Below are positions 1-64,000 of a stretch of 64,000 nt of DNA, one piece after another. Below the pieces are notes generated by a model, which saw nothing but the letters and a program-made list of their open reading frames with translations, was not told the origin of the DNA and did no database searches. Source of the stretch: Halomicrobium urmianum (lineage in GTDB: Archaea > Halobacteriota > Halobacteria > Halobacteriales > Haloarculaceae); NCBI RefSeq assembly GCF_020217425.1, contig NZ_CP084090.1, positions 2,666,001 through 2,730,000 on the forward strand, written 5' to 3'. Positions within the stretch are counted from its first letter, which is position 1; each line of letters begins with the position of its first letter. The position numbers and the translations under genes are program-made.

Positions 1-76
1 TCAGGCACTCGACGACCGCGTAGATCTCTTCGGGCGAGTTCGGACCGGTTTCGAGGTCTTCCCAGAGGTTCGTCAT
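1..76 (-). CDS. ppa: Inorganic pyrophosphatase, N-terminal fragment (window edge)
   Basis: The start codon is at 74-76 on the minus strand and 25 codons are visible before the window ends. The N-terminus begins MTNLWEDLETG and continues PEEIYAVVECL, which I recognise as the conserved start of the haloarchaeal soluble family I pyrophosphatase. That enzyme hydrolyses PPi to phosphate in the cytoplasm and so pulls biosynthetic reactions forward. None of the catalytic Asp residues lie in the visible part. The gene is divergent from rosR, the same arrangement I know from Halobacterium, which supports both calls. Identification rests on a short fragment. Confidence 0.85.
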   Translation of the reverse strand, partial: MTNLWEDLETGPNSPEEIYAVVECL

Positions 77-257
77 CAACGGCGAGTGGACGGGGCGGCC
101 AAAAAGTACTTTCGTAATCACACCTGTAATCAGAATCGATTACGTACCGATTAACCCGGGCTGTAGTGGCGGAATAATTATTGACAACACCAGTGATTCC
201 GAATTTTTCCGATATCACGAATCTCGGGCCGTCGCCGTCCCGTCTAGCGGATATTCG

Positions 258-290
258 GCGACGTGCGTCGCAGTTAACAAGTGTTAAATA
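258..290 (+). promoter_or_regulatory. rosR promoter with two adjacent palindromes over the TATA region
   Basis: Two perfect inverted repeats stand side by side: GCGACG-TG-CGTCGC at 258-271 and TTAACA-AG-TGTTAA at 274-287. The second runs into TTAAATA (284-290), a good TATA box about 25 bp upstream of the ATG at 313, so the mRNA is probably leaderless. A repressor bound here would block TBP/TFB. RosR-type regulators bind as dimers, so autoregulation is a reasonable inference. The rest of the ppa-rosR gap (77-257) is AT-rich and must hold the divergent ppa promoter. Confidence 0.6.
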
Positions 291-312
291 GCTTGGTGAC
301 ATTCAACTAACC

Positions 313-672
313 ATGTCAGAGGCGCAAGCCATCACAAGCAGTCCGGGCATCGCACGAGAACTCACGGCCTTCCAGCAGAACATCCTCGTTATCCTCTCCG
401 AGGAACCCCGTTACGGTCTGGCTATCAAGCGCGAGCTCGAGGAGTACTACGACGACGAGGTCAACCACGGCCGGCTCTACCCCAACCTCGACGACCTCGT
501 CGAGCTGGGCCTCGTCGAGAAGAGCGAGCTCGACAAGCGGACCAACCAGTACGCGCTGACGGAGGAGGGCAAGCAGGCGGTCCTCGATCAGCTCTCGTGG
601 GTCTTCGGCAAGTTCGTCACCGACGAGAGCCGCGCCGAGGAGCTGCGCGACCTCGTCGCCGCGCACGAGTAA
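313..672 (+). CDS. rosR: RosR-like PadR-family winged-helix transcription regulator
   Basis: A 119-residue cytoplasmic regulator. Residues 19-45 (AFQQNILVIL, then RYGLAIKREL) and 51-70 (NHGRLYPNLD onward) form the PadR/MarR-like helix-turn-helix, followed by the wing DKRTNQYALTEEG at 74-86 and a C-terminal dimerisation helix. The sequence and the location next to ppa and the rnhA/tfb genes match the Halobacterium reactive-oxygen-species regulator RosR. It is expected to rewire transcription under oxidative stress, and to bind its own promoter through the palindromes just upstream. The start is fixed by the TATA box 25 bp before the ATG. Function is inferred from homology and synteny. Confidence 0.85.
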   Translation: MSEAQAITSSPGIARELTAFQQNILVILSEEPRYGLAIKRELEEYYDDEVNHGRLYPNLDDLVELGLVEKSELDKRTNQYALTEEGKQAVLDQLSWVFGKFVTDESRAEELRDLVAAHE

Positions 673-679
673 GGGACGG

Positions 680-1228
680 TTACTCCAGCGGACACGCGGT
701 TTCACTTTTCTCGAAGGCCAGCCGGATAGAGTCGTCAACGCGCTCGCGCTGGCGGTCGGTCGGCCAGGCGTTCCGGACGAAGTACTCGTCGAGAAACTCC
801 TCGAGTTCGTCGCGCGTCAGGTCGGGAATCGGCTTCGCGTAGTGGTTGTCCGCGAAGTCCGCGAGCGCGCGCACGTTCGCCTCGTGGACCGGCCCCTCTC
901 GGGCCGCGGCGGCGACGATCTCGTCGTTGTGCTCCGCGACGGCCTCGTAGTCGCCCTCGCCCGGACCGGAGAGCGGCCGCTCGACGCCGCGGTCGACGTC
1001 GTCGATCCGCTCCGGCCGGACGGTGTCGCCCTCGACCCAGTCGTCGGGATAACAGACGAGCACCGCGCCGTCGTCGTCCTCGCGCTCGCGAGTCACGTAG
1101 TCGTACTCGGCTACCATCTCGTCGCGTTTCTCGCGGTAAGCCGTACTTTCGTCCTCGTCGACGGCGTCGCGGGCCAGTCGAGTCAGTCGCTCTACCTCGT
1201 CGATCACGTCCTCCGGGAGATCAGTCAT
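680..1228 (-). CDS. Conserved haloarchaeal rnhA-operon protein (DUF7108-like)
   Basis: A 182-residue acidic soluble protein with no membrane segment and no catalytic motif I recognise. It begins with a helical stretch (MTDLPEDVIDEVERLTRLAR), has a central acidic hinge, and ends in a predicted helical C-terminal domain (NHYAKPIPDL, then FLDEYFVRNAWP). Proteins of this type are annotated simply as rnhA operon protein. Its ATG overlaps the rnhA stop by 8 bp, so translation is probably coupled to that of RNase H. This suggests a role near RNA-DNA hybrid processing, but the function is unknown. It ends only a few bases from the convergent rosR stop. Confidence 0.8.
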   Translation of the reverse strand: MTDLPEDVIDEVERLTRLARDAVDEDESTAYREKRDEMVAEYDYVTREREDDDGAVLVCYPDDWVEGDTVRPERIDDVDRGVERPLSGPGEGDYEAVAEHNDEIVAAAAREGPVHEANVRALADFADNHYAKPIPDLTRDELEEFLDEYFVRNAWPTDRQRERVDDSIRLAFEKSETACPLE

Positions 1229-1814
1229 GGTCCAGCGCCTCGTTCGCGAGTTCGTCGGCGCGGTCGTTTATCTCGCGCGGAACGTGCTCGATGGACCACT
1301 CGTCGAACTCGGTCAGCAGCTCCCGGACCCGGACGCGGCGCTCGCGCAGGTCGGGGTCGTTGGCGTTCCACTCGCCACGGACCTGCTTGACGATCAGCTC
1401 CGAGTCGCCGCGGAGTCGGACCTCGTCGAACCCGTAGTCGCTGGCCACCTCCAGGACCGTCACCAGCGCCTCGTACTCGGCGCGGTTGTTCGTCGCTCGC
1501 CCGATGCGTTCCCCGCCCTCGGCGACGATGCCCTCGTCCGTGACGAGGACGTATCCGACGGCGGCCGGCCCGGGATTTCCGCGGGACGCGCCGTCGAAGT
1601 AGGCGTGGACGCGACCGCCCCCCTCCCGCAGCAGCGCCTCCATGCGGCCGGTGTCGCCGCCCTGTACGACCACCTTGTCCTCGTAGGCCACGGCCGTGGC
1701 GCCGTCGTAGGACGCGCGCCACTGCTCGTGGTCGGTGTTGCCCGGCTCCACGTCGACGCCGGCGGCCGCCAGTCGCTCGCGGGCCCGCTCGGGGTCGCAC
1801 TCGATGACCGGCAT
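1221..1814 (-). CDS. rnhA: Ribonuclease HI
   Basis: A 197-residue enzyme that cleaves the RNA strand of RNA-DNA hybrids, removing primers and R-loops. The first ~65 residues (MPVIECDPER onward) form the haloarchaeal N-terminal extension. The catalytic domain starts at YFDGASRGNPGPA (residues 72-84, catalytic D74) and carries E113 in NNRAEYEAL, D137 in GDSEL and D187 in NDRADELA, the complete RNase H carboxylate set. The ATG at 1814 is preferred over upstream in-frame starts because MPVIECD is the conserved family N-terminus and the upstream extension is compositionally odd. Overlaps the downstream DUF7108-like gene. Confidence 0.93.
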   Translation of the reverse strand: MPVIECDPERARERLAAAGVDVEPGNTDHEQWRASYDGATAVAYEDKVVVQGGDTGRMEALLREGGGRVHAYFDGASRGNPGPAAVGYVLVTDEGIVAEGGERIGRATNNRAEYEALVTVLEVASDYGFDEVRLRGDSELIVKQVRGEWNANDPDLRERRVRVRELLTEFDEWSIEHVPREINDRADELANEALDHD

Positions 1815-1948
1815 GAGTGCCTCTCGCCGACCTGATACCAAAGGCGTTCCGGTCGAGCCGGCGACCGCGAACCGGCGATAGAGACGCCACACCGGGCAGT
1901 TTTTCCGTCTGACGTGGATAGCTCCAAGCCACAAGGCTTTTCACCGAG

Positions 1949-1986
1949 GATTTAAGTGTCATCGAGCTACTACTATAAAAGTGCGA
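1949..1986 (+). promoter_or_regulatory. tfb promoter
   Basis: GATTTAAG at 1949-1956 lies about 30 bp upstream of the ATG at 1986 and fits a haloarchaeal TATA box with a near-leaderless transcript. A second AT-rich box (CTATAAAA, 1973-1980) is only ~8 bp before that ATG and is too close to drive it. An in-frame GTG at 1956 would fall inside the TATA box, which argues for 1986 as the start. Confidence 0.5.
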
Positions 1987-2951
1987 TGACACGGTCCACC
2001 CGCCAGCAGGAGCGCGAGCGAGCAGCTGCGAACGAGCAATCCGAGTCGGAGGGGGTGCAGAACTGTCCCGAGTGCGAGTCCGAGAACCTGGTCAAGGACG
2101 CCGACCGCGGCGAACTGGTCTGTGAGGACTGCGGCCTCGTCGTCGAGGAGGACAACATCGATCCCGGTCCGGAGTGGCGCGCGTTCAATCACCAGGAACG
2201 CCAGGAGAAATCGCGGGTGGGGGCCCCGACGACGCAGACGATGCACGACAAGGGGCTGACGACGACGATCGACTGGAAGGACAAGGACGCGTACGGCCGC
2301 TCTATCTCCTCGAAGAAGCGCTCCCAGATGCACCGCCTGCGCAAGTGGCAGGAGCGCATCCGCACCAAGGACGCCGGCGAGCGCAACCTCCAGTTCGCCC
2401 TCTCCGAGATCGACCGCATGGCCTCCGCGATGGGCGTCCCTCGGTCGGTACGCGAGGTCGCCTCGGTCATCTACCGCCGCGCGCTCGACGAGGACCTCAT
2501 CCGCGGCCGCTCCATCGAGGGCGTCTCCACGTCCGCGCTGTACGCCGCCTGCCGCAAGGAGGGCATCCCGCGCAGCCTCGAGGAGATTTCGGAGGTCTCC
2601 CGCGTCGACCGCAAGGAGATCGGTCGCACGTATCGCTACATCTCCCAGGAACTCGGCCTGGAGATGGAGCCCGTCGATCCCAAGAAGTACGTCCCCCGCT
2701 TCTGTTCCGAACTCGACCTCTCCGAGGAGGTCCAGTCCAAGGCCAACGAGATCATCGAGACCACCGCCGACGAGGGCCTGCTCTCCGGGAAGTCGCCGAC
2801 GGGCTACGCCGCCGCCGCCATCTACGCCGCCTCGCTGCTGTGCAACGAGAAGAAGACCCAGCGCGAGGTCGCCGACGTCGCCCAGGTGACCGAAGTCACC
2901 ATCCGGAACCGCTACCAGGAACAGATCGAAGCCATGGGCATCCACAGCTAG
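1986..2951 (+). CDS. tfb: Transcription initiation factor IIB (TFB)
   Basis: A 321-residue archaeal TFB that bridges TBP-TATA and RNA polymerase and fixes the transcription start. It has an N-terminal zinc ribbon with Cys27-x2-Cys30 and Cys46-x2-Cys49, the B-reader/B-linker (about residues 60-112, with GPEWRAF and the RVGAP element), and two cyclin folds (about 118-215 and 216-310). The second fold contains the BRE-reading helix in [13 protein letters not shown]. Haloarchaea carry many TFB paralogs; position beside rnhA and rosR matches the Halobacterium tfbG locus, but I cannot assign the paralog securely. Start chosen at [10 protein letters not shown], a typical haloarchaeal TFB beginning. 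Confidence 0.95.
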
Positions 2952-3067
2952 CCCCTTCCAGCCGTTTCGCCCGTCTCGATCGCTCTCCGGCGTTGTCCGG
3001 CCGTTTCTCCCCGACGGTCGCACGCGAACGTGGTCGACCTCGGCGGCGAGCGCCGACGGTCAGGCGT

Positions 3068-3118
3068 CCACGCGAGCGGAGCGAGTGTGGGTTCGGAGGA
3101 CGAACGGAGTGAGTCCTC
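3068..3118 (+). repeat. Two hairpins with the GAGCGGAGCGAG / GAACGGAGTGAG core
   Basis: CCAC...GTGG (3068-3090) encloses GAGCGGAGCGA, and GAGGAC...GTCCTC (3096-3118) encloses GAACGGAGTGA. The second hairpin runs into the stop codon of the minus-strand gene ending at 3117. The same core recurs in hairpins near 15.8, 25.2 and 57.4 kb. A terminator-like or dispersed-repeat role is inferred. Confidence 0.6.
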
Positions 3119-3527
3119 AGGCGGGCTCGGGCGATTCGGCGGCTTCCTCGCGCTCAGTCGACAGTCCACCCAGGTTCCGACCCTCGTCCCAGGTGACGGT
3201 CGCGACGGCCGCGAGCACTCCGGCCACGGCGACGAGCGCGCCGCCGACCATTGTGATCGTCGTGAAGACCGCGACGAGACCGAAGAGCACCGGAGAGACG
3301 GCGAGGATGGCGCCGCAGACGACGCTCGCGACGGCCGACCGGAGCGCTGGGCGCTTCCCGTACGCGACGCGATAAGCGCAGTGACCGATAGCCATCGCTG
3401 CGAACTGGCCGACGAGCACGTTCGTGAGCGCCTGCGGGTGGCTCACCGGATACAGCGCAGGGACGAACACCAGCACGGTGGCGACCAGCGTGGCCGCGAC
3501 CGTCACCGCCTTCGTGACGCGAGCCAT
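3117..3527 (-). CDS. Small membrane protein of unknown function, four TM segments
   Basis: A 136-residue protein that is almost all membrane: hydrophobic stretches near residues 6-26, 32-52, 60-80 and 82-108, then a short acidic cytoplasmic tail (WDEGRNLGGLS to the end). No catalytic residues, signal peptide or lipobox are visible. The ATG at 3527 (MARVTKAVTV) is favoured over an in-frame GTG eight codons earlier because the hydrophobic segment begins straight after it. It stands alone between tfb and nreA. I do not recognise the family. Confidence 0.7.
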   Translation of the reverse strand: MARVTKAVTVAATLVATVLVFVPALYPVSHPQALTNVLVGQFAAMAIGHCAYRVAYGKRPALRSAVASVVCGAILAVSPVLFGLVAVFTTITMVGGALVAVAGVLAAVATVTWDEGRNLGGLSTEREEAAESPEPA

Positions 3528-3688
3528 AGGTATAACACCTGTAGTTACCACCTACTCCCACGTAACTGTTTGGCATCCTCGCCCGCGAGTCCGCGCGGGA
3601 CTCGATCCGTCTATCTGTCGGCTGGCTGTCGGTTCCGGTCGGCACCGGTGGGTCACAGTTATACCCTCCAGTCCCCTACGGCCCGTGA

Positions 3689-4975
3689 ATGCGCCTCGAC
3701 GAGTTCGTGGAGGGGTTCGAGCGGGACGAGGCCGCCGAGCGGCGGCGCCTGGCCGAGGAGAAGTCCTACGAGATCACGAACTACCTGGACGACGTCGAGC
3801 GGCAGTTTCAGGAGACCGTCCAGGGCGACTCCCTGTTCGGATCCACCGCGCCGGAGATCTTCGTCGGCCGGTCTGGCTACCCCGACGTCTCGACGGGCGT
3901 CCTCTCGCCGATGGCCGAGGACGCCGACGCCGAGGCCTACGCCACCAGCGGCGACTGGTACCACCAGGGGCTGGGCGTCGGCGACGTCCTCCAGCGCCGG
4001 ACGGGCCTGCTCAACTCCACCCGCTCCGCGAAGGTCGACGTCAACGACGTCTGGGACGGCTTCGTCGGCACCCAGCGCGAGGTCGCCATCGCCGACCACC
4101 CCGTCGACGTCGAGGTCGGCCTGGACGACGCCCCCGAGATCGACCTGACGCTGGACGACATCGGGACGCCGACCGGGCCGCGTGCCCGTGCCACCGAAGC
4201 GGACCTCGCCGAGAACCCCCACGTCCCCCGCTCCGTCGAGAAGACGCTGGAGGACGACGACTGGCGCGCGGAGGGCGCGATGACCTACCTCTACCGCCGC
4301 GGGTTCGACGTCTACGAGGTCAACACCATCCTCTCGGCGGGCGCGCTCGGGCAGAACCGCGAGCGCAAGCTCGTCCCGACGCGCTGGTCGATCACCGCCG
4401 TCGACGACACCGTCGGCCAGTACCTCCGCGGCGGCCTCCTGAACCGCAACACCATCGACCAGACCGAGGTCTGGTACAACGAGTACATGGGCAACCGGTA
4501 CTGGGTCATCCTCTCGCCCGGCCAGTGGGAGTTCGAGCTGGTCGAGATGAAAGCGCCCGAGAGCGTCTGGAACCCCGAGGGCAGCGACTACTACCTCGCC
4601 AGCGCCAGCGAGGGCTACGAGGGCCGCACCGGCTACGTCGAGGAGACTGCCGGCGCCTACTACGCCTCGCGGCTGGGCGTCCTCGAGCACCTCCGCGAGC
4701 GTGACCGGCAGGCCAAGTGCCTCGTGCTGCGGGAGGTCACCGACGAGTACTGGGCCCCCGTCGGCGTCTGGCAGGTCCGCGAGGGCGTCCGCAACGCCTT
4801 CGACGACGACGTGCGCACGGACACGCCGACCGTCCCGGACGGCCAGCCAGCCGTGGCGGAGACGTTCCGGGACGCCGTCAACGGCGTCGTCGGGCAGCTA
4901 CCCGTCCCGATGAACCTGCTCCGCCGGAAGTCCGACATGGTCGCCGGGATCCAGTCTCAGATCACGGACTTCTGA
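3689..4975 (+). CDS. nreA: DNA repair protein NreA
   Basis: A 428-residue archaeal NreA. This family works with PCNA in repair of DNA damage such as that from mitomycin C. Recognisable blocks are the N-terminal region with GSTAPEIFVGRSGYP, a central core including LSAGALGQNRERKLVPTRWS and EVWYNEYMGNRYWV, and the C-terminus, where QSQITDF forms the PCNA-interacting (PIP-like) motif. No zinc finger is seen at the N-terminus, consistent with the haloarchaeal NreA type. It is a single-gene unit between a membrane protein and a small TatA-like gene. The complete length and the intact C-terminal motif suggest it is functional. Confidence 0.92.
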   Translation: MRLDEFVEGFERDEAAERRRLAEEKSYEITNYLDDVERQFQETVQGDSLFGSTAPEIFVGRSGYPDVSTGVLSPMAEDADAEAYATSGDWYHQGLGVGDVLQRRTGLLNSTRSAKVDVNDVWDGFVGTQREVAIADHPVDVEVGLDDAPEIDLTLDDIGTPTGPRARATEADLAENPHVPRSVEKTLEDDDWRAEGAMTYLYRRGFDVYEVNTILSAGALGQNRERKLVPTRWSITAVDDTVGQYLRGGLLNRNTIDQTEVWYNEYMGNRYWVILSPGQWEFELVEMKAPESVWNPEGSDYYLASASEGYEGRTGYVEETAGAYYASRLGVLEHLRERDRQAKCLVLREVTDEYWAPVGVWQVREGVRNAFDDDVRTDTPTVPDGQPAVAETFRDAVNGVVGQLPVPMNLLRRKSDMVAGIQSQITDF

Positions 4976-5053
4976 CCGAGACGCGCTCGTTGTGATTCCT
5001 GTCAGTCACCCGCCGTCGGAATCTATTCTTGCTTCCGCAACTTACGATCCCGT

Positions 5054-5272
5054 ATGCAAATCGGACTCCCCGGTACGCCGGAGCTGATCATCGTACTGTT
5101 CGTCCTCTTTATCTGGGTAGTGATCATCGCTGCGGGCGTCCTCGTCGCCCTCCGTATCAAGCGGTGGTTCTCCGACTCCGACGACCAGTCGGAGCGAATC
5201 GAGCAACTCGAAGGCGAGGTCGAAGAACTCCGCGAGGAACTGGACGCCCGCGGGTCCGGCGACGACCGCTAG
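5054..5272 (+). CDS. Small single-TM protein with C-terminal coiled coil
   Basis: A 72-residue protein: one hydrophobic helix (about residues 9-34, after GLPGTPEL), a basic/aromatic stop-transfer (RIKRWF) and an acidic coiled-coil segment (residues 44-65, rich in E and L). The GTPELIIVLFV start recalls the TatA/TatE family, which has GPEL then a membrane helix, but the typical amphipathic FG-hinge helix is replaced by the coiled coil. I therefore call only a membrane-anchored coiled-coil protein, with a TatA relative as a possibility. Its stop overlaps the convergent DUF302 gene by 4 bp. Confidence 0.6.
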   Translation: MQIGLPGTPELIIVLFVLFIWVVIIAAGVLVALRIKRWFSDSDDQSERIEQLEGEVEELREELDARGSGDDR

Positions 5273-5709
5273 AGGTTCGCGAACGCCTCGTCGACCATCT
5301 CGCCGGTCTCGGCGACGATGTCCGCCCACTCGTCGTCGTCCGGCGCGAGGTTGACCAGGCGGGCGATGCGCATGATCGAGACATGGTAGACGGTCTGGAC
5401 GCCCGGTTCCTCCTCCCAGACGATGACGTTACACGGGAACAGCGCGCCGATGCGTTTCTCGCTGGCGTCCAGCGCCCGGTCGGCCATCCGCGGGTTGCAC
5501 GCGCCCAGGACGTAGTAAGGGTCGCGGTCCGCGTCGACCTTCTCGTTGAGCAGTTCCGAGGGCGAGAACTCGACGGGGACGCCGAAGCCAGCGTCGGTGA
5601 ACACCTCGCGGACGTGCTCGACCGCCTCCTCGTGGTCCATCTCCAGGGTCGCGCGCTTCTCGCCGACGTCGCTGCCGCCGATCTGCGTGGGGTCGATTGG
5701 GAGCGCCAT
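5269..5709 (-). CDS. DUF302 domain protein
   Basis: A 146-residue soluble protein of the DUF302 fold. Family features seen are the helical block TLEMDHEEAVEHVREVFTD, the GFGVPVEFSPSELLNEKV strand-turn region, YYVLGACNPRMADRAL (the conserved GAC/CNP area near residue 70) and the cysteine in LFPCNVIVWEE. Family members are small barrel-like proteins, sometimes linked to thiol or metal chemistry, but no reaction is established. The ATG at 5709 (MALPIDPTQIGG) is preferred to the upstream in-frame start, which has no family match. A palindromic repeat element lies directly upstream and may separate it from the next gene on the same strand. Confidence 0.75.
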   Translation of the reverse strand: MALPIDPTQIGGSDVGEKRATLEMDHEEAVEHVREVFTDAGFGVPVEFSPSELLNEKVDADRDPYYVLGACNPRMADRALDASEKRIGALFPCNVIVWEEEPGVQTVYHVSIMRIARLVNLAPDDDEWADIVAETGEMVDEAFANL

Positions 5710-5757
5710 GGCTGACGGTAGCACCCTGCGGAACAAAAGGTACCCGAGTGGGCCTGT

Positions 5758-5834
5758 AGTAGAAATCGAACGCGATCACACACTCGAAGGCACGTGGGGT
5801 GCCCTTCGATGCGTGAAGAGTTTCAATTTCTACT
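5758..5834. repeat. Palindromic element, AGTAGAAATTGAA family, copy A
   Basis: A 77-bp element with arms AGTAGAAATCGAA (5758-5770) and TTCAATTTCTACT (5822-5834), and an inner imperfect stem between CACACTCGAAGG and CCTTCGATGCGTG. It aligns base for base with copies at 41335-41418 and (inverted) 26649-26726. Its right arm supplies the stop codon (TAG read on the minus strand) of the DUF5789-like gene ending at 5833. The sequence similarity and nested hairpin are seen directly; mobility is inferred. Confidence 0.85.
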
Positions 5835-6126
5835 AGCTCTCGGTCGGGACCGGACCGTCGCCGATGACGTCGCGGACGGCGCCCGTGAACTCCTGGCGCG
5901 ACTGGAAGTAGGTCAGGTCGACGTCCGCGAGGACGTCCGCCAGTTCGCGGGGGCCGTCGGGGGTGCGGATCTCGACGTCGCCCTCGCGGTCGACGACGGT
6001 GTTCTTCTCGATGCCCCAGGTGAGCCGCGAGGCCACGCGGGCGACGGGGGCGCCCGCGACGGGGTCGCCCTCGCCGAGTTCGACGGCGGGTTCCTCCTCT
6101 TCCTCGCTGTCCTCGTCGTCGCTCAT
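5833..6126 (-). CDS. DUF5789-like haloarchaeal protein
   Basis: A 97-residue acidic protein starting MSDDEDSEEEEEP, followed by a compact domain: VELGEGDPVAGAPVARVASR, LTWGIEKNTVV, then IRTPDGPRELADVL and TYFQSRQEFTGAVRDVIG. This pattern matches haloarchaeal DUF5789 proteins as I know them; their function is unknown. No membrane segment or catalytic motif is present. The ATG at 6126 is chosen because upstream codons encode an arginine-rich stretch unlike the family. The last codon and stop lie inside palindromic element copy A, so the C-terminus may have been re-set by insertion of that element. Confidence 0.7.
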   Translation of the reverse strand: MSDDEDSEEEEEPAVELGEGDPVAGAPVARVASRLTWGIEKNTVVDREGDVEIRTPDGPRELADVLADVDLTYFQSRQEFTGAVRDVIGDGPVPTES

Positions 6127-6248
6127 GCCCGAGCGTTCCCCGCGGCGGTGATTAGTGCTTTCGGAACGCCGCGGTCGTCGCGCCCGCACGGAGCCGTCTT
6201 GCGCGCGTCTGACGGGTAGTTTTGAGCGGTGCCGCGCTACGTGCGACC

Positions 6249-7379
6249 ATGACGAGCCTCACGGACGTCTACGAGGGTCGCGTCGGTCGCGTCGCCAGCC
6301 GGCGCCAGCAGCTCCTCGGCGGCGGGCTCTTTCTGGTCGGCACGGGGGCGCTCGTCGCCGCCATCGCCGTGGCGACGACGGGGTTCGGCGTCGAGACCAT
6401 GGGCAGGTACGGGGGGCGCGAGATCGCGGGCATCCTCGCGGGCCTGGGGTTGCCCGCGGTGTTGCTGGGCGTGTTCGCGGTCCTGCCTGCCGGACGGACC
6501 GTCAGCGCCGGCGCCGTCATCGGGGCCGGCGTCGCCGTCCTCGGGGTGGCCCTGTTCCAGCACGCGTATCCCTACCAGTGGGTCCAGGCCGAGCCGCTGT
6601 TCGCGCTGGCGACGGCGGTCGTCTACTTCCTCGGCGTCGTCGCCATCTTCTGGAGCCTGTTCGTCGCGCTGGCCACGTTCAAGACGCGCAACGATCCCGG
6701 CGGGACGGCCCGGATGGAGATCACCCGCGAGGGCCGGATCCGGCTGGTCGAAGAGGCCCGCTCGCTGGGCCGCTTCGGCGGCGTCGGTCTCTTCGGCTCC
6801 GAGCCCGACGGCACCGTCGAGACCCAGACCAACCGCGAGGTGGGCGCCGACGCGGCCGGTCGCCGAGAGCCGAACGCCGACGGCGCAACGGCGGCCGGGG
6901 CGGAGTCGGCGGGGGGCGCGCCCGCGGCGACCGACGGCGCGACGGCCGGCACCGGTACCGGATCGACGGGACGTACCGGGCGGGACGACGCTGCGGAGCC
7001 GGCCGACGACAGCTGGTCCACGTCGGGCCAGTTCGACGGGGACGACCAGTCCGGTTCCGGTTGGTCCGCGTCGGACCGGGCCGGATCGGCCGGCCGGGAA
7101 CGACGGGGGCGCGCGGCGACGGCCGACGGCGGCTCAGCTGCCACGAACGGCATCGTCGAGCCGAACGCCGGGCCTTCGACCGGGGACGGGACGGCCGACG
7201 CCTCCGCTGAGAGCGGGACGCCGGACGTCTACTGCGGGAACTGCCGGCACTTCGAGTACGTGATGGCCGACGGCGAGCCCGCGCCCTACTGCAGGCTTCA
7301 CGAGCGCCGGATGGACGACATGGAGGCCTGCTCGGGCTGGGTGAAGCAGTCGCCCGGCGACGCCGTCGACGTGGACTGA
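6249..7379 (+). CDS. Membrane protein with low-complexity linker and C-terminal Cys/His module
   Basis: A 376-residue protein in three parts. Four TM helices lie at about residues 20-45, 54-79, 83-103 and 115-143. A long Ala/Gly/Asp/Ser-rich linker (about 185-320) is likely disordered. The C-terminal module (about 325-366) carries CGNCRHFEYV, YCRLHERRMD and CSGW, giving a Cys2-Cys-His-Cys set that probably binds a metal. The module recalls short Cys-rich CxxCxxF proteins. The domain order suggests a membrane-anchored sensor, but this is inference. Start at 6249 (MTSLTDVYEG) rather than the in-frame upstream codon because the first 9 residues lack family character. Confidence 0.65.
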   Translation: MTSLTDVYEGRVGRVASRRQQLLGGGLFLVGTGALVAAIAVATTGFGVETMGRYGGREIAGILAGLGLPAVLLGVFAVLPAGRTVSAGAVIGAGVAVLGVALFQHAYPYQWVQAEPLFALATAVVYFLGVVAIFWSLFVALATFKTRNDPGGTARMEITREGRIRLVEEARSLGRFGGVGLFGSEPDGTVETQTNREVGADAAGRREPNADGATAAGAESAGGAPAATDGATAGTGTGSTGRTGRDDAAEPADDSWSTSGQFDGDDQSGSGWSASDRAGSAGRERRGRAATADGGSAATNGIVEPNAGPSTGDGTADASAESGTPDVYCGNCRHFEYVMADGEPAPYCRLHERRMDDMEACSGWVKQSPGDAVDVD

Positions 7380-7435
7380 CAGCGGGCGAAGCGGGCGTCC
7401 GACGCCCGCCGCGAGCGCCCGGCGGAATCCAGTGA

Positions 7436-7443
7436 TTTAAATT
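7436..7443 (+). promoter_or_regulatory. tfs TATA box
   Basis: TTTAAATT sits 27-34 bp upstream of the tfs ATG at 7470, the spacing expected for a leaderless haloarchaeal transcript. Confidence 0.6.
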
Positions 7444-7469
7444 GCGGGGACGGCTTACGGGGAACAACG

Positions 7470-7793
7470 ATGGAGTTCTGCGACGAATGCGGCTCGATGA
7501 TGAAAACGGAAGATGGGACCTGGGTCTGCGGGAGCTGCGGCTACGAGAAGGCCCGCGACGACGAGGCGGAGGCCGCGATGGTCACGACCCAGGGCCAGCA
7601 GGAGAGCGAGATCGTGGACACCTCCGAGGTCGACGCCGAGGACATGGGCCCGACGACGGAGGCCATCTGTCCCGAGTGCGGCAACGACCGCGCCTTCTGG
7701 GAGATGAAGCAGATCCGCTCCGCCGACGAGTCCGAGACGCGCTTCTACACCTGCACCGAGTGCGAGCACAAGTGGCGCGAAGACGACCACTAG
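7470..7793 (+). CDS. tfs: Transcription factor S (TFIIS/Rpb9-like cleavage factor)
   Basis: A 107-residue archaeal TFS that rescues backtracked RNA polymerase by stimulating transcript cleavage. The N-terminal zinc ribbon has Cys4-x2-Cys7 and Cys20-x2-Cys23. The C-terminal TFIIS-type ribbon has Cys67-x2-Cys70 and Cys95-x2-Cys98. The catalytic acidic pair Asp86-Glu87 is present in RSADESETRF, so the protein should be active in cleavage, unlike inhibitory TFS paralogs that lose this loop. The length is usual for the family. A clear TATA box stands ~27 bp upstream. It is transcribed alone. Confidence 0.95.
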   Translation: MEFCDECGSMMKTEDGTWVCGSCGYEKARDDEAEAAMVTTQGQQESEIVDTSEVDAEDMGPTTEAICPECGNDRAFWEMKQIRSADESETRFYTCTECEHKWREDDH

Positions 7794-7884
7794 CGGCGAC
7801 CCGGGAGCCTCGCTTCGCAACCGCCAGCTGACGGCGATTCTCCAGCTCACTCGGTATCGCCGAGACGCCCGTACGGCGGTTTGT

Positions 7885-8214
7885 GTGGCCCGATTTCGGG
7901 ATGCCATACCTATTTGGCGCGACACTTACCCCCGTGACGCTCGTAACGGCTCCGTGGGCCTTCTGCACACACTCCGGAAATGGTACGCGCTCCGCCTGGG
8001 CAGCGGCAGGGAGATGCGCGAGAACGGTGCGACGCTACACCCGTGTCCCCACTGCGAGCGGGAGACGCCGGTCTTCGAGACCGAGTACGATCGCGACGGT
8101 CGACCGGTCTCCTTCACCGTCTGCCTCTGGTGTCGGGGACTGATCGAGTACGGCGAACTCTCGGCGGAGCCACACGAGCCGTTTCTCTCGGCGGGCGAGG
8201 CACAGACGCACTGA
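7885..8214 (+). CDS. Small zinc-ribbon protein of unknown function
   Basis: A 109-residue reading frame whose supported part is the C-terminal ~66 residues: HPCPHCERETPVF followed by VCLWCRGLIEY, a Cys-x2-Cys / Cys-x2-Cys zinc ribbon, then a short acidic tail. The first ~43 residues are less convincing and a start at the internal ATG at 8014 (MRENGATLHP) is possible. An AT-rich patch (CCATACCTATTTGG, about 7907) could be the promoter for the longer form. Zinc micro-proteins of this kind are common in haloarchaea and mostly uncharacterised. Confidence 0.55.
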   Translation: MARFRDAIPIWRDTYPRDARNGSVGLLHTLRKWYALRLGSGREMRENGATLHPCPHCERETPVFETEYDRDGRPVSFTVCLWCRGLIEYGELSAEPHEPFLSAGEAQTH

Positions 8215-8311
8215 CTGCGGCGGGCCGGACGTCCGTCGTCGGACGGACCGGCACACCTCGACGTGGCGGACGTGAACGGGTTTAACACGTCAGGAACCCA
8301 ACGTTTCTGGC

Positions 8312-9652
8312 ATGGACGCCCGGCCCAACGTGGTCCTCTTGCACTGTCACGACCTCGGCCAGTACCTGGGCTGCTACGGGGTCGACGTCGAGACGCCGAA
8401 CGTCGACCGTCTGGCGGCGGAGGGCGCCCGGTTCGCGAACCACTTCACTGCCGCGCCGCAGTGCTCGCCGAGCCGCGGGAGCCTCCACACCGGGCTCTAC
8501 CCCCACCAGCACGGGCTCGTGGGGCTCGCACACACGGACTGGGAACTGGACGTCCGGCGGACGCTCCCGTATCGCCTGTCGAAACTGGGCTACGAGACCC
8601 ACCAGTTCGGCCTCCAGCACGTCTCAGAGGAACCGGAGCGGCTCGGGTACGACGAGATCCACACCGCTGGGACGCTCTCCCCGGGGGTCTCGCCCGCCGT
8701 CCACTCCGCGAACCGGGCCCGCGACGTCGCGGAGACGGTGGCGACCTACCTCACGAACGGGCTCGGGTCGCCCTTCTTTGCCTCCATCGGGTTCTTCGAG
8801 GCCCACCGCGTCCTCGAGGACGACGGCGGGGACGACCCGCTGTACGGCTTCGGCGACCGCTACGACTTGCCGGACCCGGAAGCCGTCGAGGTGCCGGGGT
8901 ACCTGCCCGACGATCCGGGGGTTCGCGAGGATCTGGCGGCGCTGCAGGGCATGGTCCGCGCCCTCGACGATGGCGTGGGGACGGTCCTCGACGCGCTCGC
9001 TGCCGCCGGCATCGACGACGAGACGCTCGTCGTCTTCACGACCGAGCACGGCGTCGCGTTCCCGCGGGCGAAGGGCACCTGCTACGATCCCGGCATCGAG
9101 GGCGTCCTCCTTGCGCGGTACCCGCCGCTGATCGATCCCGGGACGGTCTACGAGGGCCTGGTGAGCAACGTCGACATCCTGCCGACGATAATCGACGCCG
9201 TCGCCGACGAGATCCCGGACTACGTCGAGGGGCGGAGCCTCGTCCCCCTGTTCGACGATCGGCCGTTCGCCGAGCGCGACGCGGCGTTCGCGGAGCTGAC
9301 CTGGCACGGCACGTACAGCCCGGTCCGGGCGATCAGGACGGACCGGTACAAGTACGTGCGCCACTTCTGGCACGGCTCCCGCGTGTTCATGCCCGACGAC
9401 GTGTTCGCGAGCCGGGCCGGGAGAGCGGTTCGGGGCCGCTACGGCCTGACATCGGACGTGTCCGAGGAGCTGTACGACCTCGAAGCGGATCCCTGGGAGC
9501 AGGAGAACGTCGCCGCGGACGAGGCGTACGACCAGGTCCGCGAGGAACTCGCCAAGCGGCTCGGGGGCTGGCTCCGCGAGACGAGCGACCCGATCCTCGA
9601 CGGACCGATCCCGCCCGCGGACTACGACGAGCTGTTCGCGGGTCTGGAGTAA
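8312..9652 (+). CDS. Sulfatase (alkaline-phosphatase superfamily)
   Basis: A 446-residue type I sulfatase-like hydrolase. Residues 5-14 (PNVVLLHCHD) hold the first metal-binding Asp14, and Cys51-S-P-S-Arg55 is the canonical CxPSR motif whose Cys is converted to formylglycine. The usual second metal motif (S/T-D-H-G) appears as TTEHG, an Asp-to-Glu change. The C-terminal half has the substrate-strand signatures SNVDILPTI, RTDRYKYVRHF and ELYDLEADPWEQ. No signal peptide is seen, so it is probably cytoplasmic. A TTTAAC box ~28 bp upstream fits a leaderless mRNA. No transporter or maturase gene lies nearby. The substrate is unknown. Confidence 0.88.
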   Translation: MDARPNVVLLHCHDLGQYLGCYGVDVETPNVDRLAAEGARFANHFTAAPQCSPSRGSLHTGLYPHQHGLVGLAHTDWELDVRRTLPYRLSKLGYETHQFGLQHVSEEPERLGYDEIHTAGTLSPGVSPAVHSANRARDVAETVATYLTNGLGSPFFASIGFFEAHRVLEDDGGDDPLYGFGDRYDLPDPEAVEVPGYLPDDPGVREDLAALQGMVRALDDGVGTVLDALAAAGIDDETLVVFTTEHGVAFPRAKGTCYDPGIEGVLLARYPPLIDPGTVYEGLVSNVDILPTIIDAVADEIPDYVEGRSLVPLFDDRPFAERDAAFAELTWHGTYSPVRAIRTDRYKYVRHFWHGSRVFMPDDVFASRAGRAVRGRYGLTSDVSEELYDLEADPWEQENVAADEAYDQVREELAKRLGGWLRETSDPILDGPIPPADYDELFAGLE

Positions 9653-9695
9653 TCGAGGACGGGCGTTCGCCGCGGCTGCGGCCGTCGCAACCGAT

Positions 9696-10427
9696 CTACG
9701 GCCGGCGCGCGAAGGTGAGGTAGCCGGTGTGGCCGACGCCCCGTGTCGAGGGGCGGGTGCCGCGGTCGCCGACGTCGAGTTCGCGCTGGATGGTCTCCAG
9801 GGACTCGACGTCTTCGAGGCCGACCTCGCGGGCCGCCTCGACGGCCTCGCGGGACTGCTCGACGAACGGCGAGTAGACGGCGACGAAGCCGCCGGGCACC
9901 AGCAGGTCCGGTGCCCGCTCGACGACGGCGGCCGCGTCGCCCGTGTCGAGCGTGATAGCGTCGAACTGCTGGCCCAAGTCGTCGAGTTCGTCGGTCACGT
10001 CACCGGTCCGGACCTCGACGGCGTCCGCGACGCCGGCGTCGGCCATGTTCTGGCGGGCGACCTCGGCGAACTCGGGGTCGCGCTCGTAGGTGACCACGGA
10101 GGCGCCGATGCGGCCGAGGTAGGCCGCCAGCACGCCCGTTCCGGTGCCCGCGTCGAGGACCCGGTCGCCGGACTGGAGGCCGGTCCGGCCAACCACGAGT
10201 CCGACGTCCCGGGGCATCATCGGCGCTCCGGTCCGCTCGAGGTGCTCGAACAGGTCCGGGCCGCGCAGGCCGCGGACCGTGAAGGCCTCGCCGAGGTGCG
10301 TCTCGACGACGTCGCCGGGTTCGACATCGTCGGGGACCTCCATGATGCCGAGGTCCGACTCGAGGGTGTCGCCGGGCGACAGCAGGTGCTCGCGGTCCCG
10401 TTCTCGATGAACGAAAAGATAGCTCAT
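9696..10427 (-). CDS. trmI: tRNA (adenine-N1)-methyltransferase TrmI
   Basis: A 243-residue SAM-dependent methyltransferase of the TrmI/Trm61 family, making m1A at positions 57/58 of the tRNA T-loop. An N-terminal small beta domain (residues 1-65) precedes the Rossmann core. Motif I is DAGTGTGVLAAYLG near residues 92-105, with YERDPEF as the ribose-binding acid and LDTGDA as motif IV. The archaeal TrmI hallmark of PMMPRDVGLV before motif I is present. It sits 37 bp downstream of the NAC gene in a PUA-NAC-TrmI cluster conserved among archaea, which ties it to translation. Confidence 0.9.
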   Translation of the reverse strand: MSYLFVHRERDREHLLSPGDTLESDLGIMEVPDDVEPGDVVETHLGEAFTVRGLRGPDLFEHLERTGAPMMPRDVGLVVGRTGLQSGDRVLDAGTGTGVLAAYLGRIGASVVTYERDPEFAEVARQNMADAGVADAVEVRTGDVTDELDDLGQQFDAITLDTGDAAAVVERAPDLLVPGGFVAVYSPFVEQSREAVEAAREVGLEDVESLETIQRELDVGDRGTRPSTRGVGHTGYLTFARRP

Positions 10428-10464
10428 GGTGACAGTCGAATCGTAGACGGGACGACCGTCACAC

Positions 10465-10860
10465 TCACTCCAGTCGCTCGACGGCCGCCGCGAGGTCGCC
10501 GTCGGTCTCGGCCAGCGCCTCCCGGGCGGTGTCCTCGTCGACGTCGGCGCGCATCGCGACGAGTTCGACGTCGTCGTCCGGGATGCCCTCGTCGCCGCTC
10601 TCCTCGCCCTCGGCTCCGGCGTCGGCTCCGCCGGAGTCGCCGGCGCCGCGCTCGCGGGATTCGGGATTCCCGACGACCTGGTAGGTCTTCTGGCCCTGGG
10701 CCTCCATGAGCTGGACCTCGGCGTCGTCGAAGTACAGCTCCTCGTCGGAGGTCCGGATGATCACTTCCTCGGCATCGATGTCCTCCATGTCGATGCCCAT
10801 CTGTTCCATCATCTGCTTCATCTTCCGCGGATTCAGACCGCCGCCGCCTCCTCCGAACAT
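10465..10860 (-). CDS. nac: Nascent polypeptide-associated complex protein (NAC alpha)
   Basis: A 131-residue archaeal NAC homolog that binds nascent chains at the ribosome exit. Residues 1-20 are the Gly/Met-rich start ([20 protein letters not shown]), residues ~22-65 the NAC domain ([11 protein letters not shown], then YQVVG). An acidic linker follows, and residues ~92-131 form a UBA domain ([19 protein letters not shown]). Archaeal NAC is a homodimer. It stands between the PUA-domain gene and trmI, all on the same strand and probably co-transcribed. Confidence 0.93.
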
Positions 10861-10944
10861 ACCCGGGACTGCGAGGCCCTGGGCAAAAAGAACACCGACC
10901 CGCGGCGCTCGCGGCAGTCGGACCGACTGCCCCCTCTCGTCGCG

Positions 10945-11415
10945 CTACTCGGCTTCGATCCCGTGGCGGACCTTCACCGCCATCCCCGTCTCGAAGTCGA
11001 GCATGGCCTCGCCGGGTAGCTCGGCGCGGCCCACGCCCAGCAGATCGCCGTCCTCGTGGACGACCAGCGCCTCGTCGCCCGGCCGGATGCCGGGGTCGGC
11101 CGCCCGCACGAACTTTGCGAATGTATTGCGCCCCTCGCGGACGTAGGGCTCGCTCTCCGATCCCACGACGACGCGGTGGCGCGGCGGCTCGTGGGCCGCC
11201 TGCAGGCGTCGCCCGCCAGCGGCGCCGAGCACGAAGCGGCCGTCCGTCGCGTAGGTCGCCAGCCGCCCCTCAGGGGCCGTCACCTGTCGCGGGCGACCCG
11301 AACTCGTGTGGCTCACGCTCAGGTCCTCGCCGTCGCCGAACAGCGCCGCCCCGGCGCCGGCGCCGAACTGGTAGTCGGCCGCGCGTCGGAGCAGGCCCAG
11401 ATCGCGGTCGGTCAT
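10945..11415 (-). CDS. PUA domain-containing protein
   Basis: A 156-residue protein whose C-terminal half is a PUA RNA-binding domain: RHRVVVGSESEPYVREGRN, KFVRAADPGIRPGDEALVV, DGDLLGVGRAEL, then MAVKVRHGIE. The N-terminal part (LGLLRRAADYQFG, VSHTSSGRPRQV) matches small archaeal PUA proteins related to the tRNA-guanine transglycosylase and pseudouridine synthase tails. It probably binds tRNA or rRNA and may guide a modification enzyme. It is first in the PUA-NAC-TrmI unit. The ATG at 11415 is selected over an upstream codon because the TDRDLGLLRRAADYQF start is the conserved one. Confidence 0.85.
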   Translation of the reverse strand: MTDRDLGLLRRAADYQFGAGAGAALFGDGEDLSVSHTSSGRPRQVTAPEGRLATYATDGRFVLGAAGGRRLQAAHEPPRHRVVVGSESEPYVREGRNTFAKFVRAADPGIRPGDEALVVHEDGDLLGVGRAELPGEAMLDFETGMAVKVRHGIEAE

Positions 11416-11550
11416 CGGCTCGTCGGAGGCGCCCCCCGGCCAAAAGGCCACGCATCCGCGACGCCCTCCGACACTGTTATGCTATGACGTGCCTCTCTCG
11501 GTCGATTCCGAGGAATTTTATATTCTCCGGAAATCTACGTTTGTTCGACA

Positions 11551-11733
11551 ATGGCAACGGATTCGCGGAAAGTGATGGTCGGCTCCCTCCTGCTTCTGGT
11601 CAGTACGGCGCTCATCATGGGCACCGCACCGCTCGTCGACGCCCTGCCCGTGGTGGTGGCGTCGTTCGCGGCCCTCGGGCTCGCGGCCGGCGCGCTGCTG
11701 GTCGGGACCTCCGAGGACGCCCGGCCGGTCTAA
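11551..11733 (+). CDS. 60-residue membrane protein, two TM segments
   Basis: A very small hydrophobic protein: a charged start (MATDSRK), TM helix ~8-29, TM helix ~33-53, and a short polar tail. AT-rich sequence (TTTTATATTC, about 11516-11525) lies ~28 bp upstream and is a good TATA candidate for a leaderless transcript, which supports it being a real gene. No function can be given. Its TAA stop is the first base triplet of a short TACGGAC repeat motif. Confidence 0.6.
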   Translation: MATDSRKVMVGSLLLLVSTALIMGTAPLVDALPVVVASFAALGLAAGALLVGTSEDARPV

Positions 11734-11752
11734 TACGGACGGCCGTCGCTGT
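11731..11752 (+). repeat. Partial TGATACGGAC-family motif on a stop codon
   Basis: TAATACGGACGGCCGTCGCT begins with the stop codon of the 60-residue membrane protein. It resembles the outer arm of the larger palindromes at 54443-54526 and 58976-59058, but the matching distal arm is not evident here. Confidence 0.4.
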
Positions 11753-11849
11753 ATCCGGGCGGCCGCCCGCAGTCGGCCCGGTCGTGAGGGTAGTGAACGA
11801 CGAGAGCTCGTACGGCCGCCTTCTCGTTTCGACGTGAACCGACGCGGAG

Positions 11850-12347
11850 CTACAGCAGGAATCGGTCCGACTCCTCGCTGAGGTCGCGGAAGTCGTCGGC
11901 GGCCTCGATCAGCTCCTCGGCGGTCGACTCTGCGAAGCCCATCGTCTCGACGCGGACGCCCTCGTGGCGCAGGTAGCGACACAGGCGGGCGAAGTCGCCG
12001 TCGCCGGTACAGAGGACGACGGTGTCGACGTGGGGCGCCAGCGAGACGGCGTCGAGGCTCATCCCGACGTCCCAGTCGGCCTTCTTCGAGCCGTCGCCGA
12101 ACGTCTTGATGTCCTTGATGCGCGTCTCGAATCCGATGTCGACCAGCGCCTCGAAGAAGGTCTCCTCGTCGTCGGCGTCGGCCCGGATGACGTAGGCGAT
12201 GGCGCGGGTCAGGTCGCGGTCGTCGACGGCCTCCTCCAGCAGCGCCGAGTAGTCGATGTTGCGCGTGTAGAGGCTCCGGGCGGAGTGATACAGGTTCTGC
12301 GCGTCGGCCAGGACGCCCACGCGCTGGCCCGGATGTGTCACGGTCAT
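11850..12347 (-). CDS. NYN domain protein (LabA/DUF88-like PIN-fold nuclease)
   Basis: A 165-residue protein with the NYN/PIN-like fold. RVGVLADAQNLYHSARSL near the N-terminus gives the first catalytic Asp and the N-x2-H pattern. KKADWDVGMSLDAVSLA provides the second acidic cluster (DWDVGM) and LCTGDGDFARLCRYLRHEG the third (GDGDF). These residues build a Mg-dependent RNase active site in the family, so ribonuclease activity is likely though the RNA target is unknown. Start at 12347 (MTVTHPGQRVG) instead of the in-frame codon nine residues earlier, which gives an unconserved extension. Divergent from ridA. Confidence 0.85.
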   Translation of the reverse strand: MTVTHPGQRVGVLADAQNLYHSARSLYTRNIDYSALLEEAVDDRDLTRAIAYVIRADADDEETFFEALVDIGFETRIKDIKTFGDGSKKADWDVGMSLDAVSLAPHVDTVVLCTGDGDFARLCRYLRHEGVRVETMGFAESTAEELIEAADDFRDLSEESDRFLL

Positions 12348-12459
12348 ACGCGAGTCGTGCGCGCGATGCGGCAAAGTCCTTCGGGCTCAGCGGCGACGAC
12401 CGGCCGACGAGGCTCCGGCCCGGTGGCTTTTTCGTGTCGTGGTGGCAATCACCACCGAC

Positions 12460-12834
12460 ATGGAGGAGATCACCACCGACGACGCGCCGGAGAGCATCGG
12501 ACCGTACTCGCAGGGAATCCGCGACGGCGACCGGATCTACGTCTCCGGGCAGGGGCCGATCGACCCCGACAGCGGCGACGTGGTCAGCCAGGACGTCGGC
12601 GAGCAGACCGCGAAGACGCTGGAGAACGTCGCGGCCATCCTGGAGGCCGGCGGCGCCTCGCTGGACGACGTGCTCAAGACGACCGTCTTCGTCTCGGACA
12701 TGCGGTACTACGACGACGTCAACGAGGTGTACGGCGAGCACATGAGCGACCCCTATCCCGCCCGCAGCGCCGTCGAGGTCGTCAAGCTCCCCGTCGACAT
12801 CAAGGTCGAGATTGAGGCCATCGCGACGGTCTGA
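12460..12834 (+). CDS. RidA family reactive imine/enamine deaminase
   Basis: A 124-residue YjgF/YER057c/UK114 protein. RidA enzymes hydrolyse reactive 2-aminoacrylate-type intermediates produced by PLP enzymes. Conserved blocks are IGPYSQGI (residues ~13-20), YVSGQGPIDP, the helical QTAKTLENVAAILEAGG, DVLKTTVFVSDM with the neighbouring arginine in PARSAVEVVKLP (the carboxylate-binding Arg), and the terminal IEIEAIA-like strand (VEIEAIATV). A homotrimer is typical. GGCTTTTTCG ~30 bp upstream is a plausible promoter. Its location before the PLP-using lysine pathway genes may be coincidental. Confidence 0.9.
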   Translation: MEEITTDDAPESIGPYSQGIRDGDRIYVSGQGPIDPDSGDVVSQDVGEQTAKTLENVAAILEAGGASLDDVLKTTVFVSDMRYYDDVNEVYGEHMSDPYPARSAVEVVKLPVDIKVEIEAIATV

Positions 12835-12851
12835 TACGGGCCGTCGCAGCC
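12832..12851 (+). repeat. Partial TGATACGG-family motif on the ridA stop codon
   Basis: TGATACGGGCCGTCGCAGCC starts with the ridA TGA and matches the outer arm of the palindromes at 54443-54526 and 58976-59058 with a few changes. Confidence 0.4.
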
Positions 12852-12929
12852 GGCTCCGGTTCGGGCACGCCGTCCGTCGGGAACGCAACGCCTAAGTCCA
12901 ACCGTCATGATTCCACACGTATGCGACGT

Positions 12930-12970
12930 GACGCACCGGCTCGCGCCAGCGAGGCCGCGAGCGGTGCGTC
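12930..12970 (+). promoter_or_regulatory. Strong hairpin upstream of dapA
   Basis: GACGCACCGGCTCGCG (12930-12945) pairs with CGCGAGCGGTGCGTC (12956-12970), a 15-bp stem with one bulged G and a 10-nt loop. It ends 124 bp before the dapA ATG. It could be an attenuator or leader structure for the lysine operon, the end signal of the ridA transcript, or another dispersed palindrome. Nothing else stands out in the 260 bp between ridA and dapA. Confidence 0.5.
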
Positions 12971-13094
12971 CGCGCCGGTGAAACCGAAACGCGCGTTCTG
13001 AGACTCGTGGCGGGCGTGGCGCCCCCGTCCCGGGTCGGACCACTTTTGCCGACGCGCACCGGACCGTCGACCAGTAACCGCGACACCCACACCA

Positions 13095-14021
13095 ATGACG
13101 GACATCGACTTCACCGGCGTGTACCCCGCGATGTGCACGCCGTTCCACGACGACGCGGACCGCAGCATCGACTTCGAGACGCTCAGAGAGGACGCCCAGC
13201 GACTGGAGGCGGCCGGCGTCGACGGCCTCGTGCCCGTGGGCTCGACCGGCGAGTCCGCGACCATGACCCACGACGAGCACGTCGAGGTCGTCGAAGCAGT
13301 CGTCGACGCCGTCGACGACGTGCCAGTCGTCGCCGGCACGGGCTCGAACAACACCCGCGAGGCGCTCTCCCTCTCGCGGCGCGCGGTCGAGGCCGGCGCG
13401 GACGCGCTCCTGCTGATCTCCCCCTACTACAACAAGCCCGAGCAGCGCGGCCTCGTCGACCACTACGAGACCATCGCCGACGAGGTCGACTGCCCCCAGA
13501 TCGTCTACAACGTCCCCTCCCGGACGGGCCAGAACATCGAGCCCGACACCGCGGTCGAACTGGCCGCACATCAGAACATCCTGGGGTACAAGGCCGCCAG
13601 CGGCGACATGAACCAGATCTCTGAAATCGTCGAGCGCACGCGCGAGGAGGAGTTCGCGGTGCTCTCCGGCGATGACGGAATGACGCTGCCGATGCTCTCG
13701 ATCGGTGCGGACGGGTGCATCAGCGTCGCGGCCAACGTCGAACCCGAGCGCACCTGCGCGATGGTCGGCGCGGCGCTTTCCGGCGACTTCCAGCGCGCCC
13801 GCGAGATTCACCACGAACTTGGCCCACTCTTTCGCGCGCTGTTCGTCGAGACCAACCCCATTCCGGTCAAGGAGGCCATGCGGATCCGCGGCTACGGCCC
13901 GGCGCACCTCCGCCAGCCTCTCTCGAGACTCTCCGAGGAGCACGTCGACCACCTCGAGGACGTCCTCGCCGACCTGGCGGACGAGGACCTCGAGGACGAG
14001 TACGCGGAGGTGGAGCGATGA
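13095..14021 (+). CDS. dapA: 4-hydroxy-tetrahydrodipicolinate synthase
   Basis: A 308-residue TIM-barrel aldolase that condenses aspartate semialdehyde with pyruvate, the first committed step to lysine. Schiff-base Lys166 is in LGYKAASGD, Tyr138 in IVYNVPSRTG and Thr51 in VGSTGES, matching the catalytic K/Y/T set. SPYYNKP (109-115) is the usual DapA block. It leads an operon: its TGA overlaps the dapB ATG (ATGA, 14018-14021), so translation is coupled. The C-terminal tail after residue ~290 is acidic, as in other halophilic homologs. Some archaeal DapA-like proteins have other substrates, but the operon settles the role here. Confidence 0.95.
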   Translation: MTDIDFTGVYPAMCTPFHDDADRSIDFETLREDAQRLEAAGVDGLVPVGSTGESATMTHDEHVEVVEAVVDAVDDVPVVAGTGSNNTREALSLSRRAVEAGADALLLISPYYNKPEQRGLVDHYETIADEVDCPQIVYNVPSRTGQNIEPDTAVELAAHQNILGYKAASGDMNQISEIVERTREEEFAVLSGDDGMTLPMLSIGADGCISVAANVEPERTCAMVGAALSGDFQRAREIHHELGPLFRALFVETNPIPVKEAMRIRGYGPAHLRQPLSRLSEEHVDHLEDVLADLADEDLEDEYAEVER

Positions 14022-14776
14022 CCCGCGTCGCGGTCAACGGCGCGACGGGCCGCACTGGCGGCGCCGCCGTCGACGGCGGTCTGGAGCGCGAAGACGTGGA
14101 CGTGGTCGTCGGCTTCGCCAGCGAGGCCGGCGAACGGAGCGGCGTCCCGATCCGTCCCGCCGGCGAGGCCGGCGAGGCGCTCGCGGAGTTCGACGTCGGC
14201 GTCGTGGTCGACTTCGCCGCGCCAGCGGCCACGTTGGCCGTCGCCGAGGACGCCGCAGAGGCCGGCCTCCCCCTCGTCGTCGGCACGACCGGCTTCGACG
14301 ACGGCGAACTCGACCGCCTGCGCGAGATCAGCCAGACGGTCCCCGTCCTCAAGGCGACCAACTTCTCCCGGGGCATCCAGGCCCTCCTCGGTGCGGTCGA
14401 GGCGGCCGTCGCCGCGCTCCCGGAGTACGACCTCGAACTGCTGGAGACCCACCACAACGGCAAGGTCGACGCACCGTCCGGGACCGCCGGAACCATCCTG
14501 GAGACGATCCAGCGCCAGCGCGACGTCGAGCCCGTCTACGGCCGCGAGGGCCACGCCCCGCGCGAGGACGACGAGATCGGCGTCTTCGCCCGCCGCGCCG
14601 GCGACGTCCGCGGCGAGCACGAGCTCGTCCTGGCCGGCAACGACGAGGTGCTGTCGCTGACCCACCGCGCCGAGGACCGCGGCGTGTTCGCCGCCGGCGC
14701 GCTCGACTCGGCGACCTGGATCGAGGGGCGCGACCCCGGCTGGTACGACTTCACCGGCGTCGTCGCCGGGGAGTGA
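14018..14776 (+). CDS. dapB: 4-hydroxy-tetrahydrodipicolinate reductase
   Basis: A 252-residue NAD(P)H-dependent reductase, second step of the diaminopimelate route. The N-terminal Rossmann motif VNGATGRTGGA (GxxGxxG type) is at residues ~6-16. The substrate domain has LETHHNGKVDAPSGTA, with the His pair and Lys of the catalytic loop; family members usually read HH-x3-K-D-(A/S)-P-S-G-T. FSRGIQALL and GTTGF are also conserved. The ATG overlaps the dapA stop by 4 bp. Family members use NADH or NADPH; I cannot tell which from this sequence. Confidence 0.95.
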   Translation: MTRVAVNGATGRTGGAAVDGGLEREDVDVVVGFASEAGERSGVPIRPAGEAGEALAEFDVGVVVDFAAPAATLAVAEDAAEAGLPLVVGTTGFDDGELDRLREISQTVPVLKATNFSRGIQALLGAVEAAVAALPEYDLELLETHHNGKVDAPSGTAGTILETIQRQRDVEPVYGREGHAPREDDEIGVFARRAGDVRGEHELVLAGNDEVLSLTHRAEDRGVFAAGALDSATWIEGRDPGWYDFTGVVAGE

Positions 14777-14857
14777 CCGGACTCGCGCCGACGGGACGGA
14801 TCGACCGCCACGCCCGACTTCGGGGACGTTTTGACCTAGCGGGCGCTCGCCTTCCCC

Positions 14858-15688
14858 ATGAGTCTGCAATCCGACGTGGAGGACCTCTGGCAGCGCAAGC
14901 AGGACGGGCTGACCGCCGAGGACGCCACCGGCGACCACCTGGCGACGCTCGACGAGTTCCTCGCCGCGCTCGAGGCGGGCGAGGTCCGCGCCGCCGAGAA
15001 GTCCGGGGGAGAGTGGGAGGCCAACGAGTGGGTCAAGCAGGGCATCCTGCTGAACTTCGGCCTGCGCGAGACGGAGGCCCGCACCCACGGCGGCGTCGAC
15101 TACCACGACGTCCTGCCGCTGCGGGAGACGGGCGACCTCGCCGAGCGCGGCACGCGCAACACGCCCGACGGCACCGTGATCCGCCGCGGCGCCTACCTCG
15201 GCGAGGACTGCATCATGATGTCGCCGAGCTTCGTCAACGTCGGGGCCCACGTCGGCGACAGCACGCTCGTCGACTCCTGCGACACGGTCGGCTCCTGCGC
15301 CCAGATCGGCGAGAACGTCAAGCTGGGCGCCAACACGCTGATCGGCGGCGTGCTGGAACCGGTCGAGGACGCCCCGGTCATCGTCGAGGACGACGTCTCG
15401 CTGGGCGCGGGCTGTCGGGTCACCTCCGGCTTCGTCGTCGGCGAGGGCTCGATCGTCGGGGAGAACACGCTGCTGACGCCCCGGATTCCGATCTACGACC
15501 TCGTGGAGGAGGAAGTGATCTACGGCCACCTGCCGCCGGAGCGCCGCGCGTTCACCCGCTTCGTGGAGTCCAGCGTCAGCGACCACGACCTCTTCGAGGG
15601 CGGCGCGTACAAGCCCGCCGTGGTCGCCACGGACGTCGAAGCGGAGACCCTGGAAGCGACGGAGCGAGAGGACGCGCTTCGGGAGTAG
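14858..15688 (+). CDS. dapD: Tetrahydrodipicolinate N-succinyltransferase
   Basis: A 276-residue acyltransferase that uses succinyl-CoA to block the amino group of tetrahydrodipicolinate. The N-terminal helical part (1-95) is followed by a left-handed parallel beta-helix with hexapeptide repeats: VIRRGAYLGEDCIMM, VNVGAHVGDSTLV, CAQIGENVKLGANTLI, APVIVEDDVSLGAG, VVGEGSIVGEN. The family's RGAYL and MMPSFVN-like blocks (MMSPSFVN) are intact. A trimer is expected. It lies 81 bp after dapB in the same direction. Presence of DapD with DapE marks the succinylase variant of lysine synthesis. Confidence 0.95.
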   Translation: MSLQSDVEDLWQRKQDGLTAEDATGDHLATLDEFLAALEAGEVRAAEKSGGEWEANEWVKQGILLNFGLRETEARTHGGVDYHDVLPLRETGDLAERGTRNTPDGTVIRRGAYLGEDCIMMSPSFVNVGAHVGDSTLVDSCDTVGSCAQIGENVKLGANTLIGGVLEPVEDAPVIVEDDVSLGAGCRVTSGFVVGEGSIVGENTLLTPRIPIYDLVEEEVIYGHLPPERRAFTRFVESSVSDHDLFEGGAYKPAVVATDVEAETLEATEREDALRE

Positions 15689-16049
15689 GGAGGTCGCGAC
15701 TGAAAGGAGCGACCTCGTTACGGGCGAACGGCGATCACATGGAGCCGCAAGCCAGCGAGGTTCCGGCCGCAGGGAGGAACCTCGGATAGCGACCGGGAGC
15801 CGAGCGGAGCGAGGCGATACGCGAGCGGCGTCGGTGTGTCGTCGTTTCGCTTACGGCGTCTTTTCTCGCCCCTTCGGGCCGGATAGAGCGCTGATGAGGG
15901 CCACTCGATGGACGGTCGATAGCCCATCGCTACCGCTTGGATTTCGATAGTGGCGGCGCTTTTCGTAGTCCGCTGCGTCCCCTGCTACTCGTTGCCACCA
16001 TGCACGCACCGATCGATGACGAGGCGCGCGGCGCGGGCGGAGGGAGAAC
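15689..16049. other. 361-bp intergenic stretch between dapD and the Tat protein gene
   Basis: No gene is supported here. It contains GCCGAGCGGAGCGAGGC (15799-15815), one more example of the GAGCGGAGCGAG core found in hairpins elsewhere, and scattered short palindromes. The length and lack of coding signal suggest that the dap operon is interrupted at this point, so the genes after it probably have their own promoters. Confidence 0.5.
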
Positions 16050-16874
16050 ATGAATCGGGACGACAGTGGGGCCCTCTCTCGGCGCGACGTACTCCGGGCA
16101 GCGGGCGGGACTGTCACGCTCGCCGGTCTCGGTGCGGGGTCGGCGGCGGCCGACGAGGATCACACGCCGACGCCGCACGGGGACTGTCCGGAAGGCACCG
16201 TCGAGCCGTCGATGGTCCACTACGACGACTCCATCGAGACCGTCTGCGACGACGACCACCCGAAGACGCAGACGCTCCAGCAGTCCGTCACGGAGGCGTT
16301 GCACGAGCAGTACCCGACGGTGGGGTCGCTGATCGACGACGGGTTCGTCCCGTACTTCGACTTCCTCACCGCCGACTACGCGACGGGGTGGTCGCACTGG
16401 CTCAGCCCGGAGTACGTGGGGGACGACACCGTCCTCGACCCGGAACGGCCCGAGTCGGTCCTCGTCGACCACCAGTCGTGGCGACCGATCGGGGTGATGT
16501 ACGTCGCCACCCGCGACGGCGAGCCGGTCGAGCCGCCGCCGACGGTCTACGAGGACGACGGCGCCTGCGTCCCCTGGCACGCCCACGTGGGATTCCCGGG
16601 ACGGCTCTCGTGGTGGAAGTTCCGTCTCTTCGCCGCGGAGCAGACGGGCGAGGGGCCCGTGTCCGAGTTCCCCTGTCAGACGCCGTGGATGCTGCACGTG
16701 TGGGTCCACTCCCACCCGGAGAGCGTCTACGCGCACGACGCGCCGCCGCCGGAGAACCGCGACGTCGAGCCGGCCAACCCCGAGTTCGAGACGGACGCCG
16801 ACCCCGGCGAGGACGAGTTCGGCCCGGAGCTGTTGCCCGGGGGCTTCCGGGCGGGATACGACCACCTGCCGTGA
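16050..16874 (+). CDS. Tat-exported protein of unknown function inside the lysine cluster
   Basis: A 274-residue protein with a twin-arginine signal: SRRDVLRAAGGTVTLAGLG at residues 10-28 and a likely signal peptidase cut after AAA near residue 35; no lipobox Cys follows. The mature part is acidic and Trp/His-rich: GDCPEGTVEPSMVHYDD, VLVDHQSWRPIGVMYV, PWHAHVGFPGRLSWWKF, CQTPWMLHVWVHSHP. The paired His residues could bind a metal. Four Cys could form disulfides outside the cell. It does not belong to any lysine enzyme family, so its place between dapD and lysA is probably chance insertion. I do not recognise a characterised family. Confidence 0.75.
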   Translation: MNRDDSGALSRRDVLRAAGGTVTLAGLGAGSAAADEDHTPTPHGDCPEGTVEPSMVHYDDSIETVCDDDHPKTQTLQQSVTEALHEQYPTVGSLIDDGFVPYFDFLTADYATGWSHWLSPEYVGDDTVLDPERPESVLVDHQSWRPIGVMYVATRDGEPVEPPPTVYEDDGACVPWHAHVGFPGRLSWWKFRLFAAEQTGEGPVSEFPCQTPWMLHVWVHSHPESVYAHDAPPPENRDVEPANPEFETDADPGEDEFGPELLPGGFRAGYDHLP

Positions 16875-16948
16875 GAGGGTCCCGCACCGGGTGACCTCGG
16901 CGTCCCAGAGCGGAACCCTTGTTAGCCGCGCGCGCCCTCTACGAGGCA

Positions 16949-18175
16949 ATGAGCCACGATTCGCCGCCGGTCCGGCGCGTCTCGGACTGGGACTACGATC
17001 GCCTGGCCGCGCTGGCCGAGGAGCACGGGACGCCGCTGTACGTGCTGGACCTCGACCGCGTGCGCGAGAACTACGAGCGGTTCGACGCCGCCGTCGACGC
17101 CGAGGTCATGTACGCGGCCAAGGCCCACACCGGCCACGCCGTTCTGGAGACGCTGCTCGACGCGGGCGCCAACATCGAGTGCGCCGCGAAGGGCGAACTG
17201 CAGCGAGCGGTCGACGCCGGCGCCGACCCGAGCACGCTCCAGTACACCGCCGTCAACCCGCCGGACAGGGACCTCGACTACGCCGTCGAACTCGCCCAGA
17301 ACAACCCCGGACTCACCATCACTGCGGGCGCGCAGGACACCTTCGACCGCCTGGAGGAGCGGGGCTACGAGGGCCGCGTCGCCATCCGCATCAATCCCGG
17401 CATCGGCACGGGCCACCACGAGAAGGTGGCGACGGGCAAGGACGCGAAGTTCGGCATCCCTTACGAACAGGTGCCCGAGGTCGCCGCGGACGTCCGCGAG
17501 CGCTTCGACCTGGTCGGCCTGCACTCCCACGCCGGCAGCGGCGTCCTGCACGACGACCTCGACGACCACTGCCGCGCCATCGGGAAGGTCGCCGACATGG
17601 CCCGCGAGGTGGGCGACGAGGACCTGGAGTTCGTCGACTTCGGCGGCGGCTTCGGCGTTCCCTACCGCGAGGACGAGGAGCCGCTCGATATGGACGTCGT
17701 CGCCGAGAAGGTCGAGGCCGCCGTCGGCGACCTCGACGCGCGCCCGAAGTTCGAGCCCGGCCGCTACGTCGTCGCCGACGCCGAGGTCATCCTGACGGAG
17801 GTCAACACGATCAAGGAGGCGCCCGCGGCGACCGTCGTCGGCGTCGACGCCTCGCTGGCGACGCTGATCCGCCCGGCGATGTTCGGCTCCTACCACCCCA
17901 TCGACAACGTCACCGCGCCGGAGCGCGACCCCGAGCCCGTCTCCGTCGGCGGACCCTGCTGCACCAGCGCGGACGTGTTCTGCACGAACCGGCCGATCGC
18001 CCGACCCGAGCGCGAGGACCTGCTGGCCATCGGCAACGCCGGCGCGTACGGCTACGAGCTGGCCAACCAGTTCCACTCCCAGCCCCGGCCGGCCGAGGTG
18101 GCCATCGAGGGCGGCGAGGCGAGCGTCGTCCGCCGGCGCGAGACGCTGGCCGACGTGGTCCGCGTGGAGCAGTGA
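16949..18175 (+). CDS. lysA: Diaminopimelate decarboxylase
   Basis: A 408-residue fold-type III PLP enzyme converting meso-diaminopimelate to lysine and CO2, the last step of the pathway. The PLP Lys58 is in VMYAAKAHTGH. Other marks are the HSHAGSGV loop, the glycine-rich phosphate-binding FVDFGGGFGVPY and the C-terminal GGPCCTSADVF, whose Cys comes from the partner subunit. A TTGTTAGC box ~29 bp upstream of the ATG suggests its own leaderless promoter, in line with the unrelated Tat gene before it. dapE starts one base after its stop, so these two form an operon. The upstream in-frame start was rejected because SHDSPPVRRV is the family-like beginning. Confidence 0.94.
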   Translation: MSHDSPPVRRVSDWDYDRLAALAEEHGTPLYVLDLDRVRENYERFDAAVDAEVMYAAKAHTGHAVLETLLDAGANIECAAKGELQRAVDAGADPSTLQYTAVNPPDRDLDYAVELAQNNPGLTITAGAQDTFDRLEERGYEGRVAIRINPGIGTGHHEKVATGKDAKFGIPYEQVPEVAADVRERFDLVGLHSHAGSGVLHDDLDDHCRAIGKVADMAREVGDEDLEFVDFGGGFGVPYREDEEPLDMDVVAEKVEAAVGDLDARPKFEPGRYVVADAEVILTEVNTIKEAPAATVVGVDASLATLIRPAMFGSYHPIDNVTAPERDPEPVSVGGPCCTSADVFCTNRPIARPEREDLLAIGNAGAYGYELANQFHSQPRPAEVAIEGGEASVVRRRETLADVVRVEQ

Positions 18176-18176
18176 C

Positions 18177-19286
18177 ATGACCGACTTCGACCTCGAGGCG
18201 TTCCACCGCGCGGCCGTCGAGACGCCGTCCCACGAGTCCGTCGACGGGATGCGCGAGCTGCTCGTCGAGACGCTGGCCGACCACGGCGTCGCGGCGGACG
18301 TCGACGAGCACGGCAACACCGTGGCGTCGCGCGGGGCCGAGGGCGGGGCCGACGAGAGCGGCGAGGACGCGGACGACCCGCACTACGTCCTGAACACGCA
18401 CGTAGACACCGTCCCGCCCCACGTCGAGTACCGCCGCGAGGGCGACCGCGTCTACGGCCGCGGGAGCTGCGACGCGAAGGGGCCGCTGGCCGCGATGATC
18501 GACGCCTTCCTCCGGGCGGACGTGGCCGACGGCGGGCGCGTCACCCTCGCGGTCACGCCCAACGAGGAGACGGTCCAGACCGGCGCGGCGGCGCTGGCCG
18601 AGGACCTCTCCGCTGACGGCTATATCGTCGGCGAGCCCACCGGGCTGGACGTCTGTACCGCCGCCAGCGGACAGTGCGAGGGAACCGTGGTCATCGAGGG
18701 CGAGAGCGCCCATGCCGCCGACCCCGCGAGCGGGCAGAACGCGATCAGGGCGGCCGCGCCCGTGCTGCAGGCGCTGGAGACCTACGATGAAAAGCGAGGA
18801 CCCGGCGAGCATGAGCAACTCGGACGGCCGACGCTGACCGCCACGATGATCGAGGGCGGCGAGGCCACGAATCAGGTGCCCGCGGAGTGCCGGCTCACCT
18901 TCGACCGCCGGAGCGTCCCCCCGGAGACGGTCGACGAGTTCCGCGCGGACCTGGAGGAGCACCTCTACCAGTGGATGCCCGCGGGGATGGACCTCTCCGT
19001 CGAGCTGATCCGGCCCGACACGCCGTTCCCCGAGGCGTTCGCGACCGACGAGGACGACACCCTGGTTCGGGCGCTTCAGGACGCCAGCGGGGGCGAGGTC
19101 CGCCCGTTCGGCGCCGCCACGGAGGCCTCCTACTTCGCAGCGGACGCGCCGACAGTCGTGTTCGGGCCGGGCGTCCTCACCGACGACGAGGGCGCCGTGG
19201 CCCACTCCGAGCGCGAGTACGTCCCCGTCGAACAGCTCCACGCGGCGGCCGACGCCGTCGCGGCGACCCTGGACGAGCTACTCTGA
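18177..19286 (+). CDS. dapE: Succinyl-diaminopimelate desuccinylase (M20 family)
   Basis: A 369-residue dinuclear zinc amidohydrolase. Metal ligands are His75 and the catalytic Asp77 in NTHVDTVPPH, and Asp99 in GRGSCDAKGPLAAM. Glu130-Glu131 in NEET are the general base and the next ligand. The lid domain has GESAHAADP. It removes succinate from N-succinyl-LL-diaminopimelate. The ATG follows the lysA stop by one base, indicating coupled translation. M20 relatives include other deacylases (ArgE, carboxypeptidase G2), but DapD in the same cluster makes DapE the sound call. The 3' end overlaps the convergent phosphoribosyltransferase gene by 9 bp. Confidence 0.92.
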   Translation: MTDFDLEAFHRAAVETPSHESVDGMRELLVETLADHGVAADVDEHGNTVASRGAEGGADESGEDADDPHYVLNTHVDTVPPHVEYRREGDRVYGRGSCDAKGPLAAMIDAFLRADVADGGRVTLAVTPNEETVQTGAAALAEDLSADGYIVGEPTGLDVCTAASGQCEGTVVIEGESAHAADPASGQNAIRAAAPVLQALETYDEKRGPGEHEQLGRPTLTATMIEGGEATNQVPAECRLTFDRRSVPPETVDEFRADLEEHLYQWMPAGMDLSVELIRPDTPFPEAFATDEDDTLVRALQDASGGEVRPFGAATEASYFAADAPTVVFGPGVLTDDEGAVAHSEREYVPVEQLHAAADAVAATLDELL

Positions 19287-19955
19287 CTCGTCGCCGTCGT
19301 CCGCCTCGTTGTCCTCGTCGCCGCCCTCTTCTCCGTCCCCGTCCAGATAGGTCTGCGCCTCCTCGTCGGTGACCTGCGGGAAGTCCTCGTAGTATGCGCC
19401 GACGGCGCGGAACGCGGGCGGCGTCTCCACGCTGGCCACGTCGTCGGCGATGTCGAGCAGCGTGTCCAGCGTGTCCGCCGGGCCGACCGGAACGGCGGCG
19501 ATCAGGTACTCGGGGTCGTCGTCGCGCACGCGCTGGAGGCAGGCCCGCATCGTCGCGCCCGTGGCGACCCCGTCGTCGACGACCAGCACGCGCTCGTCGG
19601 TCACGTCCGGGAACTCGCCCTCGCGGTAGGTGGCGGCCTTCTCCTCGGCGACCGCTCGCTCCCGCTCGCGGACGCGGTCGAGGTAGTCGTCGGTGACGCC
19701 CAGCTCCGCGATCAGTTCGTCGTTCCGCCAGACCGACCCGTCCTCCGCGACGGCGCCGATGGCCAGTTCCTCGTTGTCGGGCGCGCCCATCTTGCTCGCG
19801 ACGACGACGTCCAGCGGGACGGCGAAGCGGTCGGCGACCGCGCGCCCGACCGGCAGCCCGCCGCGCGGGATGGTGAGGACGATATCGGGGTCGACGCCGC
19901 GGTCGGCGAGGCTCTCGGCCAGCTGCTCCCCGGCGTCGGTGCGGTCAGTGAACAT
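19278..19955 (-). CDS. Phosphoribosyltransferase family protein
   Basis: A 225-residue type I PRTase. The PRPP-binding loop is VLVVDDGVATGATM at residues 123-136, and LTIPRGGLPVGRAVA near 28-41 is the pyrophosphate loop of this group. MGAPDNEELAIGAVAEDG lies between them. The C-terminal ~20 residues are almost all Asp/Glu/Gly. Stand-alone haloarchaeal PRTases of this type are of unknown nucleobase specificity; some bacterial relatives are fused to hydrolases. Its stop overlaps dapE. Function beyond PRPP binding is not clear from the sequence. Confidence 0.82.
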   Translation of the reverse strand: MFTDRTDAGEQLAESLADRGVDPDIVLTIPRGGLPVGRAVADRFAVPLDVVVASKMGAPDNEELAIGAVAEDGSVWRNDELIAELGVTDDYLDRVRERERAVAEEKAATYREGEFPDVTDERVLVVDDGVATGATMRACLQRVRDDDPEYLIAAVPVGPADTLDTLLDIADDVASVETPPAFRAVGAYYEDFPQVTDEEAQTYLDGDGEEGGDEDNEADDGDESE

Positions 19956-20279
19956 GGGTCACGTTCGGCGTCGAGCACCTTCACCTTGGTCCATCGACAG
20001 GTGTGGCGGGTGAGTCAACGCGGAATTCGGGGTGAATCCGCAGGTAGTCGGGAGAGAAGTCGGCATCGAGTGTTACGGAGTGGTGCCCAGTCGTCGACCA
20101 CAAGACATTTGTCCGACCCCGGAAGTGATCAGTGTACGACAGTGGACGGCGGGTAGGGGTACCTGCACTTTCGTCCACTGATCACCACTGCCCGACGAGC
20201 GCCCGCTGTCGCGCTCGCTCGGTTCACGGACAGAACGGCCTCGGCCGCTCGGGAGTGCGCCAGCGGGAACGCGGCTCCG
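19956..20279. other. 324-bp intergenic stretch with an interrupted palindrome
   Basis: No convincing gene. A short minus-strand open frame (19981-20178) exists but has no recognisable domain. At 20142-20147 and 20173-20178, GTGGAC and GTCCAC form a stem, and outside them GTGATCAGTG (20125-20134) pairs with CACTGATCACC (20177 onward), making an imperfect palindrome across ~65 bp. It could be an old insertion scar or a terminator region between the PRTase start and the purB stop. Confidence 0.4.
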
Positions 20280-21662
20280 TTAGACCCCGTCGGCCTGCTC
20301 GCTCGCGACGCCCGTGTAGCCCGTCGGCGTGATCGCCAGCAGTTCCTCGCGGACGGACTCGTCGACGTCCAGGTCCTCGATCATCCCGTGGAAGTCGTCG
20401 ATGGTCACCTCGCGGCCGCGGGTCGCCTTCTTGACCTGTTCGTAGGCGTCGTCGTGGCCCTCGCGGCGGAGGATCGTCTGGACGGCCTCGCCGACGATCT
20501 CCGGCGTCGACTCGAGGTCCTCGCGCATGACCTGCTCGTTGGGGACGACCTTGTCGAGGCCGTTGCCGCACTTCGCGTAGCCGATCAGGCAGTGGGCGAA
20601 GGCGGCCCCGACGTTCCGCTTGACGGTCGAGTCGGAGAGGTCGCGCTGGAGTCGGGACTTCGTGACGTAGTCGCCGAGGAAGGTCAGATCTGAGTTGGCC
20701 TTGGTGAGGTTGCCCTCGCTGTTCTCGAAGTCGATCGGGTTGACCTTGTGCGGCATCGTCGAGGAGCCCGTCTCGCCCTCGACGGCCTCCTGGCCGAGGT
20801 AGCGGTCGGAGACGTAGAGCCACACGTCCAGGTCGAGGTCCAGCAGGACGTTGTTCGCCCCGCGGAGCGCGTCGAACAGCGCCGCGAGGTCGTCGCAGGG
20901 GTTGACCTGCGTCGTGAGCGGTTCGTGCTCCAGCCCCAGGTCGTCGACGAACGACTCGGCGAAGGCCGGCCAGTCGACGTCCGGGTAGGCGGCGTGGTGG
21001 GCGGCGTAGGTACCCGAGGCACCGGCGAGCTTGCCGGAGAGGCTCTCGATGGTCCGCTCGACGCGCGCGATCGCCCGGCCCAGCCGCGAGGCGTAGACGG
21101 CCATCTCCTTGCCGAAGGTGGTCGGCGTCGCGGGCTGGCCGTGGGTGCGCGCGAGCATGGGAACGTCGCCGTACTCGTGGGCGAACTCGACGAGCACGTC
21201 CCGGAGGTCCCGGAGTTCGGGGAGCAGGACCTCCTCGACGGCGGGGCCGACGAGCAGGCGGTGGGCGAGGTTGTTGACGTCCTCGCTCGTGAGCCCGAAG
21301 TGGATCCAGTTGGCCGCGTCCAGGCCCGCCGGCAGGCCCATGCGGACGAAGTACTCGACGGCCTTCACGTCGTGGTTGGTCGCGGGGTAGTCACCGTACC
21401 CCTCCGTCTCCAGCTGCTTGATCACCTCGGCGTCCTCGCGGTCGAACTCCCCGTAGAGCGCGCGGAGCTGGTCTCGCTGGTCGTCGTCGATCGCCAGCGG
21501 CGTCGCGTCGAGGTCGGCCAGCGCGAGCAGGTACTCGACTTCGACCTGCACGCGGGCCCGCATCAGCGCCCGCTCGCTCGCGTAGGGGACGAGTGGTTCC
21601 GTGTAGCGCGCGTACCGCCCGTCCAGCGGCGAGACGGCGTCGAGGGCGTCCCTGTCGGTCAT
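20280..21662 (-). CDS. purB: Adenylosuccinate lyase
   Basis: A 460-residue fumarase/aspartase-superfamily lyase acting twice in purine synthesis (SAICAR to AICAR; adenylosuccinate to AMP). The signature GSSTMPHKVNPIDFEN is intact with the catalytic Ser loop, and HFGLTSEDVNNLA and ARTHGQPATPTTFGKE supply other active-site His/Thr residues. The N-terminus AVSPLDGRYARY is diagnostic for PurB. Start at the ATG at 21662 (MTDRDALDAV). It lies 38 bp after the PrsW-like gene on the same strand. The purine-related purNH gene is ~2 kb away on the other strand. Confidence 0.95.
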   Translation of the reverse strand: MTDRDALDAVSPLDGRYARYTEPLVPYASERALMRARVQVEVEYLLALADLDATPLAIDDDQRDQLRALYGEFDREDAEVIKQLETEGYGDYPATNHDVKAVEYFVRMGLPAGLDAANWIHFGLTSEDVNNLAHRLLVGPAVEEVLLPELRDLRDVLVEFAHEYGDVPMLARTHGQPATPTTFGKEMAVYASRLGRAIARVERTIESLSGKLAGASGTYAAHHAAYPDVDWPAFAESFVDDLGLEHEPLTTQVNPCDDLAALFDALRGANNVLLDLDLDVWLYVSDRYLGQEAVEGETGSSTMPHKVNPIDFENSEGNLTKANSDLTFLGDYVTKSRLQRDLSDSTVKRNVGAAFAHCLIGYAKCGNGLDKVVPNEQVMREDLESTPEIVGEAVQTILRREGHDDAYEQVKKATRGREVTIDDFHGMIEDLDVDESVREELLAITPTGYTGVASEQADGV

Positions 21663-21700
21663 GGCCGGAGGTGTGCGAGGCCGGCGAAAAAGCGTGTCGA

Positions 21701-22687
21701 TCAGCCCTCGGTCGTCGCCTCGGCGGCCTCGGTCCGCTCGGTAGCGTCCGTCCGGTCGTAGTAGTCCTGATAGCGCTTGACCTTCCGGTAGAGGGCGTAG
21801 CCGACGACGCCGTCGAAGACGAGCACGAAGCCGATCAGGTAGAGGAAGTTCCACGAGGGGAGCAGCTGGGGGAGGTAGCTGACCAGCGAGTTGTACGTCG
21901 CGTGAATGGCGGCGGCGATCAGCAGCCCCTTCACGACGATGGGGCCCCAGTCGTCCGGGTTGAACTTCGCTAGACCGAGGTAGTAGCCGGCCCACGCGGA
22001 GTAGAGGACGTGGCCCGGGCCGACGAAGGCCCGACCGGTCGCGGTCAGCGCTGCGCGCTGTATCTGCTGGACGCCTTCCATGCCGGCGGCGTTGGTGTAT
22101 CCCTGAACGATGTAGATGGCGTTCTCGATGAAGGCGAACCCGAGGCCGGCGACGGCACCGTACACCGCGCCGTCGACGACCGTGTTGAACGCGTCGCCCT
22201 TGTAGGCGTAGACGCGGATCGCGAGCCACTTGACCGTCTCCTCGATCGGGCCGACGACCAGGAAGAAGAAGAGCACCGTCCCGACGACGGGGATCAGGTT
22301 GAACGCGAGCTGGGCGACGCTGTTGATCAGCGCGGCGAAGCTGGCGAACAGCACCGCGAGCACGAACGTGATCGCCAGCGCCGCGAGCGGTTCGCGCCGC
22401 GTCGGGTCGCCGTACCAGGCGTAGGCGACGAGCAGGAGCGCCGGGACCGCCGAGGCCAGCGCCAGCGCCCCCAGCCCCGGCCGGTCGGCCACGAGGAGGG
22501 CGGCAAACGACAACTGGACGGCGAACAACACGAGCGCCAGGGCGATCAGGAGGACGTGGAACGACGCCCGCAGCCCGCCGTAGATGCCGACGGAGAGGCG
22601 GTCGAGCGCCGACCGGGCGTCCCACTCTGCAACGTCGTACAGGTCCTCGTCGCCGCCGAAGGCGGCCTTGACCGGATCGCGCACCAT
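21701..22687 (-). CDS. PrsW family intramembrane metalloprotease
   Basis: A 328-residue membrane protein with about eight hydrophobic helices. The PrsW hallmarks are present: VVGPIEETVKWLAIR gives the E-E-x2-K motif, GLGFAFIENAIYI the second conserved helix, FVGPGHVLYSAWAGYYLG a histidine-containing helix and AAIHATYNSLVSYLP the C-terminal His-x3-N. These residues are thought to form the metal site. Bacterial PrsW cleaves anti-sigma factors; archaeal targets are unknown. The N-terminal ~45 residues are soluble and acidic. It sits between purB and another membrane protein on the same strand and may share their transcript. Confidence 0.88.
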   Translation of the reverse strand: MVRDPVKAAFGGDEDLYDVAEWDARSALDRLSVGIYGGLRASFHVLLIALALVLFAVQLSFAALLVADRPGLGALALASAVPALLLVAYAWYGDPTRREPLAALAITFVLAVLFASFAALINSVAQLAFNLIPVVGTVLFFFLVVGPIEETVKWLAIRVYAYKGDAFNTVVDGAVYGAVAGLGFAFIENAIYIVQGYTNAAGMEGVQQIQRAALTATGRAFVGPGHVLYSAWAGYYLGLAKFNPDDWGPIVVKGLLIAAAIHATYNSLVSYLPQLLPSWNFLYLIGFVLVFDGVVGYALYRKVKRYQDYYDRTDATERTEAAEATTEG

Positions 22688-22767
22688 GTCAGGAGAATGG
22701 AGTGCTAGACTGTTGTCAGTTTCCCCGCTCTACCGCGAGACGGACGGCGAGCGGGCCTCCGGCGGAT

Positions 22768-23370
22768 TCACTCACCGGGGGACTCGCCGCGTTCGTCGCC
22801 CGGATCTGCCGACTCCCTGGTGATCGCGCTGGGTTCGAGGTGGGTCGTCGGCCGCTCCGGGTACCGCGCCAGGTAGGCGCCGGCGGCCAGCAGGGCCAGT
22901 CCGAACGGCAGCGCCAGCAGGCTCCGGAGCCCGGCGCCGTCGCCGAAGCCCAGGAACAGCACGGCGCTCAGCGCCAGCGCGACGCCGATCCAGGGCGGGG
23001 TGCGGCGGGCGCGCACCATGCCGAACGCGAGCATGCCCGTGCCGCCGACGAGTCCGAGGACGCCCGGCGCGACCAGCCAGTCGATCGGGTCGCCCCCGAG
23101 GATGGCGGCGAGCGACTGTCCGACCCCGAACACCAGCGCGCCGAGAGCGCCGATACCCGCGCCCTCGCCGCCCGGGAACTTGTACGTCCACGGGAGGCGG
23201 AACACCACGCCGACGAAGCCAAGGGCCGTGAGCAGGCCGGAGAGCCCGACCGCGAGCAGCATCCGCCCCTCGGTCCCCTCGACGACCGTCATCCAGACGG
23301 CCCACGCCGCCCACGCGACGCCGGCCGCGGCGAGCGCGCCCTGTGCCCACGGACGCGACGTCTCGGTCAT
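22768..23370 (-). CDS. Membrane protein of unknown function, about six TM segments
   Basis: A 200-residue hydrophobic protein with TM stretches at about 9-29, 36-57, 72-93, 102-120, 125-143 and 149-170, then an acidic soluble tail ending GDERGESPGE. One short motif, LPWTYKFPGGEGAGIGALG, is in a loop and may be conserved. No enzyme or transporter signature was found. The ATG at 23370 (MTETSRPWAQ) is chosen because the upstream in-frame extension is Arg-rich and not membrane-like. It may be first in a unit with the PrsW-like gene 80 bp downstream. Confidence 0.65.
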   Translation of the reverse strand: MTETSRPWAQGALAAAGVAWAAWAVWMTVVEGTEGRMLLAVGLSGLLTALGFVGVVFRLPWTYKFPGGEGAGIGALGALVFGVGQSLAAILGGDPIDWLVAPGVLGLVGGTGMLAFGMVRARRTPPWIGVALALSAVLFLGFGDGAGLRSLLALPFGLALLAAGAYLARYPERPTTHLEPSAITRESADPGDERGESPGE

Positions 23371-23518
23371 GTCTCGCCGGTGTGCTCGGCTCCGAGGAAA
23401 GCGTTCCGGATGGACCGCCGGTCGCATCTCGGTTCGACGGGTCGGACTGTGTCGACTGTGTCATCCGTGACACCGGGACACCGCAATCCATTTGCGCTCG
23501 CCGGCCGGCGCTTCCGAC

Positions 23519-25099
23519 ATGAAACTCGCGGGCATGGCAAGCAACCGCGGCCGAAACCTGCTGAACATCGCCGACCGGGCGCCCGGCGACGCCGAGTTCT
23601 CGGTGATCCTGACCAACGACGCCGACGCACCGGTCCTGGCGGAGGCCGAGGAGCGGGGCATCCCGACGGAAGTCGTCGAGCGCGACGACGACGAGGAGCG
23701 CGAGGCCCACGAGCTGCGCGTCCTCGACGCGCTCGACGACTACGACTTCGACCTGGTCTGCCTCGACGGCTACATGCGCGTCCTCACGGAGACGTTCGTC
23801 GACGAGGTGCCGACGACGCTGAACGTCCACCCGTCGCTGCTCCCCTCCTTCGGCGGCATGGACGCCCACGAGCAGGTGCTCGACGCGGGCGTCAAGGTGA
23901 CCGGCTGCACCGTCCACGTCGTCGACGAGACGGTCGACGGCGGCCCCGTCGTCACCCAGGAGCCCGTCCCCGTCCACGAGGGCGACGACGAGGACGACCT
24001 GAAGGAGCGCGTCCTCTACGAGGCGGAGTTCGCGGCGTATCCCCGCGCAGTCGAGTGGTTCGCCGAGGACCGCGTGACGGTCAACCCGGACCAGGGCACC
24101 GTCAGCGTCGAGGGCGACCAGGCCGGCCCGCTGCCGGCTCGCCGGCTGCTCTCGAACGACCGCGCGGCCGACCTGCGCTACGGCGAGAACCCCCACCAGG
24201 ACGCCGCCGTCTACGCCGACCGCACGACCGAGGAGGCCAGCGTCGTCCACGCCGACCAGCTCAACGAGGGCGCGAAGGCGCTGTCCTACAACAACTACAA
24301 CGACGCCGACGGCGCGCTGAACCTGATCAAGGAGTTCGACGAGCCTGCCGCCGCGGTCATCAAGCACACCAACCCCGCGGGCTGTGCCGTCGCCGACACG
24401 CTCGCCGACGCCTACGCGGACGCGCTCGCGACCGACCCCAAGAGCGCGTTCGGCGGCATCGTCGCGCTCAACCGCGAGTGCGACGTCGAGACGGCCGAGC
24501 AGATTATCGACTCGTTCAAGGAGGTCGTCGTCGCGCCCGGCTACACCGACGACGCGCTCGACGCGCTGTTCGAGAAGGACAATCTGCGGGTCCTCGACGT
24601 CTCGGATCAGTACGACGTCAGCGAGCAGTTCACCGAGAAGCCGCTGGTCGGCGGCCGCCTCGTCCAGGAGCGCGACCAGCAGGCGCCCACGGTCGACGAC
24701 CTGGAGGTCGTCACCGAGCGCGAGCCCACCGAGGCGCAACTGGAGTCGATGCTGTTCGCGTGGCGGACCATCAAGCACGTCAAGTCCAACGCCATCCTGT
24801 TCGCGCAGGGCACCGAGACGGTCGGTGTCGGCGCCGGCCAGGTCTCCCGCGTCGACGCGGTCCGCATCGCCGAGATGAAGGCCAACGAGGACGCCCAGGG
24901 CAAGGGCCCCGAGGGCGCCGTGATGGCCTCGGACGCCTTCTTCCCGTTCCCGGACGGCATCGAGGTGGCCGCCGACGCCGGCATCGAGGCCGTCATCCAG
25001 CCCGGCGGGTCGAAGAACGACGACAAGGTCGTCGCGGCCGCCGACGAGCACGACGTGGCGATGGTGATGACCGGCCAGCGGGCTTTTAGACACGACTGA
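23519..25099 (+). CDS. purNH: PurN-PurH fusion: GAR transformylase / AICAR transformylase
   Basis: A 526-residue fusion. Residues 1-190 are a glycinamide ribonucleotide formyltransferase, with the catalytic triad Asn102 and His104 (LNVHPSLLPS) and Asp140 (TVDGG). Residues ~205-526 are the AICAR formyltransferase half of PurH, with RYGENPHQ (220-227), NNYNDADGA and the catalytic Lys282-His283 pair in IKHTNPAG. The MGS-like IMP cyclohydrolase domain of bacterial PurH is absent, so ring closure must be done elsewhere (PurO in archaea). The fusion is known in haloarchaea. Start at MKLAGMASNRGRN, with upstream residues rejected as non-conserved. The last codons lie in a duplicated segment. Confidence 0.93.
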   Translation: MKLAGMASNRGRNLLNIADRAPGDAEFSVILTNDADAPVLAEAEERGIPTEVVERDDDEEREAHELRVLDALDDYDFDLVCLDGYMRVLTETFVDEVPTTLNVHPSLLPSFGGMDAHEQVLDAGVKVTGCTVHVVDETVDGGPVVTQEPVPVHEGDDEDDLKERVLYEAEFAAYPRAVEWFAEDRVTVNPDQGTVSVEGDQAGPLPARRLLSNDRAADLRYGENPHQDAAVYADRTTEEASVVHADQLNEGAKALSYNNYNDADGALNLIKEFDEPAAAVIKHTNPAGCAVADTLADAYADALATDPKSAFGGIVALNRECDVETAEQIIDSFKEVVVAPGYTDDALDALFEKDNLRVLDVSDQYDVSEQFTEKPLVGGRLVQERDQQAPTVDDLEVVTEREPTEAQLESMLFAWRTIKHVKSNAILFAQGTETVGVGAGQVSRVDAVRIAEMKANEDAQGKGPEGAVMASDAFFPFPDGIEVAADAGIEAVIQPGGSKNDDKVVAAADEHDVAMVMTGQRAFRHD

Positions 25100-25216
25100 G
25101 CGTCAGCGAAGGAGTCTCGGAAGCTCGCCAGAGCACGCTCTGACGGTGTTTTAGACACGATTGAGCGTCAGCGATTAAGTGTCTAAAGCTCGGAAGACGA
25201 GCGGAGCGAGTCTTCC
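25084..25216 (+). repeat. Duplicated purNH tail with hairpins
   Basis: The 26-bp segment at 25084-25109 (TTTTAGACACGACTGAGCG onward, ending the gene) recurs at 25149-25174 with one change. In the second copy TTTAGACAC (25150-25158) pairs perfectly with GTGTCTAAA (25179-25187). Next comes GGAAGAC...GTCTTCC (25192-25216) around the GAGCGGAGCGAG core. A third, weaker echo (GACACGACTGAG) follows near 25226. This fills the 250-bp gap before the next gene; no gene is seen in it. Confidence 0.7.
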
Positions 25217-25349
25217 GGTGGTTCCGACACGACTGAGTGGAGCGCCGTCGTCGTTCGGCCTGCAACCAAACGCGACCGTCTGGTAGCCGTCCGGCACGAA
25301 CGTATCGGCCACCGAACACTTTTTATCGACCGACGGGAGAACGGTAGAC

Positions 25350-25859
25350 GTGTCCTGGGTCACGCGCAACCGTCACTGGCTGCTGTTCGCGGGCGTCGTC
25401 CTGACCACGATGGCGGCGGTGGGCGTCTTCACGCTCGCCGCCGCGACGGCGCTGGTCGGCGTCGTCGCGGGCGGGCTCCTGGCCGCCGCCGACGCCGTCG
25501 CGACCTACTTCCTGTTCGGGGTGTTGCTGCTCGGCCTGGACGTCGTGCTGGCCGTCGCGCTGGCGGTCACCCTCGCGAGCATGGTCTCGCTGCCGGAGAG
25601 CGACCGTCTCGCGGGCGCCGCCGCCGTGGCCGAGCGGGCCGCCGGCCGCGAGCCCCGCCTCGCACGGAAGTTCGAGCCGTCAGTCGAGACGCGGCACGAG
25701 CGGCTCCGGGAGCGGTACGTCGCCGGCGAGATCTCCGAACTGGAGCTAGAGCGCCGGCTGGACGATCTGCTGGCGGCCGATTTCGAGGGGTCTACCGGGA
25801 CCGTCCGCGGGAAGGCGGTCGGACGCGACGAGCGGGACCGGACCGCTGAACTCGAATAG
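25350..25859 (+). CDS. Membrane protein with C-terminal SHOCT domain
   Basis: A 169-residue protein starting at GTG. Two TM helices (about residues 10-32 and 36-75, the second stretch long enough for two) are followed by a soluble part with a SHOCT-type short helical domain: RHERLRERYVAGEISELELE at about 114-133, then RRLDDLL. SHOCT domains occur at protein ends and are thought to mediate oligomerisation. CTTTTTATC ~26 bp upstream of the GTG is a strong TATA box and supports this leaderless start. The role is unknown. Confidence 0.75.
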   Translation: MSWVTRNRHWLLFAGVVLTTMAAVGVFTLAAATALVGVVAGGLLAAADAVATYFLFGVLLLGLDVVLAVALAVTLASMVSLPESDRLAGAAAVAERAAGREPRLARKFEPSVETRHERLRERYVAGEISELELERRLDDLLAADFEGSTGTVRGKAVGRDERDRTAELE

Positions 25860-25922
25860 TGAACCCGCGCCGTCGCTGCGGGCACGGGCGCTTTTATTGG
25901 TCCTCGCGCCGTCGTTACGGAC

Positions 25923-26663
25923 ATGTCACGCGACCTGACCCTCGTCCGCCTCGACCTGCACTGGGTGCCGGCCGAGCGGATCGCCCGTGCCGTCCCGGGC
26001 GTCTCGCCCGACGACCTGCCGGCGGAGCTTCGCCGATCCGGACCGACCGACGCTGCGACGAGTCCCTTCCCGACGGAGACGTGGACCGGCGGGCCCGAGG
26101 GGCGGTCGCGCCGGCGTCCCGGCGAACGCGCGGCGCGGCTGGGCGAGCCGACCGGGTCCGATCCGACGACCGAGCGTCGCCCGGGAACGGCGGCTGCCAC
26201 TCGAAACCGGCAGGACAGCACGCCCGACGAGCGACGGGGAAGCACGTCCGACGACCGGCGCCACCGCCGGCACAGTGGCGAGACGCCGCCGCCGGGCGTC
26301 CCCAGTCCCAGGGACGAGTCGGACTCGGGCGGGAAGAGCAAACTGCTGGTTCTGGGCGGCGCCGCCGTGGCGGTTCTGGGCGTGCTCGCGGCCGCGGCCG
26401 GCTTCCTCTGGAAGAAGAAGAGCGGCGGCGACAGTGACGGCGGCGACGGCGCGGACGCGTCCGGGTCAGGTATCACGGAGAAGATTCCCGTCGTCGGCGG
26501 GGACGGCGAGGGCGATGACGACCAGCGCGAGGAGCGGGAGCCGCGGACCGAGCGGGGGCACACGAGCGCCGCCCCCATCGTCGGGATGACCGCGCTGGCG
26601 GTGATGGCGGCGTTCGTCCGGCGCTTCCTGGTGTGGCCCCGGGGTCGCTATCGTAGAAACTAG
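25923..26663 (+). CDS. Hypothetical haloarchaeal protein with central TM helix and disordered segments
   Basis: A 246-residue protein. The N-terminal 40 residues (LTLVRLDLHWVPAERIARAV) look folded. A long Arg/Asp/Ser/Gly/Pro-rich stretch (~45-135) is likely disordered. A TM helix lies at ~139-160 and ends in WKKK. A Gly/Asp-rich segment follows, then a final hydrophobic segment (~220-237, APIVGMTALAVMAAFV) with an Arg-rich end. GCTTTTATTGG ~28 bp upstream is a credible promoter. The last two residues and stop come from an inserted palindromic element (copy C), so the original C-terminus may have been different. Confidence 0.6.
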   Translation: MSRDLTLVRLDLHWVPAERIARAVPGVSPDDLPAELRRSGPTDAATSPFPTETWTGGPEGRSRRRPGERAARLGEPTGSDPTTERRPGTAAATRNRQDSTPDERRGSTSDDRRHRRHSGETPPPGVPSPRDESDSGGKSKLLVLGGAAVAVLGVLAAAAGFLWKKKSGGDSDGGDGADASGSGITEKIPVVGGDGEGDDDQREEREPRTERGHTSAAPIVGMTALAVMAAFVRRFLVWPRGRYRRN

Positions 26664-26726
26664 TTACACATCGAAGGGCATCTCGGGTGCTCCTCGAGTG
26701 TGTCAGTGCGTTCAGTTCCTCCGATA
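26649..26726. repeat. Palindromic element, AGTAGAAATTGAA family, copy C (inverted, degenerate)
   Basis: In reverse complement this reads AACTGAACGCACTGACACAC, then the same centre as copy B, then GTGTAACTAGTTTCTACGATA. It matches the 41335-41418 copy closely, but has lost about six bases in one arm (CAATTT) and picked up changes in the other. It provides the last codons and TAG stop of the gene ending at 26663. Confidence 0.8.
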
Positions 26727-26809
26727 GTGTGTCGACACTGCCGCGACTGTGACGTCCGTGAGCGGCGGGGACCGCCAGTCTAAAGCGCTCGGCAGGGCTG
26801 CCTACGGGC

Positions 26810-29266
26810 ATGGAATTCCACGACGCGGCGAACTTTCTCCTCGACCTGCGGCGGTTCGCCCTGCGTCCCGGGACCGACGCCACCCGGGAGCTCCTCGCCG
26901 AGCTGGGCGACCCCCAGGAGGGGCTGGACTGCGTCCAGATCGCCGGCTCGAACGGGAAGGGCTCGACCGCCCGCATGGTCGAGCGGACGCTCCGCGAGGC
27001 CGGGCTGGACGTCGGTCTCTACACGTCGCCCCACCTCGACGACGTCCGCGAGCGGATTCAGGTCAACGGCCGGAAGATCCCCGAGGCCGACCTCGTCGAG
27101 TTCGTCGAGTCGATCGAGGCCTACGTCACCGACCGCGGGGCCGAGGGCTCGTCGCCGACCCTCTTCGAGACGCTGACGGCGATGGCCTTCTGGGAGTTCG
27201 ACCGCCACGACGTCGACGTCGCGGTGATCGAGGTCGGCATCGGCGGCAAGCTCGACGCCACGAGCGTGATCGATCCCGTCGCGAGCGCGGTCACCGCGGT
27301 GACGCTGGAGCACACGGGCATCCTCGGCGACACGACCGAGGAGATCGCCCGGGACATGGCTCACGTCGCGCCGGCCGACCGGCCGCTGGTCACGGGTGCG
27401 GAGGGCGACGCGCTGGCAGCAGCCGAGGAAGTGGCCGGCGACGTGGTCAGGGTAACAGGCGCATACGCCGACGGCGGCGGGACAGACGACGCCGACGTGT
27501 CCGTCGAGTACCGCGGCCGCGAGGGGCTGGAGGGCGCGGTGACGCTCGCCGGACCGGACTGGCGCGTCGAGACGCGCCTGCCCCTGCTGGGCGCTCACCA
27601 GGCCGCCAACGCCGGCGTCGCCGCGGCGCTGTGCCGACAGGTGGCCGACGTCGACGAGGCGACGCTGGCTCGCGGCCTGCGCAACGCCCACTGGCCGGGC
27701 CGGTTCGAGGTGATGGGCCGCGACCCGCTGATCGTGCTCGACGGGGCGCACAACCCCGGCGGGATCGAGCGCGTCGCCGAGACGCTCGACGAGTTCGACT
27801 ACGACGAGTTGCACGTCGTCGCCGGCGCCATGGTCGACAAGGATCTCCGCGAGATGGCCGGGCACCTCCCGGCGGACCACGTGGTCGCCTGTCAGCCAGA
27901 CGTCGACCGCGCCGAGGCCGACGACGTCGTGGCGCGGGCGTTCGCGGACGCGACCGACGCCGAGGTCGAGACCCGGGCCGACGCCGCGGGCGCGTTCGAC
28001 GTCGCCCGCGAGGCGGCCGACGAGAACGACTGCGTGCTGGTGACCGGATCGCTGTACGCCGTCGCCGAGGTGCGCCGCCGCTGGGTCCGCCCGCTGATCG
28101 AGAAGCGCCTCGACGACGTCGACGAGGCCCGGGAAGCGATAACGGACGCCCACGTCACCGACGCCGGTGCCTGGCGGATGGGCGGGAAGGCCGTCCACCG
28201 CGTCGTCCGGACCCGCGTCCAGCCTCGGCAGGCCAGCTACCTCAAGGAGGAACTGCTCTCGCTGGGCGGGGAGTGCGCCGTCTCCGGGCTGAACGAGCAG
28301 GACCGCGAGCCGGTCGACGTCCTCCTGATGGGGACCATGGCGCAGTACAAGCGCCTGGCCGAGAAGCTCGACGGCCAGCCCTACGGGCTCTCCGCGTTCG
28401 CCGACGAGTTACGGGCGGCGCTTTCCATCCAGCAGCCCGACGCCTCGCGGGGCTATCCCTGGGAAGACGGCACCGCCGTCATGGGCATCCTCAACGTGAC
28501 GCCCGACTCGTTCCACGACGGCGGCCGGTACGACGCCCGCGAGGACGCCGTCGATCGCGCCGAGGAGATGGTCGCGGCCGGTGCGGCGATCATCGACGTG
28601 GGCGGGGAGTCGACCCGCCCCGGCGCGGACCCGGTCCCCGTCGAGGAGGAGATCGACCGCGTCGTCCCGGTGATCGAGGAGGTTTCCGACCTCGACGCGA
28701 TGGTCTCGATCGACACGCGGAAGGCCGAGGTCGCCCGGGCGGCGCTTTCCGCCGGCGCAGACGTCCTCAACGACGTCTCCGGGCTCGAGGATCCCGAGAT
28801 GCGGCTGGTCGCGGCCGAGTACGACGCGCCCGTGGTCGTGATGCACAGCATCGAGGCGCCGGTCGACCCGGACACGGACGTCCACTACGACGACGTGGTT
28901 GGGGACGTGATCGACCAGCTCCGGGAGCGGGTCCTCCTGGCCGAGAAGGCCGGCCTCGACCGCGATCAGATCATCGTCGATCCGGGGATCGGATTCGGCA
29001 AGTCCGCCGCCGAGAACTTCGAGCTACTGGGGCGGACCCACGAGTTCGCGTCGCTTGGCTGTCCGGTGTTGATCGGCCACTCCCACAAGTCCTTCCTCGA
29101 ACCGGCCGGCGGCGAACCTGGCGACGCGCCCGACGCCACGGTGGCGGCGACGGCGCTGGCGGCCGAACGCGGCGCCGACATCGTTCGCGTCCACGACGTC
29201 GAGCGGAACGCGGCGGCCGTGAACGTCGTCGACGCGGCCGACGACCCGGGGTCGGTCGACGGCTGA
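26810..29266 (+). CDS. folCP: FolC-FolP fusion: folylpolyglutamate/dihydrofolate synthase and dihydropteroate synthase
   Basis: An 818-residue bifunctional folate enzyme. The N-terminal Mur-ligase-type FolC part has the P-loop GSNGKGST (46-53), the SPHLDDVRERIQVNG block and the ligase C-domain marks LIVLDGAHNPGG. Residues ~420-545 are the extra haloarchaeal linker domain (RMGGKAVHRVVRTRV to LSIQQP). From about residue 558, MGILNVTPDSFHDGG begins the dihydropteroate synthase TIM barrel, with DVGGESTRPGA, SIDTRKAEVAR and DPGIGFGKS. Such fusions are known in halophilic archaea and make dihydropteroate and add glutamate. TCTAAAG ~28 bp upstream fits a leaderless promoter. Confidence 0.95.
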   Translation: MEFHDAANFLLDLRRFALRPGTDATRELLAELGDPQEGLDCVQIAGSNGKGSTARMVERTLREAGLDVGLYTSPHLDDVRERIQVNGRKIPEADLVEFVESIEAYVTDRGAEGSSPTLFETLTAMAFWEFDRHDVDVAVIEVGIGGKLDATSVIDPVASAVTAVTLEHTGILGDTTEEIARDMAHVAPADRPLVTGAEGDALAAAEEVAGDVVRVTGAYADGGGTDDADVSVEYRGREGLEGAVTLAGPDWRVETRLPLLGAHQAANAGVAAALCRQVADVDEATLARGLRNAHWPGRFEVMGRDPLIVLDGAHNPGGIERVAETLDEFDYDELHVVAGAMVDKDLREMAGHLPADHVVACQPDVDRAEADDVVARAFADATDAEVETRADAAGAFDVAREAADENDCVLVTGSLYAVAEVRRRWVRPLIEKRLDDVDEAREAITDAHVTDAGAWRMGGKAVHRVVRTRVQPRQASYLKEELLSLGGECAVSGLNEQDREPVDVLLMGTMAQYKRLAEKLDGQPYGLSAFADELRAALSIQQPDASRGYPWEDGTAVMGILNVTPDSFHDGGRYDAREDAVDRAEEMVAAGAAIIDVGGESTRPGADPVPVEEEIDRVVPVIEEVSDLDAMVSIDTRKAEVARAALSAGADVLNDVSGLEDPEMRLVAAEYDAPVVVMHSIEAPVDPDTDVHYDDVVGDVIDQLRERVLLAEKAGLDRDQIIVDPGIGFGKSAAENFELLGRTHEFASLGCPVLIGHSHKSFLEPAGGEPGDAPDATVAATALAAERGADIVRVHDVERNAAAVNVVDAADDPGSVDG

Positions 29267-29355
29267 CGATCGCCCGACGACGACGGTCCGGGAGCCGTCA
29301 GCCAGACGAAGAATTATCGAAGGTTACTCAACCCAGCAACACGTCGACCGTCTCG

Positions 29356-30567
29356 ATGGCAACCGAGTGCGCGGGGGGTCAGTGGCCGTTCGCGACTGCC
29401 GATCGATCGGCGTCTCACCGGTCCGTCGGCGCCGACGGCGCCATGGCAGTCCTGAACGCGGCCGCAGACGCGCTGGACACCGACGCCCTCGAGCTTCCGA
29501 CGCTCAACGACCGAGTCGATCCGGACTACCTCGCCCGCATTCTCGACGCGACGACGGCCGACGCCGGCGTCCGCGTCGCGATCGAAGTCTCCTTTCACGA
29601 CGTCCGGGTCCTGCTCACCGACGACGGGTGCGTCGCCGTCTATCCGGACGACGAGGCCGACGATCTCCGGCCGACGGCGACCGCCGACCACGACTGGACC
29701 GCCTCGGGGTCGCTCCTCGACACGGTGGCCGACGCCGTCGCGACCGCCGACGGGGCGGACGCCGTCTCGACGGAGGACCTGCTCCGACGAGTCGATCCCG
29801 AGGCGATCGACCGCGTCGTCCGACCGATGGCCGGCGGCACCGAGCGCGCCGACAGCCGCCTCCTGCTCTCGGTCGACGGCTACGAGGTGACCGTGACGCC
29901 CGACGGCCGGGTCGCCGTCGAGCCGTCGCTGTCGGCGCTCGAACGGGCCGGCGCGGCCCTGCTCGTCGTCGGCTCGGTCCCCGAGCGGGAGTTCGACCGG
30001 GCCGCCGCGGCGCTGCTCGGCGGGCCGGACGAGGAGCGGTGGCCTGTGTTCGTCCTGCACGGCCGCGGCGTCGAGACGGCGAACCGCCGGCTCTCGATGG
30101 CCGACGCGTCGCCCGGGACCGCGACGGTGCTCGATCACCGCGCCCGGGCGCGCAGCGGGGCGACGGCGGCGACGGGCAACGGCGGATCGAGCGACCCGCT
30201 GCCGAGCGTGATCCCGGTCGCCGAGGAGATGGACGCGCTCCCGGACGCGGTCAGGGAGACCGTCGGCGGGCCCGAGACGACTACCCCCGGCGAGCTCCGG
30301 CTCTGCGTCGACTCCCTGGGGTCGATGATCGAGGCGAGCGGTGCCGACGCCGTCCGGGACGCGCTGGAACCGGTCTGTCGAACCGTTCGCGAGCACCGCG
30401 GCGTCGGCCAGTTCCTGCTGCCGGTCGGCGCCGACGACGACGCGGTTCGACGGCTCGCTCCGTCGTTCGACGCCGTCGTGACGCTGCGGACCGGCGACGA
30501 CGGCGCCGAGCAGCGCTGGCGGCTGACGGGGACGGGCCACGAGACGTCGTGGTTCCCCGTCCGATGA
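29356..30567 (+). CDS. Tandem HalOD1 / DUF7504-like (RAD55-related) signalling protein
   Basis: A 403-residue protein. Residues ~30-97 and ~119-190 are two HalOD1-type domains in tandem (LPTLNDRVDPDYLARIL with VRVLLTDDGCVAVYP, and LLRRVDPEAIDRVVRP with YEVTVTPDGRVAVEP). The C-terminal part (~197-403) resembles the degenerate RecA/RAD55-like DUF7504 family, with LLVVGSVPE, ELRLCVDSLGSMIEASG and FDAVVTLRTGDD, but lacks a Walker A motif. HalOD1 domains are haloarchaeal output modules tied to signalling. The stop overlaps the ATG of the CHAT gene (ATGA), so the two are translated together. The upstream AATTATC at 29312 may be the TATA box. Family names are from memory; the fold assignment is inference. 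Confidence 0.7.
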   Translation: MATECAGGQWPFATADRSASHRSVGADGAMAVLNAAADALDTDALELPTLNDRVDPDYLARILDATTADAGVRVAIEVSFHDVRVLLTDDGCVAVYPDDEADDLRPTATADHDWTASGSLLDTVADAVATADGADAVSTEDLLRRVDPEAIDRVVRPMAGGTERADSRLLLSVDGYEVTVTPDGRVAVEPSLSALERAGAALLVVGSVPEREFDRAAAALLGGPDEERWPVFVLHGRGVETANRRLSMADASPGTATVLDHRARARSGATAATGNGGSSDPLPSVIPVAEEMDALPDAVRETVGGPETTTPGELRLCVDSLGSMIEASGADAVRDALEPVCRTVREHRGVGQFLLPVGADDDAVRRLAPSFDAVVTLRTGDDGAEQRWRLTGTGHETSWFPVR

Positions 30568-32627
30568 GCGTCGAACTGCTCGCCGCCGAGGACCGACCCG
30601 GACTCACCGTCGTCGACCGCATCGAGGGCCGACGCTTCCCCTTCACGACGCGGCGACCGGTCGACCCCGACCCGGGCGACGACGGGCAGTTCCGAGACCC
30701 GGTCGACGCCGCGGTACGCTGCCGCGTCGGCGAACTTGAACTGCCCTACGTCGTCGCGGCGTACGTCCGCGACGCCGACGGCGAGATGATCGGCGAGTGC
30801 CACGAGTTCGCCGACCGGGCGTTCCCCGACGGCGAGTACGAGGTGGAACTGGCCGCGCCGGTCAAGGTCTACCTGCGGGTCGCCGGTCCGCTGGCGATCG
30901 AATCGACCAGCGACGAGATGCGAATCTCCTTCGGGGAGCGCCGGCGGATCGACGTCGGCGCGCGCTCCTTCCACGAACACCCGGCGGCGACGGTCACGGC
31001 CACGGCCGCCCCCGAGGACCTGATGGCGACCGTCTCGACGTTCGGCTCCGCGCTGAAGACGACGAGTCCGGAGCGGTCCTTCCCCTCGCTTCGGGGCCAC
31101 CCGCCGACGGTCGAACTCGGGGACGCGCTCTCGGTCCCGGACGGGGTCGCGCCCCCGGAGACCGGACTGTGCGTCGAGGTGCCGCGCGAGCGGGCGGCCG
31201 TCTACGCCGTCGCGACGCTCGCCCACTACCTCGGCGCTCGCGTCCGTCCGGGCCCCGAACCGCGCCTGCTGGCGGACGGTGAGGTCCTGCGGGTCCTCGA
31301 CGGTCCGAGCGGCCTGGAGAGAGCCGTCACGGAGACGCTCAGGCACCTCTTCCTGCTCGACTGCGTCGTCCGGACCGAGGGCCGGTACCGGCTCGACCTC
31401 CACGAACGGCGTCGGCTCGAAGAGCGGGTCGATCTGCCGCTCCGGGACCTCTATCACGCTCCGATCGCCGAGCGGACGCGGCGATACCTGGACGTCGGCG
31501 CCGAAGCCGTCGACGATCTCGTGCCGCGGTGGACGCTCGCGACGCACCTCTCGCCGTCGCCCGACGCGGCGGAACTGCTCCCCTACGCGGCGAACGCCCT
31601 CTCGCTGATCGCCGTCGAGCGCCCGGGATCCGACGGCGACCGATCGGCGCCGCCGCCCGGGTACGACGCGTTCGTCGAAGCCGGCGAGCCTGTCGCGACC
31701 GGCGACGGGGCCGACGGGGAGCGCTACGTCCACGTGTCGGGTCCCGACGCCATCGAGCGGGCCTGGTTCGGCGACGGACGCGCCGTGAACGCCAACGACC
31801 TGCACCCGGCCGGCGCCAGGAACAGGCTCGCCGGCGAGTCGAGCGACGGACCGGTCGAGATCGCGCTGGTCTGCAACGACGAGCGGATGGCCGAAGAGGT
31901 CGGCGACGGCGACCTGTACGGCGACCGCGAGGAACTCCCCTTCGAGGTCGACGTCCACCGCGAGGTCACGCGCGAGCGACTGCGGTCGCTGCTCGCCGAG
32001 GACCTGGACTTCCTCCACTACGTCGGCCACGTGGAGCGGTCGGGACTGATCTGTCCCGACGGTGCGCTCGACGCCGCCGGCCTGGACGCGGTCGGCGTCG
32101 ACACCTTCCTCCTGAACGGCTGCCGCTCCTACGATCAGGGACGGCTCCTCGTCGAGGAGGGCGCCGTCGGCGGCATCGTCACTCACGGGGCCGTCGACGA
32201 CGCGAACGCGACGGCCGTCGGTCGCCTCGTCGCCAGCCTCCTCAACGCCGGCTACTCGCTGCGGTCGGCGCTGGCCGTCGTCGGCCGCCGCTACGCCGTC
32301 GAGGGTCGCTACGACGTGGTCGGCGACGGCGCCGTCCAGATCGCCCAGTCGGAGAGCGGGACGCCGAACCTCATCTCGGTCTCCTCGGCGGAGGACGGCT
32401 ACGAGGTGCAGATTACGACCTACCCCGCGCTCGGGACGGCGATGGGCGCCTGCTACACGCCCCACACCCCCAGCGTGGACCGGCACTTCCTCGTCGGCGG
32501 CGAGCTACCGCCGTTCGAGCTGTCGCTGCCGGAGGTGGTCAACCTGCTCTCGCTGGAACGGGTGCCGGCGACGATCGACGGAGAACTGCGCTGGTCGACG
32601 GACGTTTCGCCTGCCGATCTGCCCTAG
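30564..32627 (+). CDS. CHAT domain (caspase-like) protein
   Basis: A 687-residue protein. The C-terminal third carries a CHAT/caspase-like signature: LHYVGHVERSG around His489 and FLLNGCRSY with Cys520. The 31-residue spacing and the ICPDG/LDAAGL segment between them match the H-G...C dyad region of CHAT proteases. It is followed by VTHGAVDDANATAVGRL and a helical tail as in that family. Residues 1-170 look like a beta-rich domain; ~190-350 is helical and could be a sensor. I recognise no peptidase cofactor or TPR repeats. Its ATG overlaps the upstream HalOD1 gene and its stop shares a CTAG with the opposite-strand mini-gene. The protease role is inferred from the dyad. Confidence 0.75.
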   Translation: MSVELLAAEDRPGLTVVDRIEGRRFPFTTRRPVDPDPGDDGQFRDPVDAAVRCRVGELELPYVVAAYVRDADGEMIGECHEFADRAFPDGEYEVELAAPVKVYLRVAGPLAIESTSDEMRISFGERRRIDVGARSFHEHPAATVTATAAPEDLMATVSTFGSALKTTSPERSFPSLRGHPPTVELGDALSVPDGVAPPETGLCVEVPRERAAVYAVATLAHYLGARVRPGPEPRLLADGEVLRVLDGPSGLERAVTETLRHLFLLDCVVRTEGRYRLDLHERRRLEERVDLPLRDLYHAPIAERTRRYLDVGAEAVDDLVPRWTLATHLSPSPDAAELLPYAANALSLIAVERPGSDGDRSAPPPGYDAFVEAGEPVATGDGADGERYVHVSGPDAIERAWFGDGRAVNANDLHPAGARNRLAGESSDGPVEIALVCNDERMAEEVGDGDLYGDREELPFEVDVHREVTRERLRSLLAEDLDFLHYVGHVERSGLICPDGALDAAGLDAVGVDTFLLNGCRSYDQGRLLVEEGAVGGIVTHGAVDDANATAVGRLVASLLNAGYSLRSALAVVGRRYAVEGRYDVVGDGAVQIAQSESGTPNLISVSSAEDGYEVQITTYPALGTAMGACYTPHTPSVDRHFLVGGELPPFELSLPEVVNLLSLERVPATIDGELRWSTDVSPADLP

Positions 32628-32755
32628 CCCGTCGTCGAGCCGTTGGCGGCGATGGCGGAACCGGCCTGAGTCAGCAAGATGCAGGCCGTCAGGAGGGCGC
32701 CCATCAGTCGCGGGTGGTCGGCGAGGAACTCGGTCAGAGCGTTTCGTTCGGACAT
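32624..32755 (-). CDS. 43-residue membrane peptide (DUF7503-like)
   Basis: Starts MSERNALTEFLADHPRLMG, has one hydrophobic helix (about residues 18-36, ALLTACILLTQAGSAIA) and ends NGSTTG. The arrangement of a polar helix, TM helix and short polar tail, and the NALTEFLADHPR block, match very small haloarchaeal proteins I recall as DUF7503. It is convergent with the CHAT gene; the two stop codons overlap in a CTAG. It has its own promoter. It could be a partner, anchor or substrate of the CHAT protein; this is inference from position only. Confidence 0.7.
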   Translation of the reverse strand: MSERNALTEFLADHPRLMGALLTACILLTQAGSAIAANGSTTG

Positions 32756-32800
32756 TGCACCTAAGTGTGAAATTTGTAACAATATCTGTTTTGTGGCTCG

Positions 32801-32810
32801 TTTATAATAA
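32801..32810 (-). promoter_or_regulatory. TATA box of the 43-residue membrane peptide gene
   Basis: On the minus strand the sequence reads TTATTATAAA, about 46-55 bp upstream of the ATG at 32755, giving a predicted leader of ~24 nt. The surrounding 32756-32847 region is the most AT-rich in this part of the window, typical of a strong or regulated haloarchaeal promoter. Confidence 0.55.
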
Positions 32811-32847
32811 CTAATTGGTGAGTACTCGATCACAACGTTTCTCCGAG

Positions 32848-33330
32848 TCAGTCCAGTTCTCGCTCGACGACGCGGCCCCACGTCTCCAGCCCCTCTCCCT
32901 CGTAGAAGGCAAGGGCCTCGTCGTTGCCCGCGACGCAGGCCAGCGCCACGTACTGGCAGTCCCGGTCGCGAGCCCAGTCCTCGATCCACGCCAGCAGCTC
33001 GGCGCCGTGGCCCCGGTTCCGGTGGCTCTCGTCGACGACCAGGTCGTGGATCCAGGCGTGTCGACGGTGGTGGAGTACCCGCTGGATCGAGAGGCCCGCG
33101 ACGGCGACGAGTCGCGCGTTCGGGCCGGGCGTCCCCTCCTCGACGGCGTCGGACTCGCCCGGTCCCTCCGATAGCTCGTCACTCACCGCGTAGTAGCCGT
33201 ACAGCTCGTACTCGCCCTCCTCGCGCCACGAGCGGACGAACGACTCGTCCTCGTGGGACCAGAGCTGCCGGAGGATCGGAACCGCCTCGTCCCACTCCGC
33301 GTCGGTGGTCAACTGCGTGACCGTCGGCAT
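32848..33330 (-). CDS. GNAT family N-acetyltransferase
   Basis: A 160-residue acetyl-CoA-dependent transferase. The acetyl-CoA pyrophosphate loop is SHRNRGHGAELLAWIEDWA (R-x2-G-x-G/A type), preceded by the strand AWIHDLVVDES and followed by the C-terminal CVAGNDEALAFYEGEGLETW, the N-x2-A-x2-F-Y pattern of the family. An acidic insertion (SEGPGESDAVEEG) sits in the middle. The acceptor substrate cannot be read from the sequence. Start at 33330 (MPTVTQLTTD); the longer frame upstream is a shadow of the opposite-strand methyltransferase. Confidence 0.88.
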   Translation of the reverse strand: MPTVTQLTTDAEWDEAVPILRQLWSHEDESFVRSWREEGEYELYGYYAVSDELSEGPGESDAVEEGTPGPNARLVAVAGLSIQRVLHHRRHAWIHDLVVDESHRNRGHGAELLAWIEDWARDRDCQYVALACVAGNDEALAFYEGEGLETWGRVVERELD

Positions 33331-33430
33331 GGGTGCCACGTCGCCGCGCGCGGTCAAAAGCGCTCTCTGGCCGTGCCAGCCGCTGCCGGACCACCACAAG
33401 GTACTTTCTGGCCCGGCGAGAGGGCCGCCC

Positions 33431-34039
33431 ATGGACCAGCGATCGGTCGTCCGCGAGGGGTACGACGACATCGCAGAGACGTACGACGAGCAGCGCCGCG
33501 CCGAGGGACCGGAGCGCGATCTCGCCGAGGCGTTCGCCGCCGACCTCTCGGACGGCAATCGCGTCCTCGACGCCGGCTGCGGCGCGGGGCGTCCGGTACT
33601 GGAGACGCTCGCCAGCGAGCACGACGTCGTCGGGCTCGACATCTCGACGGGCCAGCTCCGGATCGCCCGCGAGCGCGCGCCCGGCGGGTGCTTCGCGCAG
33701 GGCGACCTCGCGAACCTGCCCTTCCAAAACGGCACCTTCGACGGCGTCGCCTCGTTCCACGCGGTCATCCACGTCCCGAAGGACGAGCACGCCGACGCCC
33801 TCTCCGAGTTCCACCGGGTGCTCCGCCCCGGCGGCGACCTGCTGGTCGTGATGGGCGACGACGCCTGGGAGGGGCGCAACGAGGACTGGCTCGACGCCGG
33901 CGCCGCGATGGAGTGGGGCTTCTTCGGCCGCGACCGGAACCGGGACCTGCTCGCAGACGCCGGCTTCGAGGTCGTCGACGAGCGCGTCCTCGACGACGAG
34001 CTCGGCGGTCAGTTCGCGTTCTTCCGCGCGCGGGCGTGA
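33431..34039 (+). CDS. Class I SAM-dependent methyltransferase (Methyltransf_11 type)
   Basis: A 202-residue enzyme. Motif I is VLDAGCGAGRPVLE near residue 48, the acidic ribose-binding strand is VVGLDISTGQL, motif II/III is DLANLPFQNGTFDGVASFHAVIHV and the post-core LRPGGDLLVVMGD. The N-terminal YDDIAETYDEQR is typical of the small-molecule methyltransferase group. The substrate is unknown. The ATG at 33431 is chosen as it starts just ahead of this block. It is divergent from the GNAT gene and convergent with the XPB-type helicase. Confidence 0.88.
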   Translation: MDQRSVVREGYDDIAETYDEQRRAEGPERDLAEAFAADLSDGNRVLDAGCGAGRPVLETLASEHDVVGLDISTGQLRIARERAPGGCFAQGDLANLPFQNGTFDGVASFHAVIHVPKDEHADALSEFHRVLRPGGDLLVVMGDDAWEGRNEDWLDAGAAMEWGFFGRDRNRDLLADAGFEVVDERVLDDELGGQFAFFRARA

Positions 34040-34054
34040 CGGGGACCGCCCGGA

Positions 34055-36040
34055 TCAGTCGTCGCCGTCGTCGACGTCAACCGGCTCGCCCTCAGCTGGT
34101 TCGTCCCCGCCCCCGCTCTCGCCGGCCGGCTCGACTTCGCTCTCGCTCTCGGAGACGCGGATGCCCTTCGAGGCGAGGTGGCGCATCTGCCGGCGGACGA
34201 AGTCCTCCTCCTCGGTCCCGCGGGTCGCCAGCAGGTAGAGGAGGGCGTCGCCGACGGGGCGCATCGTCCGGCCGGCCCGTTGCGCGCCCTGGCGGCGGCT
34301 GCCACCGAGGCCGGAGGCGACGACGGCGAGTTCGGCGTCGGGCAGGTCGATCCCCTCGTCGCCGACGCGGGAGACGACCAGGACGTCCTGCTCGCCCAGG
34401 CGGAACTCGTCGAAGAGCTTCTCGCGGCGGGCGTGAGGGGTCTCGCCGCTGATGAACGGGGCGGAAAGCGCCGCGGCGAGGTCCTCGCCCTGCTCGAGGT
34501 ACTCGACGAACACCAGCGCCTTCGCGGCGGGGTGGTCCCGGAGGACGTACCGCACCTCCTCGACCTTCGCGGGGTTGGTGGCGGCGGTCTGGCGGCGGCC
34601 GTGGCCCACGGCGGAGACGTACTCGTTTGCGATCTCGTCGCTCTCCCAGGGGACCAGGCGGATCTCGACCTCCGGCTCCTGGACGAAGCCGGCGTCGAAC
34701 AGCGCCGACCAGTCGGTGCCGATGGGCGGACCGACGAGCGTGAAGATCTCCTCCTCGTCGTCGGACTCGCGGGTGGGCGTGGCCGTCAGGCCCAGGCGGT
34801 GCTTGCTCTGGAGGTCCGTACTCCGTCGGTAGACCGGACTCGGGACGTGGTGCACCTCGTCATAGATAATGAGGCCCCACTTGCGCTGGTCGAACAGCTT
34901 CCGGTGGCGGTCCATTCCGGCCGTCCGGTAGGTGGCGATGGTGACCGGCCGGATCTGCTTCTCGCCGCCGTGGTACTCGCCGATCTGGTCCTCCTCGAGG
35001 TCCGTCTGTCGAAGTAGCTCCTCGCGCCACTGAGTGGCCAGTTCCCTGGAGGGCACCAGGATCAGCGTCTCGCCGCCGATGGCCTCCACGACGCCCATCG
35101 CGGCGACGGTCTTGCCCGAGCCCGGCGGCCCGACGAACACGCCCGAGCCCTGCTCGGTGAACCGTTGTACCCAGTCGGCCTGGTAGTCCCGCAGGCGCAG
35201 CCGTAGCGAGACGTCGAGGTGCGCGCCCTCCTCCAGGTCGCGCTCGTCGCGGACGGGGTAGCCCGCCTCGTAGAGCGTCCGCTTGAGCTGGGCCGTCTTC
35301 TCCTCGTTGACCCACGCCTCGGAGTCGGAGATGGGCGCGCGCAGCACGTCGTCGTCGAGCTTCTGGCGCGCGACGTTGCCCATCAGGTCGTCGCTCTCCG
35401 CGGCGAGGACGTCGTAGCCGTCCTCGTGGGTGTACAGCCGGAACTTCCGGGCCCGCTCCCACTGGCTGGTGACCCACTCGTCGAGGTGCGGCGAGCGCTC
35501 CCCGAGGACGTCGTGCATCGTCGCCAGCAGGTCCGAAAGCGAGTCGTAGGGCGCCTGCCAGACGTCCTCCTCGCGGATCTCGTAGATGGCCCCGCCGGAG
35601 CGGTTGGTATCGACCAGTCGGGCGAACTGTGAGAGCTGCGCCCGCGTGAACTGGTCCGCGTGCTGGACGACGACCTCGCGCCGGTCCGGGAAGAGGACGA
35701 CGCGCTCGCGGTCGGTCACCGCGTCGAGGTCCGGCGGGAAGTAGACGGCGTCGGCCCCGGTCACGTCCTGGCGTTCGAGGTCGTTCTCCTCGGCCAGCCG
35801 CTCCAGGGCCTCGCGGGCGTGGTCCGGCGAGAGGTCGGTCTTTCGGGCCAGTTCCGCCGGCGTGAGGTGCGGCTTGCCGACCGCGTCGATGGCGTCGTAG
35901 ACGTCGCCGACCGTCACGTCCCCGTGGGTAGCCGCGCCGTCGGTCCCGGCGGCGGACGCGTCGCCGCCGTCGGTCCCGCCTCGCGGCTCCGCCTCGGCGT
36001 CGCCCGTCGCGTCAGCCTCTGCTGTCGGGTCGTCAGTCAC
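34055..36040 (-). CDS. rad25: XPB/Rad25-type DNA helicase
   Basis: A 661-residue superfamily 2 helicase. The N-terminal ~60 residues are acidic and disordered, then a winged-helix-like part (VGDVYDAIDAVGKPHLT). Helicase motif I is VFVGPPGSGKTVAAM, motif II is YDEVHH (DEVH box), motif III GLTATPTR, motif V VVSRVGDEGIDLPDA and motif VI QRAGRTMRP. Archaeal XPB proteins unwind or remodel DNA in repair and may work with Bax1-like nucleases; no such gene is adjacent. The tail is Asp/Glu/Gly-rich. Length and motifs are complete. Confidence 0.92.
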   Translation of the reverse strand: MTDDPTAEADATGDAEAEPRGGTDGGDASAAGTDGAATHGDVTVGDVYDAIDAVGKPHLTPAELARKTDLSPDHAREALERLAEENDLERQDVTGADAVYFPPDLDAVTDRERVVLFPDRREVVVQHADQFTRAQLSQFARLVDTNRSGGAIYEIREEDVWQAPYDSLSDLLATMHDVLGERSPHLDEWVTSQWERARKFRLYTHEDGYDVLAAESDDLMGNVARQKLDDDVLRAPISDSEAWVNEEKTAQLKRTLYEAGYPVRDERDLEEGAHLDVSLRLRLRDYQADWVQRFTEQGSGVFVGPPGSGKTVAAMGVVEAIGGETLILVPSRELATQWREELLRQTDLEEDQIGEYHGGEKQIRPVTIATYRTAGMDRHRKLFDQRKWGLIIYDEVHHVPSPVYRRSTDLQSKHRLGLTATPTRESDDEEEIFTLVGPPIGTDWSALFDAGFVQEPEVEIRLVPWESDEIANEYVSAVGHGRRQTAATNPAKVEEVRYVLRDHPAAKALVFVEYLEQGEDLAAALSAPFISGETPHARREKLFDEFRLGEQDVLVVSRVGDEGIDLPDAELAVVASGLGGSRRQGAQRAGRTMRPVGDALLYLLATRGTEEEDFVRRQMRHLASKGIRVSESESEVEPAGESGGGDEPAEGEPVDVDDGDD

Positions 36041-36189
36041 TGTTCCTCCGTACCCGCGCGACGGCTTTACGCCTTACCGTCCGGAAGCGTACGGGCAGCT
36101 AGCGGGGCCGCAGAACCGCAGCTGGGTGTGGACGAGGGCGTCCGCGTCGCGGCAGCGGAGCCACCTTTATAGGCTGAACAGGCGCAATA

Positions 36190-36676
36190 CCACGGCCTTC
36201 AGGCCGTGGATACGCGCCGTCACTTGTGGTAACGAACCCTCGTTCAAACACTGCCCCGAGTTTCCCACGCTGATGTTTAAGTGACAGGCCGCTGTACCGA
36301 GGAGTAGGAATCGGTCGGAACGGAGCAGATTCCGAACCGTCCTACGGAGGCGGCCCGTCCGCCCGCGTAACGAGGCAGTATCCGAAAGACCAGTCGGTGA
36401 ACGTACATTCCAGAAGAGTGTGTCTGTGCCGACTGCTCGAAGCGAGCATCACGATACCCCCAACTCTGCTGACGCCTGCTGGCGTCCCTGTGGCCAAAAC
36501 AACACCGGGACGCCAAACAGTGGTCGAAGATAGGGGTAACGGCGGTTTGGCACCGCCAGCAGTCCACCAGTCCGATGCTGTGGGACGACCCGTGCCCGAA
36601 AGGACTGGTAGTCCGATGATTGGACTGCACACCTGAAACTCCCACCGCTCGGGATTCCTCCGCGTTTACGCGGAGG
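36190..36676. mobile_element. Decayed IS200/IS605-type element without transposase (PATE-like)
   Basis: The left side has CCACGGCCT-TC-AGGCCGTGG (36190-36209), a tight 9-bp hairpin typical of IS200/IS605 left ends in haloarchaea. The right side has CCTCCGCG-TTTA-CGCGGAGG (36657-36676) followed by AGGATGTCAAG, the usual right end. Between them, ~450 bp contain smaller hairpins (for example GGCGGT...ACCGCC at 36541-36557) but no intact TnpA or TnpB; a frame ending near 36636 may be a remnant of a TnpB tail. This fits non-autonomous palindrome-associated elements. Exact ends are not fixed. It occupies most of the 929-bp gap before the TauE-type gene. Confidence 0.6.
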
Positions 36677-36749
36677 AGGATGTCAAGCCGCGGCCGCCGT
36701 GAGTTCTGGACGGACTATGAGTCTGAAAAATTGACCCACCGGCGGGACC

Positions 36750-36890
36750 GGTGCGAGCCCGCTCTCGCCGATTACGTCGGCGCTGGAGCGTGCGGTCGAA
36801 CTGCTGCGGGCTCACGTCCGGACGTGGCCGGCCCGGTACGTCGAGATGCGCGTCGACGCGCGGACCGGCGACCGGGACCGTCCGCGGTAA
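36750..36890 (+). pseudogene. Possible C-terminal gene fragment
   Basis: A plus-strand frame ending in TAA at 36888-36890 has haloarchaeal coding character (PITSALERAVELLRAHVRTW, then RYVEMRVDARTGDRDRPR) but no start or upstream domain. It lies just beyond the right end of the IS200/IS605-type element, so it may be the tail of a gene destroyed by the insertion. No family is recognised. Confidence 0.3.
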
Positions 36891-36969
36891 CGCCGCGCCG
36901 TTTTTAGCGAGCCGTGATCGGCGGTCGCGACCGTCGGCTGTCTTCGGAAAGCGGCGTCGCCACTCGGCG

Positions 36970-38055
36970 CTATAAGCCCCCGCCGGCCATCAGGAACAGC
37001 GCGACCGAGATGACCGAGAAGAGACCGGCGACGCCCAGCGTGATCGTGTCCGTGTCCAGTGCGTTGGACACGTAGGGCGCGATCTGCCCCCCCAGCGTCG
37101 TTGCGGGGACGGTGAACACGACCATGTTCCACGGCGTGGAGGCGAGCGACAGCGAGTGGAGGCCGGGGATGAAGTCGCCGGCGAATACGTGGACGGTCGA
37201 GGCGAGGATCGCCGTGCTGGCGACGACGACGTGGTTGGTGCCGATAGCGACCCGAATCGGGACTTTCGTCCGGAGCAGCGAGATGATGCCCAGTTCGCCG
37301 ATCCCGAAGCCGGCCAGCCCCTGGAACACGCCGCCCACGCTGTAGTTGGCGAAGCGCTCGAGGTAGCCAGACCACGTGTAGTTGTAGGAGTCGCCGGAAC
37401 GATCGACGCGCGTGACGGTCCCGTCCTCGTCGACGCCGACGCCCGCCGGACCCAGTTTGCCGGCGTCGTCGGGCAGGTCCGCGTCCCGACCGCCGTCGGT
37501 CGAGACGCCGGCGTCGGATTCGGCGGCCTCGTCGTGGGCGAGGTCGGCGCTGAACAGGAGGTACGCGGCAGCCAGTAGCGCAATTCCCAGCGCCGCGTGG
37601 AACAGCGGCTCGGGGATGAAAAACGAGAGGATCGCTCCGCCGACCACAAACGGGATTCCGCCGCCGACCAGCGTCAGGGCCAAGCGTCGATCGACCAGGC
37701 CGTACTGGATGAACGCGACGGCGGAACTCGACAGGCCGAACGACTCGCTGATGAGGCCGATCTTCACGAGCGTCGGCGGATCGAGCGAGTAGCCGGCCAG
37801 CAGCGGGAAGAGGAAGATCAGGAACGGCACGAACATGGCCGATCCGCTGATCCCGACCGTGTTGACGATGGTGGCACCCAGCAGGAAGAACGGGAACAGC
37901 CACCAGTACTCCAGCCAGTAGCCCGACCCGGCGTCGGACGGCGTCGGGGCCGCGGTGAACACGCCGACGACGAACACGGCCGGCGCGGCGAAGACGAAGA
38001 AGTGCTGGTAGGTCAGGAACCACTTCTGGAGCCGCGTGGTGGGGCTCGCGGTCAC
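36970..38055 (-). CDS. TauE/SafE family sulfite exporter-like permease
   Basis: A 361-residue membrane protein with about eight helices arranged as two related halves, as in TauE/SafE (DUF81) anion permeases. The first half has FLLGATIVNTVGISGSAMFVPFL and the second SVGGVFQGLAGFGIGELGIISLL, the internal repeat signature, with a conserved GTNHVVVAST. A soluble acidic insertion (~175-235, DLAHDEAAESD onward) separates the halves. Such proteins move sulfite, sulfoacetate or related organic anions; the substrate here is unknown. Start is a GTG at 38055. No sulfur metabolism gene is adjacent. Confidence 0.85.
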   Translation of the reverse strand: MTASPTTRLQKWFLTYQHFFVFAAPAVFVVGVFTAAPTPSDAGSGYWLEYWWLFPFFLLGATIVNTVGISGSAMFVPFLIFLFPLLAGYSLDPPTLVKIGLISESFGLSSSAVAFIQYGLVDRRLALTLVGGGIPFVVGGAILSFFIPEPLFHAALGIALLAAAYLLFSADLAHDEAAESDAGVSTDGGRDADLPDDAGKLGPAGVGVDEDGTVTRVDRSGDSYNYTWSGYLERFANYSVGGVFQGLAGFGIGELGIISLLRTKVPIRVAIGTNHVVVASTAILASTVHVFAGDFIPGLHSLSLASTPWNMVVFTVPATTLGGQIAPYVSNALDTDTITLGVAGLFSVISVALFLMAGGGL

Positions 38056-38111
38056 GAGCGATCACCACTCGCGGGTCGGGAATCCGAGCACCGGGGCGTC
38101 ATTCAGGTCAA

Positions 38112-38128
38112 CCCCCCGATTTCGGGGT
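38112..38128. terminator. Hairpin between the glycosyltransferase and TauE genes
   Basis: CCCCGA-TT-TCGGGG (38114-38127) is a compact GC hairpin in the 244-bp gap between the minus-strand glycosyltransferase stop and the TauE start. It could end the glycosyltransferase transcript or be a remnant of another insertion-sequence end (the adjacent GTCAACCCC is seen at such ends). No gene is seen in the gap. Confidence 0.35.
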
Positions 38129-38299
38129 GGGAGCTGGATCGACAGCGATCGCCGTCGTGAACGCGGCCGAACATGATCTGGCCCGCGGATAGCGGAAGGG
38201 GTCACTAAAAAGCTGTGGCAGATATCGCGCTTGTGAGGCGCTCACACCCCGTTTCACGGGCAATGTTGCCGTCGTCACCGTGGCGGTTCGACGGGTCCG

Positions 38300-39358
38300 T
38301 CAGAACAGCCCGCGCTCGTCGATCAGCCGCCCGTAGAGGTCCTCGTACTCGCCGCGGACGGCGTCGTGGTCGAACTCGGCGAACTCCTCGTCGATCGTCA
38401 GGCGCTCGAAGCCGCCGGCGTCGACGATGGCCTCGGCCATCTGCTGCGTGCTCGTCACCCGGAAGCTCCGGTCGCGCTGCTCGATCAGTTCGTGGGCGCT
38501 GGAGCGGGCCTGGTACTCCACGATGCCGACGCAGCCACAGGCCAGCGCCCACAACAGCTCCGTGGCGAACTGCTCGCGGTAGGCCGTCTGGACGAACACG
38601 TGGGCGCCGCGGTAGACGGCCGCGCGCTCCGGGCGGTCGCAGGCGCCGGCGAAGGTCACGCGGTCGTCGATTCGCAGGTCCCGGGCCTGCCGCTCGTAGT
38701 CCTCGCGGTACGGGCCGTCGCCGATGATCGTCGCCGACCAGTCCCGCTCCCGTAGCTCGGCAAGCCCCAGCATGAGGCTCTGGACGTTGGCGCTCTCGTC
38801 CAGCGGGTGCGCGAAGGCCACGTCGACCTCCTCGGCCGGCGTCGTCTCCCGGATCAGGTCCACGTCGATGCTCTCGGGGATGACGGTCGTCGCGTCGCCG
38901 TCGGCTCCCTGCTCTCGCGCGTTCGTCCGGACCATCTCCGAGGGCGTCACGATCCGATCGGGCGCGCGGGCGGCCCACTCCGTCCGCCGACCGCCGGGCA
39001 GGTCCTCGTCGCCGAACCAGTCGACGAGCAGCGGGGCGCGGGCCAGCACGCCGCCGAGCTTCGCCGCCGGGACGCTCTCCGGCGGAGCCGGGTGCGCGTG
39101 GATCACGTCAGCGCCGTTGCGGGCGATCCGGACGGACAGGCGCGCCGCGAAGGCGACCGGGTTCGGCTCGGCGGTCACCGCGCGGTAGCTGACGTCGTCG
39201 GGCTCGAAGCGGCGCTCGTCCCCGTCCCACCACCGGGCACAGTAGACGGTCACGTCGTGGCCCGCGTCGGCCATCTGCCGGGCGACCCGCTCCAGCCGAC
39301 GTGCCCCCTTCGCGTCCCGGTGGTGGGAAGTCTCCATCGAGACGAACGCCACGCGCAT
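38300..39358 (-). CDS. Glycosyltransferase family 4 protein (GT-B fold)
   Basis: A 352-residue GT-B glycosyltransferase. The N-terminal Rossmann domain starts MRVAFVSMETSHHRDAKGARR and includes DVIHAHPAPPES. The C-terminal nucleotide-sugar domain has TVIPESIDVDLI, ATIIGDGPYREDYE and ELLWALACGCVGIVEYQARS, the E-x7-E-like donor region of GT4. One of the usual glutamates is in FATELLWALACG. No TM segment, so it is cytosolic or peripherally bound. Donor and acceptor are unknown. No other polysaccharide or N-glycosylation genes are nearby. Start at 39358; the upstream in-frame extension is not family-like. Confidence 0.87.
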   Translation of the reverse strand: MRVAFVSMETSHHRDAKGARRLERVARQMADAGHDVTVYCARWWDGDERRFEPDDVSYRAVTAEPNPVAFAARLSVRIARNGADVIHAHPAPPESVPAAKLGGVLARAPLLVDWFGDEDLPGGRRTEWAARAPDRIVTPSEMVRTNAREQGADGDATTVIPESIDVDLIRETTPAEEVDVAFAHPLDESANVQSLMLGLAELRERDWSATIIGDGPYREDYERQARDLRIDDRVTFAGACDRPERAAVYRGAHVFVQTAYREQFATELLWALACGCVGIVEYQARSSAHELIEQRDRSFRVTSTQQMAEAIVDAGGFERLTIDEEFAEFDHDAVRGEYEDLYGRLIDERGLF

Positions 39359-39477
39359 ACGCTGCCGGTCCACGTGCCCGGTCAAAAATCCCCGCCTTTC
39401 CACGTTGACGGGCGCGGACAGTGGTGCTGGTTCCGGTCGTCGCCACGCCTTTGGCCGTCCCCACCGACGGTGTGCCC

Positions 39478-41319
39478 GTGCCTAGCTACGACCTCGAACG
39501 GTACCTGAACGTCCGGTACGCCACGGGCGCCTCCCTGGGACCCGACGGCACGCTCGCGTTCCGCTCCGACGTCACCGGGACCGCGCAGGTGTGGACGCTG
39601 GACGAGCCCGGGGCCTGGCCGGCCCAGCGGACCTTCTACGAGGACTCCATCTCGTTCGTCTCGTACTCGCCCGAGCGGCCGGAGCTGATCTTCGGCAAGG
39701 ACGAGGGCGGCGACGAGCGAATGCAACTCCACCGCCTCGACCCCGACGGGACCGTCACCGACCTGACGCGGGACTCCGACGCAAAGCACAGGTGGGGCGG
39801 CTGGAGTGCCGACGGCGAGCGCTTCGCGTTCGCCGCCAACCGCCGGGACGAGCGCGTCTTCGACGTCTACGTCCAGAGGCGGGACGAAGTCGGCGAGGAG
39901 GCGACGCTGCTACGCGAAGGCGACGGCTGGCTGACCGTGTCCGGCTGGTCGCCCGACGACGAGCGCCTGCTCGTCACCGAGGCCCACTCCAACTTCGACC
40001 AGGACGTGTACGTCTGCGACGTCGAGACGGGCGACCTGACCCATCTCACCCCTCACGACGGCGACGTCCGGTACCAGAGCGCCGAGTGGGGGCCGGACGG
40101 CGACGCCGTCTACCTCGTCACCGACGAGGGCAGCGACACGCTCTACCTCGCCAGGCTCGGCCTCGACGGCGGCCTGGAGCCGGTCCGCGACGGCGACGAC
40201 TGGAACGTCGACGGCGTCTCCCTCGACCACGAGTCCGGCCGGCTCGCGTACTCGCGCAACGTCGAGGGGTACACCGAGCTGACCGTCGGCGAGCTGACCG
40301 GGCCGACGACGGTCGAGGAGTTCCCCGAGCCCGACCTGCCGGGCGGGCTCGCCGGCGGCGTCTCCTGGGGGCCGGACGGCGACCGCTTCGCCGTCTCCGT
40401 TTCGGGCCGGGCGGTCAACACCAACGTCTTCGTCGTGGAGACGGCCACCGGCGAGAGCGAGCGCTGGACGTACGCCTCGACGGCGGGTATCCCCGAGGAG
40501 ACGTTCGTCGAACCCGAACTCGTCCGCTACGAGTCCTTCGACGGGGTCGAGGTACCGGCGTTCTTCTCGCTCCCGCGGAACGCAGCGACACCGAGCGCTG
40601 GGGCGGAGGGCGACGCCCGGGAGGACCACGACGGCGACGGCGTCCCCGTCGTGGTGGACATCCACGGCGGTCCCGAGAGCCAGCGCCGACCCTCTTTCTC
40701 GGGACTGACCCAGTACTTCCTCTCGCGAGGCTACGCCGTCTTCGAGCCCAACGTCCGCGGCTCCACGGGCTACGGCACGGAGTATACGAGATTGGACGAC
40801 GTAGACAATCGGATGGACAGCGTCCGGGACCTGAAGGCCGGCGCGGAGTGGCTCCGTGACCACCCCGCCGTCGACGCCGACCGCATCGTCGCCATGGGCG
40901 GCTCCTACGGCGGGTTCATGGTCCTCGCGGGGATGACGGAGTACCCCGACCTCTGGGCGGCCGGCGTCGACGTCGTCGGCATCGCCAACTTCGTCACGTT
41001 CCTGGAGAACACCGGCTCCTGGCGGCGCTCGCTGCGGGAAGCCGAGTACGGCTCGCTGGCGGAGGACCGCGAGTTCCTCGAGTCGATCAGCCCGATCAAC
41101 AGCGTCGACCGCATCGCAGCGCCGCTGTTCGTCGTCCACGGCGCGAACGACCCCCGCGTCCCGGTCGGCGAGGCAGAGCAGATCGTCGACGAGGTCGAGC
41201 AGCGGGACGTCCCCGTCGAGAAGCTGATCTTCGAGGACGAGGGCCACGGGATCAGCAAGCGCGAGAACCGCATCGCGGCCTACTCGCGCGTCGTCGACTT
41301 TCTCGACGAGCACGTCTGA
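39478..41319 (+). CDS. S9 family serine peptidase (acylaminoacyl/prolyl oligopeptidase type)
   Basis: A 613-residue peptidase. Residues 1-340 form a beta-propeller with repeats such as VSYSPERPELIFGKDEGG, GWSADGERFAFAANR and VSWGPDGDRFAVSVS. The C-terminal alpha/beta hydrolase domain has the oxyanion strand VVVDIHGGPESQRRP, nucleophile Ser476 in GGSYGG, Asp558 in GANDPRVP and His590 in DEGHG, a complete triad. It cleaves short peptides or blocked amino acids in the cytoplasm. Start placed at the GTG at 39478 (PSYDLERYLNVRYATGAS is the conserved beginning); earlier in-frame GTG codons exist. A palindromic element follows 15 bp after the stop. Confidence 0.9.
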   Translation: MPSYDLERYLNVRYATGASLGPDGTLAFRSDVTGTAQVWTLDEPGAWPAQRTFYEDSISFVSYSPERPELIFGKDEGGDERMQLHRLDPDGTVTDLTRDSDAKHRWGGWSADGERFAFAANRRDERVFDVYVQRRDEVGEEATLLREGDGWLTVSGWSPDDERLLVTEAHSNFDQDVYVCDVETGDLTHLTPHDGDVRYQSAEWGPDGDAVYLVTDEGSDTLYLARLGLDGGLEPVRDGDDWNVDGVSLDHESGRLAYSRNVEGYTELTVGELTGPTTVEEFPEPDLPGGLAGGVSWGPDGDRFAVSVSGRAVNTNVFVVETATGESERWTYASTAGIPEETFVEPELVRYESFDGVEVPAFFSLPRNAATPSAGAEGDAREDHDGDGVPVVVDIHGGPESQRRPSFSGLTQYFLSRGYAVFEPNVRGSTGYGTEYTRLDDVDNRMDSVRDLKAGAEWLRDHPAVDADRIVAMGGSYGGFMVLAGMTEYPDLWAAGVDVVGIANFVTFLENTGSWRRSLREAEYGSLAEDREFLESISPINSVDRIAAPLFVVHGANDPRVPVGEAEQIVDEVEQRDVPVEKLIFEDEGHGISKRENRIAAYSRVVDFLDEHV

Positions 41320-41334
41320 GGGCTCGCGGCGCGG

Positions 41335-41418
41335 TATAGTAGAAATTGAACGCACTGACACACTCGAGGGGCACCCGCGATGCCCTTCGATGTGTAAATA
41401 GTTTCAATTTCTACTATA
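41335..41418. repeat. Palindromic element, AGTAGAAATTGAA family, copy B (best preserved)
   Basis: An 84-bp element with perfect 16-bp inverted ends TATAGTAGAAATTGAA (41335-41350) and TTCAATTTCTACTATA (41403-41418). Inside, ACACACTCGAGGGGCAC pairs imperfectly with ATGCCCTTCGATGTGT, so the whole element folds as one nested hairpin. It begins 15 bp after the S9 peptidase stop codon. Related copies are at 5758-5834 and 26649-26726. Confidence 0.9.
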
Positions 41419-41510
41419 GTCACGGACGCCGCCGGGCGTTCGCCGCCGGCTCCTTCGCGCGTCGAAAACCGCCGAACTCATTTACGACGAGGGAAGACGC
41501 TGGTACGAAC

Positions 41511-41981
41511 ATGGCAACAGGGGTGGCGCGGGACCTGATCGGCGAGAGCATCCGGGAGCTCGAGGAGCGCTTCGGGTCCTTCCCGGTCAACCAGACGACG
41601 CTGCGGCTCTCGTCCGAGGCGTACGCGGACGCCCTGGATCGGGCAGAGGCGGGCGTCGCCGACCTGTACGTCCGCGTCAAGAACGCCCAGGGCGAGGTGC
41701 TTCACGTCCGGGACGACGAGCGGCCCCGCGTCCCCCGCTGCGTCGGGACGCTCCGCGACGAACCGGCCGAGCGGGCCCGTCAGGCGGTCCGGGAGGCGAC
41801 CGGCGTGGCCTGTACCGTCGACGACGTGGCGCGAGTGACCATCGCCGGCGTCCGGAACGGCGAAGACGACGACGCGCCCCCGGCCTATCGCCTGCTCGTG
41901 CTCTTCGAGGGGTCGCCCGCCGACGGGATTCCCGAGAACGGAGTCTGGCGGGCCGAGTCGGCCACCCCGGAGTTCGTCTAA
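41511..41981 (+). CDS. Degenerate Nudix-like protein
   Basis: A 156-residue protein. The order of strands and helix (LYVRVKNAQGEVLHVRDDE, CVGTLRDEPAERARQAVREATG, VACTVDDVARVTIAGV, YRLLVLFEGSP) follows the Nudix fold. The Nudix box is incomplete: the G...RE-x-TG frame is visible but the EExGU metal-binding glutamates are missing. It may therefore be a non-catalytic or substrate-binding relative. The ATG at 41511 is chosen; upstream in-frame codons run into the palindromic element. Its stop lies in the first unit of a 32-bp tandem duplication shared with egsA. Confidence 0.6.
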   Translation: MATGVARDLIGESIRELEERFGSFPVNQTTLRLSSEAYADALDRAEAGVADLYVRVKNAQGEVLHVRDDERPRVPRCVGTLRDEPAERARQAVREATGVACTVDDVARVTIAGVRNGEDDDAPPAYRLLVLFEGSPADGIPENGVWRAESATPEFV

Positions 41982-42023
41982 GTCACGCCGGAGGCCTCCC
42001 GGAGTTCGTCTAGATCACGCCGG
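41968..42023. repeat. Tandem 32-bp duplication at a convergent gene junction
   Basis: CGGAGTTCGTCTAAGTCACG (41968 onward) recurs from 42000 as CGGAGTTCGTCTAGATCACG. The first unit contains the TAA of the Nudix-like gene and the second the stop of egsA (CTA, 42010-42012, read on the minus strand). The duplication therefore made the two gene ends nearly identical. Confidence 0.7.
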
Positions 42024-43068
42024 TGACCGTCGCGGCCTCGCGGGCGGCCGGTTCGCTCATGCCGTCACCGAGGACGGTGTAGCGGTCGCGGATCTCGTGG
42101 GCCGTCGTCAGCGCCTCGATCACCGTCGCCTCGTCGATGCCGAGTTCCGCTGCCGTCGTCGGCGCGCCGATGGCCGCCAGCGCGTCGCGGACGTCCGACC
42201 ACTGGCCGTTCGCTCCGGTGTGGAGGTACTCGGTCATGATCGCGCCGACGCCGACCTGATGACCGTGCAGGCCCGGGTCCGGTGCGATGCGGTCCAGCTG
42301 GTGAGAGAAGAGGTGCTCGGCGCCGGACGCGGGGCGCGAGGAGCCTGCGATGGACATCGCGACGCCCGAGGAGACCAGCGCCTTCACCACGATCCAGGCA
42401 GATTCCTCCAGGCCCCGCTTGATCGAGCCGGCGCTCTCGACGAGCATCTCGGCGGTCATCTGCGAGAGCGCGCCGGCGTACTCGGAGTAGGTGACGTTCT
42501 TCAGCCGGTGGGCCAGCTGCCAGTCGCGGACGGCGGTGTAGTTGGAGATGATGTCCGCACACCCCGCCGTCGTGAGCCGCCAGGGGGACTCCGCGATGAC
42601 CTCCGTGTCGGCGATGACGGCCAGCGGCGGCTCCGAGGCGACGCTGTGGCGGGTATCGCCTTCCGGGACCGAACCCCGGCCCGAGACGATGCCGTCGTGG
42701 CTCGCCGCCGTCGGCACCGAGACGAACCCCAGGTTCAGGTCGTCGGCGGCCATCTTCGCGACGTCGATGGCCTTGCCGCCGCCGACGCCGAGGAGAAAGC
42801 CCGCGTCGGCCTCCTCGGCGGCCTCGATGACCCGCTCGACGGCCCCGAACGTGGCCTCCTCGATCACCACCTCGGCCGGATCCGCGCCCCGCTCTTCGAA
42901 CTCGGCGACGACGCGCCGGCCGGCCACCTCGTAGGGGGTCGGGCTGGCCACCACCAGCGGCCGCCCGGAGAGGTGGACGTCCTCGACGGCGTCGACCGCC
43001 TGATCGAGCGCGCCGTGGCCCACGACCACGTTACGCGGCAGGCGGATCCAGGTGTGTTTGTCGAACAT
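42010..43068 (-). CDS. egsA: sn-glycerol-1-phosphate dehydrogenase
   Basis: A 352-residue NAD(P)-dependent enzyme that reduces dihydroxyacetone phosphate to sn-glycerol-1-phosphate, setting the stereochemistry of archaeal membrane lipids. The nucleotide-binding GVGGGKAIDVAKMAA, the SVPTAASHDGIVSGRG substrate loop with Asp, and zinc-ligand histidines in SGAEHLFSHQLD and LHGHQVGVG are all present. The start MFDKHTWIRLPRNV is the conserved one, so the ATG at 43068 is used. It is a core gene, transcribed alone and convergent with the Nudix-like gene. Confidence 0.95.
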   Translation of the reverse strand: MFDKHTWIRLPRNVVVGHGALDQAVDAVEDVHLSGRPLVVASPTPYEVAGRRVVAEFEERGADPAEVVIEEATFGAVERVIEAAEEADAGFLLGVGGGKAIDVAKMAADDLNLGFVSVPTAASHDGIVSGRGSVPEGDTRHSVASEPPLAVIADTEVIAESPWRLTTAGCADIISNYTAVRDWQLAHRLKNVTYSEYAGALSQMTAEMLVESAGSIKRGLEESAWIVVKALVSSGVAMSIAGSSRPASGAEHLFSHQLDRIAPDPGLHGHQVGVGAIMTEYLHTGANGQWSDVRDALAAIGAPTTAAELGIDEATVIEALTTAHEIRDRYTVLGDGMSEPAAREAATVTGVI

Positions 43069-43227
43069 GCGGGACCCTGCGGGGCGGGGGGGCAAAACCC
43101 TTGCCGTGAGGGACGTGGTCACGGACGGGCCTCCGCGTCCGGTCCGCATAGTCGCCCGCCCGTTTCGGAGTGAAAACCGAGAAGTAAACACCGGCTAACT
43201 AACTGATTACCACCGCTTCGGTCGACC

Positions 43228-43350
43228 ATGAGCTGCGTCAACTGCGACACGGACGGCACGGCGTACACCCTGCTGGCCCACGTGGAGGGGTCGGACTCGA
43301 AGGTGGACCTGTCGTTCTGCTCCACGGATTGCCTGGAGGAGTGGGTATAG
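43228..43350 (+). CDS. 40-residue zinc-finger micro-protein
   Basis: A tiny protein: MSCVNCDTDGTAYTLLAHVE, then a short loop and SFCSTDCLEEWV. Cys3-x2-Cys6 and Cys31-x3-Cys35 form a probable zinc knuckle. The sequence resembles haloarchaeal DUF7576-type small zinc fingers and the MYM/TRASH-like pattern C-x2-C...FC-S/T-x-C. A CTAACTAACTGATTA region ~26 bp upstream is a good promoter for a leaderless transcript. Such proteins may bind nucleic acids or metal. The role here is unknown. Confidence 0.7.
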   Translation: MSCVNCDTDGTAYTLLAHVEGSDSKVDLSFCSTDCLEEWV

Positions 43351-43438
43351 GCCGGCGTCTGCCGAGGCCCCGACCGCTCCCCAGCCGTCCGCGAGCGTGT
43401 CGACAAGGCTTATTCACTCGGCCGTTCCGCGTAGTGCC

Positions 43439-44395
43439 ATGTCCACCCCCGCTCGCAGTTCGCTGGCCGACCTCGCCGCCCCGCTGGAGCGGTACCCGCT
43501 GGCGCGGGAGGCGGCCCTGGCCGCGCTCGCGTTCGGCGTGCTCCAGGTGGCCGTTGCCGTCTCGTCCGCCGTCGGCGCGCCGCTCGCAGGCGCGATGCGC
43601 GATGTCGCGTCACCACTTGCCGACACGGGACCGGAGCATCTGGTCGTCTCCGCCCTCGCCTCCACCGTCGTCGTGGCGGGTGGGCTGACGGTTGCGGCCG
43701 TGGCGTACGTCCGCGTCCGGGACCTGTCCGTCCCGCTCGCGCTTCCCGGTCGGGGGGACCTGCCGCTCGTCGCCGCGGCGCTCGCCGGCCCCGCACTCGC
43801 ACTGGTGGTCGCGGCTCTGGTCGGTGACCTGACCGGTACGCCGTTCTACGAGCTGAGTGGATCACGATCTACGCCCGGTGCCGCCGTCCACGTCTCGGCG
43901 GTGATAACCCTGCTGGGGCTGGCACTCGGTCTCCCGGCGTACCTGCTCCTCGCACACGTAATCGTCCAGCCCACCCTGCGGACCGCGAGCGACGGCGTTA
44001 CGGCGGCCGGGCTGACGACGCTGTTCGTCGCGCTGATCGGACCGACGTCGCTCGTGCGGCCGGGACCGCTGCGGGCGTTCGCCGTCCCGGTCCTGCTCGC
44101 GCTCGCGATCGCCCTCCCCGCGTGTGCGGCCCACTGGTACGACCACCGGTGGCTCACCGCGGTCGCCGCGGTCCCCCTCGCGCTGGTGCTCGCCGGCGGC
44201 GTCCACGACCGGGTCGTCGGCGTCGCCGGCCCGGCCGGCGCGCTGTACGCGGGCGGCGAGGTGCTCGTCGTCGCGCTCGGCTCGGTGGGCGTCGCCAGGA
44301 CCGACTCGGTGGTGCCGGCCGCCGTCGCGTTCACCAGCTGCTCGGCGACCAGCGCGGCGCTGTCCTACGTCACCTCGGCGGGCCTGCCGTCCTGA
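43439..44395 (+). CDS. Polytopic membrane protein of unknown function
   Basis: A 318-residue protein, hydrophobic from about residue 24 to the end, with eight or nine TM segments (for example ~26-48, 69-91, 101-122, 143-165, 178-196, 209-227, 235-254, 263-282). A DTGPEHLVVSALAST loop and a GPTSLVRPGPLRAF loop separate them. No transporter, protease or sortase signature is seen. The ATG at 43439 (MSTPARSSLADL) is used; the longer frame upstream adds an unstructured stretch. It is convergent with gltB, 122 bp away. Confidence 0.65.
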   Translation: MSTPARSSLADLAAPLERYPLAREAALAALAFGVLQVAVAVSSAVGAPLAGAMRDVASPLADTGPEHLVVSALASTVVVAGGLTVAAVAYVRVRDLSVPLALPGRGDLPLVAAALAGPALALVVAALVGDLTGTPFYELSGSRSTPGAAVHVSAVITLLGLALGLPAYLLLAHVIVQPTLRTASDGVTAAGLTTLFVALIGPTSLVRPGPLRAFAVPVLLALAIALPACAAHWYDHRWLTAVAAVPLALVLAGGVHDRVVGVAGPAGALYAGGEVLVVALGSVGVARTDSVVPAAVAFTSCSATSAALSYVTSAGLPS

Positions 44396-44517
44396 TTGCC
44401 CGTCAGCGACCGTCGAGCCCCACCGACGGACGAGATCGCGGTAACAGCTGCCGGGACCGCGAGGGAAACGAGAAAGACGAGCGGTTCTGAGCCGTCGGCA
44501 GCCGGCAGACGGACCGA

Positions 44518-47500
44518 TCAGTCGTCGGTCGAGGCCGCGAAGTCGGTGCTGGCACCGTCCGTGCCCGCGGTGGCCGAGGCGGGCGGTTCGGTGCGCACGT
44601 CGTCGCCTTCGCGCTCCTGAATGACCTCGGCGTACGCGTCGGGCATCACCGTCACGAAGTCGTCGAGCGCGGCCTCCCAGTCGTCTAGCAGCGCCTTCGC
44701 GCGCTCGGAGCCGGTGTAAGTAGCGTGGTTCTCGACGAGGCGAGTGACCATCTGGCGGTCCTTCTCCTCGAGCGTCCGGGACAGCGAGACCATGCCGGTG
44801 TTGGCCTGCTCCTCGAAGTCGCCCTCGGGGTCGTAGACGTAGGCGACGCCGCCGGACATGCCGGCCGCGAAGTTCTTCCCAGTGTCGCCCAGCACGACGA
44901 CGGCGCCGCCGGTCATGTACTCGCAACCGTGGTCGCCGACGCCCTCGACGACGCCTTTCACGCCGGAGTTGCGGACGGCGAAGCGCTCGCCGGCCACGCC
45001 GTTGACGTAGGCCTCGCCCTGGGTCGCGCCGTACAGCGCGACGTTGCCGATCAGGACGTTCTCGGCCGGGTCGTAGGCGGCCTCCTCGGGCGTGCGGACG
45101 ATCAGTTTGCCGCCTGAGAGCCCCTTGCCGACGTAGTCGTTGGCGGTGCCGACCAGGTTCATCGTGACGCCGCCCTGGAGGAAGGCGCCGAACGACTGGC
45201 CGGCGGTGCCGTCGAAGTCGATCTGGATCGTGTCGTCGGGGAGGCCGTCGCCGCCGTACTCGCGGGAGATGCGGTTTGACAGGGTCGCGCCGACCGCGCG
45301 GTCCACGTTGTCGACGGCGGCGTCGATAGTGACGGGCTCGCCGTCCTCGAGGGCCGGTTCGGCCTGGTCGAGCAGATCCCAGTCGAGCTGCTCGTCGATA
45401 TCGTGGGTCTGCTCGCGGGTCTTGATCGAGTCGTCGTCGCCCTCGGGCTCGGCCAGCACCGCGGACAGGTCGAGCTTCCGGGCCTTGGGGTCCTTGAGAT
45501 CGTCGCGCTGGTCGAGCAGGTCGGCCCGCCCGATCATCTCGTCGAGGGTCTCGAAGCCGAGTTCGGCCATGATCTCTCGCAGCTCCTGCGCGATGAAGGT
45601 CATGTAGTTGACGACGTGCTGGGGCTCGCCGGGGAACCGGTCGCGCAGGTCCTCGTCCTGCGTGGCGACGCCGACCGGGCAGGTGTTCTCGTGGCACTGG
45701 CGGGCCATGACGCAGCCCGATGTGACCAGCGAGGCCGTGCCGAAGACGTACCCCTCGGCGCCCAGCAGGGCGGCGACGGCCACGTCGCGACCGGTCTTCA
45801 TGCCGCCGTCGGTGGTCACGCGGATGCGCGAGCGCAGGCCGGTCGCCCGGAGCATCTGGTTGGCCTCGGCGAGGCCCAGTTCCCAGGGCAGGCCGGCGTT
45901 CTTGATCGAGGTCTTCGGCGAGGCGCCGGTGCCGCCGGAGTGACCGGAGATGTGTACCACGTCGGCGTTGGCCTTGGCGACGCCGGCCGCGATGGTGCCG
46001 ATGCCGTCCTCCGAGACGAGCTTGACGTTGACGTCCGCCTCCGGATTCGCCGCTTTCAGGTCGTGGATCAGCTGCTTGAGGTCCTCGATGGAGTAGATGT
46101 CGTGCAGCGGCGGCGGCGAGATGAGCCCGACCCCGGGCGTCGCGTACCGGACGTGGGCGATCATCTCGTTGACCTTCTTGCCGGGCAGGTGGCCGCCCTC
46201 GCCGGGCTTGGAGCCCTGGGCCATCTTGATCTGTAGCTCCTCGGCCGAGGAGAGGTACTCGCTGGTGACGCCGAAGCGGCCGGACGCCACCTGCTTGACG
46301 CCGCACTCCTTCTCGGTGCCGAACCGTTCGGGGGGCTCGCCGCCCTCGCCGGTGTTGGCGTTGGAACCGAGCCGGTTCATCGCGATGGCGTTGTTCTCGT
46401 GCATCTCCGGCGAGAGCGACCCGAGGCTCATCGCCGCCGTCTCGAAGCGCTGGGCGACGTCCTCGACGGGCTCGACATCCTCGACCGGGATGGGCTCGCG
46501 CTCCTCGCCGTCGAACTCCAGTAGCCCCCGCAGGGTCTGGAGGTTCTGCTGCTGGTCGTTGATCTGCTCGGCGAACTCCTCGTAGGTCCCGTAGTCGCCG
46601 GTCCGAACGGCCTGCTGGAGCTTGCCGACCGTGTCCGGGTTCCACTGGTGGTGGATGCCGTCGGAGCGGAACTCGTACTCGCCGGTCCGATTCATCTCGG
46701 GCTCCTCGTCTCTCCAGGCGACCTCGTGGCGCTGCAGGAGGTCGTCCTCGATCTCCTCGATGCCGATGCCCTCGGTGCGGCAGGTGGTCCCCTCGAAGTA
46801 CTCGGCGACGAAGTCCGAGGAGAGGCCGACGGCCTCGAAGATCTGGGCGCCCTGGTAGCTCTCGACCGTGGAGATGCCCATCTTGGCCATCGTCTTCAGG
46901 AGGCCGTCCTCGACGGCGGTGACGTACGCGGCGATGGCCTGCTCCAGTTCGGCGCCGTCGGGGCCGGCCACGAGGTCCTCGATGGTCTGGTAGGCGAGGT
47001 AGGGGTTGACCGCGCCCGCGCCGTAGCCGATCAGCGTCGCGAAGTGGTGAACGGTCCGCGGGTCGCCCGATTCGACGACGAGGCCGACGTGGTTTCGCAG
47101 GCCGTTGCGGACGAGGTGGTGGTGGACCCCGCCGACGGCCAGCAGGCTCGGGATCGGCACCCGATCGGGACCGGTCGCCCGGTCCGAGAGGACGACGACG
47201 TCGTGCTCGCGGGCGGCCTCGGTGGCCTCATCGCGGACGGTCTCTACGGCCTCGCGGAGGTCGGTGCCCGCCTCGTAGGTGACGTCGACGACCGCCGTCG
47301 ACATGCCGTTCTCGTCGAGGTCACCAGAACTCTGCGAGTTCTGGTTTGCGGGGGCATCCTCAGATGACCCAAGCTCCTTGACGGCCGCCGTCTCCTCGTC
47401 GGTGAGGATGGGCGAGTCCAGCACGAGCTGTCGGGCGTGCTCCTCGCTCTCGTCCAGCAGGTTGCGCTGGTAGCCCAGCCGCGACTCCAGCGACGTGACC

Positions 47501-49128
47501 AGTTCCTCGCGGATGTAGTCGAGCGGCGGGTTGGTGACCTGAGCGAACAGCTGCTTGAAGTAGGTGAACAGCGGCCGGTTGAACTGCGAGAGGACGGAGA
47601 GTGGCGTGTCGTCGCCCATCGACCCGACGGGGTCCTTGCCCTGCTGGGCCATCGGCTGGATGAGGTGGTCGACCTCGTCGTAGGTGTAGCCGTAGGTGGC
47701 CTGATAGGAGCGCAGGGAGTCGACCTCGTCGAGGGGCGCGTCGGTCTCGCGGTCGACGACGTCGTCGAGGGCGACCTGTTGCTCGTCGACCCACTCGCTG
47801 TACCTGTCGTCGGTGATGTCCTCGAAGACTTCCTCGTCGGGGATGACCCGGCCCTCCTCGGGGTCGGCGAGGAAGCACTGGCCCGGCTTGAGGCGGCCGC
47901 GCTCGCTGATCTCCTCGGGCGCGTTGTCCAGCGCGCCGGCCTCGGAAGCCATCACGAGCGTGTCGTCCTCCAGCACGTCGTACCGGCAGGGGCGCAGGCC
48001 GTTGCGGTCGAGAACGGCGCCGATGCGGTCGCCGTCGGTCGCCGCCACCAGCGCGGGGCCGTCCCAGGGCTCGACCAGCGAGGCGTGGTAGTCGTAGAAG
48101 TCCCGGCGGTCGCCGGTGACGTCGTTCATCTCGCCGCGCCAGGCCTCTGGGACGAGCATCCGCAGGGCGTGGGGTAGGTTGCGCCCCCCACGGAGGAGCA
48201 GTTCCAGCGCGTTGTCGACGCTGGCGGTGTCGGACTGCTCGGGGTCGTCGATGATCGGCTTGATCTTCTCGACCTCGTCGTCAAACTGCTCGTGGGCGAT
48301 GTCCGTCTCGCGGGCCCGCATCCAGTTGATGTTGCCCTGGATGGTGTTGAACTCGCCGTTGTGGACGACGTTGCGGTACGGGTGGGCGAGGTGCCACGCG
48401 CCGAGCGTGTTCGTCGAGAAGCGCGCGTGGACGAGGGCGAAGGTAGAGCGCAGCCGCTCGTCGGTCAGTTCCGGGAAGTATCGGGGGAGCTGTTCGGCCT
48501 TGAGCAGGCCCTTGTAGACGACAGTCTCGCTGTCCAGCGAGCAGACGTAGAAGCGCTCGTGGCCGGCGGGCCGCTCGTCCTCGACGGCGTTCTCGAGGAC
48601 GCGGCGGCCGACGTACAGCTGGCGGTCGAACTCGTCGCCGGACGCGCCGGTGGCGGACTCGACGAACACCTGAACCACGTCGGGCTCGGACTCCAGAGCC
48701 GTCGCTCCGAGGTCCGAGTTGTCCGTGGGAACCGACCGCCACGCGAGCACGCCCAGTCCTTCCTCGGCCAGCTTGTCCTCGACGAACGCCTTCAGGCCGG
48801 CCTTCGCGTCCGCGTCGTCCTTCGGGAGAAAGAGCGTGCCGACGGCGTAGTCGCCGGGCGCGGGGAGGTCGACGTCCAGTTCGTCCCGGAAGAACTCGTG
48901 GGGAATCTGGAGCATGATCCCGGCGCCGTCGCCGGTGTTCTCCTCGGCGCCGGTCGTCCCGCGGTGTTCGAGGTTCTCGAGGAGCTCGATCCCGTCCTGT
49001 ACGACCCAGTTGTGGGACCCGCCGTCGAGGTCCATGATGGCACCGACCCCGCAGTTCGACCGGGCGTCGGTCGGATCCGCGAGCCCGGGGCCGCCGCCGG
49101 ACTCGCCGCTGTCGTGTCGCTCAACCAT
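44518..49128 (-). CDS. gltB: Glutamate synthase (GOGAT), large subunit
   Basis: A 1536-residue enzyme transferring the glutamine amide to 2-oxoglutarate. An N-terminal propeptide of 25 residues precedes the Ntn nucleophile Cys26 (SNCGVGA), then the glutaminase domain (to ~430), a central domain, the FMN-binding barrel (~840-1200, with SGHSGGTGASP and TDGGMKTGRDV) and the 3Fe-4S cluster Cys1139-x5-Cys1145-x4-Cys1150 (CVMARQCHENTCPVG). The GXGXG beta-helix follows (ENVLIGNVALYGATQGEAY). No small subunit gene is adjacent, so ferredoxin may be the donor. A 17-residue insertion at ~587-603 is encoded by a palindromic DNA segment. The gdh gene lies upstream. Confidence 0.95.
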   Translation of the reverse strand: MVERHDSGESGGGPGLADPTDARSNCGVGAIMDLDGGSHNWVVQDGIELLENLEHRGTTGAEENTGDGAGIMLQIPHEFFRDELDVDLPAPGDYAVGTLFLPKDDADAKAGLKAFVEDKLAEEGLGVLAWRSVPTDNSDLGATALESEPDVVQVFVESATGASGDEFDRQLYVGRRVLENAVEDERPAGHERFYVCSLDSETVVYKGLLKAEQLPRYFPELTDERLRSTFALVHARFSTNTLGAWHLAHPYRNVVHNGEFNTIQGNINWMRARETDIAHEQFDDEVEKIKPIIDDPEQSDTASVDNALELLLRGGRNLPHALRMLVPEAWRGEMNDVTGDRRDFYDYHASLVEPWDGPALVAATDGDRIGAVLDRNGLRPCRYDVLEDDTLVMASEAGALDNAPEEISERGRLKPGQCFLADPEEGRVIPDEEVFEDITDDRYSEWVDEQQVALDDVVDRETDAPLDEVDSLRSYQATYGYTYDEVDHLIQPMAQQGKDPVGSMGDDTPLSVLSQFNRPLFTYFKQLFAQVTNPPLDYIREELVTSLESRLGYQRNLLDESEEHARQLVLDSPILTDEETAAVKELGSSEDAPANQNSQSSGDLDENGMSTAVVDVTYEAGTDLREAVETVRDEATEAAREHDVVVLSDRATGPDRVPIPSLLAVGGVHHHLVRNGLRNHVGLVVESGDPRTVHHFATLIGYGAGAVNPYLAYQTIEDLVAGPDGAELEQAIAAYVTAVEDGLLKTMAKMGISTVESYQGAQIFEAVGLSSDFVAEYFEGTTCRTEGIGIEEIEDDLLQRHEVAWRDEEPEMNRTGEYEFRSDGIHHQWNPDTVGKLQQAVRTGDYGTYEEFAEQINDQQQNLQTLRGLLEFDGEEREPIPVEDVEPVEDVAQRFETAAMSLGSLSPEMHENNAIAMNRLGSNANTGEGGEPPERFGTEKECGVKQVASGRFGVTSEYLSSAEELQIKMAQGSKPGEGGHLPGKKVNEMIAHVRYATPGVGLISPPPLHDIYSIEDLKQLIHDLKAANPEADVNVKLVSEDGIGTIAAGVAKANADVVHISGHSGGTGASPKTSIKNAGLPWELGLAEANQMLRATGLRSRIRVTTDGGMKTGRDVAVAALLGAEGYVFGTASLVTSGCVMARQCHENTCPVGVATQDEDLRDRFPGEPQHVVNYMTFIAQELREIMAELGFETLDEMIGRADLLDQRDDLKDPKARKLDLSAVLAEPEGDDDSIKTREQTHDIDEQLDWDLLDQAEPALEDGEPVTIDAAVDNVDRAVGATLSNRISREYGGDGLPDDTIQIDFDGTAGQSFGAFLQGGVTMNLVGTANDYVGKGLSGGKLIVRTPEEAAYDPAENVLIGNVALYGATQGEAYVNGVAGERFAVRNSGVKGVVEGVGDHGCEYMTGGAVVVLGDTGKNFAAGMSGGVAYVYDPEGDFEEQANTGMVSLSRTLEEKDRQMVTRLVENHATYTGSERAKALLDDWEAALDDFVTVMPDAYAEVIQEREGDDVRTEPPASATAGTDGASTDFAASTDD

Positions 49129-49176
49129 TGTGAGCGGTACCTCCGTCTCCGACCATAAGTGGTTAATCCTGATACA

Positions 49177-49205
49177 ATAAGGGGTCCTTATACCCATACC
49201 CATGG
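49177..49205 (-). promoter_or_regulatory. gltB upstream region with palindrome and TATACCC motif
   Basis: ATAAGG...CCTTAT (49177-49191) is a short inverted repeat, immediately followed by TATACCCATACCCATGG (49189-49205). The TTATTGTATC box (minus strand, ~49171-49180) is ~45-50 bp before the ATG at 49128. The 488-bp gap between gltB and the gdh stop (49129-49616) contains this promoter and a second AT-rich patch with TCCTTATAC (near 49463-49471), but no gene. A similar GGTA-x-GGGTAT motif occurs upstream of gdh. Confidence 0.45.
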
Positions 49206-49616
49206 ATATAATTAATAAATGAACTTTCGTGTAAGACCGGCCTCAGCGACCGATCACGCCTCGGCGGCCGATCGTGCTACAGGTGCGGTTCAGGTCGTGT
49301 TCGCTCGGTAGAGTGATCGACGGCGAACGAAGTCAATTGCCCTCAGTGCAGGTCGGCGGGCGCGCTGCGGCAAAGTGGTGTCTTCGACGACTCGTACCGC
49401 GTCTCAGGTTAGTATTTCCGGTGGCGTTAACTGAAACCGGACTCGCGGATTCTGATTATATTCCTTATACAGTGGCCGTCGAGGTATCGGGCAATTGCTC
49501 CAGACGTTCGCCGGTCTCGCCGTGAGAGAACGCCAGCGGCGTACCCGTCGGTCTCGCTGTCGATCGTCGAAGGGAAAGAGAGAGCGTCCGCAGTCGAAGT
49601 CTCGCCGTCGGCGGCG

Positions 49617-50873
<1,257 letters not shown>

Positions 50874-50956
50874 ATCTGGACGATTGTAGAGTTTCGGTAA
50901 ATATTCACCGGAATCGTATTTGTCCCTTCGGTCTCACATGGATGTTACTCAAGATA

Positions 50957-51016
50957 TTGTAAGTATAATATGGCCTCTACCCAAGGTAGGGGTATGATAT
51001 AAACAATATAAGGACG
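50957..51016 (-). promoter_or_regulatory. gdh upstream regulatory region
   Basis: An AT-rich block with ATATTGTAAGTATAATATGG, then CTACC-CAA-GGTAG (50977-50989), a perfect 5-bp-arm palindrome running into GGGGTATGATAT, then AAACAATATAAGG. The GGTAGGGGTATG part resembles GGTATGGGTATAAGG upstream of gltB. The 348-bp gap 50874-51221 holds this region and nothing coding that I can support. The distance from the ATG (~85-140 bp) suggests an upstream regulator site rather than the core promoter. Confidence 0.4.
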
Positions 51017-51221
51017 TTGCGAGCGCGATCAATAGCAATGTGAACTACCCTCCGTCTGCCGATCGTCACACGGTAGTCTGACGCCCCTTTATGTGAGACC
51101 ACTCGTCAGGGATACCCGGGGGCATCGGAGAACGTCACACGCTCCCGCATCCCCATTCCTCGTTCCGATCGTCGACCGAGAGCGACCGAGTCGCCGACTG
51201 CCAGTACCAGTGGTCGCTTCG

Positions 51222-51491
51222 TCAGTCGTTGATCTTCTCGACGATCTCCCTGGCCTGATCGCGCGCGCGGTCCTCGCCCTGGTTCTTCGGGATCAGGACG
51301 CTCTGGACGAGCCACTCGTCGCTGTCCTCCGCCTGGCCGGTCCGCACCTCCGACCCCTCGACGACTGAGTCGCCGACCTCGTCCGCCCAGTCCGGCGTTC
51401 GGATCTCGTCGAACTGGTCGGGGTCGCGAAAGCGGACGTGGTAGTAGTCGTCGCCCTCCTCCGTGGCCTGGATCTGTGGCGCCGAAGACAT
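51222..51491 (-). CDS. Conserved small haloarchaeal protein
   Basis: An 89-residue acidic soluble protein. The core is YYHVRFRDPDQFDEIRTPDW, GDSVVEGSEVRTG and WLVQSVLIPKNQGEDRARDQ, with a C-terminal helix ending EIVEKIND. No cysteines, no membrane segment. It looks like a small alpha/beta fold that is complete and evenly acidic, which argues for a real gene. The ATG at 51491 (MSSAPQIQAT) is used because the in-frame codons before it are Arg-rich. No function known. Confidence 0.7.
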   Translation of the reverse strand: MSSAPQIQATEEGDDYYHVRFRDPDQFDEIRTPDWADEVGDSVVEGSEVRTGQAEDSDEWLVQSVLIPKNQGEDRARDQAREIVEKIND

Positions 51492-51618
51492 ATCGAGTCG
51501 TAGACGGCGGCGGCTCAAAGGCGGCGGCGACCGTTCGAGTGAAACGTCTCGTTAACGGGGCGGATACCTGAAACTACTCCGCGCGCCGGTAGGCGAGGAA
51601 CCGCAGAGTGTGCGCGAG

Positions 51619-51873
51619 TCACGTCCGCCGTAAACGGCGGGACCCTCTCGCTGGTGAGAGGTAGTCGGTCAGCACCCGTGCGGCCGCCACGAGGTCGCCC
51701 GACTCCTCGTCGCGCACCGCGACGGCCTCGTCGGTCGCCGCGAGCGCCCGGCGGAGTTCAGTCTCCCCGCAGTCGGCCCACCAGTCGTACGTCCCGTAGC
51801 GGTCGACCAGTTGCGGGGCGTCTTCCGGACCGAGCGACCGCTCGATCGTGACGGGCGTGTGAGTCGAGAGCAC
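51619..51873 (-). pseudogene. Truncated GNAT acetyltransferase
   Basis: About 85 codons from a GTG at 51873 to the stop at 51619. The visible part (VTIERSLGPEDAPQLVDRYG, YDWWADCGETELRRAL, EAVAVRDEESGDLVAAARVL) is the N-terminal half of a GNAT acetyltransferase. The acetyl-CoA-binding half (R-x2-G-x-A loop) is missing; after LTDY the frame runs into Arg/Ser codons from two hairpins (51625-51661). The hairpins resemble an IS200/IS605 right end, so an insertion followed by decay probably removed the rest. It lies 65 bp after proS on the same strand. Confidence 0.65.
51625..51661. repeat. Paired hairpins at the GNAT truncation point
   Basis: CCGCCG-TAAA-CGGCGG (51625-51640) and CCTCTC...GAGAGG (51644-51661) lie next to each other. 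The first has the same TAAA loop (read on this strand) as the right-end hairpin of the element at 36657-36676, and GTCACGT before it echoes the TTGACAT of those ends. Confidence 0.5.
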
Positions 51874-51938
51874 GGGAAAGCGGAAAAAGGCCGACAGTGG
51901 TGTGCGAAACGCCCTCACTATCCGGGCGGCGCGCTCCG

Positions 51939-53399
51939 TCAGTACGTCTTCGCGAAGTAGGCCGTCTCCTCGGCTTCCTCGCCGCAGATGGCGCAGTCGT
52001 CGTGGATCGGCTCCTCGTCGGGGTCGAGCGGCACCATCACGATCTCGGCGGCGATGGCCTCCTTGATGGGCTCCTCGCAGTCCTCGTCGCCGCACCAGCC
52101 GGCCTTCACGTAGCCGCCGTGCTGGCCGATGGTGCCGAGGATCTCCTCGCGGGACTCGGCCTCGCGGATCTCGCCCTCAAGCGTCTCCTCGGCGCTTGCG
52201 TAGAGCTTGGCGTGGACGGTGTCGAGGTGGTCGCGGACGGTCTCGGCCAGGTCCGAGCGGCTCTCGGTCTGCGTCTCGCCGTCGGGGCGGTGGGCGAGGG
52301 TGATCTCCTCGTCTGCGACCTCGTTGGGCCCGATCTCGATGCGCAGCGGGACCCCCTTGAGCTCCCAGTCGTTGTACTTGAACCCGGGGTTGCGGTGGTC
52401 GCGGTCGTCCAGTTCGACGCGGACGCCGGCCTCGTCGAGTTCGGCCGCGACGTCGGCTGAATACTCCAGAACCTCCTCCTTGTTGTCCTCCTGCCAGATG
52501 GGGACGATGACGACCTGCTCGGGCGCGAGCGCGGGCGGGAGGACCAGGCCCTGCTCGTCGGAGTGGGTCATGATGAGCGCGCCCATCGCGCGCCACGAGA
52601 GGCCCCAGGAGGTGGTGTGCGCGGTGGTCTCCTCCTCGTCCTCGTCGACGTAGGTGATGTCGAACGCCTCGGCGAAGGAGGTGCCGAGGTAGTGGGAGGT
52701 CGCGGCCTGGACGGACTTGCCGTCCGGCATCAGCGCCTCGACGGTCGTCGTCGTGTCCGCGCCGGGGAACTTGTCGTGCTCGGGCTTGCGGCCCTTCAGC
52801 GGCGGCAGCGCCATCACGTCCTCGTAGAGGCGCGCGTACTGGTCTAGGCGCGTCATCGTCTCGTCCCAGGCGTCGTCCTCGTCGTGGTGGGCGGTGTGGC
52901 CCTCCTGCCAGAGGAACTCCTTGGTGCGGAAGAACGGCTTGGTCTCAGTGGCCTCCCAGCGGACGACGCTACACCACTGGTTCAGCCGCATCGGGAGGTC
53001 ACGATGCGAGCGGATCCACTGGGCCATGAACGGCGCGATGATGGACTCGCTGGTGGGGCGCACGGCGAGGCGCTCCTCCAGTTCCTCGTGGCCGCCGTGG
53101 GTGACCCACGCCACCTCGGGGTCGAACCCCTCGACGATGTCCTTCTCCCGTTCGAGGTAGCTCTCGGGGATGAAGAGGGGGAAGTACGCGTTGTCGACGC
53201 CGGTGTCCTTGAACCAGCCGTCGAGGTGGTCCTGGATCCGCTCCCAGACGGCGTAGCCACGAGGTCGAGTGACGATGAACCCGCCCATCGGGGCGTAGTC
53301 GGCCATGCCGGCCTTCTGGACGACCTCGGCGTACCACTCGCCGGTCTCGTGTTCCTTCGAGGTGGTGATGCCGAGTTCCTGTTCCTGCTGATCGCTCAT
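51939..53399 (-). CDS. proS: Prolyl-tRNA synthetase (archaeal type)
   Basis: A 486-residue class II synthetase. Motif 1 region GYAVWERIQDHLDGWFK, the proline-binding LAVRPTSESIIAPF, motif 2 CSVVRWEATETKPFFRTKEFLWQEGHTAH, and motif 3 GLSWRAMGALIMTHSD are all present. The anticodon-binding domain (VVIVPIWQEDNKEE) is followed by the archaeal/eukaryal C-terminal zinc domain with WCGDEDCEEPI and CAICGEEAEETAYF and the terminal Tyr. It charges tRNA-Pro in the cytoplasm. Start at 53399 (MSDQQEQELGITTS). It is a single core gene. Confidence 0.95.
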   Translation of the reverse strand: MSDQQEQELGITTSKEHETGEWYAEVVQKAGMADYAPMGGFIVTRPRGYAVWERIQDHLDGWFKDTGVDNAYFPLFIPESYLEREKDIVEGFDPEVAWVTHGGHEELEERLAVRPTSESIIAPFMAQWIRSHRDLPMRLNQWCSVVRWEATETKPFFRTKEFLWQEGHTAHHDEDDAWDETMTRLDQYARLYEDVMALPPLKGRKPEHDKFPGADTTTTVEALMPDGKSVQAATSHYLGTSFAEAFDITYVDEDEEETTAHTTSWGLSWRAMGALIMTHSDEQGLVLPPALAPEQVVIVPIWQEDNKEEVLEYSADVAAELDEAGVRVELDDRDHRNPGFKYNDWELKGVPLRIEIGPNEVADEEITLAHRPDGETQTESRSDLAETVRDHLDTVHAKLYASAEETLEGEIREAESREEILGTIGQHGGYVKAGWCGDEDCEEPIKEAIAAEIVMVPLDPDEEPIHDDCAICGEEAEETAYFAKTY

Positions 53400-53654
53400 G
53401 TCTCGCCTCTCGGCGACGAGGGCCATAAACGACCCGAGTTGGGTCCGAGGCCGGGCGCGGGTTTATACCGGACGACGGGACCAGAACCGTTCGCCCGGCG
53501 GTCGTTCCCCCTGGCCGCCGGGCCCGTTGGCTTCCGGCGGTTCTCCCCGACAGCCGGGCTCTCCCCCTCTCGGTCGTTGGCGGACTGTGATGTCCGCCCA
53601 CACCCAGTGTCGCGTACGGGTCGCACTGCCATCCACATTCCGCGCCGCCAGCCG

Positions 53655-54395
53655 TCAGGCGCCGATGGTCGTCAGCGACGCCATTGAGTCGGCCACGTGA
53701 CGGTCCATCCCCGCCCCGACGAAGGAGGGTGCCGCGTCGACGTCGACGGCGTAGGCGTCGTCCCCGTCCTCGACGAACTCGACGGCGAGCGCTCGCGCAC
53801 CGAAACGGTCGAGTAGCTCCCGGACCCGCGTCGCCCGCTGGACGGCGACGTCGGCCTCACAGATCACCGAGTCGTCGCCGATCAGTTCCGACTTGACCTG
53901 CACGGCGGTGACGTGGGTCTCGACGCCGTCGTCGACGGCGTAGTACTTCTGGTGGACGGCGTCGTCACCGACCCGCTCCCGGTAGAGCAGGCGGTCGGCG
54001 CCGGCGGGCGGGTCCCAGTCGTAGAGCCCGCGCGCGACGTAGCGTCCGTCGGAGGCGGCGCCACTGTCCCCGTCGCCCGCCGCCACGCGCACGTCGGGGA
54101 CGTCGCAGCCCACGGCCTCGAGGGCCCGATGCGCGACGAGGCGAGAGGACAGCGCCGTCGACGGGAGGAAGCCGTTCCAGGTCTCGACCCCCCGCCGGTC
54201 CGCCGTCCGCAGCGCCGCCAGCGAGCGCCGCCGCAGCCGGCCGTTGACGAGCGCCGCGAGCCCGGCGACCGTCCCGTCGTCGATGGGCTCGCCCGGTTCG
54301 AAGAACCTGACCTCGAACCCGCGCGCCGCGAGGCGCTCTGCCACCCGACCGAACACGGCGTGGTCGGGCTCCGCGATGACCCCGATGGTGTCCAT
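53655..54395 (-). CDS. RimK-like ATP-grasp protein
   Basis: A 246-residue protein with an N-terminal pre-ATP-grasp domain (MDTIGVIAEPDHAVFGRVAE) and a small ATP-grasp core. The features are RRGVETWNGF, the central RYVARGLYDWDPPAGAD and HQKYYAVDDGVETHVTAVQV, and the metal-ligand strand ALAVEFVEDGDDAYAVDVDAAPSF. It is shorter than full RimK ligases (~290 residues) and the glycine-rich lid seems reduced, so catalysis is uncertain. Haloarchaea have several such stand-alone proteins of unknown substrate. Start at 54395, not the in-frame codon 13 residues earlier. It follows the 54524-55009 gene on the same strand. Confidence 0.7.
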   Translation of the reverse strand: MDTIGVIAEPDHAVFGRVAERLAARGFEVRFFEPGEPIDDGTVAGLAALVNGRLRRRSLAALRTADRRGVETWNGFLPSTALSSRLVAHRALEAVGCDVPDVRVAAGDGDSGAASDGRYVARGLYDWDPPAGADRLLYRERVGDDAVHQKYYAVDDGVETHVTAVQVKSELIGDDSVICEADVAVQRATRVRELLDRFGARALAVEFVEDGDDAYAVDVDAAPSFVGAGMDRHVADSMASLTTIGA

Positions 54396-54442
54396 GGTCG
54401 GGCTCACGTCCGGGGGTTTCAAAAGGGTGTCCACTACCTGTC

Positions 54443-54526
54443 ATACTGGCCGTCGTAGCCGTGTTTCGGTCCGGCCGCCTGTAGCTGGGCGGCCGAACCC
54501 GAGGCTAGCTACGACAGTCCGTATCA
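54443..54526. repeat. Nested palindrome, TGATACGGACTGTCGTAGC family
   Basis: ATACTGGCCGTCGTAGC (54443-54459) pairs with GCTACGACAGTCCGTAT (54508-54524). An inner pair, CGGTCCGGCCGCC with GGCGGCCGAACCCG, forms a second stem. On the minus strand it begins with the TGA stop of the gene at 54524, like the related copy at 58976-59058. Confidence 0.8.
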
Positions 54527-55009
54527 GGCGCGGTCGACCGCGAACGGGCTCGCGCCCTCGCGCCAGGACCAGCCCGGGAGCCGGGTCTGGAACCCCGCCG
54601 CCAGCGCCGCGTCGAGGTCGTCCGCGCCCGCGGCGTCGGCCTCGTCGCCGTGCGTGTGTACGTCCGCGTAGTGGAAGGTCGCCTCCGCCAGCAGCCGCAG
54701 CGGCTGGTCGCCCGCGACGGTCGCCGCCAGCTCCCGGCCGAGCAGTTCGTCGACGACGAAGCCGGGGTAGTCGCCCTCGACGTCGAGGTCGCGGAGCAGG
54801 CCGACCAGGGCGGCAACGTTGACCGCTCGGTCGCCGTCGGCGAAGACGGCGTCGACCTCGGCCTCGTAATCCGCCGCCGTCACCGGATCGACGTCGGCTC
54901 CGAATTCCCCGGCGAGGCGTTCGCGCGTGTCGTTGATCAGCGCCACAACCTCGGCGCGCTCCCGCACCCAGTCCGCCTCCTGCCGCACGCGAGCGGGCGT
55001 GACGTCCAT
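54524..55009 (-). CDS. Conserved haloarchaeal protein of unknown function
   Basis: A 161-residue soluble, mainly helical acidic protein: MDVTPARVRQEADWVRERAE, then NDTRERLAGEFGADVDPVTA, LVGLLRDLDVEGDYPGFVVD, LRLLAEATFHYADVHTHGDE and the end FQTRLPGWSWREGASPFAVD. No known enzyme motif; the HYADVHTHGDEAD stretch contains several His and Asp residues but no clear metal site pattern. Length and composition suggest a real gene. Its TGA is the first triplet of a nested palindrome. It is upstream of the ATP-grasp gene on the same strand, but the palindrome lies between them. Confidence 0.65.
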   Translation of the reverse strand: MDVTPARVRQEADWVRERAEVVALINDTRERLAGEFGADVDPVTAADYEAEVDAVFADGDRAVNVAALVGLLRDLDVEGDYPGFVVDELLGRELAATVAGDQPLRLLAEATFHYADVHTHGDEADAAGADDLDAALAAGFQTRLPGWSWREGASPFAVDRA

Positions 55010-55106
55010 GCCCTCCCGTTCGCGGCAGTCGTACTACTCGGTGTCGCTCGCGCCGTCGGGACGTCCGGTATCGCAAGCGACGCCGGAACTGCGCAGGCGT
55101 CTAACT

Positions 55107-55150
55107 TCAGGTATTGCGAAGGCTTTTATAATCCTCGCCAAATACCCTGA
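55107..55150 (+). promoter_or_regulatory. fttA promoter flanked by an inverted repeat
   Basis: TTTTATAATC (55124-55133) is a strong TATA box. It is bracketed by TCAGGTATT (55107-55115) and AATACCCTGA (55141-55150), which are inverted copies with one bulged base. A factor binding both arms would enclose the core promoter. Predicted transcription start near 55158 leaves a ~140-nt leader before the fttA ATG, long for a haloarchaeon. Confidence 0.5.
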
Positions 55151-55217
55151 GGTATACGTCGGTTTTCCGGGCCGCGGGGTTCGGAGTGAACGTCGACGCC
55201 GAGCAGTCTACGTAACT

Positions 55218-55301
55218 ATGTCCTCACACAGCGTCCGTTCCAGCACTCGCCGGTCGGCCCGACCGACCGCGGCAGGGGCGGGCATCACTTCTCAGTCATG
55301 A
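55218..55301 (+). CDS. Possible 27-codon leader ORF overlapping the fttA start
   Basis: ATG at 55218 opens a 27-codon frame (MSSHSVRSSTRRSARPTAAG, then AGITSQS) whose TGA overlaps the fttA ATG as ATGA. The peptide is Ser/Arg-rich and unlike typical acidic halophile proteins, so it may only be a leader whose translation feeds ribosomes to fttA. It could also be chance. Confidence 0.3.
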   Translation: MSSHSVRSSTRRSARPTAAGAGITSQS

Positions 55302-57202
55302 GCACGGTCGACAAGCAACTCGAGACGGTCAGGGCAGAGATCGCGGACGAGGTACCGCCGGACATCTCCATCTCGGACGTGAAATACGAGGGGCCGGAGC
55401 TGGTGATCTACACCCGGAATCCCAAGAAGTTCGCCCGGAACGGCGATCTCATCCGCCGGCTGGCGAGCAAGCTCCGCAAGCGGATTACCGTCCGCCCCGA
55501 CCCGGACGTCCTCGCCCGACCGGAAGACGCCGAGGAGCGCATCCTCGAGGTGATCCCCGAGGAGGCCGGCGTGACCGACCTCGAGTTCCACCCGGAGACG
55601 GGCGAGGTCGTCATCCAGGCCAGGAAGCCCGGCGTCGTCATCGGTCGCCACGGCAAGACGCTCCGGGAGATCACCCAGGAGGTCGGCTGGACGCCCGAGG
55701 TCGTCCGGACGCCGCCGATCGAGTCCACGGCAGTCGAGAACGTCCGGAACTTCCTCAAGCAGGAGCGCGAGGACCGCCGGGACATCCTCGAACGGGTCGG
55801 CCGCCAGATCCACCGCGAGCCGATGTCCGACGACGAGTACGTCCGCGTCACCACACTGGGCTGCTGCCGCGAGGTCGGCCGGGCCGCGTTTATCCTCTCG
55901 ACGCCCGACACCCGCATTCTGATCGACTGCGGGGCGAAACCCGGTGCGGCAGAAGAGCAGCCGTACCTCCAGCTTCCCGAAGCGCTGGGCTCGGGTGCCA
56001 GCACCATCGACGCCGTCGTGCTGACCCACGCCCACCTCGACCACGCCGCGCTGATCCCGCTGCTCTACGAGTACGGCTACGACGGCCCCATCTACTGCAC
56101 CGAGCCGACCCGCGACCTGACGGGCCTGCTGACGCTGGACTACCTCGACCGCGCCGGCGACGAGGGGCGATCCCCGCCGTACGACTCCGAGATGGTCCGC
56201 GAGGCGATCAAACACGCCATCCCGCTCGAGTACGGCGACGTCACGGACATCGCGCCGGACGTCAAGCTCACCCTGCACGATGCCGGCCACGCCCTCGGCT
56301 CCGCCATCTCGCACTTCCACATCGGCGACGGCCTGTACAACGTCGCCTTCTCCGGGGACGTCCAGTACGACGACACGCGCCTGTTCGACGGCGCGGTCAA
56401 CGACTTCCCGCGCGTCGAGACGCTCGTGCTCGAATCCACCTACGGCGGCCGCAACGACCACCAGACCGACCAGGAGGACGCCGAGCGGAAGCTCACGGAC
56501 CTGGTCACCGAGACCCACGACCGCGACGGCTCCGTCCTGATCCCCGCCTCCGCCGTCGGTCGCGCCCAGGAGGTGATGGTCGTCCTCGAGGAGGCCATGC
56601 GCGAGGGCGACGTCCCCGAGATGCCCGTCTACCTCGACGGCATGATCTGGGAGGCCACCGCCGTCCACTCGACCTACCCCGAGTACCTCCGCGACGACCT
56701 CCGCGACCGCATCTTCGACGAGGAGGACAACCCCTTCCTCGCCGACGCGTTCGAGCGCGTCGAGGGCGGCGACGACGAGCGCCGGTCGATCTCCGACGGC
56801 GAGCCCTGCATCGTCCTCTCGACGACGGGCATGCTCGAGGGCGGCCCCGTCAGGTCCTGGCTCGAATACCTCGGCGACGATCCCGACTCGACGCTCGCCT
56901 TCGTCGACTACCAGGCGACGGGCACGCTCGGCCGGCGCATCCAGAACGGCTGGAACGAGATTCCCGTCGGCGACGGCACGGTCGACCTCGAGATGGACGT
57001 CCAGACGCTCGACGGCTTCTCCGGCCACGCCGACCGCCAGGGCCTGGAGAACTTCGTGCGCACGATGAATCCCCGTCCCGACAAGGTCCTCTGCGTCCAC
57101 GGCGACGAGTCCGCCACGCAGGACCTCTCCTCCGGCCTCTATCACGAGTTCAACATGCGCACGTTCGCCCCGCAGAACATGGAGACGTTCCGCTTTATCT
57201 AG
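55298..57202 (+). CDS. fttA: Transcription termination factor FttA (aCPSF1, beta-CASP ribonuclease)
   Basis: A 634-residue KH-MBL-beta-CASP protein, the archaeal factor that cleaves transcripts 3' of genes and terminates transcription. Two KH domains occupy residues 1-175; the second has the GxxG loop in VVIGRHGKTL (113-122). The metallo-beta-lactamase part contains the metal motif HAHLDH at 244-249, with HDAGHALGSA and FSGDVQYD as further metal/catalytic strands. The beta-CASP insertion (~380-560) includes LIPASAVGRAQEV, followed by GFSGHADRQGL. A complete, core protein. Its promoter has an unusual inverted repeat. Several palindromic, terminator-like elements in this window sit at gene ends where this factor would act. 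Confidence 0.95.
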   Translation: MSTVDKQLETVRAEIADEVPPDISISDVKYEGPELVIYTRNPKKFARNGDLIRRLASKLRKRITVRPDPDVLARPEDAEERILEVIPEEAGVTDLEFHPETGEVVIQARKPGVVIGRHGKTLREITQEVGWTPEVVRTPPIESTAVENVRNFLKQEREDRRDILERVGRQIHREPMSDDEYVRVTTLGCCREVGRAAFILSTPDTRILIDCGAKPGAAEEQPYLQLPEALGSGASTIDAVVLTHAHLDHAALIPLLYEYGYDGPIYCTEPTRDLTGLLTLDYLDRAGDEGRSPPYDSEMVREAIKHAIPLEYGDVTDIAPDVKLTLHDAGHALGSAISHFHIGDGLYNVAFSGDVQYDDTRLFDGAVNDFPRVETLVLESTYGGRNDHQTDQEDAERKLTDLVTETHDRDGSVLIPASAVGRAQEVMVVLEEAMREGDVPEMPVYLDGMIWEATAVHSTYPEYLRDDLRDRIFDEEDNPFLADAFERVEGGDDERRSISDGEPCIVLSTTGMLEGGPVRSWLEYLGDDPDSTLAFVDYQATGTLGRRIQNGWNEIPVGDGTVDLEMDVQTLDGFSGHADRQGLENFVRTMNPRPDKVLCVHGDESATQDLSSGLYHEFNMRTFAPQNMETFRFI

Positions 57203-57225
57203 CTACCACCTTTTTCCTGCGTCGG

Positions 57226-57425
57226 GTGTCCTCGCTCGCTTCGCTCGCTGCGGGCACCATTCCTTGGAAAAACGTGGGCGAAAAACTGCTCGCGAGCGGC
57301 GACGCCGCTCGCGAGTGAACCGCGCTCGCTGCGCTCGCGCGGATGCTTGAATGCAGCCCTGCCCGTCCCCGTCCACGCGAACGAAGTGAGCGTGGGCTCG
57401 GGAGACGAGCGAAGTGAGTATCCCG
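57226..57425. repeat. Cluster of five hairpins downstream of fttA
   Basis: The 327-bp gap 57203-57529 has no gene but at least five palindromes: GTGTC...GGCAC around CGCTCGCTTCGCTCGC (57226-57257); CTCGCGAGCGGC-GAC-GCCGCTCGCGAG (57289-57315), a perfect 12-bp stem; CCGCGC...GCGCGG (57320-57342); CCACGCGAACGAAGTGAGCG closing on TGG (57372-57395); and CGGGA...TCCCG around CGAGCGAAGTGAG (57399-57425). The last two share the GA-x-CGAAGTGAG core. CTTTTTCC right after the fttA stop may be its U-rich end signal. Confidence 0.75.
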
Positions 57426-57529
57426 GCGTCTCGCGCGATTAAACGCGCTCGCGGCCAGAACGACGTGGTTGTTATACTACCACAGCTCTGAGGGGAAAAA
57501 CCAAGGCCCAGTCCGTCGAACCCGCGCCC

Positions 57530-57955
57530 GTGAGCGACGCGCTGAACGGGGTGGACCGGGTGACTGAGCGGCGGCTGCTGGCGTTCGGGACGGTCGTCGC
57601 CGCGGTGGCGACGGCGGGGAGCCTCTACTTCTCGGAGGTCATGGGACTACTGCCGTGCGAACTGTGCTGGTACCCGCGGATCCTGATGTACCCGCTGGTG
57701 GTCGTGCTGGGAGTGGCTGCCCTCGAGGGACGAACGAGCGCCTACCGGACGGTCCTGCCGCTGTCGGTCCTCGGCGCGGGGATCGCGGCGTATCACTCCT
57801 GGCTCCAGGCGTCCGGTGCCTCGTCCTCGTGCTCGCTCGGCGGGTGCGCGAGCGTCCAGTATCGTCTCGCCGGTCTAACCATTCCGAACCTCGCGCTGAT
57901 CGCCTTCCTGCTGGCCAGCGCAGCGGCGCTGGCCGCGTGGCGGTTGGAATGGTAG
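57530..57955 (+). CDS. dsbB: DsbB family disulfide bond formation protein
   Basis: A 141-residue membrane protein with four TM helices (about 15-36, 51-66, 74-91, 116-137). Cys43-x2-Cys46 in LLPCELCWYPRILMY is the DsbB active site facing outward, and Cys101/Cys106 in SCSLGGCAS form the second pair in the extracellular loop. DsbB reoxidises a thioredoxin-like DsbA and passes electrons to quinone. No DsbA gene is adjacent. The start is a GTG at 57530. TTGTTATACT (57469-57478) upstream is the likely TATA box, giving a leader of ~30 nt. It is followed closely by the aldo/keto reductase gene. Confidence 0.9.
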   Translation: MSDALNGVDRVTERRLLAFGTVVAAVATAGSLYFSEVMGLLPCELCWYPRILMYPLVVVLGVAALEGRTSAYRTVLPLSVLGAGIAAYHSWLQASGASSSCSLGGCASVQYRLAGLTIPNLALIAFLLASAAALAAWRLEW

Positions 57956-58000
57956 CTTCGGTGACAGTGGAGTTATGTGGTCGGCGAGAGCACCGCCGGT

Positions 58001-58978
58001 ATGGACTACGTCCGACTCGGGACGACTGGTCTGGAGGTATCGCCCATCTGCCTCGGAACCTGGCGCTTCGGCGAGGTTTCCAGTGGCGTGATGGAGACCG
58101 ACCGCGAGGAGGCCCACGAACTGCTGGACGCCTTCGCCGAGCGCGGCGGGAACTTCATCGACACGGCCAACGGCTACGGCGAGGGCCGCAGCGAGCAGTG
58201 GATCGGCGAGTGGCTCGAGGACCGCGACCGGGAGGACTTCGTGATCGCCTCGAAGTGCTACTGGTCGGACGTCTCCCGCTTCCAGGAGAACCTCTCGCGG
58301 AAGAACGTCCGCGCCGAGGTCGAGGGATCGCTGGAGAAGCTCGACACAGACTACCTGGACGTTCTGTACCTGCATCGCTTCGACGACGAGACGCCGATCG
58401 AGCGGACCCTCCGCACGGTCGACGACCTCGTCAGCGAGGGGAAGGTCCACCACGTCGGCATCTCGACGTGCGACGCCTGGAAGCTCACCAAGGGCCTCTG
58501 GCAGGCCGACGTGAACAACTACGAGGCCTTCACCGTCACTCAGCCCCAGTACTCCGCGGTCCACCGCGAGCCCGTCGACGAGTACCTCGATGTCTGCGCC
58601 GACCAGGACCTCGCGGTCTGCCCGTACTCGCCGCTGCACGGCGGTCTGCTGACCGGCAAGTACGAGCGCACCGCCGAGGGCGACGTCGAGGCGCCGGACG
58701 GCTCCCGGGGCGACCTCGAGGAGCACTTCGAGGACTGGTACCTCTCGGAAGATGCCTGGGACGTCGTCGAGGAGATCGAGGCCGTCGCGGAGGAGGCCGA
58801 CGCCACGCCCGCGCAGGTCGCCCTGCGCTGGCTGATGGACGAGGAACAGTTCACCTGCGTGCCCATCGTCGGCGCCCGGACGGTCGACCAGCTCGACGAG
58901 AACCTCGGCGCCGTCGACGTCGACCTCTCCGAGGACCAGCGCGCGCGGATCGACGAGGCGGGCGCGAGCGGGGACTGA
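58001..58978 (+). CDS. Aldo/keto reductase
   Basis: A 325-residue NADPH-dependent TIM-barrel oxidoreductase. The catalytic tetrad is visible: Asp54 and Tyr59 in NFIDTANGYGEG, Lys85 in VIASKCYW, and the His in LYLHRFDDE. The C-terminal cofactor loop has CVPIVGARTVDQLDENLGA. The substrate is unknown; close relatives reduce sugar or aromatic aldehydes or act as beta-subunit-like proteins. The ATG at 58001 is favoured over an upstream in-frame codon since MDYVRLGTTGLEVSPICLGT is the conserved start. It lies 45 bp after dsbB. Its TGA is the start of a nested palindrome. Confidence 0.9.
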   Translation: MDYVRLGTTGLEVSPICLGTWRFGEVSSGVMETDREEAHELLDAFAERGGNFIDTANGYGEGRSEQWIGEWLEDRDREDFVIASKCYWSDVSRFQENLSRKNVRAEVEGSLEKLDTDYLDVLYLHRFDDETPIERTLRTVDDLVSEGKVHHVGISTCDAWKLTKGLWQADVNNYEAFTVTQPQYSAVHREPVDEYLDVCADQDLAVCPYSPLHGGLLTGKYERTAEGDVEAPDGSRGDLEEHFEDWYLSEDAWDVVEEIEAVAEEADATPAQVALRWLMDEEQFTCVPIVGARTVDQLDENLGAVDVDLSEDQRARIDEAGASGD

Positions 58979-59058
58979 TACGGACTGTCGTAGCTGTTTG
59001 CCGGTACGACTGTCCATCGTCGGGCAGTCGTACCGGTACTGACCTGCAACAGTCCGTA
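58976..59058. repeat. Nested palindrome, TGATACGGACTGTCGTAGC family
   Basis: TACGGACTGT (58979-58988) pairs with ACAGTCCGTA (59049-59058), and inside CCGGTACGACTG (59001-59012) pairs perfectly with CAGTCGTACCGG (59025-59036). The first triplet is the TGA of the aldo/keto reductase. The outer sequence is the same as in the copy at 54443-54526, but the inner stem is different. Confidence 0.85.
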
Positions 59059-59126
59059 CGAGGCGGTCAGCCCGGCCGGCGGCCTGCGTGTTTACACGTC
59101 CCGGGGGAGAGCGCCGTCGGCCTCGC

Positions 59127-59438
59127 TCATCGTTCCAGACCGACGCTCACCTCGCCGTCGTCCGCGACTCTGACGGTACAGTCATCGAGCAGGAACGAGA
59201 TCGAGACGCCGCTGTCACGCGAAGTGGACAGGAGGGTCTCGAGCGCGTCCGGGTCGAGGACCGAATACAGGGGCTCCATCGCGATCGGTTCCGTCTCGGT
59301 GACTGCAGAGACCGTCTCGATAACGGTGAGATAGAGCGGCTCGACGTCCGTCCAGTCGTGCTGGCTGACGTACGTGTCCGTCTCCGGGTCGTACCCGATG
59401 CCGTCGTGTTCGTCGGCTGGATTCGTGGTAGAACTCAT
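59127..59438 (-). CDS. Stand-alone HalOD1 output domain protein
   Basis: A 103-residue protein that is essentially one HalOD1 domain: YDPETDTYVSQHDWTDVEPL, VIETVSAVTETEPIAMEPLY, VLDPDALETLL, then ISFLLDDCTVRVADDGEVSV. HalOD1 domains are haloarchaeal signalling output modules of unknown mechanism, often encoded near Bat-type and PAS regulators. It lies 43 bp downstream of the Bat-type gene (59482-60835) on the same strand, so the two were probably an operon. The upstream gene is frameshifted, which may leave this one without its partner. Confidence 0.85.
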   Translation of the reverse strand: MSSTTNPADEHDGIGYDPETDTYVSQHDWTDVEPLYLTVIETVSAVTETEPIAMEPLYSVLDPDALETLLSTSRDSGVSISFLLDDCTVRVADDGEVSVGLER

Positions 59439-59481
59439 CAGTCTGGGGGAGGGGCGTCGACGGGGTAAGGGGTCAGACTGA

Positions 59482-60835
59482 CTAGTCAGCCTCTCCTTTC
59501 CCCGACGCTTCGAACAACTGCTCGAAGACGGTCTCTTCGGCCTTGCGAAGGTGCTGGTTGAACGTCTGTCGCGTGACGCCCAGCCGGGTCGCCACCTCGT
59601 CGCCGGAACTCCGTCGGGGGAGATCGAAATAGCCTCCGTAGTAAGCCGCTCGCAGGGCCGTAAGCTGTCGGTCAGTCAGTTCCTCCTCGATAACGTCGTA
59701 CAGGAGCCGGGGCGTGTAGCGGAGCGCCTGGGACTGCAGTTCCACGTCCGGAAACGCTTCTCGCACCTCCCGAATCGCCGTCCGGGGATCGACGTGCCCC
59801 GGCAGTTCACCGGTAAGCCTGGGCCTGCCATCGGCCCCGTACCGGAGCAGCGATCGCACCGCTCCGCCGAGGCGATCGAACACGAGCGGCACTGTCGGGC
59901 CCGCCACGTGGACTTCGACCCGGCTGTGTTCCGCGGTCGAACTGAGCAATCGCACGCCGAGAACGCCGGACTGGCCCTCGAACGCGTCGACGAGTGCCCC
60001 GGCCGGGATGTTCGTCGCGGTGACGTACTGGAGCGCCGTCCCGTCGGGCAGCGTCACCACCTGATCGACGTCGATCCGGACGCTCCCGTCAGCGGCATCG
60101 AGAAACGGCTGGAACAGTTCTTCAGAGGACAACTCGATCGAGCGCCACTCGTCGCTGGTCAACTTGTCCTCGCGCTCCTTCAGCGGGGTCGCGTCCTCGA
60201 AGCCGACGACGACGTACTCAACACCTCCCTCCTCGTTCAGCACTGGAGCGGAATTACTCGAGAGCCACCGCTCCGTTCCGTCGGGGAGTTCGATCCAGTG
60301 TTCGAACCCGTAGTCAGGATCTCCTGTTTCCAGAACGCGAGTGACGGGGTGTTTCGACGGGTACGGGCGTCCCGTCCTCGTAAGAGATCTTCCAGTCCGG
60401 TTGGCGGTACGTCCGGCTGGTAATCTCATCACGTTCGAGGCCGAGCGTCTCTTCGGCGCGCTCGTTCGTGAAGGCTATCTCGCCGGACGGTTCGACGACG
60501 ACGATACTCACGGGACTGGCCTCGAGGATCCGCTCGATCCGGTCCCGCTCCCCGCTTCTCGGCGACTTCGACGGCTCGCTCTCGTTGGGCCGCTCCGGAG
60601 CTGTCCGACCGGCGGCCGACAGCGGACGCCACCAGACCCGCGCTCGGGGGCCGATTCGCTTCCAGTCGACGTCGCCACGCTCGGCCAGTGCATCGAGGCG
60701 CTCGAACGCAGTCCGGTACTCACAGCCCACCCGCGCCGCGACCTCACTCGTCGCGAGTGGCTCGCACGGGTCGTCTACTCCGCCGAAGACGGCGAGAACG
60801 TCCTCCGGCGTCGTCCGGGGCGTAGAACCGCTCAT
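59482..60835 (-). pseudogene. Frameshifted Bat-type regulator (HTH, PAS, bacterio-opsin activator domain, HTH_10)
   Basis: Two minus-strand frames together make one protein. The first (from the ATG at 60835) has an N-terminal winged helix (CEPLATSEVAARVGCEYRTA) and most of a PAS domain (RIERILEASPVSIVVVEPSG). At GTCGAAACACC (about 60348-60358) it leaves frame. The second frame continues the PAS (KHPVTRVLETGDP, FEHWIELPDGTERW), the Bat GAF-like domain, and a C-terminal HTH_10 (LTDRQLTALRAAYYGGYFDL with VATRLGVTRQTFNQHLRKAE). Family members read PVEKHPV across this point, so two A residues appear lost from an A run. It is a recent pseudogene or a sequencing error. Confidence 0.8.
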
Positions 60836-60969
60836 TGACCCGATTGTTGGCGGGCAGACTACCTATGGGTGACGCCCTCGGCTCGCCCGGGGTGAGAACG
60901 CGTTGTCTGTCGCCCCTCAGCGGCGGGAGCTACCGATCCAGCGCCCGGACCTTGCGTCGGCGGCTCCAG

Positions 60970-61821
60970 TCAGGATCGAGCGTCGTCAGACGCCCGGTCC
61001 GCGGGATCCACGACCGAACCGGATTCGAGGTCGACGCCGACCTGGTCGCAGAGGTCCGCCATGGGACAGGCCTCCGGGTCGTCCAGGCAGGCGGGTTTGC
61101 GCGCTCTGCAGTACTCCCGTCCGAACTGGATCATCGCCGTGTGGCCGAACCCGCACTTCGCTTCGGGGACCGCCCGCTCCAGCGCGGCCCGGACGCCCTC
61201 GTGGTCGGCGTCGGCGGGCGCGACGCCCAGCCGGCGGGCGATGCGATGGACGTGGGTGTCGACGGGGAAGACGCCCTCGCGGCCGCCGGCGAACAGCAGC
61301 ACGCAGTCGGCGGTCTTCGGCCCGACGCCGCTCATGTCCATCAGGGTCTCACGGACCGTCTCGGGGTCCGCCTCGCGGACGAACTCGTCGAACGCCGCGG
61401 CGGAGCCGTACTCCTCCAGCACCCGCTTCGAGAGCGCGATCAGCGTCTCGGACTTCTGGTTGTACAACCCGGCCGGCCGGATCGTCTCGGCCAGCGTGGA
61501 CTGGTCCGCCTCGGCGAGCGCGGCGGCGAGGTCGCCGCCGTCGTCCTCCTCGTCGGCCTCGCCGCCGGGAGCGTACCGCTCCATCAGCGCGTCGTGGGCG
61601 GGCTGGCTCGCCTTGTCGGAGGTGTTCTGGCTGAGGACGGTCCGCACGAGACACTCGAGGGCGTCCCGGCCGCCGTAGGTCTTGGTCCAGTACAGTTCCC
61701 CTAGTCGGTCTACCACCGCCTCGGCGCGAGTGCCGGCGGTCTCCGGGTCGAACTCGGCGGCGCTCCCCCCGCCGGCCGCTCCGCCGCTGATGTTACGGGC
61801 CGGCTCCGGATCCTCGCTCAT
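60970..61821 (-). CDS. nth: Endonuclease III (HhH-GPD DNA glycosylase/AP lyase)
   Basis: A 283-residue base-excision repair enzyme removing oxidised pyrimidines and nicking AP sites. The helix-hairpin-helix MSGVGPKTADCVLLF carries catalytic Lys169, and VDTHVHRIARRLG carries Asp188. The 4Fe-4S cluster is Cys238-x6-Cys245-x6-Cys252-x5-Cys258 (YCRARKPACLDDPEACPMAD); the middle spacing is longer than the usual C-x6-C-x2-C-x5-C. An acidic insertion (GGEADEEDDGG) lies at ~86-96. It is the third gene of a minus-strand unit after a zinc micro-protein and DUF371, with gaps of 26 and 37 bp. Confidence 0.93.
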   Translation of the reverse strand: MSEDPEPARNISGGAAGGGSAAEFDPETAGTRAEAVVDRLGELYWTKTYGGRDALECLVRTVLSQNTSDKASQPAHDALMERYAPGGEADEEDDGGDLAAALAEADQSTLAETIRPAGLYNQKSETLIALSKRVLEEYGSAAAFDEFVREADPETVRETLMDMSGVGPKTADCVLLFAGGREGVFPVDTHVHRIARRLGVAPADADHEGVRAALERAVPEAKCGFGHTAMIQFGREYCRARKPACLDDPEACPMADLCDQVGVDLESGSVVDPADRASDDARS

Positions 61822-61858
61822 GGGCGTACCGACGCGGGGAGCGGAGGAAAAGGGCTCG

Positions 61859-62275
61859 CTATCGCCTGACGGCGAGCGTGAACGTGGCTTCGGCGCCGTC
61901 GGCCAGTGTGGCCACGAGGTCCCGGTCGAGGTCGGCCGCCGCGGCGTCGGCCCCGACCATGACCGTGCGGTCGTCGACGTAGTCGCTGGTCCGACAGACG
62001 TGGCTGCGCTCGCTCTCGAAGGTCAGGTCGGGATCGCCCCGGCCAGTCACGGTCGCACGCTCGCCGCCGGCCTCGATCGTGGCCGTGATGGTGGCGTCGG
62101 GGTCCCGACAGGCCGCGACGAACTCCGGATCGAAGTCGGCGGGGACGCGGTCGGCCTCGACGGCCAGGATGCAGTCCCCGGCCGGCGTCAGGTAGTCGTC
62201 TCCGGTCACCTCGAGCGTGCTCGCGTGCTCGGCGCTGACGTGTTCGTGGCCGCGCGCGCGGACGGCTTCTTCCAT
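61859..62275 (-). CDS. DUF371 family protein
   Basis: A 138-residue archaeal DUF371 protein of unknown function. The start MEEAVRARGHEHVSAEHAST, the LTPAGDCILAVEADRVPADF block, the GRGDPDLTFESERSHVCRTS region and SDYVDDRTVMVGADAAAADL are typical. It is a small all-beta protein found broadly in archaea. Start at 62275 rather than farther upstream, because the longer frame overlaps the zinc micro-protein gene. It stands between that gene and nth, which suggests but does not show a link with DNA repair. Confidence 0.88.
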   Translation of the reverse strand: MEEAVRARGHEHVSAEHASTLEVTGDDYLTPAGDCILAVEADRVPADFDPEFVAACRDPDATITATIEAGGERATVTGRGDPDLTFESERSHVCRTSDYVDDRTVMVGADAAAADLDRDLVATLADGAEATFTLAVRR

Positions 62276-62301
62276 ACCACGCCCTTTCCGACACCCGTAC
62301 T

Positions 62302-62469
62302 TCAACGAGTCGACTCGGACGCGACGGTCACCGTGACAGCGCCGCAGGGGCACTCGTAGGCCCGGCGCTCGCCGGCCGCCGTCCGGTAGACGAGCGCCGG
62401 TTCGTCCAGGGTGCGGTCGCAGCCGGCCGCCTCGCACGTGATCGCCTCGCCGCCGAGTTTCTCGATCAT
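62302..62469 (-). CDS. 55-residue zinc-binding micro-protein
   Basis: Starts MIEKLGGEAITCEAAGCDRT and continues with LVYRTAAGERRAYECPCGAV. Cys12-x4-Cys17 and Cys40-x-Cys42 would make a four-Cys metal site. It is too short for many gene finders but has haloarchaeal codon usage and sits 26 bp upstream of DUF371 in the same direction. Similar zinc micro-proteins are frequent in haloarchaea. No target is known. Confidence 0.65.
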   Translation of the reverse strand: MIEKLGGEAITCEAAGCDRTLDEPALVYRTAAGERRAYECPCGAVTVTVASESTR

Positions 62470-62573
62470 GGTTCACCGTCCGTGCCGGACACACGTCAAG
62501 GCGAGCCAACCGCGCGGTGAAAGTGAAAGTGGCGGGCGCAAAGGATTTGACGACGGAGCACACCCGGGTACAC

Positions 62574-64000
62574 ATGTCGCTTTCGTGGCGGGGAGCGGCG
62601 GTCGATCCGGGGAACGGTATCCCGACGGCCGCCGAGTGGCAGCCCGTGGAACTGCCGGGCCGACCGGCGGCGTTCGCCGGCGCGGACGCGGTCGCCTACC
62701 GGACCGAATTCGCCGATCCGCGCGGGCCCAGGGAGGACCACGCCGCGATCGAACTCGACGGCGTGTACGCTCACGCGCGCGTGTGGTGTAACGGCGAGCA
62801 GGTCGCCGAGCACGACGCCTACTTCGAGCCGCTCCGCGTGGACCTCCCCGTCGAGGACGACAACGAGGTGATCGTCGAGTGCCGCCGCCCGGAGGACCGA
62901 TTCGGCGGCGTCCACGCCACCGACGAGGTCCCCGATGCGGCTGCAGTTCCCGGAGTCTGGTGGGGTGCGAGCCTCGAGACGTATCCGGACCCGTACGTCG
63001 AGTCGCTGACGGCGGCTCCGCGCATCGACGACGAGGACGACGCGTCCGTGGACGTGGCCGCCACGGTCGTCACCGACGAACCGCTCGACGACCGGCTCAC
63101 CCTCTCGCTCCGACCCGAGGGCGACGCCCGCGGCGGCGGTACGATGAACCGCGCGAGCGTGGAGACGGACCCGGGACGCGCCACCGTCACCGGCAGACTG
63201 GACGTCCGGAACCCCTCGCTGTGGTGGCCCCACGACCTGGGCGACCAGCCGCGGTACGCCGTCCGGGCCAAGCTGGACGACGCGGTCCGGACGACCGTGA
63301 CGGGCCTGCGGTCGGTCGAGTGGGCGGACGGCCTCGCGATCAACGGACAGCGGGCCCCCGCCCGCGGCGTGAACCTCGTGGACGGGACTCCCGCGGACGT
63401 CGAGCGCGCCGTCGAGGCCAACGCGAACCTCGTCCGTGCACACGCGCACGTCCTCTCACCGGCCGTCTACGAGGCCTGCGACGAGGCGGGCGTGCTCGTC
63501 TGGCAGGACCTCCCGCTGACCGGTCCCGGCGAGTTCGACGCCGAACGCGGCCGTGAACTCGCGGAGCGCCTCGAGCGGACGCGGCGTCGTCACCCGAGCC
63601 TGGCGGCCGTGTCGGTTCACGACGACCCCGTGCCGGCCTACGCGGAGGGACTGGGGTCGGGGCTAATCGACCGGCTCCGCTTCCGGTGGCGCGCCTGGCG
63701 GGCCGGCTACGACCACGAACCGGCCGAGTCGGTGGCCGACGCCGTGAGCGAGGTGCCGACGGTGCCCGTCGTCGGTCGGCCGGGCGTCGAGCCCGACGCC
63801 GCGACGCTGTACCCCGGCTGGGAGTTCGGCGACGTCGGTGACCTCGACTGGATCCGCGACCGCTACGGACTGGGCGCGGTCGTCGCCGAGTTCGGTGCCG
63901 GCGCACCGGCCGACGAGAACCCCCCCGGGGACGCCGCCGACGGAGAACCGCGCCCGGCACGCGCCGACGGCGGGGTCGGGGCGGCACAGTCGACGCAGGC
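62574..64000 (+). CDS. GH2-like (beta-mannosidase/galactosidase type) protein, 3' end outside window
   Basis: 475 codons are visible from the ATG at 62574 without a stop. The order matches glycoside hydrolase family 2: a jelly-roll sugar-binding domain (residues ~1-150, IELDGVYAHARVWCNGEQVA, VPGVWWGASLETYPDPYVES), an Ig-like domain (~150-255, NPSLWWPHDLGDQPRYAV) and a barrel-like part with GLAINGQRAPARGVN, NANLVRAHAHVLSPAVYEAC and VLVWQDLP. The usual acid/base W-x-L-G-N-E is replaced by VSVHDDP (Asp350-Asp351), so catalysis in the normal way is doubtful. No signal peptide, thus cytoplasmic. It is divergent from the zinc micro-protein. Confidence 0.7.
   Translation, partial: MSLSWRGAAVDPGNGIPTAAEWQPVELPGRPAAFAGADAVAYRTEFADPRGPREDHAAIELDGVYAHARVWCNGEQVAEHDAYFEPLRVDLPVEDDNEVIVECRRPEDRFGGVHATDEVPDAAAVPGVWWGASLETYPDPYVESLTAAPRIDDEDDASVDVAATVVTDEPLDDRLTLSLRPEGDARGGGTMNRASVETDPGRATVTGRLDVRNPSLWWPHDLGDQPRYAVRAKLDDAVRTTVTGLRSVEWADGLAINGQRAPARGVNLVDGTPADVERAVEANANLVRAHAHVLSPAVYEACDEAGVLVWQDLPLTGPGEFDAERGRELAERLERTRRRHPSLAAVSVHDDPVPAYAEGLGSGLIDRLRFRWRAWRAGYDHEPAESVADAVSEVPTVPVVGRPGVEPDAATLYPGWEFGDVGDLDWIRDRYGLGAVVAEFGAGAPADENPPGDAADGEPRPARADGGVGAAQSTQ

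Follow-up and report, generated by a model that had tools for sequence, protein, structure and literature searches.

In Halobacteria, the DUF7503 micropeptide is obligately paired with a protein predicted to be a cysteine protease of clan CD, and its short variable tail co-evolves specifically with one C-terminal region of that protein. The pair was recognised in a stretch of Halomicrobium urmianum DNA (64,000 nucleotides, the whole of which is called the window here), where the protease gene is preceded by a gene for a HalOD1-DUF7504 protein (Table 1). The three open reading frames sit where the original prediction placed them, as do the ATGA overlap at 30564-30567 that joins the HalOD1 and protease genes, the CTAG at 32624-32627 common to the peptide and protease stops on opposite strands, and the residues His489 (HYVGHV) and Cys520 (LNGCRS). 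The neighbourhood in other genomes also bears the prediction out: the gene order is repeated across Halobacteria, so that the arrangement is conserved and not due to chance, and the genes are real.

Table 1. Positions of the cassette features within the window
Feature	Position	Strand	Basis or remark
HalOD1-HalOD1-DUF7504 protein gene	29356..30567	+	403 aa; ATGA couples translation to the protease gene
CHAT/caspase-fold (clan CD) cysteine protease homolog gene	30564..32627	+	687 aa; ORF, homologs, model pLDDT 84.9, fold matches
N-terminal beta-sandwich domain of protease, residues 1-141	30564..30986	+	Model pLDDT 90.4
Two-subdomain clan CD protease region, residues 322-596	31527..32351	+	Structural matches
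His489 codon, HYVGH motif, predicted catalytic	32028..32030	+	112/112 aligned homologs
Cys520 codon, LNGCRS motif, predicted catalytic	32121..32123	+	112/112 aligned homologs
Protease C-terminal region 600-667, proposed peptide-binding site	32361..32564	+	Mutual information and sister-pair co-change with tail
DUF7503 micropeptide gene, convergent with protease gene	32624..32755	-	43 aa; Pfam DUF7503 (PF24335) 4e-16
Signal-peptide-like part, residues 1-36: P15-R16, hydrophobic core, G32 (-5), A34-x-A36 (-3/-1)	32648..32755	-	
Variable C-terminal tail, residues 37-43 (ANGSTTG), proposed mature peptide / ligand	32627..32647	-	
AT-rich peptide promoter region with TATA-like box	32756..32815	-	GC 0.30 vs 0.70

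The micropeptide and its protease

Every DUF7503 peptide found in a set of 44 genomes (39/39) is convergent with and adjoins a protease gene, at a median gap of ~23 nt. The peptide is absent from all 20 genomes that lack the protease, and none was found in 69 genomes outside Halobacteria. Viewed from the protease side, a convergent peptide follows the gene in 74/81 cases in the named genomes, an automatic count that misses a few, and 213 of 233 sampled protease genes have one (some loci were fetched twice), which leaves ~9% with no recognisable peptide. Six related protease genes of one genus (g51; L131, L160, L163, L167, L179 and L195) have none recognisable within ~700 nt downstream. That protease and peptide are functionally linked has strong support.

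The 687-aa protein matches no Pfam family above cut-off, and searching PDB sequences with the family profile was uninformative. Its AlphaFold2 model, built from a 30-sequence alignment, came out in favour of the caspase-like fold that had been proposed: residues 322-596 match gingipain R (Z 18.3), separase (Z 16.3), SAVED-CHAT (Z 15.6) and Craspase TPR-CHAT (Z 13.9), so that the modelled protein is of the clan CD (caspase/gingipain/separase/CHAT) fold. Further, the proposed dyad is invariant in the aligned homologs, and both features expected of a clan CD peptidase, the caspase-like fold and the conserved His/Cys dyad, are found. From the fold matches and the dyad we infer proteolytic activity. 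The window protease gives no match to Pfam CHAT (PF12770) over the curated cut-off; 4/30 homologs match that family, with a best E of 0.019. No obvious export signal is seen in the protease. The N-terminal domain bears a weak resemblance to galactose-mutarotase-like and YidC periplasmic folds (Z 8.4 at best, 5-8 otherwise), perhaps reflecting just a common arrangement, and these matches are too weak to assign it an identity. Residues 330-587 also match DdvA, a myxobacterial transmembrane anti-sigma factor (Z 16.8).

The 43-aa peptide scores 58.8 bits against the DUF7503 cut-off of 27. Across 186 distinct pairs the peptides follow one plan: a polar start, an invariant Pro (186/186) followed by Arg or Lys (183/186), a hydrophobic core, a Gly at -5 (176/186), an A/V-x-A/G motif obeying the -3/-1 rule (172/186 by the strict form, 181/186 by the permissive one) and a tail. 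The tails are mostly 7-9 residues long and 166 of the 186 are distinct; they differ between paralogs of one genome and frequently end in GP. Where residues are inserted between A-x-A and the tail, the last seven residues stay much the same. The n-region is slightly negative on average (mean -0.35), unlike that of a typical Sec signal peptide. By the -3/-1 rule alone, the peptide resembles a signal peptide to which a short variable tail is attached more than a plain transmembrane anchor, and the membrane target or anchor originally envisaged fits it less well.

The peptide gene appears to have its own promoter, as had been claimed. In the window, the 60 bases upstream are 30% GC against 70% for the window and contain a TTATAAA box. 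Over 100 loci the region before the peptide ATG has a mean GC of 0.37 versus 0.63, with a TATA-like match in 55 at a median of 35 nt upstream; this AT-rich region and frequent box point to a dedicated promoter. The 3' ends of the two genes converge, as might be expected of a type I toxin-antitoxin pair whose hydrophobic toxic peptide is silenced by antisense RNA, but they overlap by only 4 bp in the window.

Co-evolution of the tail and the protease

Co-evolution was analysed by mutual information in 186 peptide-protease pairs (effective number 122). In all eight of the strongest couplings, a tail residue from 38-43 is linked to a protease residue from 600-667. With clades defined at a threshold of 0.5, within-clade shuffles never reached any of these eight (0/40 each); at a tighter threshold of 0.35 several were reached, the top coupling included. 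In 81 sister pairs, with distance removed, only the combination of the tail with residues 600-667 was in excess on both co-change measures (0/500 permutations). The hydrophobic signal part showed no excess co-change with residues 600-667, nor did the tail with residues 668-687. Since the latter residues are nearest to the tail in the DNA and give no signal, DNA linkage was rejected as its source. Couplings of peptide C25 with the protease were accounted for by phylogeny. Co-change this specific to the tail and residues 600-667 indicates that the two probably make direct physical contact. Co-evolution cannot, however, separate a ligand from a substrate or an inhibitor.

Possible modes of action

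The best explanation, which we advance tentatively and with slightly less than even confidence, is that the tail serves as a ligand dedicated to the protease, likely released as a pheromone-like signal, with the HalOD1-DUF7504 protein as a possible output. The core of such a system would be a cytosolic cysteine protease of clan CD (CHAT-type) and a DUF7503 micropeptide dedicated to it, which is expressed from its own convergent promoter and made up of a Sec-type signal peptide and a tail usually 7-9 residues long. This tail would bind residues 600-667 of its own protease and switch the activity on or off, every paralogous pair keeping a private match of tail and pocket. Signal peptidase would most likely free the tail, which could then serve as a short-range pheromone-like signal that is re-imported by the cell. 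If the signal part works, the tail is predicted to be extracellular, yet it co-evolves with a protein lacking an evident export signal; a released, re-imported peptide, as found in RRNPP systems, would explain both. Where present, the HalOD1-DUF7504 protein would be the likely output or first target; it is a natural candidate because it is co-translated with the protease. Some features speak against this explanation. Binding of a secreted tail would require re-uptake, or else binding before export; the n-region has the slightly negative charge noted above; and the ~9% of protease genes and most members of a second subfamily (see below) appear to have no peptide. The broader proposal of signalling throughout Halobacteria, in which a secreted, pair-specific peptide of ~7-9 residues gates an intracellular caspase-fold protease with HalOD1-DUF7504 as output, is possible but doubtful.

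The main alternatives are binding before export and a peptide retained in the membrane. The latter could be a regulatory subunit whose tail tethers the protease and holds it in an inhibited or primed state until a signal comes, perhaps via the HalOD1-DUF7504 protein. The strict pairing and the co-evolution of the tail with the C-terminal region are consistent with such a subunit, as is the hydrophobic stretch, which is long enough to span the membrane and contains a conserved Q and small residues. The tail would, however, have to be cytosolic, while the sole conserved positive charge lies on the N-terminal side and favours an N-in orientation. Further, the small-residue pattern past the hydrophobic core fits the signal-peptidase rule and the spacing between core and tail varies, and a tethered subunit seems rather unlikely.

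We consider it unlikely that the peptide is a substrate, with the tail docking on the C-terminal region and a cut after Pro-Arg/Lys, or within the tail, freeing a membrane-active piece. Gingipain and separase, the closest folds, are Arg/Lys-P1 enzymes, which would suit the nearly invariant Pro-Arg/Lys of the peptide, and protease position 543 is acidic in 95/112 aligned homologs. This position is, however, Ala in the window protein and does not track Arg versus Lys; no clear covariation of the peptide Arg/Lys with residue 543, or co-evolution of the Pro-Arg/Lys site with the protease, was seen, and the site is equally well explained as a helix cap and positive flank. A toxin-antidote or defence module, in which the protease would either neutralise a membrane-active micropeptide or kill in response to phage signals, is very improbable: the small hydrophobic peptide, the convergent 3' ends and the variable folCP-GNAT slot would suit it, but none of the three proteins has a PADLOC match, no phage or viral-contig relatives were found, homologs occur in 93% of the sampled genomes of the class, and a protease gene of 2.1 kb that occurs as several paralogs does not resemble a simple toxin-antidote pair, so that the cell-death or defence framing of the original prediction was set aside.

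Several known systems resemble parts of the preferred ligand explanation. Gingipains and separases are the best structural matches and share the two caspase-like subdomains, but identity is 7-18% and the N- and C-terminal parts differ; we know of no peptide partner of the DUF7503 kind for either. RRNPP systems (Rap-Phr, PlcR-PapR, AimR-AimP) use a precursor of ~40-45 aa, with a signal part and a short C-terminal active peptide, encoded beside the gene of a cytosolic receptor, and their pairs diverge into private types. A short precursor, a signal part (by the -3/-1 rule only), a variable C-terminal peptide and a gene beside the partner gene are likewise found here. Unlike RRNPP receptors, which have a TPR fold, the partner here is of caspase fold; further, the host is archaeal, the genes are convergent, and export and uptake are presumed. 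Craspase (TPR-CHAT/Csx29-Csx30) and SAVED-CHAT share the fold class, the His/Cys dyad and the control of a protease by a partner, control being a proposal here. No CRISPR, TPR or SAVED part is seen here, in contrast to those systems, the protease falls under the Pfam CHAT cut-off, and it is paired with a signal-peptide-like peptide of 43 aa whose tail co-evolves with it. Csx29 is described as a CRISPR-activated endopeptidase (PMC10028731).

Quorum sensing in Haloferax volcanii involves a secreted, unidentified signal of <=3 kDa, the response to which needs DdfA and CirA (PMC12240190). The HalOD1 part of the companion protein has a sub-cut-off NCBIfam DdfA match. DUF7503 is itself present in Haloferax volcanii. 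The density signal survived proteinase K and is called a small molecule by the authors (PMC12240190), so that a DUF7503 tail is a possible identity for it and nothing firmer. The hypermotility protein HVO_2248 (PMC7824242) was considered as a relative, and no evidence for this was found.

No open-access paper that we found describes the protease. We likewise found none in that literature that names DUF7504, or that pairs Haloferax volcanii with a CHAT domain or haloarchaea with a CHAT protease. The evolution of the tail in step with one region of the protease points to a protease under peptide control, a type with no earlier description. If the ligand explanation is true, archaea have caspase-fold enzymes gated by private peptide tails, and a secreted tail would be, to our knowledge, both the first genetically encoded archaeal peptide signal and the first peptide signal with a protease as its receptor. 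As leads rather than results, the genes named here make two questions testable: which gene accounts for the caspase-like activity that Haloferax volcanii is reported to have, for which none is known (PMC3615174), and whether haloarchaea communicate by peptides, where the density signal is a starting point (PMC12240190).

The companion gene and the distribution of the cassette

The tandem HalOD1 arrangement of the 403-aa protein was confirmed by Pfam, which matches two HalOD1 stretches (PF18545, 1.3e-24, 86.6 bits) as well as DUF7504 (PF24336, 1.5e-35, 123.7 bits), both above cut-off; for the C-terminal half, originally called RAD55-like, the family matches are to DUF7504/DUF7090. Against the NCBIfam DdfA model (NF053557) it scores 63.1 bits, below the cut-off of 70. 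Of the three-gene cassette originally proposed, the link between protease and peptide holds, but the HalOD1-DUF7504 gene is not a fixed part: a DUF7504 gene lies directly upstream in ~39/81 cassettes, and its product carries two, one or no HalOD1 copies, as judged by the aligned range. At the genome's own second protease copy, the DUF7504 gene lies beyond the peptide. DUF7504 is a large general family with 1-15 members per genome and is present in protease-less genomes as well, which rules out HalOD1-DUF7504 as a fixed core; the gene often accompanies the pair, but more loosely. In cassettes that lack DUF7504, ten upstream ORFs gave no Pfam match, and several of these are probably wrong frames.

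Of 391 Halobacteria genomes, 365 have a protease homolog, in some cases on a plasmid, yet the protease is entered as a hypothetical protein in most plasmid records. A second, more distant subfamily (L111, L113-L117, L120) keeps its synteny and is mostly without DUF7503; it sits between two genes that we take to be those for a serine hydroxymethyltransferase and a TbsP-like protein, the second being present in most members. The His/Cys dyad is also present in this subfamily except at L119 (G175:C1:1209500-1217500), a protease paralog in which both catalytic residues are lost (His to Asp, Cys to Tyr) and which is likely a pseudo-enzyme. At L120 (G100), a convergent 60-aa peptide ~100 nt past the protease gene repeats the plan of the other peptides, with HPR, a hydrophobic core and an end reading NGHSTATGP; the DUF7503 model missed it.

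Among the 30 nearest loci the same neighbours recur. The nearest relatives of the window copy (61-69%) are in other families, one of them on a 230-kb plasmid, and the folCP-GNAT gap that holds the window cassette contains other genes in two congeners; the window copy therefore probably arrived by acquisition, even though members of the family occur widely in the class. Named by eye, this slot is filled in one of the congeners by a PIN-like gene and its small partner, and in the other by a creatininase-like gene (L126 in G281 and L127 in G138). The upstream neighbour of the cassette in the window (26810-29266, 818 aa) looks like a fused folate enzyme of the FolC-FolP type and is conserved in the genus.

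Follow-up and report, generated by a model that had tools for sequence, protein, structure and literature searches.

An IS630-family MITE has been described in Methanosarcina mazei, with ISMma9 as its partner. Like the repeat reported here, it is archaeal and short (89 bp), has 16-bp inverted repeats and owes its partner assignment to its ends, but the excerpts of PMC3852290 list five copies and no target duplication, and the likeness is drawn from description. In Haloquadratum walsbyi, the Short Mobile Repeats (SMRs) SMR-A and SMR-B (80–110 bp) likewise have inverted ends and many copies, are transposase-free and enter mobile repeats; the excerpts of PMC3119063 report them without target duplication or a related transposon, whereas our element has a TA duplication and an insertion sequence (IS) relative. 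PATEs, with IS605-type terminal palindromes, are also palindromic and haloarchaeal but, in the same excerpts of PMC3119063, have no terminal inverted repeats, a feature that sets our element apart from them. The IS630 group of ISNpe3 and ISNma7 has TATAGTA-type ends, C-TA...TA-G flanks and partial similarity to our element over 29 bp; in contrast to it, these ISs are ~1.05 kb long and carry a transposase gene, and a shared interior was not seen. A further parallel is offered by the Correia elements of Neisseria, which duplicate TA. They are short, high-copy prokaryotic MITEs like our element but bacterial, and are likened to it by description, not sequence, from the excerpts of PMC10969869. 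The element itself is not described in the consulted parts of PMC3119063, PMC3852290, PMC10969869, PMC2170065, PMC6471742, PMC3402447 or PMC3403918, nor in literature listings; ISfinder lay outside this search.

In the window, the 64,000-nucleotide stretch of Halomicrobium urmianum DNA that we analysed, an initial annotation had reported three copies of a nested palindrome. We recovered all three, with slightly larger extents: copy A at 5755–5837 (+), copy B at 41335–41418 (+) and copy C at 26643–26726 (−). Copy B, a high-scoring member of the family, is 84 bp long including a flanking TA on each side, with an 80-bp core at 41337–41416. Its left terminal inverted repeat, TATAGTAGAAATTGAA (41335–41350, +), begins with a TA that is the duplicated target, as empty sites of other copies show, and its right terminal inverted repeat, TTCAATTTCTACTATA (41403–41418, +), ends with the other TA of the duplication. 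Between them lies an inner nested stem (41358–41395, +), in which element columns 24–41 pair with 45–61 in the consensus fold, leaving one bulged base. The perfect 16-bp inverted ends and the inner stem first noted for this copy were thus both confirmed. Copy A is 83 bp long and has lost its right TA (CTACTAGC), and copy C is degenerate, with the right (3') end of the element altered. The three copies do align, but the claim that they do so nearly base for base was overstated: their pairwise identities are 81%, 78% and 68%, and the 3' end of the copy at 26643 is damaged.

The repeat unit is 84 bp, comprising an 80-bp core TAGTAGAAATTGAA...TTCAATTTCTACTA and one TA per side, and the family consensus is TATAGTAGAAATTGAACGCACTGACACACTCGAGGGGCACCCGGGGTGCCCCTCGATGTGTAAATAGTTTCAATTTCTACTATA. 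We scanned the genome, 4.25 Mb in six contigs; all copy counts given for H. urmianum are lower bounds, one search having scored 40 out of 120 candidates and the larger one described below a smaller share. The 14-base end TAGTAGAAATTGAA had 199 matches at two or fewer mismatches, versus two for a reversed control pattern. A covariance model, with which 150 matches were scored out of 1,641 first-look candidates, placed the element at no fewer than 113 distinct genomic places, in line with the expectation that three copies in the window meant many in the genome. These 113 places fall on contigs C1 (83), C2 (9) and C3 (21), or 24.7, 21.5 and 52.6 copies per Mb, respectively, the density on C3 being about twice that on the main contig, C1. 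Using nhmmer on the fetched loci, we obtained 115 non-redundant places, with one further place at a locus edge skipped. Length was exactly 84 bp in 88 of the 115 copies, and these 88 differ from the consensus at 0 to 45 positions, about half of them at six or fewer, indicating that the family mixes old insertions with recent ones. At the bottom of the score range, the places are doubtful or only half copies. The element is short and non-coding, with 16-bp terminal inverted repeats and many copies dispersed over C1, C2 and C3, as is typical of MITEs. The initial view that it is not a simple REP also held: REP/REPIN palindromes are 20–40 bp, whereas it keeps to a length of 84 bp.

The consensus folds into a 16-bp outer stem and a bulged inner stem, with an asymmetric internal loop between them. 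Copy B has a folding energy of about −42 kcal/mol (z of about −8), equalled by none of 200 shuffled sequences, and for the window copies folding is much stronger than for shuffled sequence on both strands. Three of the 115 copies (L056, L057 and L125) are 61–63 bp long and have the inner stem deleted between two TCGA repeats. The right end also bears what we take to be a resemblance to a CRISPR/Cas12a repeat, an identity that we dropped.

To survey the family's distribution, we searched other genomes with patterns derived from it. Among 146 genomes from the GTDB family, the stringent pattern of the repeat family itself matched three (H. urmianum and two species of another genus) and none of six congeners; three congeners carry a sister family of the same architecture. 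A right-end pattern shared by the two families was present in 102 of the 392 genomes sampled from the order, the control giving no match among the rows listed, and it marked 87 stretches in genome contigs of Halomicrobium, Haloarcula, Natrinema, Halovenus, Natronoglomus, several MAGs and one Bacillus. Of the places extracted from other hosts, 72 of 81 were exactly 84 bp. The sister family was present at 193 places on 54 plasmid records, the named ones among those listed being haloarchaeal, and gave no match in phage records or viral contigs; the family itself gave none in plasmid records, phage records or viral contigs. A Natrialbaceae MAG holds variants of 118–121 bp (L225, L251 and L260) that keep both ends around a longer and wholly different inner palindrome. 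Bacillus sp. cl95 has a single 75-bp element (L237, 4151–4225) that has a 26-base stretch at its start in common with the H. urmianum family and an imperfect inverted copy at its other end; the strict pattern was absent from 192 other genomes of the Bacillus family concerned.

In the excerpts of PMC6471742, the tetranucleotide CTAG is underrepresented in every haloarchaeal genome analysed, and an orphan CTAG methylase is widespread in haloarchaea. The window contains 21 CTAG against 66 expected from trinucleotides, a roughly threefold deficit; the density outside predicted genes is about twice that inside. The use of this tetranucleotide by the element can be read at one clean orthologous empty site (n = 1), for a sister-family copy in a genus other than that of the window. 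The filled locus in Haloarcula amylolytica reads ...TATCGACTA[80 bp]TAGCGGACG..., and the orthologous empty site in Haloarcula genome G013, with a left flank 97% identical to that of H. amylolytica, reads ...TCTCGACTAGCGGACG...; aligned, TCGA-C-TA[core]TA-G-CGGACG stands against TCGA-CTAG-CGGACG. The element thus enters CTAG and TA is duplicated, an 82-bp insert without duplication being formally equivalent to an 80-bp core with TA duplication. Of 12 further Haloarcula loci listed, 11 also lacked the element at the matching intergenic place, and the twelfth (L348) matched elsewhere. At congener sites aligned to the window copies, the element was not seen and the insertion point was too diverged for base-level reading. 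Occupancy of orthologous positions in distant species, which would speak against mobility, was thus not what we observed: other species were without the element at the sites examined.

A second repeat of ~82 bp serves as a paralogous site within the genome, reading GTCG-TA-GCTG when empty and GTTG-TA[80 bp]TA-GCTG when filled in L016, L017 and L024 (with GCTC in place of GCTG in L017); in L010 the element sits in this repeat in the opposite orientation. The comparison of filled and empty sites that had been proposed at the outset therefore defines a TA duplication, from one clean Haloarcula site and paralogous sites in the genome. Among 64 high-scoring copies, C precedes in 49, G follows in 51 and both are present in 36, and across all 115 copies the C and/or G flank at the TA is missing in 53. 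Longer target duplications were sought at lengths of 2, 3, 4, 5, 6, 8 and 9 bp and six offsets, and none above 2 bp was accepted. The top excess (z 3.6, for 5 bp at a single offset) was rejected because no copy had a 5-of-5 match; lesser excesses (z 2.0 and 2.9) occurred at a length of 9 bp. The 80-bp core thus inserts at TA, with a preference for that of CTAG, and TA flanks it on both sides afterwards. Insertion at TA or CTAG with TA duplication is the behaviour of IS630 (Tc1/mariner), and the flank counts and the empty site both show this type of target use. A preference of IS630 for the TA of CTAG is stated in the title of Tenzen and Ohtsubo 1991, as cited in PMC2170065.

Other repeats were found joined to the element. 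The second repeat is a hairpin family with ends ATACGGACTGTYG; its two window copies, at 58978–59059 (+) and 54443–54524 (−), are both empty, and four copies elsewhere in the genome hold the element, in one orientation or the other, at one shared internal TA. Sister-family copies in Halomicrobium katesii are interrupted by small insertions (L239, 6067–6479; L242, 1611–1778; L282, 4041–4208), two of which resemble the second hairpin repeat. At four loci (L035 at ~1490, L112 at ~1165, L114 at ~1101 and L097 at ~1168) an end of the element is joined to a right end GAGGCACTCG..CTGCTCC, which we take to be IS605/PATE-like. In L035, L114 and L097, a CTAT is found upstream, close to where the left end of this repeat is presumed to lie, which suggests that IS605/PATE-like elements have inserted into the end of the element.

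To ask where a transposase might come from, we searched the H. urmianum genome with DDE_3 (PF13358) and obtained no match, that is, no detectable IS630 transposase. The same Pfam model scores the candidate transposase of the ISNpe3/ISNma7 group at 132 bits, so this absence is not a failure of the model. DDE_3 was likewise not found in three further genomes that hold the repeat or its sister family (G062, G085 and G087). With no IS630 transposase detectable, the family looks orphaned in the H. urmianum genome. It departs here from the usual picture of a MITE with an autonomous partner in the same genome; the missing partner does not exclude MITE membership, since partnerless MITE-like repeats are known (excerpts of PMC3852290). 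Two candidates were discarded. The IS630 element of H. katesii (G059) has different ends (TGATACGGTCG), and a split copy (L092), considered as an autonomous parent in the genome, is interrupted by what we judge to be an IS5-type element. This split copy spans 3907–4934 of its locus, and the interrupting IS has a 277-aa ORF; its apparent target duplication of 8 bp reads AACTAGTT.

We compared the element with 16 haloarchaeal IS630 loci fetched from plasmid records, six of which were without recognisable matching ends on one or both sides. TATAGTA-type ends were present in ten of the 16, among them annotated ISNpe3 and ISNma7, and C precedes 16 of the 19 ends of this type that were recognised. 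The ends of the element resemble those of the ISNpe3/ISNma7 group over ~29 bp, a short likeness: past the first eight bases, the best match is 15 of 21 positions, reached by the right end of a Haloterrigena turkmenica IS against the right end of the H. urmianum family and by the right ends of Natronorubrum aibiense and Haloarcula marismortui ISs against the left end of the sister family. By column permutation, the H. urmianum family matched IS630 ends on the right (p 0.0007), while its left end was not significant alone by the maximum (p 0.076); the sister family matched on the left (0 of 3,000 permutations) and on the right (p 0.011). The TATAGTA-type ends, the preceding C and the end similarity together point to ISNpe3/ISNma7-like IS630 elements as the probable transposase source, now missing from the H. 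urmianum assembly. The search for a transposase gene with matching terminal repeats thus had a divided outcome: such a group exists elsewhere, and none is detectable in this genome.

To examine the hairpin, we aligned 17 host consensuses, chosen by hand from the extracted places and resting on one copy each for several hosts. Nine pairs of the inner stem (columns 30–38/48–56) are retained in at least 16 of the 17, and seven of these nine show two to four Watson–Crick types across hosts. Pair 39/47 is kept in 14 of 17 and, at the apex, positions 40/46 and 41/45 are open in most consensuses; pairs 20–23/65–68 are present in the H. urmianum family and unpaired in the sister family. Indiscriminate copying from arm to arm is unlikely to have caused the compensation, because a C–T mismatch at columns 10/75 is retained in 12 of the 17 consensuses. 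Within the genome (85 copies), 422 pair cells carry one-sided changes versus 63 with double changes, of which 45 are Watson–Crick; 34 doubles are expected by independence. Inserted copies are therefore not kept paired and their arms mostly decay independently. Within-genome covariation was rejected as proof of structural selection, as one-sided changes dominate, and one variant (columns 9/76; p 0.005) resembles a subfamily. Since pairing is kept between hosts and lost within the genome, selection for pairing, if real, works during the multiplication of copies and not after insertion. A folded form was likely selected in multiplying copies, to judge from inner-stem pairing that is kept while the sequence turns over and from a length held at 84 bp.

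These observations bear on the other ways in which the family could be read. The initial annotation had also allowed for a mobile structured RNA or a terminator, which the host would keep for its hairpin at transcript ends. Strong folding on both strands, inner-stem pairing conserved across hosts and the location of most copies outside predicted genes would suit such a role, but gene orientation is near random, without an excess of convergent sites: a simple in-house ORF caller, run on the joined flanks, sorted 112 of the 115 copies into convergent (18), divergent (18), tandem (30), inside a predicted ORF (34, many near the ORF end) and unresolved (12). The loss of pairing in inserted copies, the lack of any Rfam match in the window and the absence of the element from aligned congener sites also count against an RNA or terminator, which we consider very unlikely. 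A transposase-free SMR of the H. walsbyi type, with inverted ends, no target duplication, no related transposon and a tendency to aim at mobile elements, is highly improbable. The size (80 bp for the SMR-B HqIRS41), inverted ends and high copy number are alike according to the excerpts of PMC3119063, and our element does insert into another repeat; the TA duplication and the relation of its ends to those of an IS630 group are nevertheless defining differences, and only four copies were found in the second repeat.

IS870 belongs to the IS5 family. If the MITE were instead moved by a CTAG-using transposase of another kind, such as that of an IS870-like element, this would fit a genome without IS630 and with at least one IS judged IS5-type, and the use of CTAG by IS870, given in the reference list of PMC6471742, may show that CTAG targeting extends beyond IS630. 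Hand comparison showed, however, that all 74 exact 14-base ends listed belong to copies of the repeat, one IS-split copy or one half copy; no IS with perfect element ends was found in the genome, and the IS5-type element present has other ends and an 8-bp duplication. We regard such a mover as unlikely. As a whole, the evidence is best explained by a CTAG-targeting haloarchaeal MITE family for which an ISNpe3/ISNma7-group IS630 element supplies the transposase in trans, and we consider this highly probable. The element is MITE-like and non-autonomous, as originally proposed, with support from its fixed length, inverted ends, copy number, TA duplication and matching IS ends; it represents a new, widespread family of IS630-type MITEs whose nested hairpin is unusually conserved.

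Following this logic, a DDE transposase from an IS of the ISNpe3/ISNma7 group (~1.05 kb, TATAGTA-type ends, C-TA...TA-G flanks) would act in trans, binding the ends common to IS and element, excising the 80-bp core and pasting it into CTAG. Copies in H. urmianum, where the enzyme is no longer detectable, are probably stranded and decaying. An 80-bp element lies below the stiffness length of DNA, and the ends of a linear duplex of this size meet with difficulty. Cruciform extrusion, or single-strand folding during replication, would place the ends side by side for an IS630-type transposase. That the nested hairpin is itself part of the transposition substrate is a doubtful but conceivable reading, one that would explain the near-invariant 84 bp, the compensated inner stem, the unpaired asymmetric loop and the rarity of stem-less copies of 61–63 bp.

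The family is a small mobile repeat with a wide haloarchaeal spread, and it uses a tetranucleotide that, in the excerpts of PMC6471742, haloarchaea avoid and methylate. It provides a defined candidate partner IS for testing, and a clean comparative setting in which to ask if the folding of DNA is important to transposons of very small size. In H. urmianum, it is a MITE family that has apparently outlasted its own transposase.
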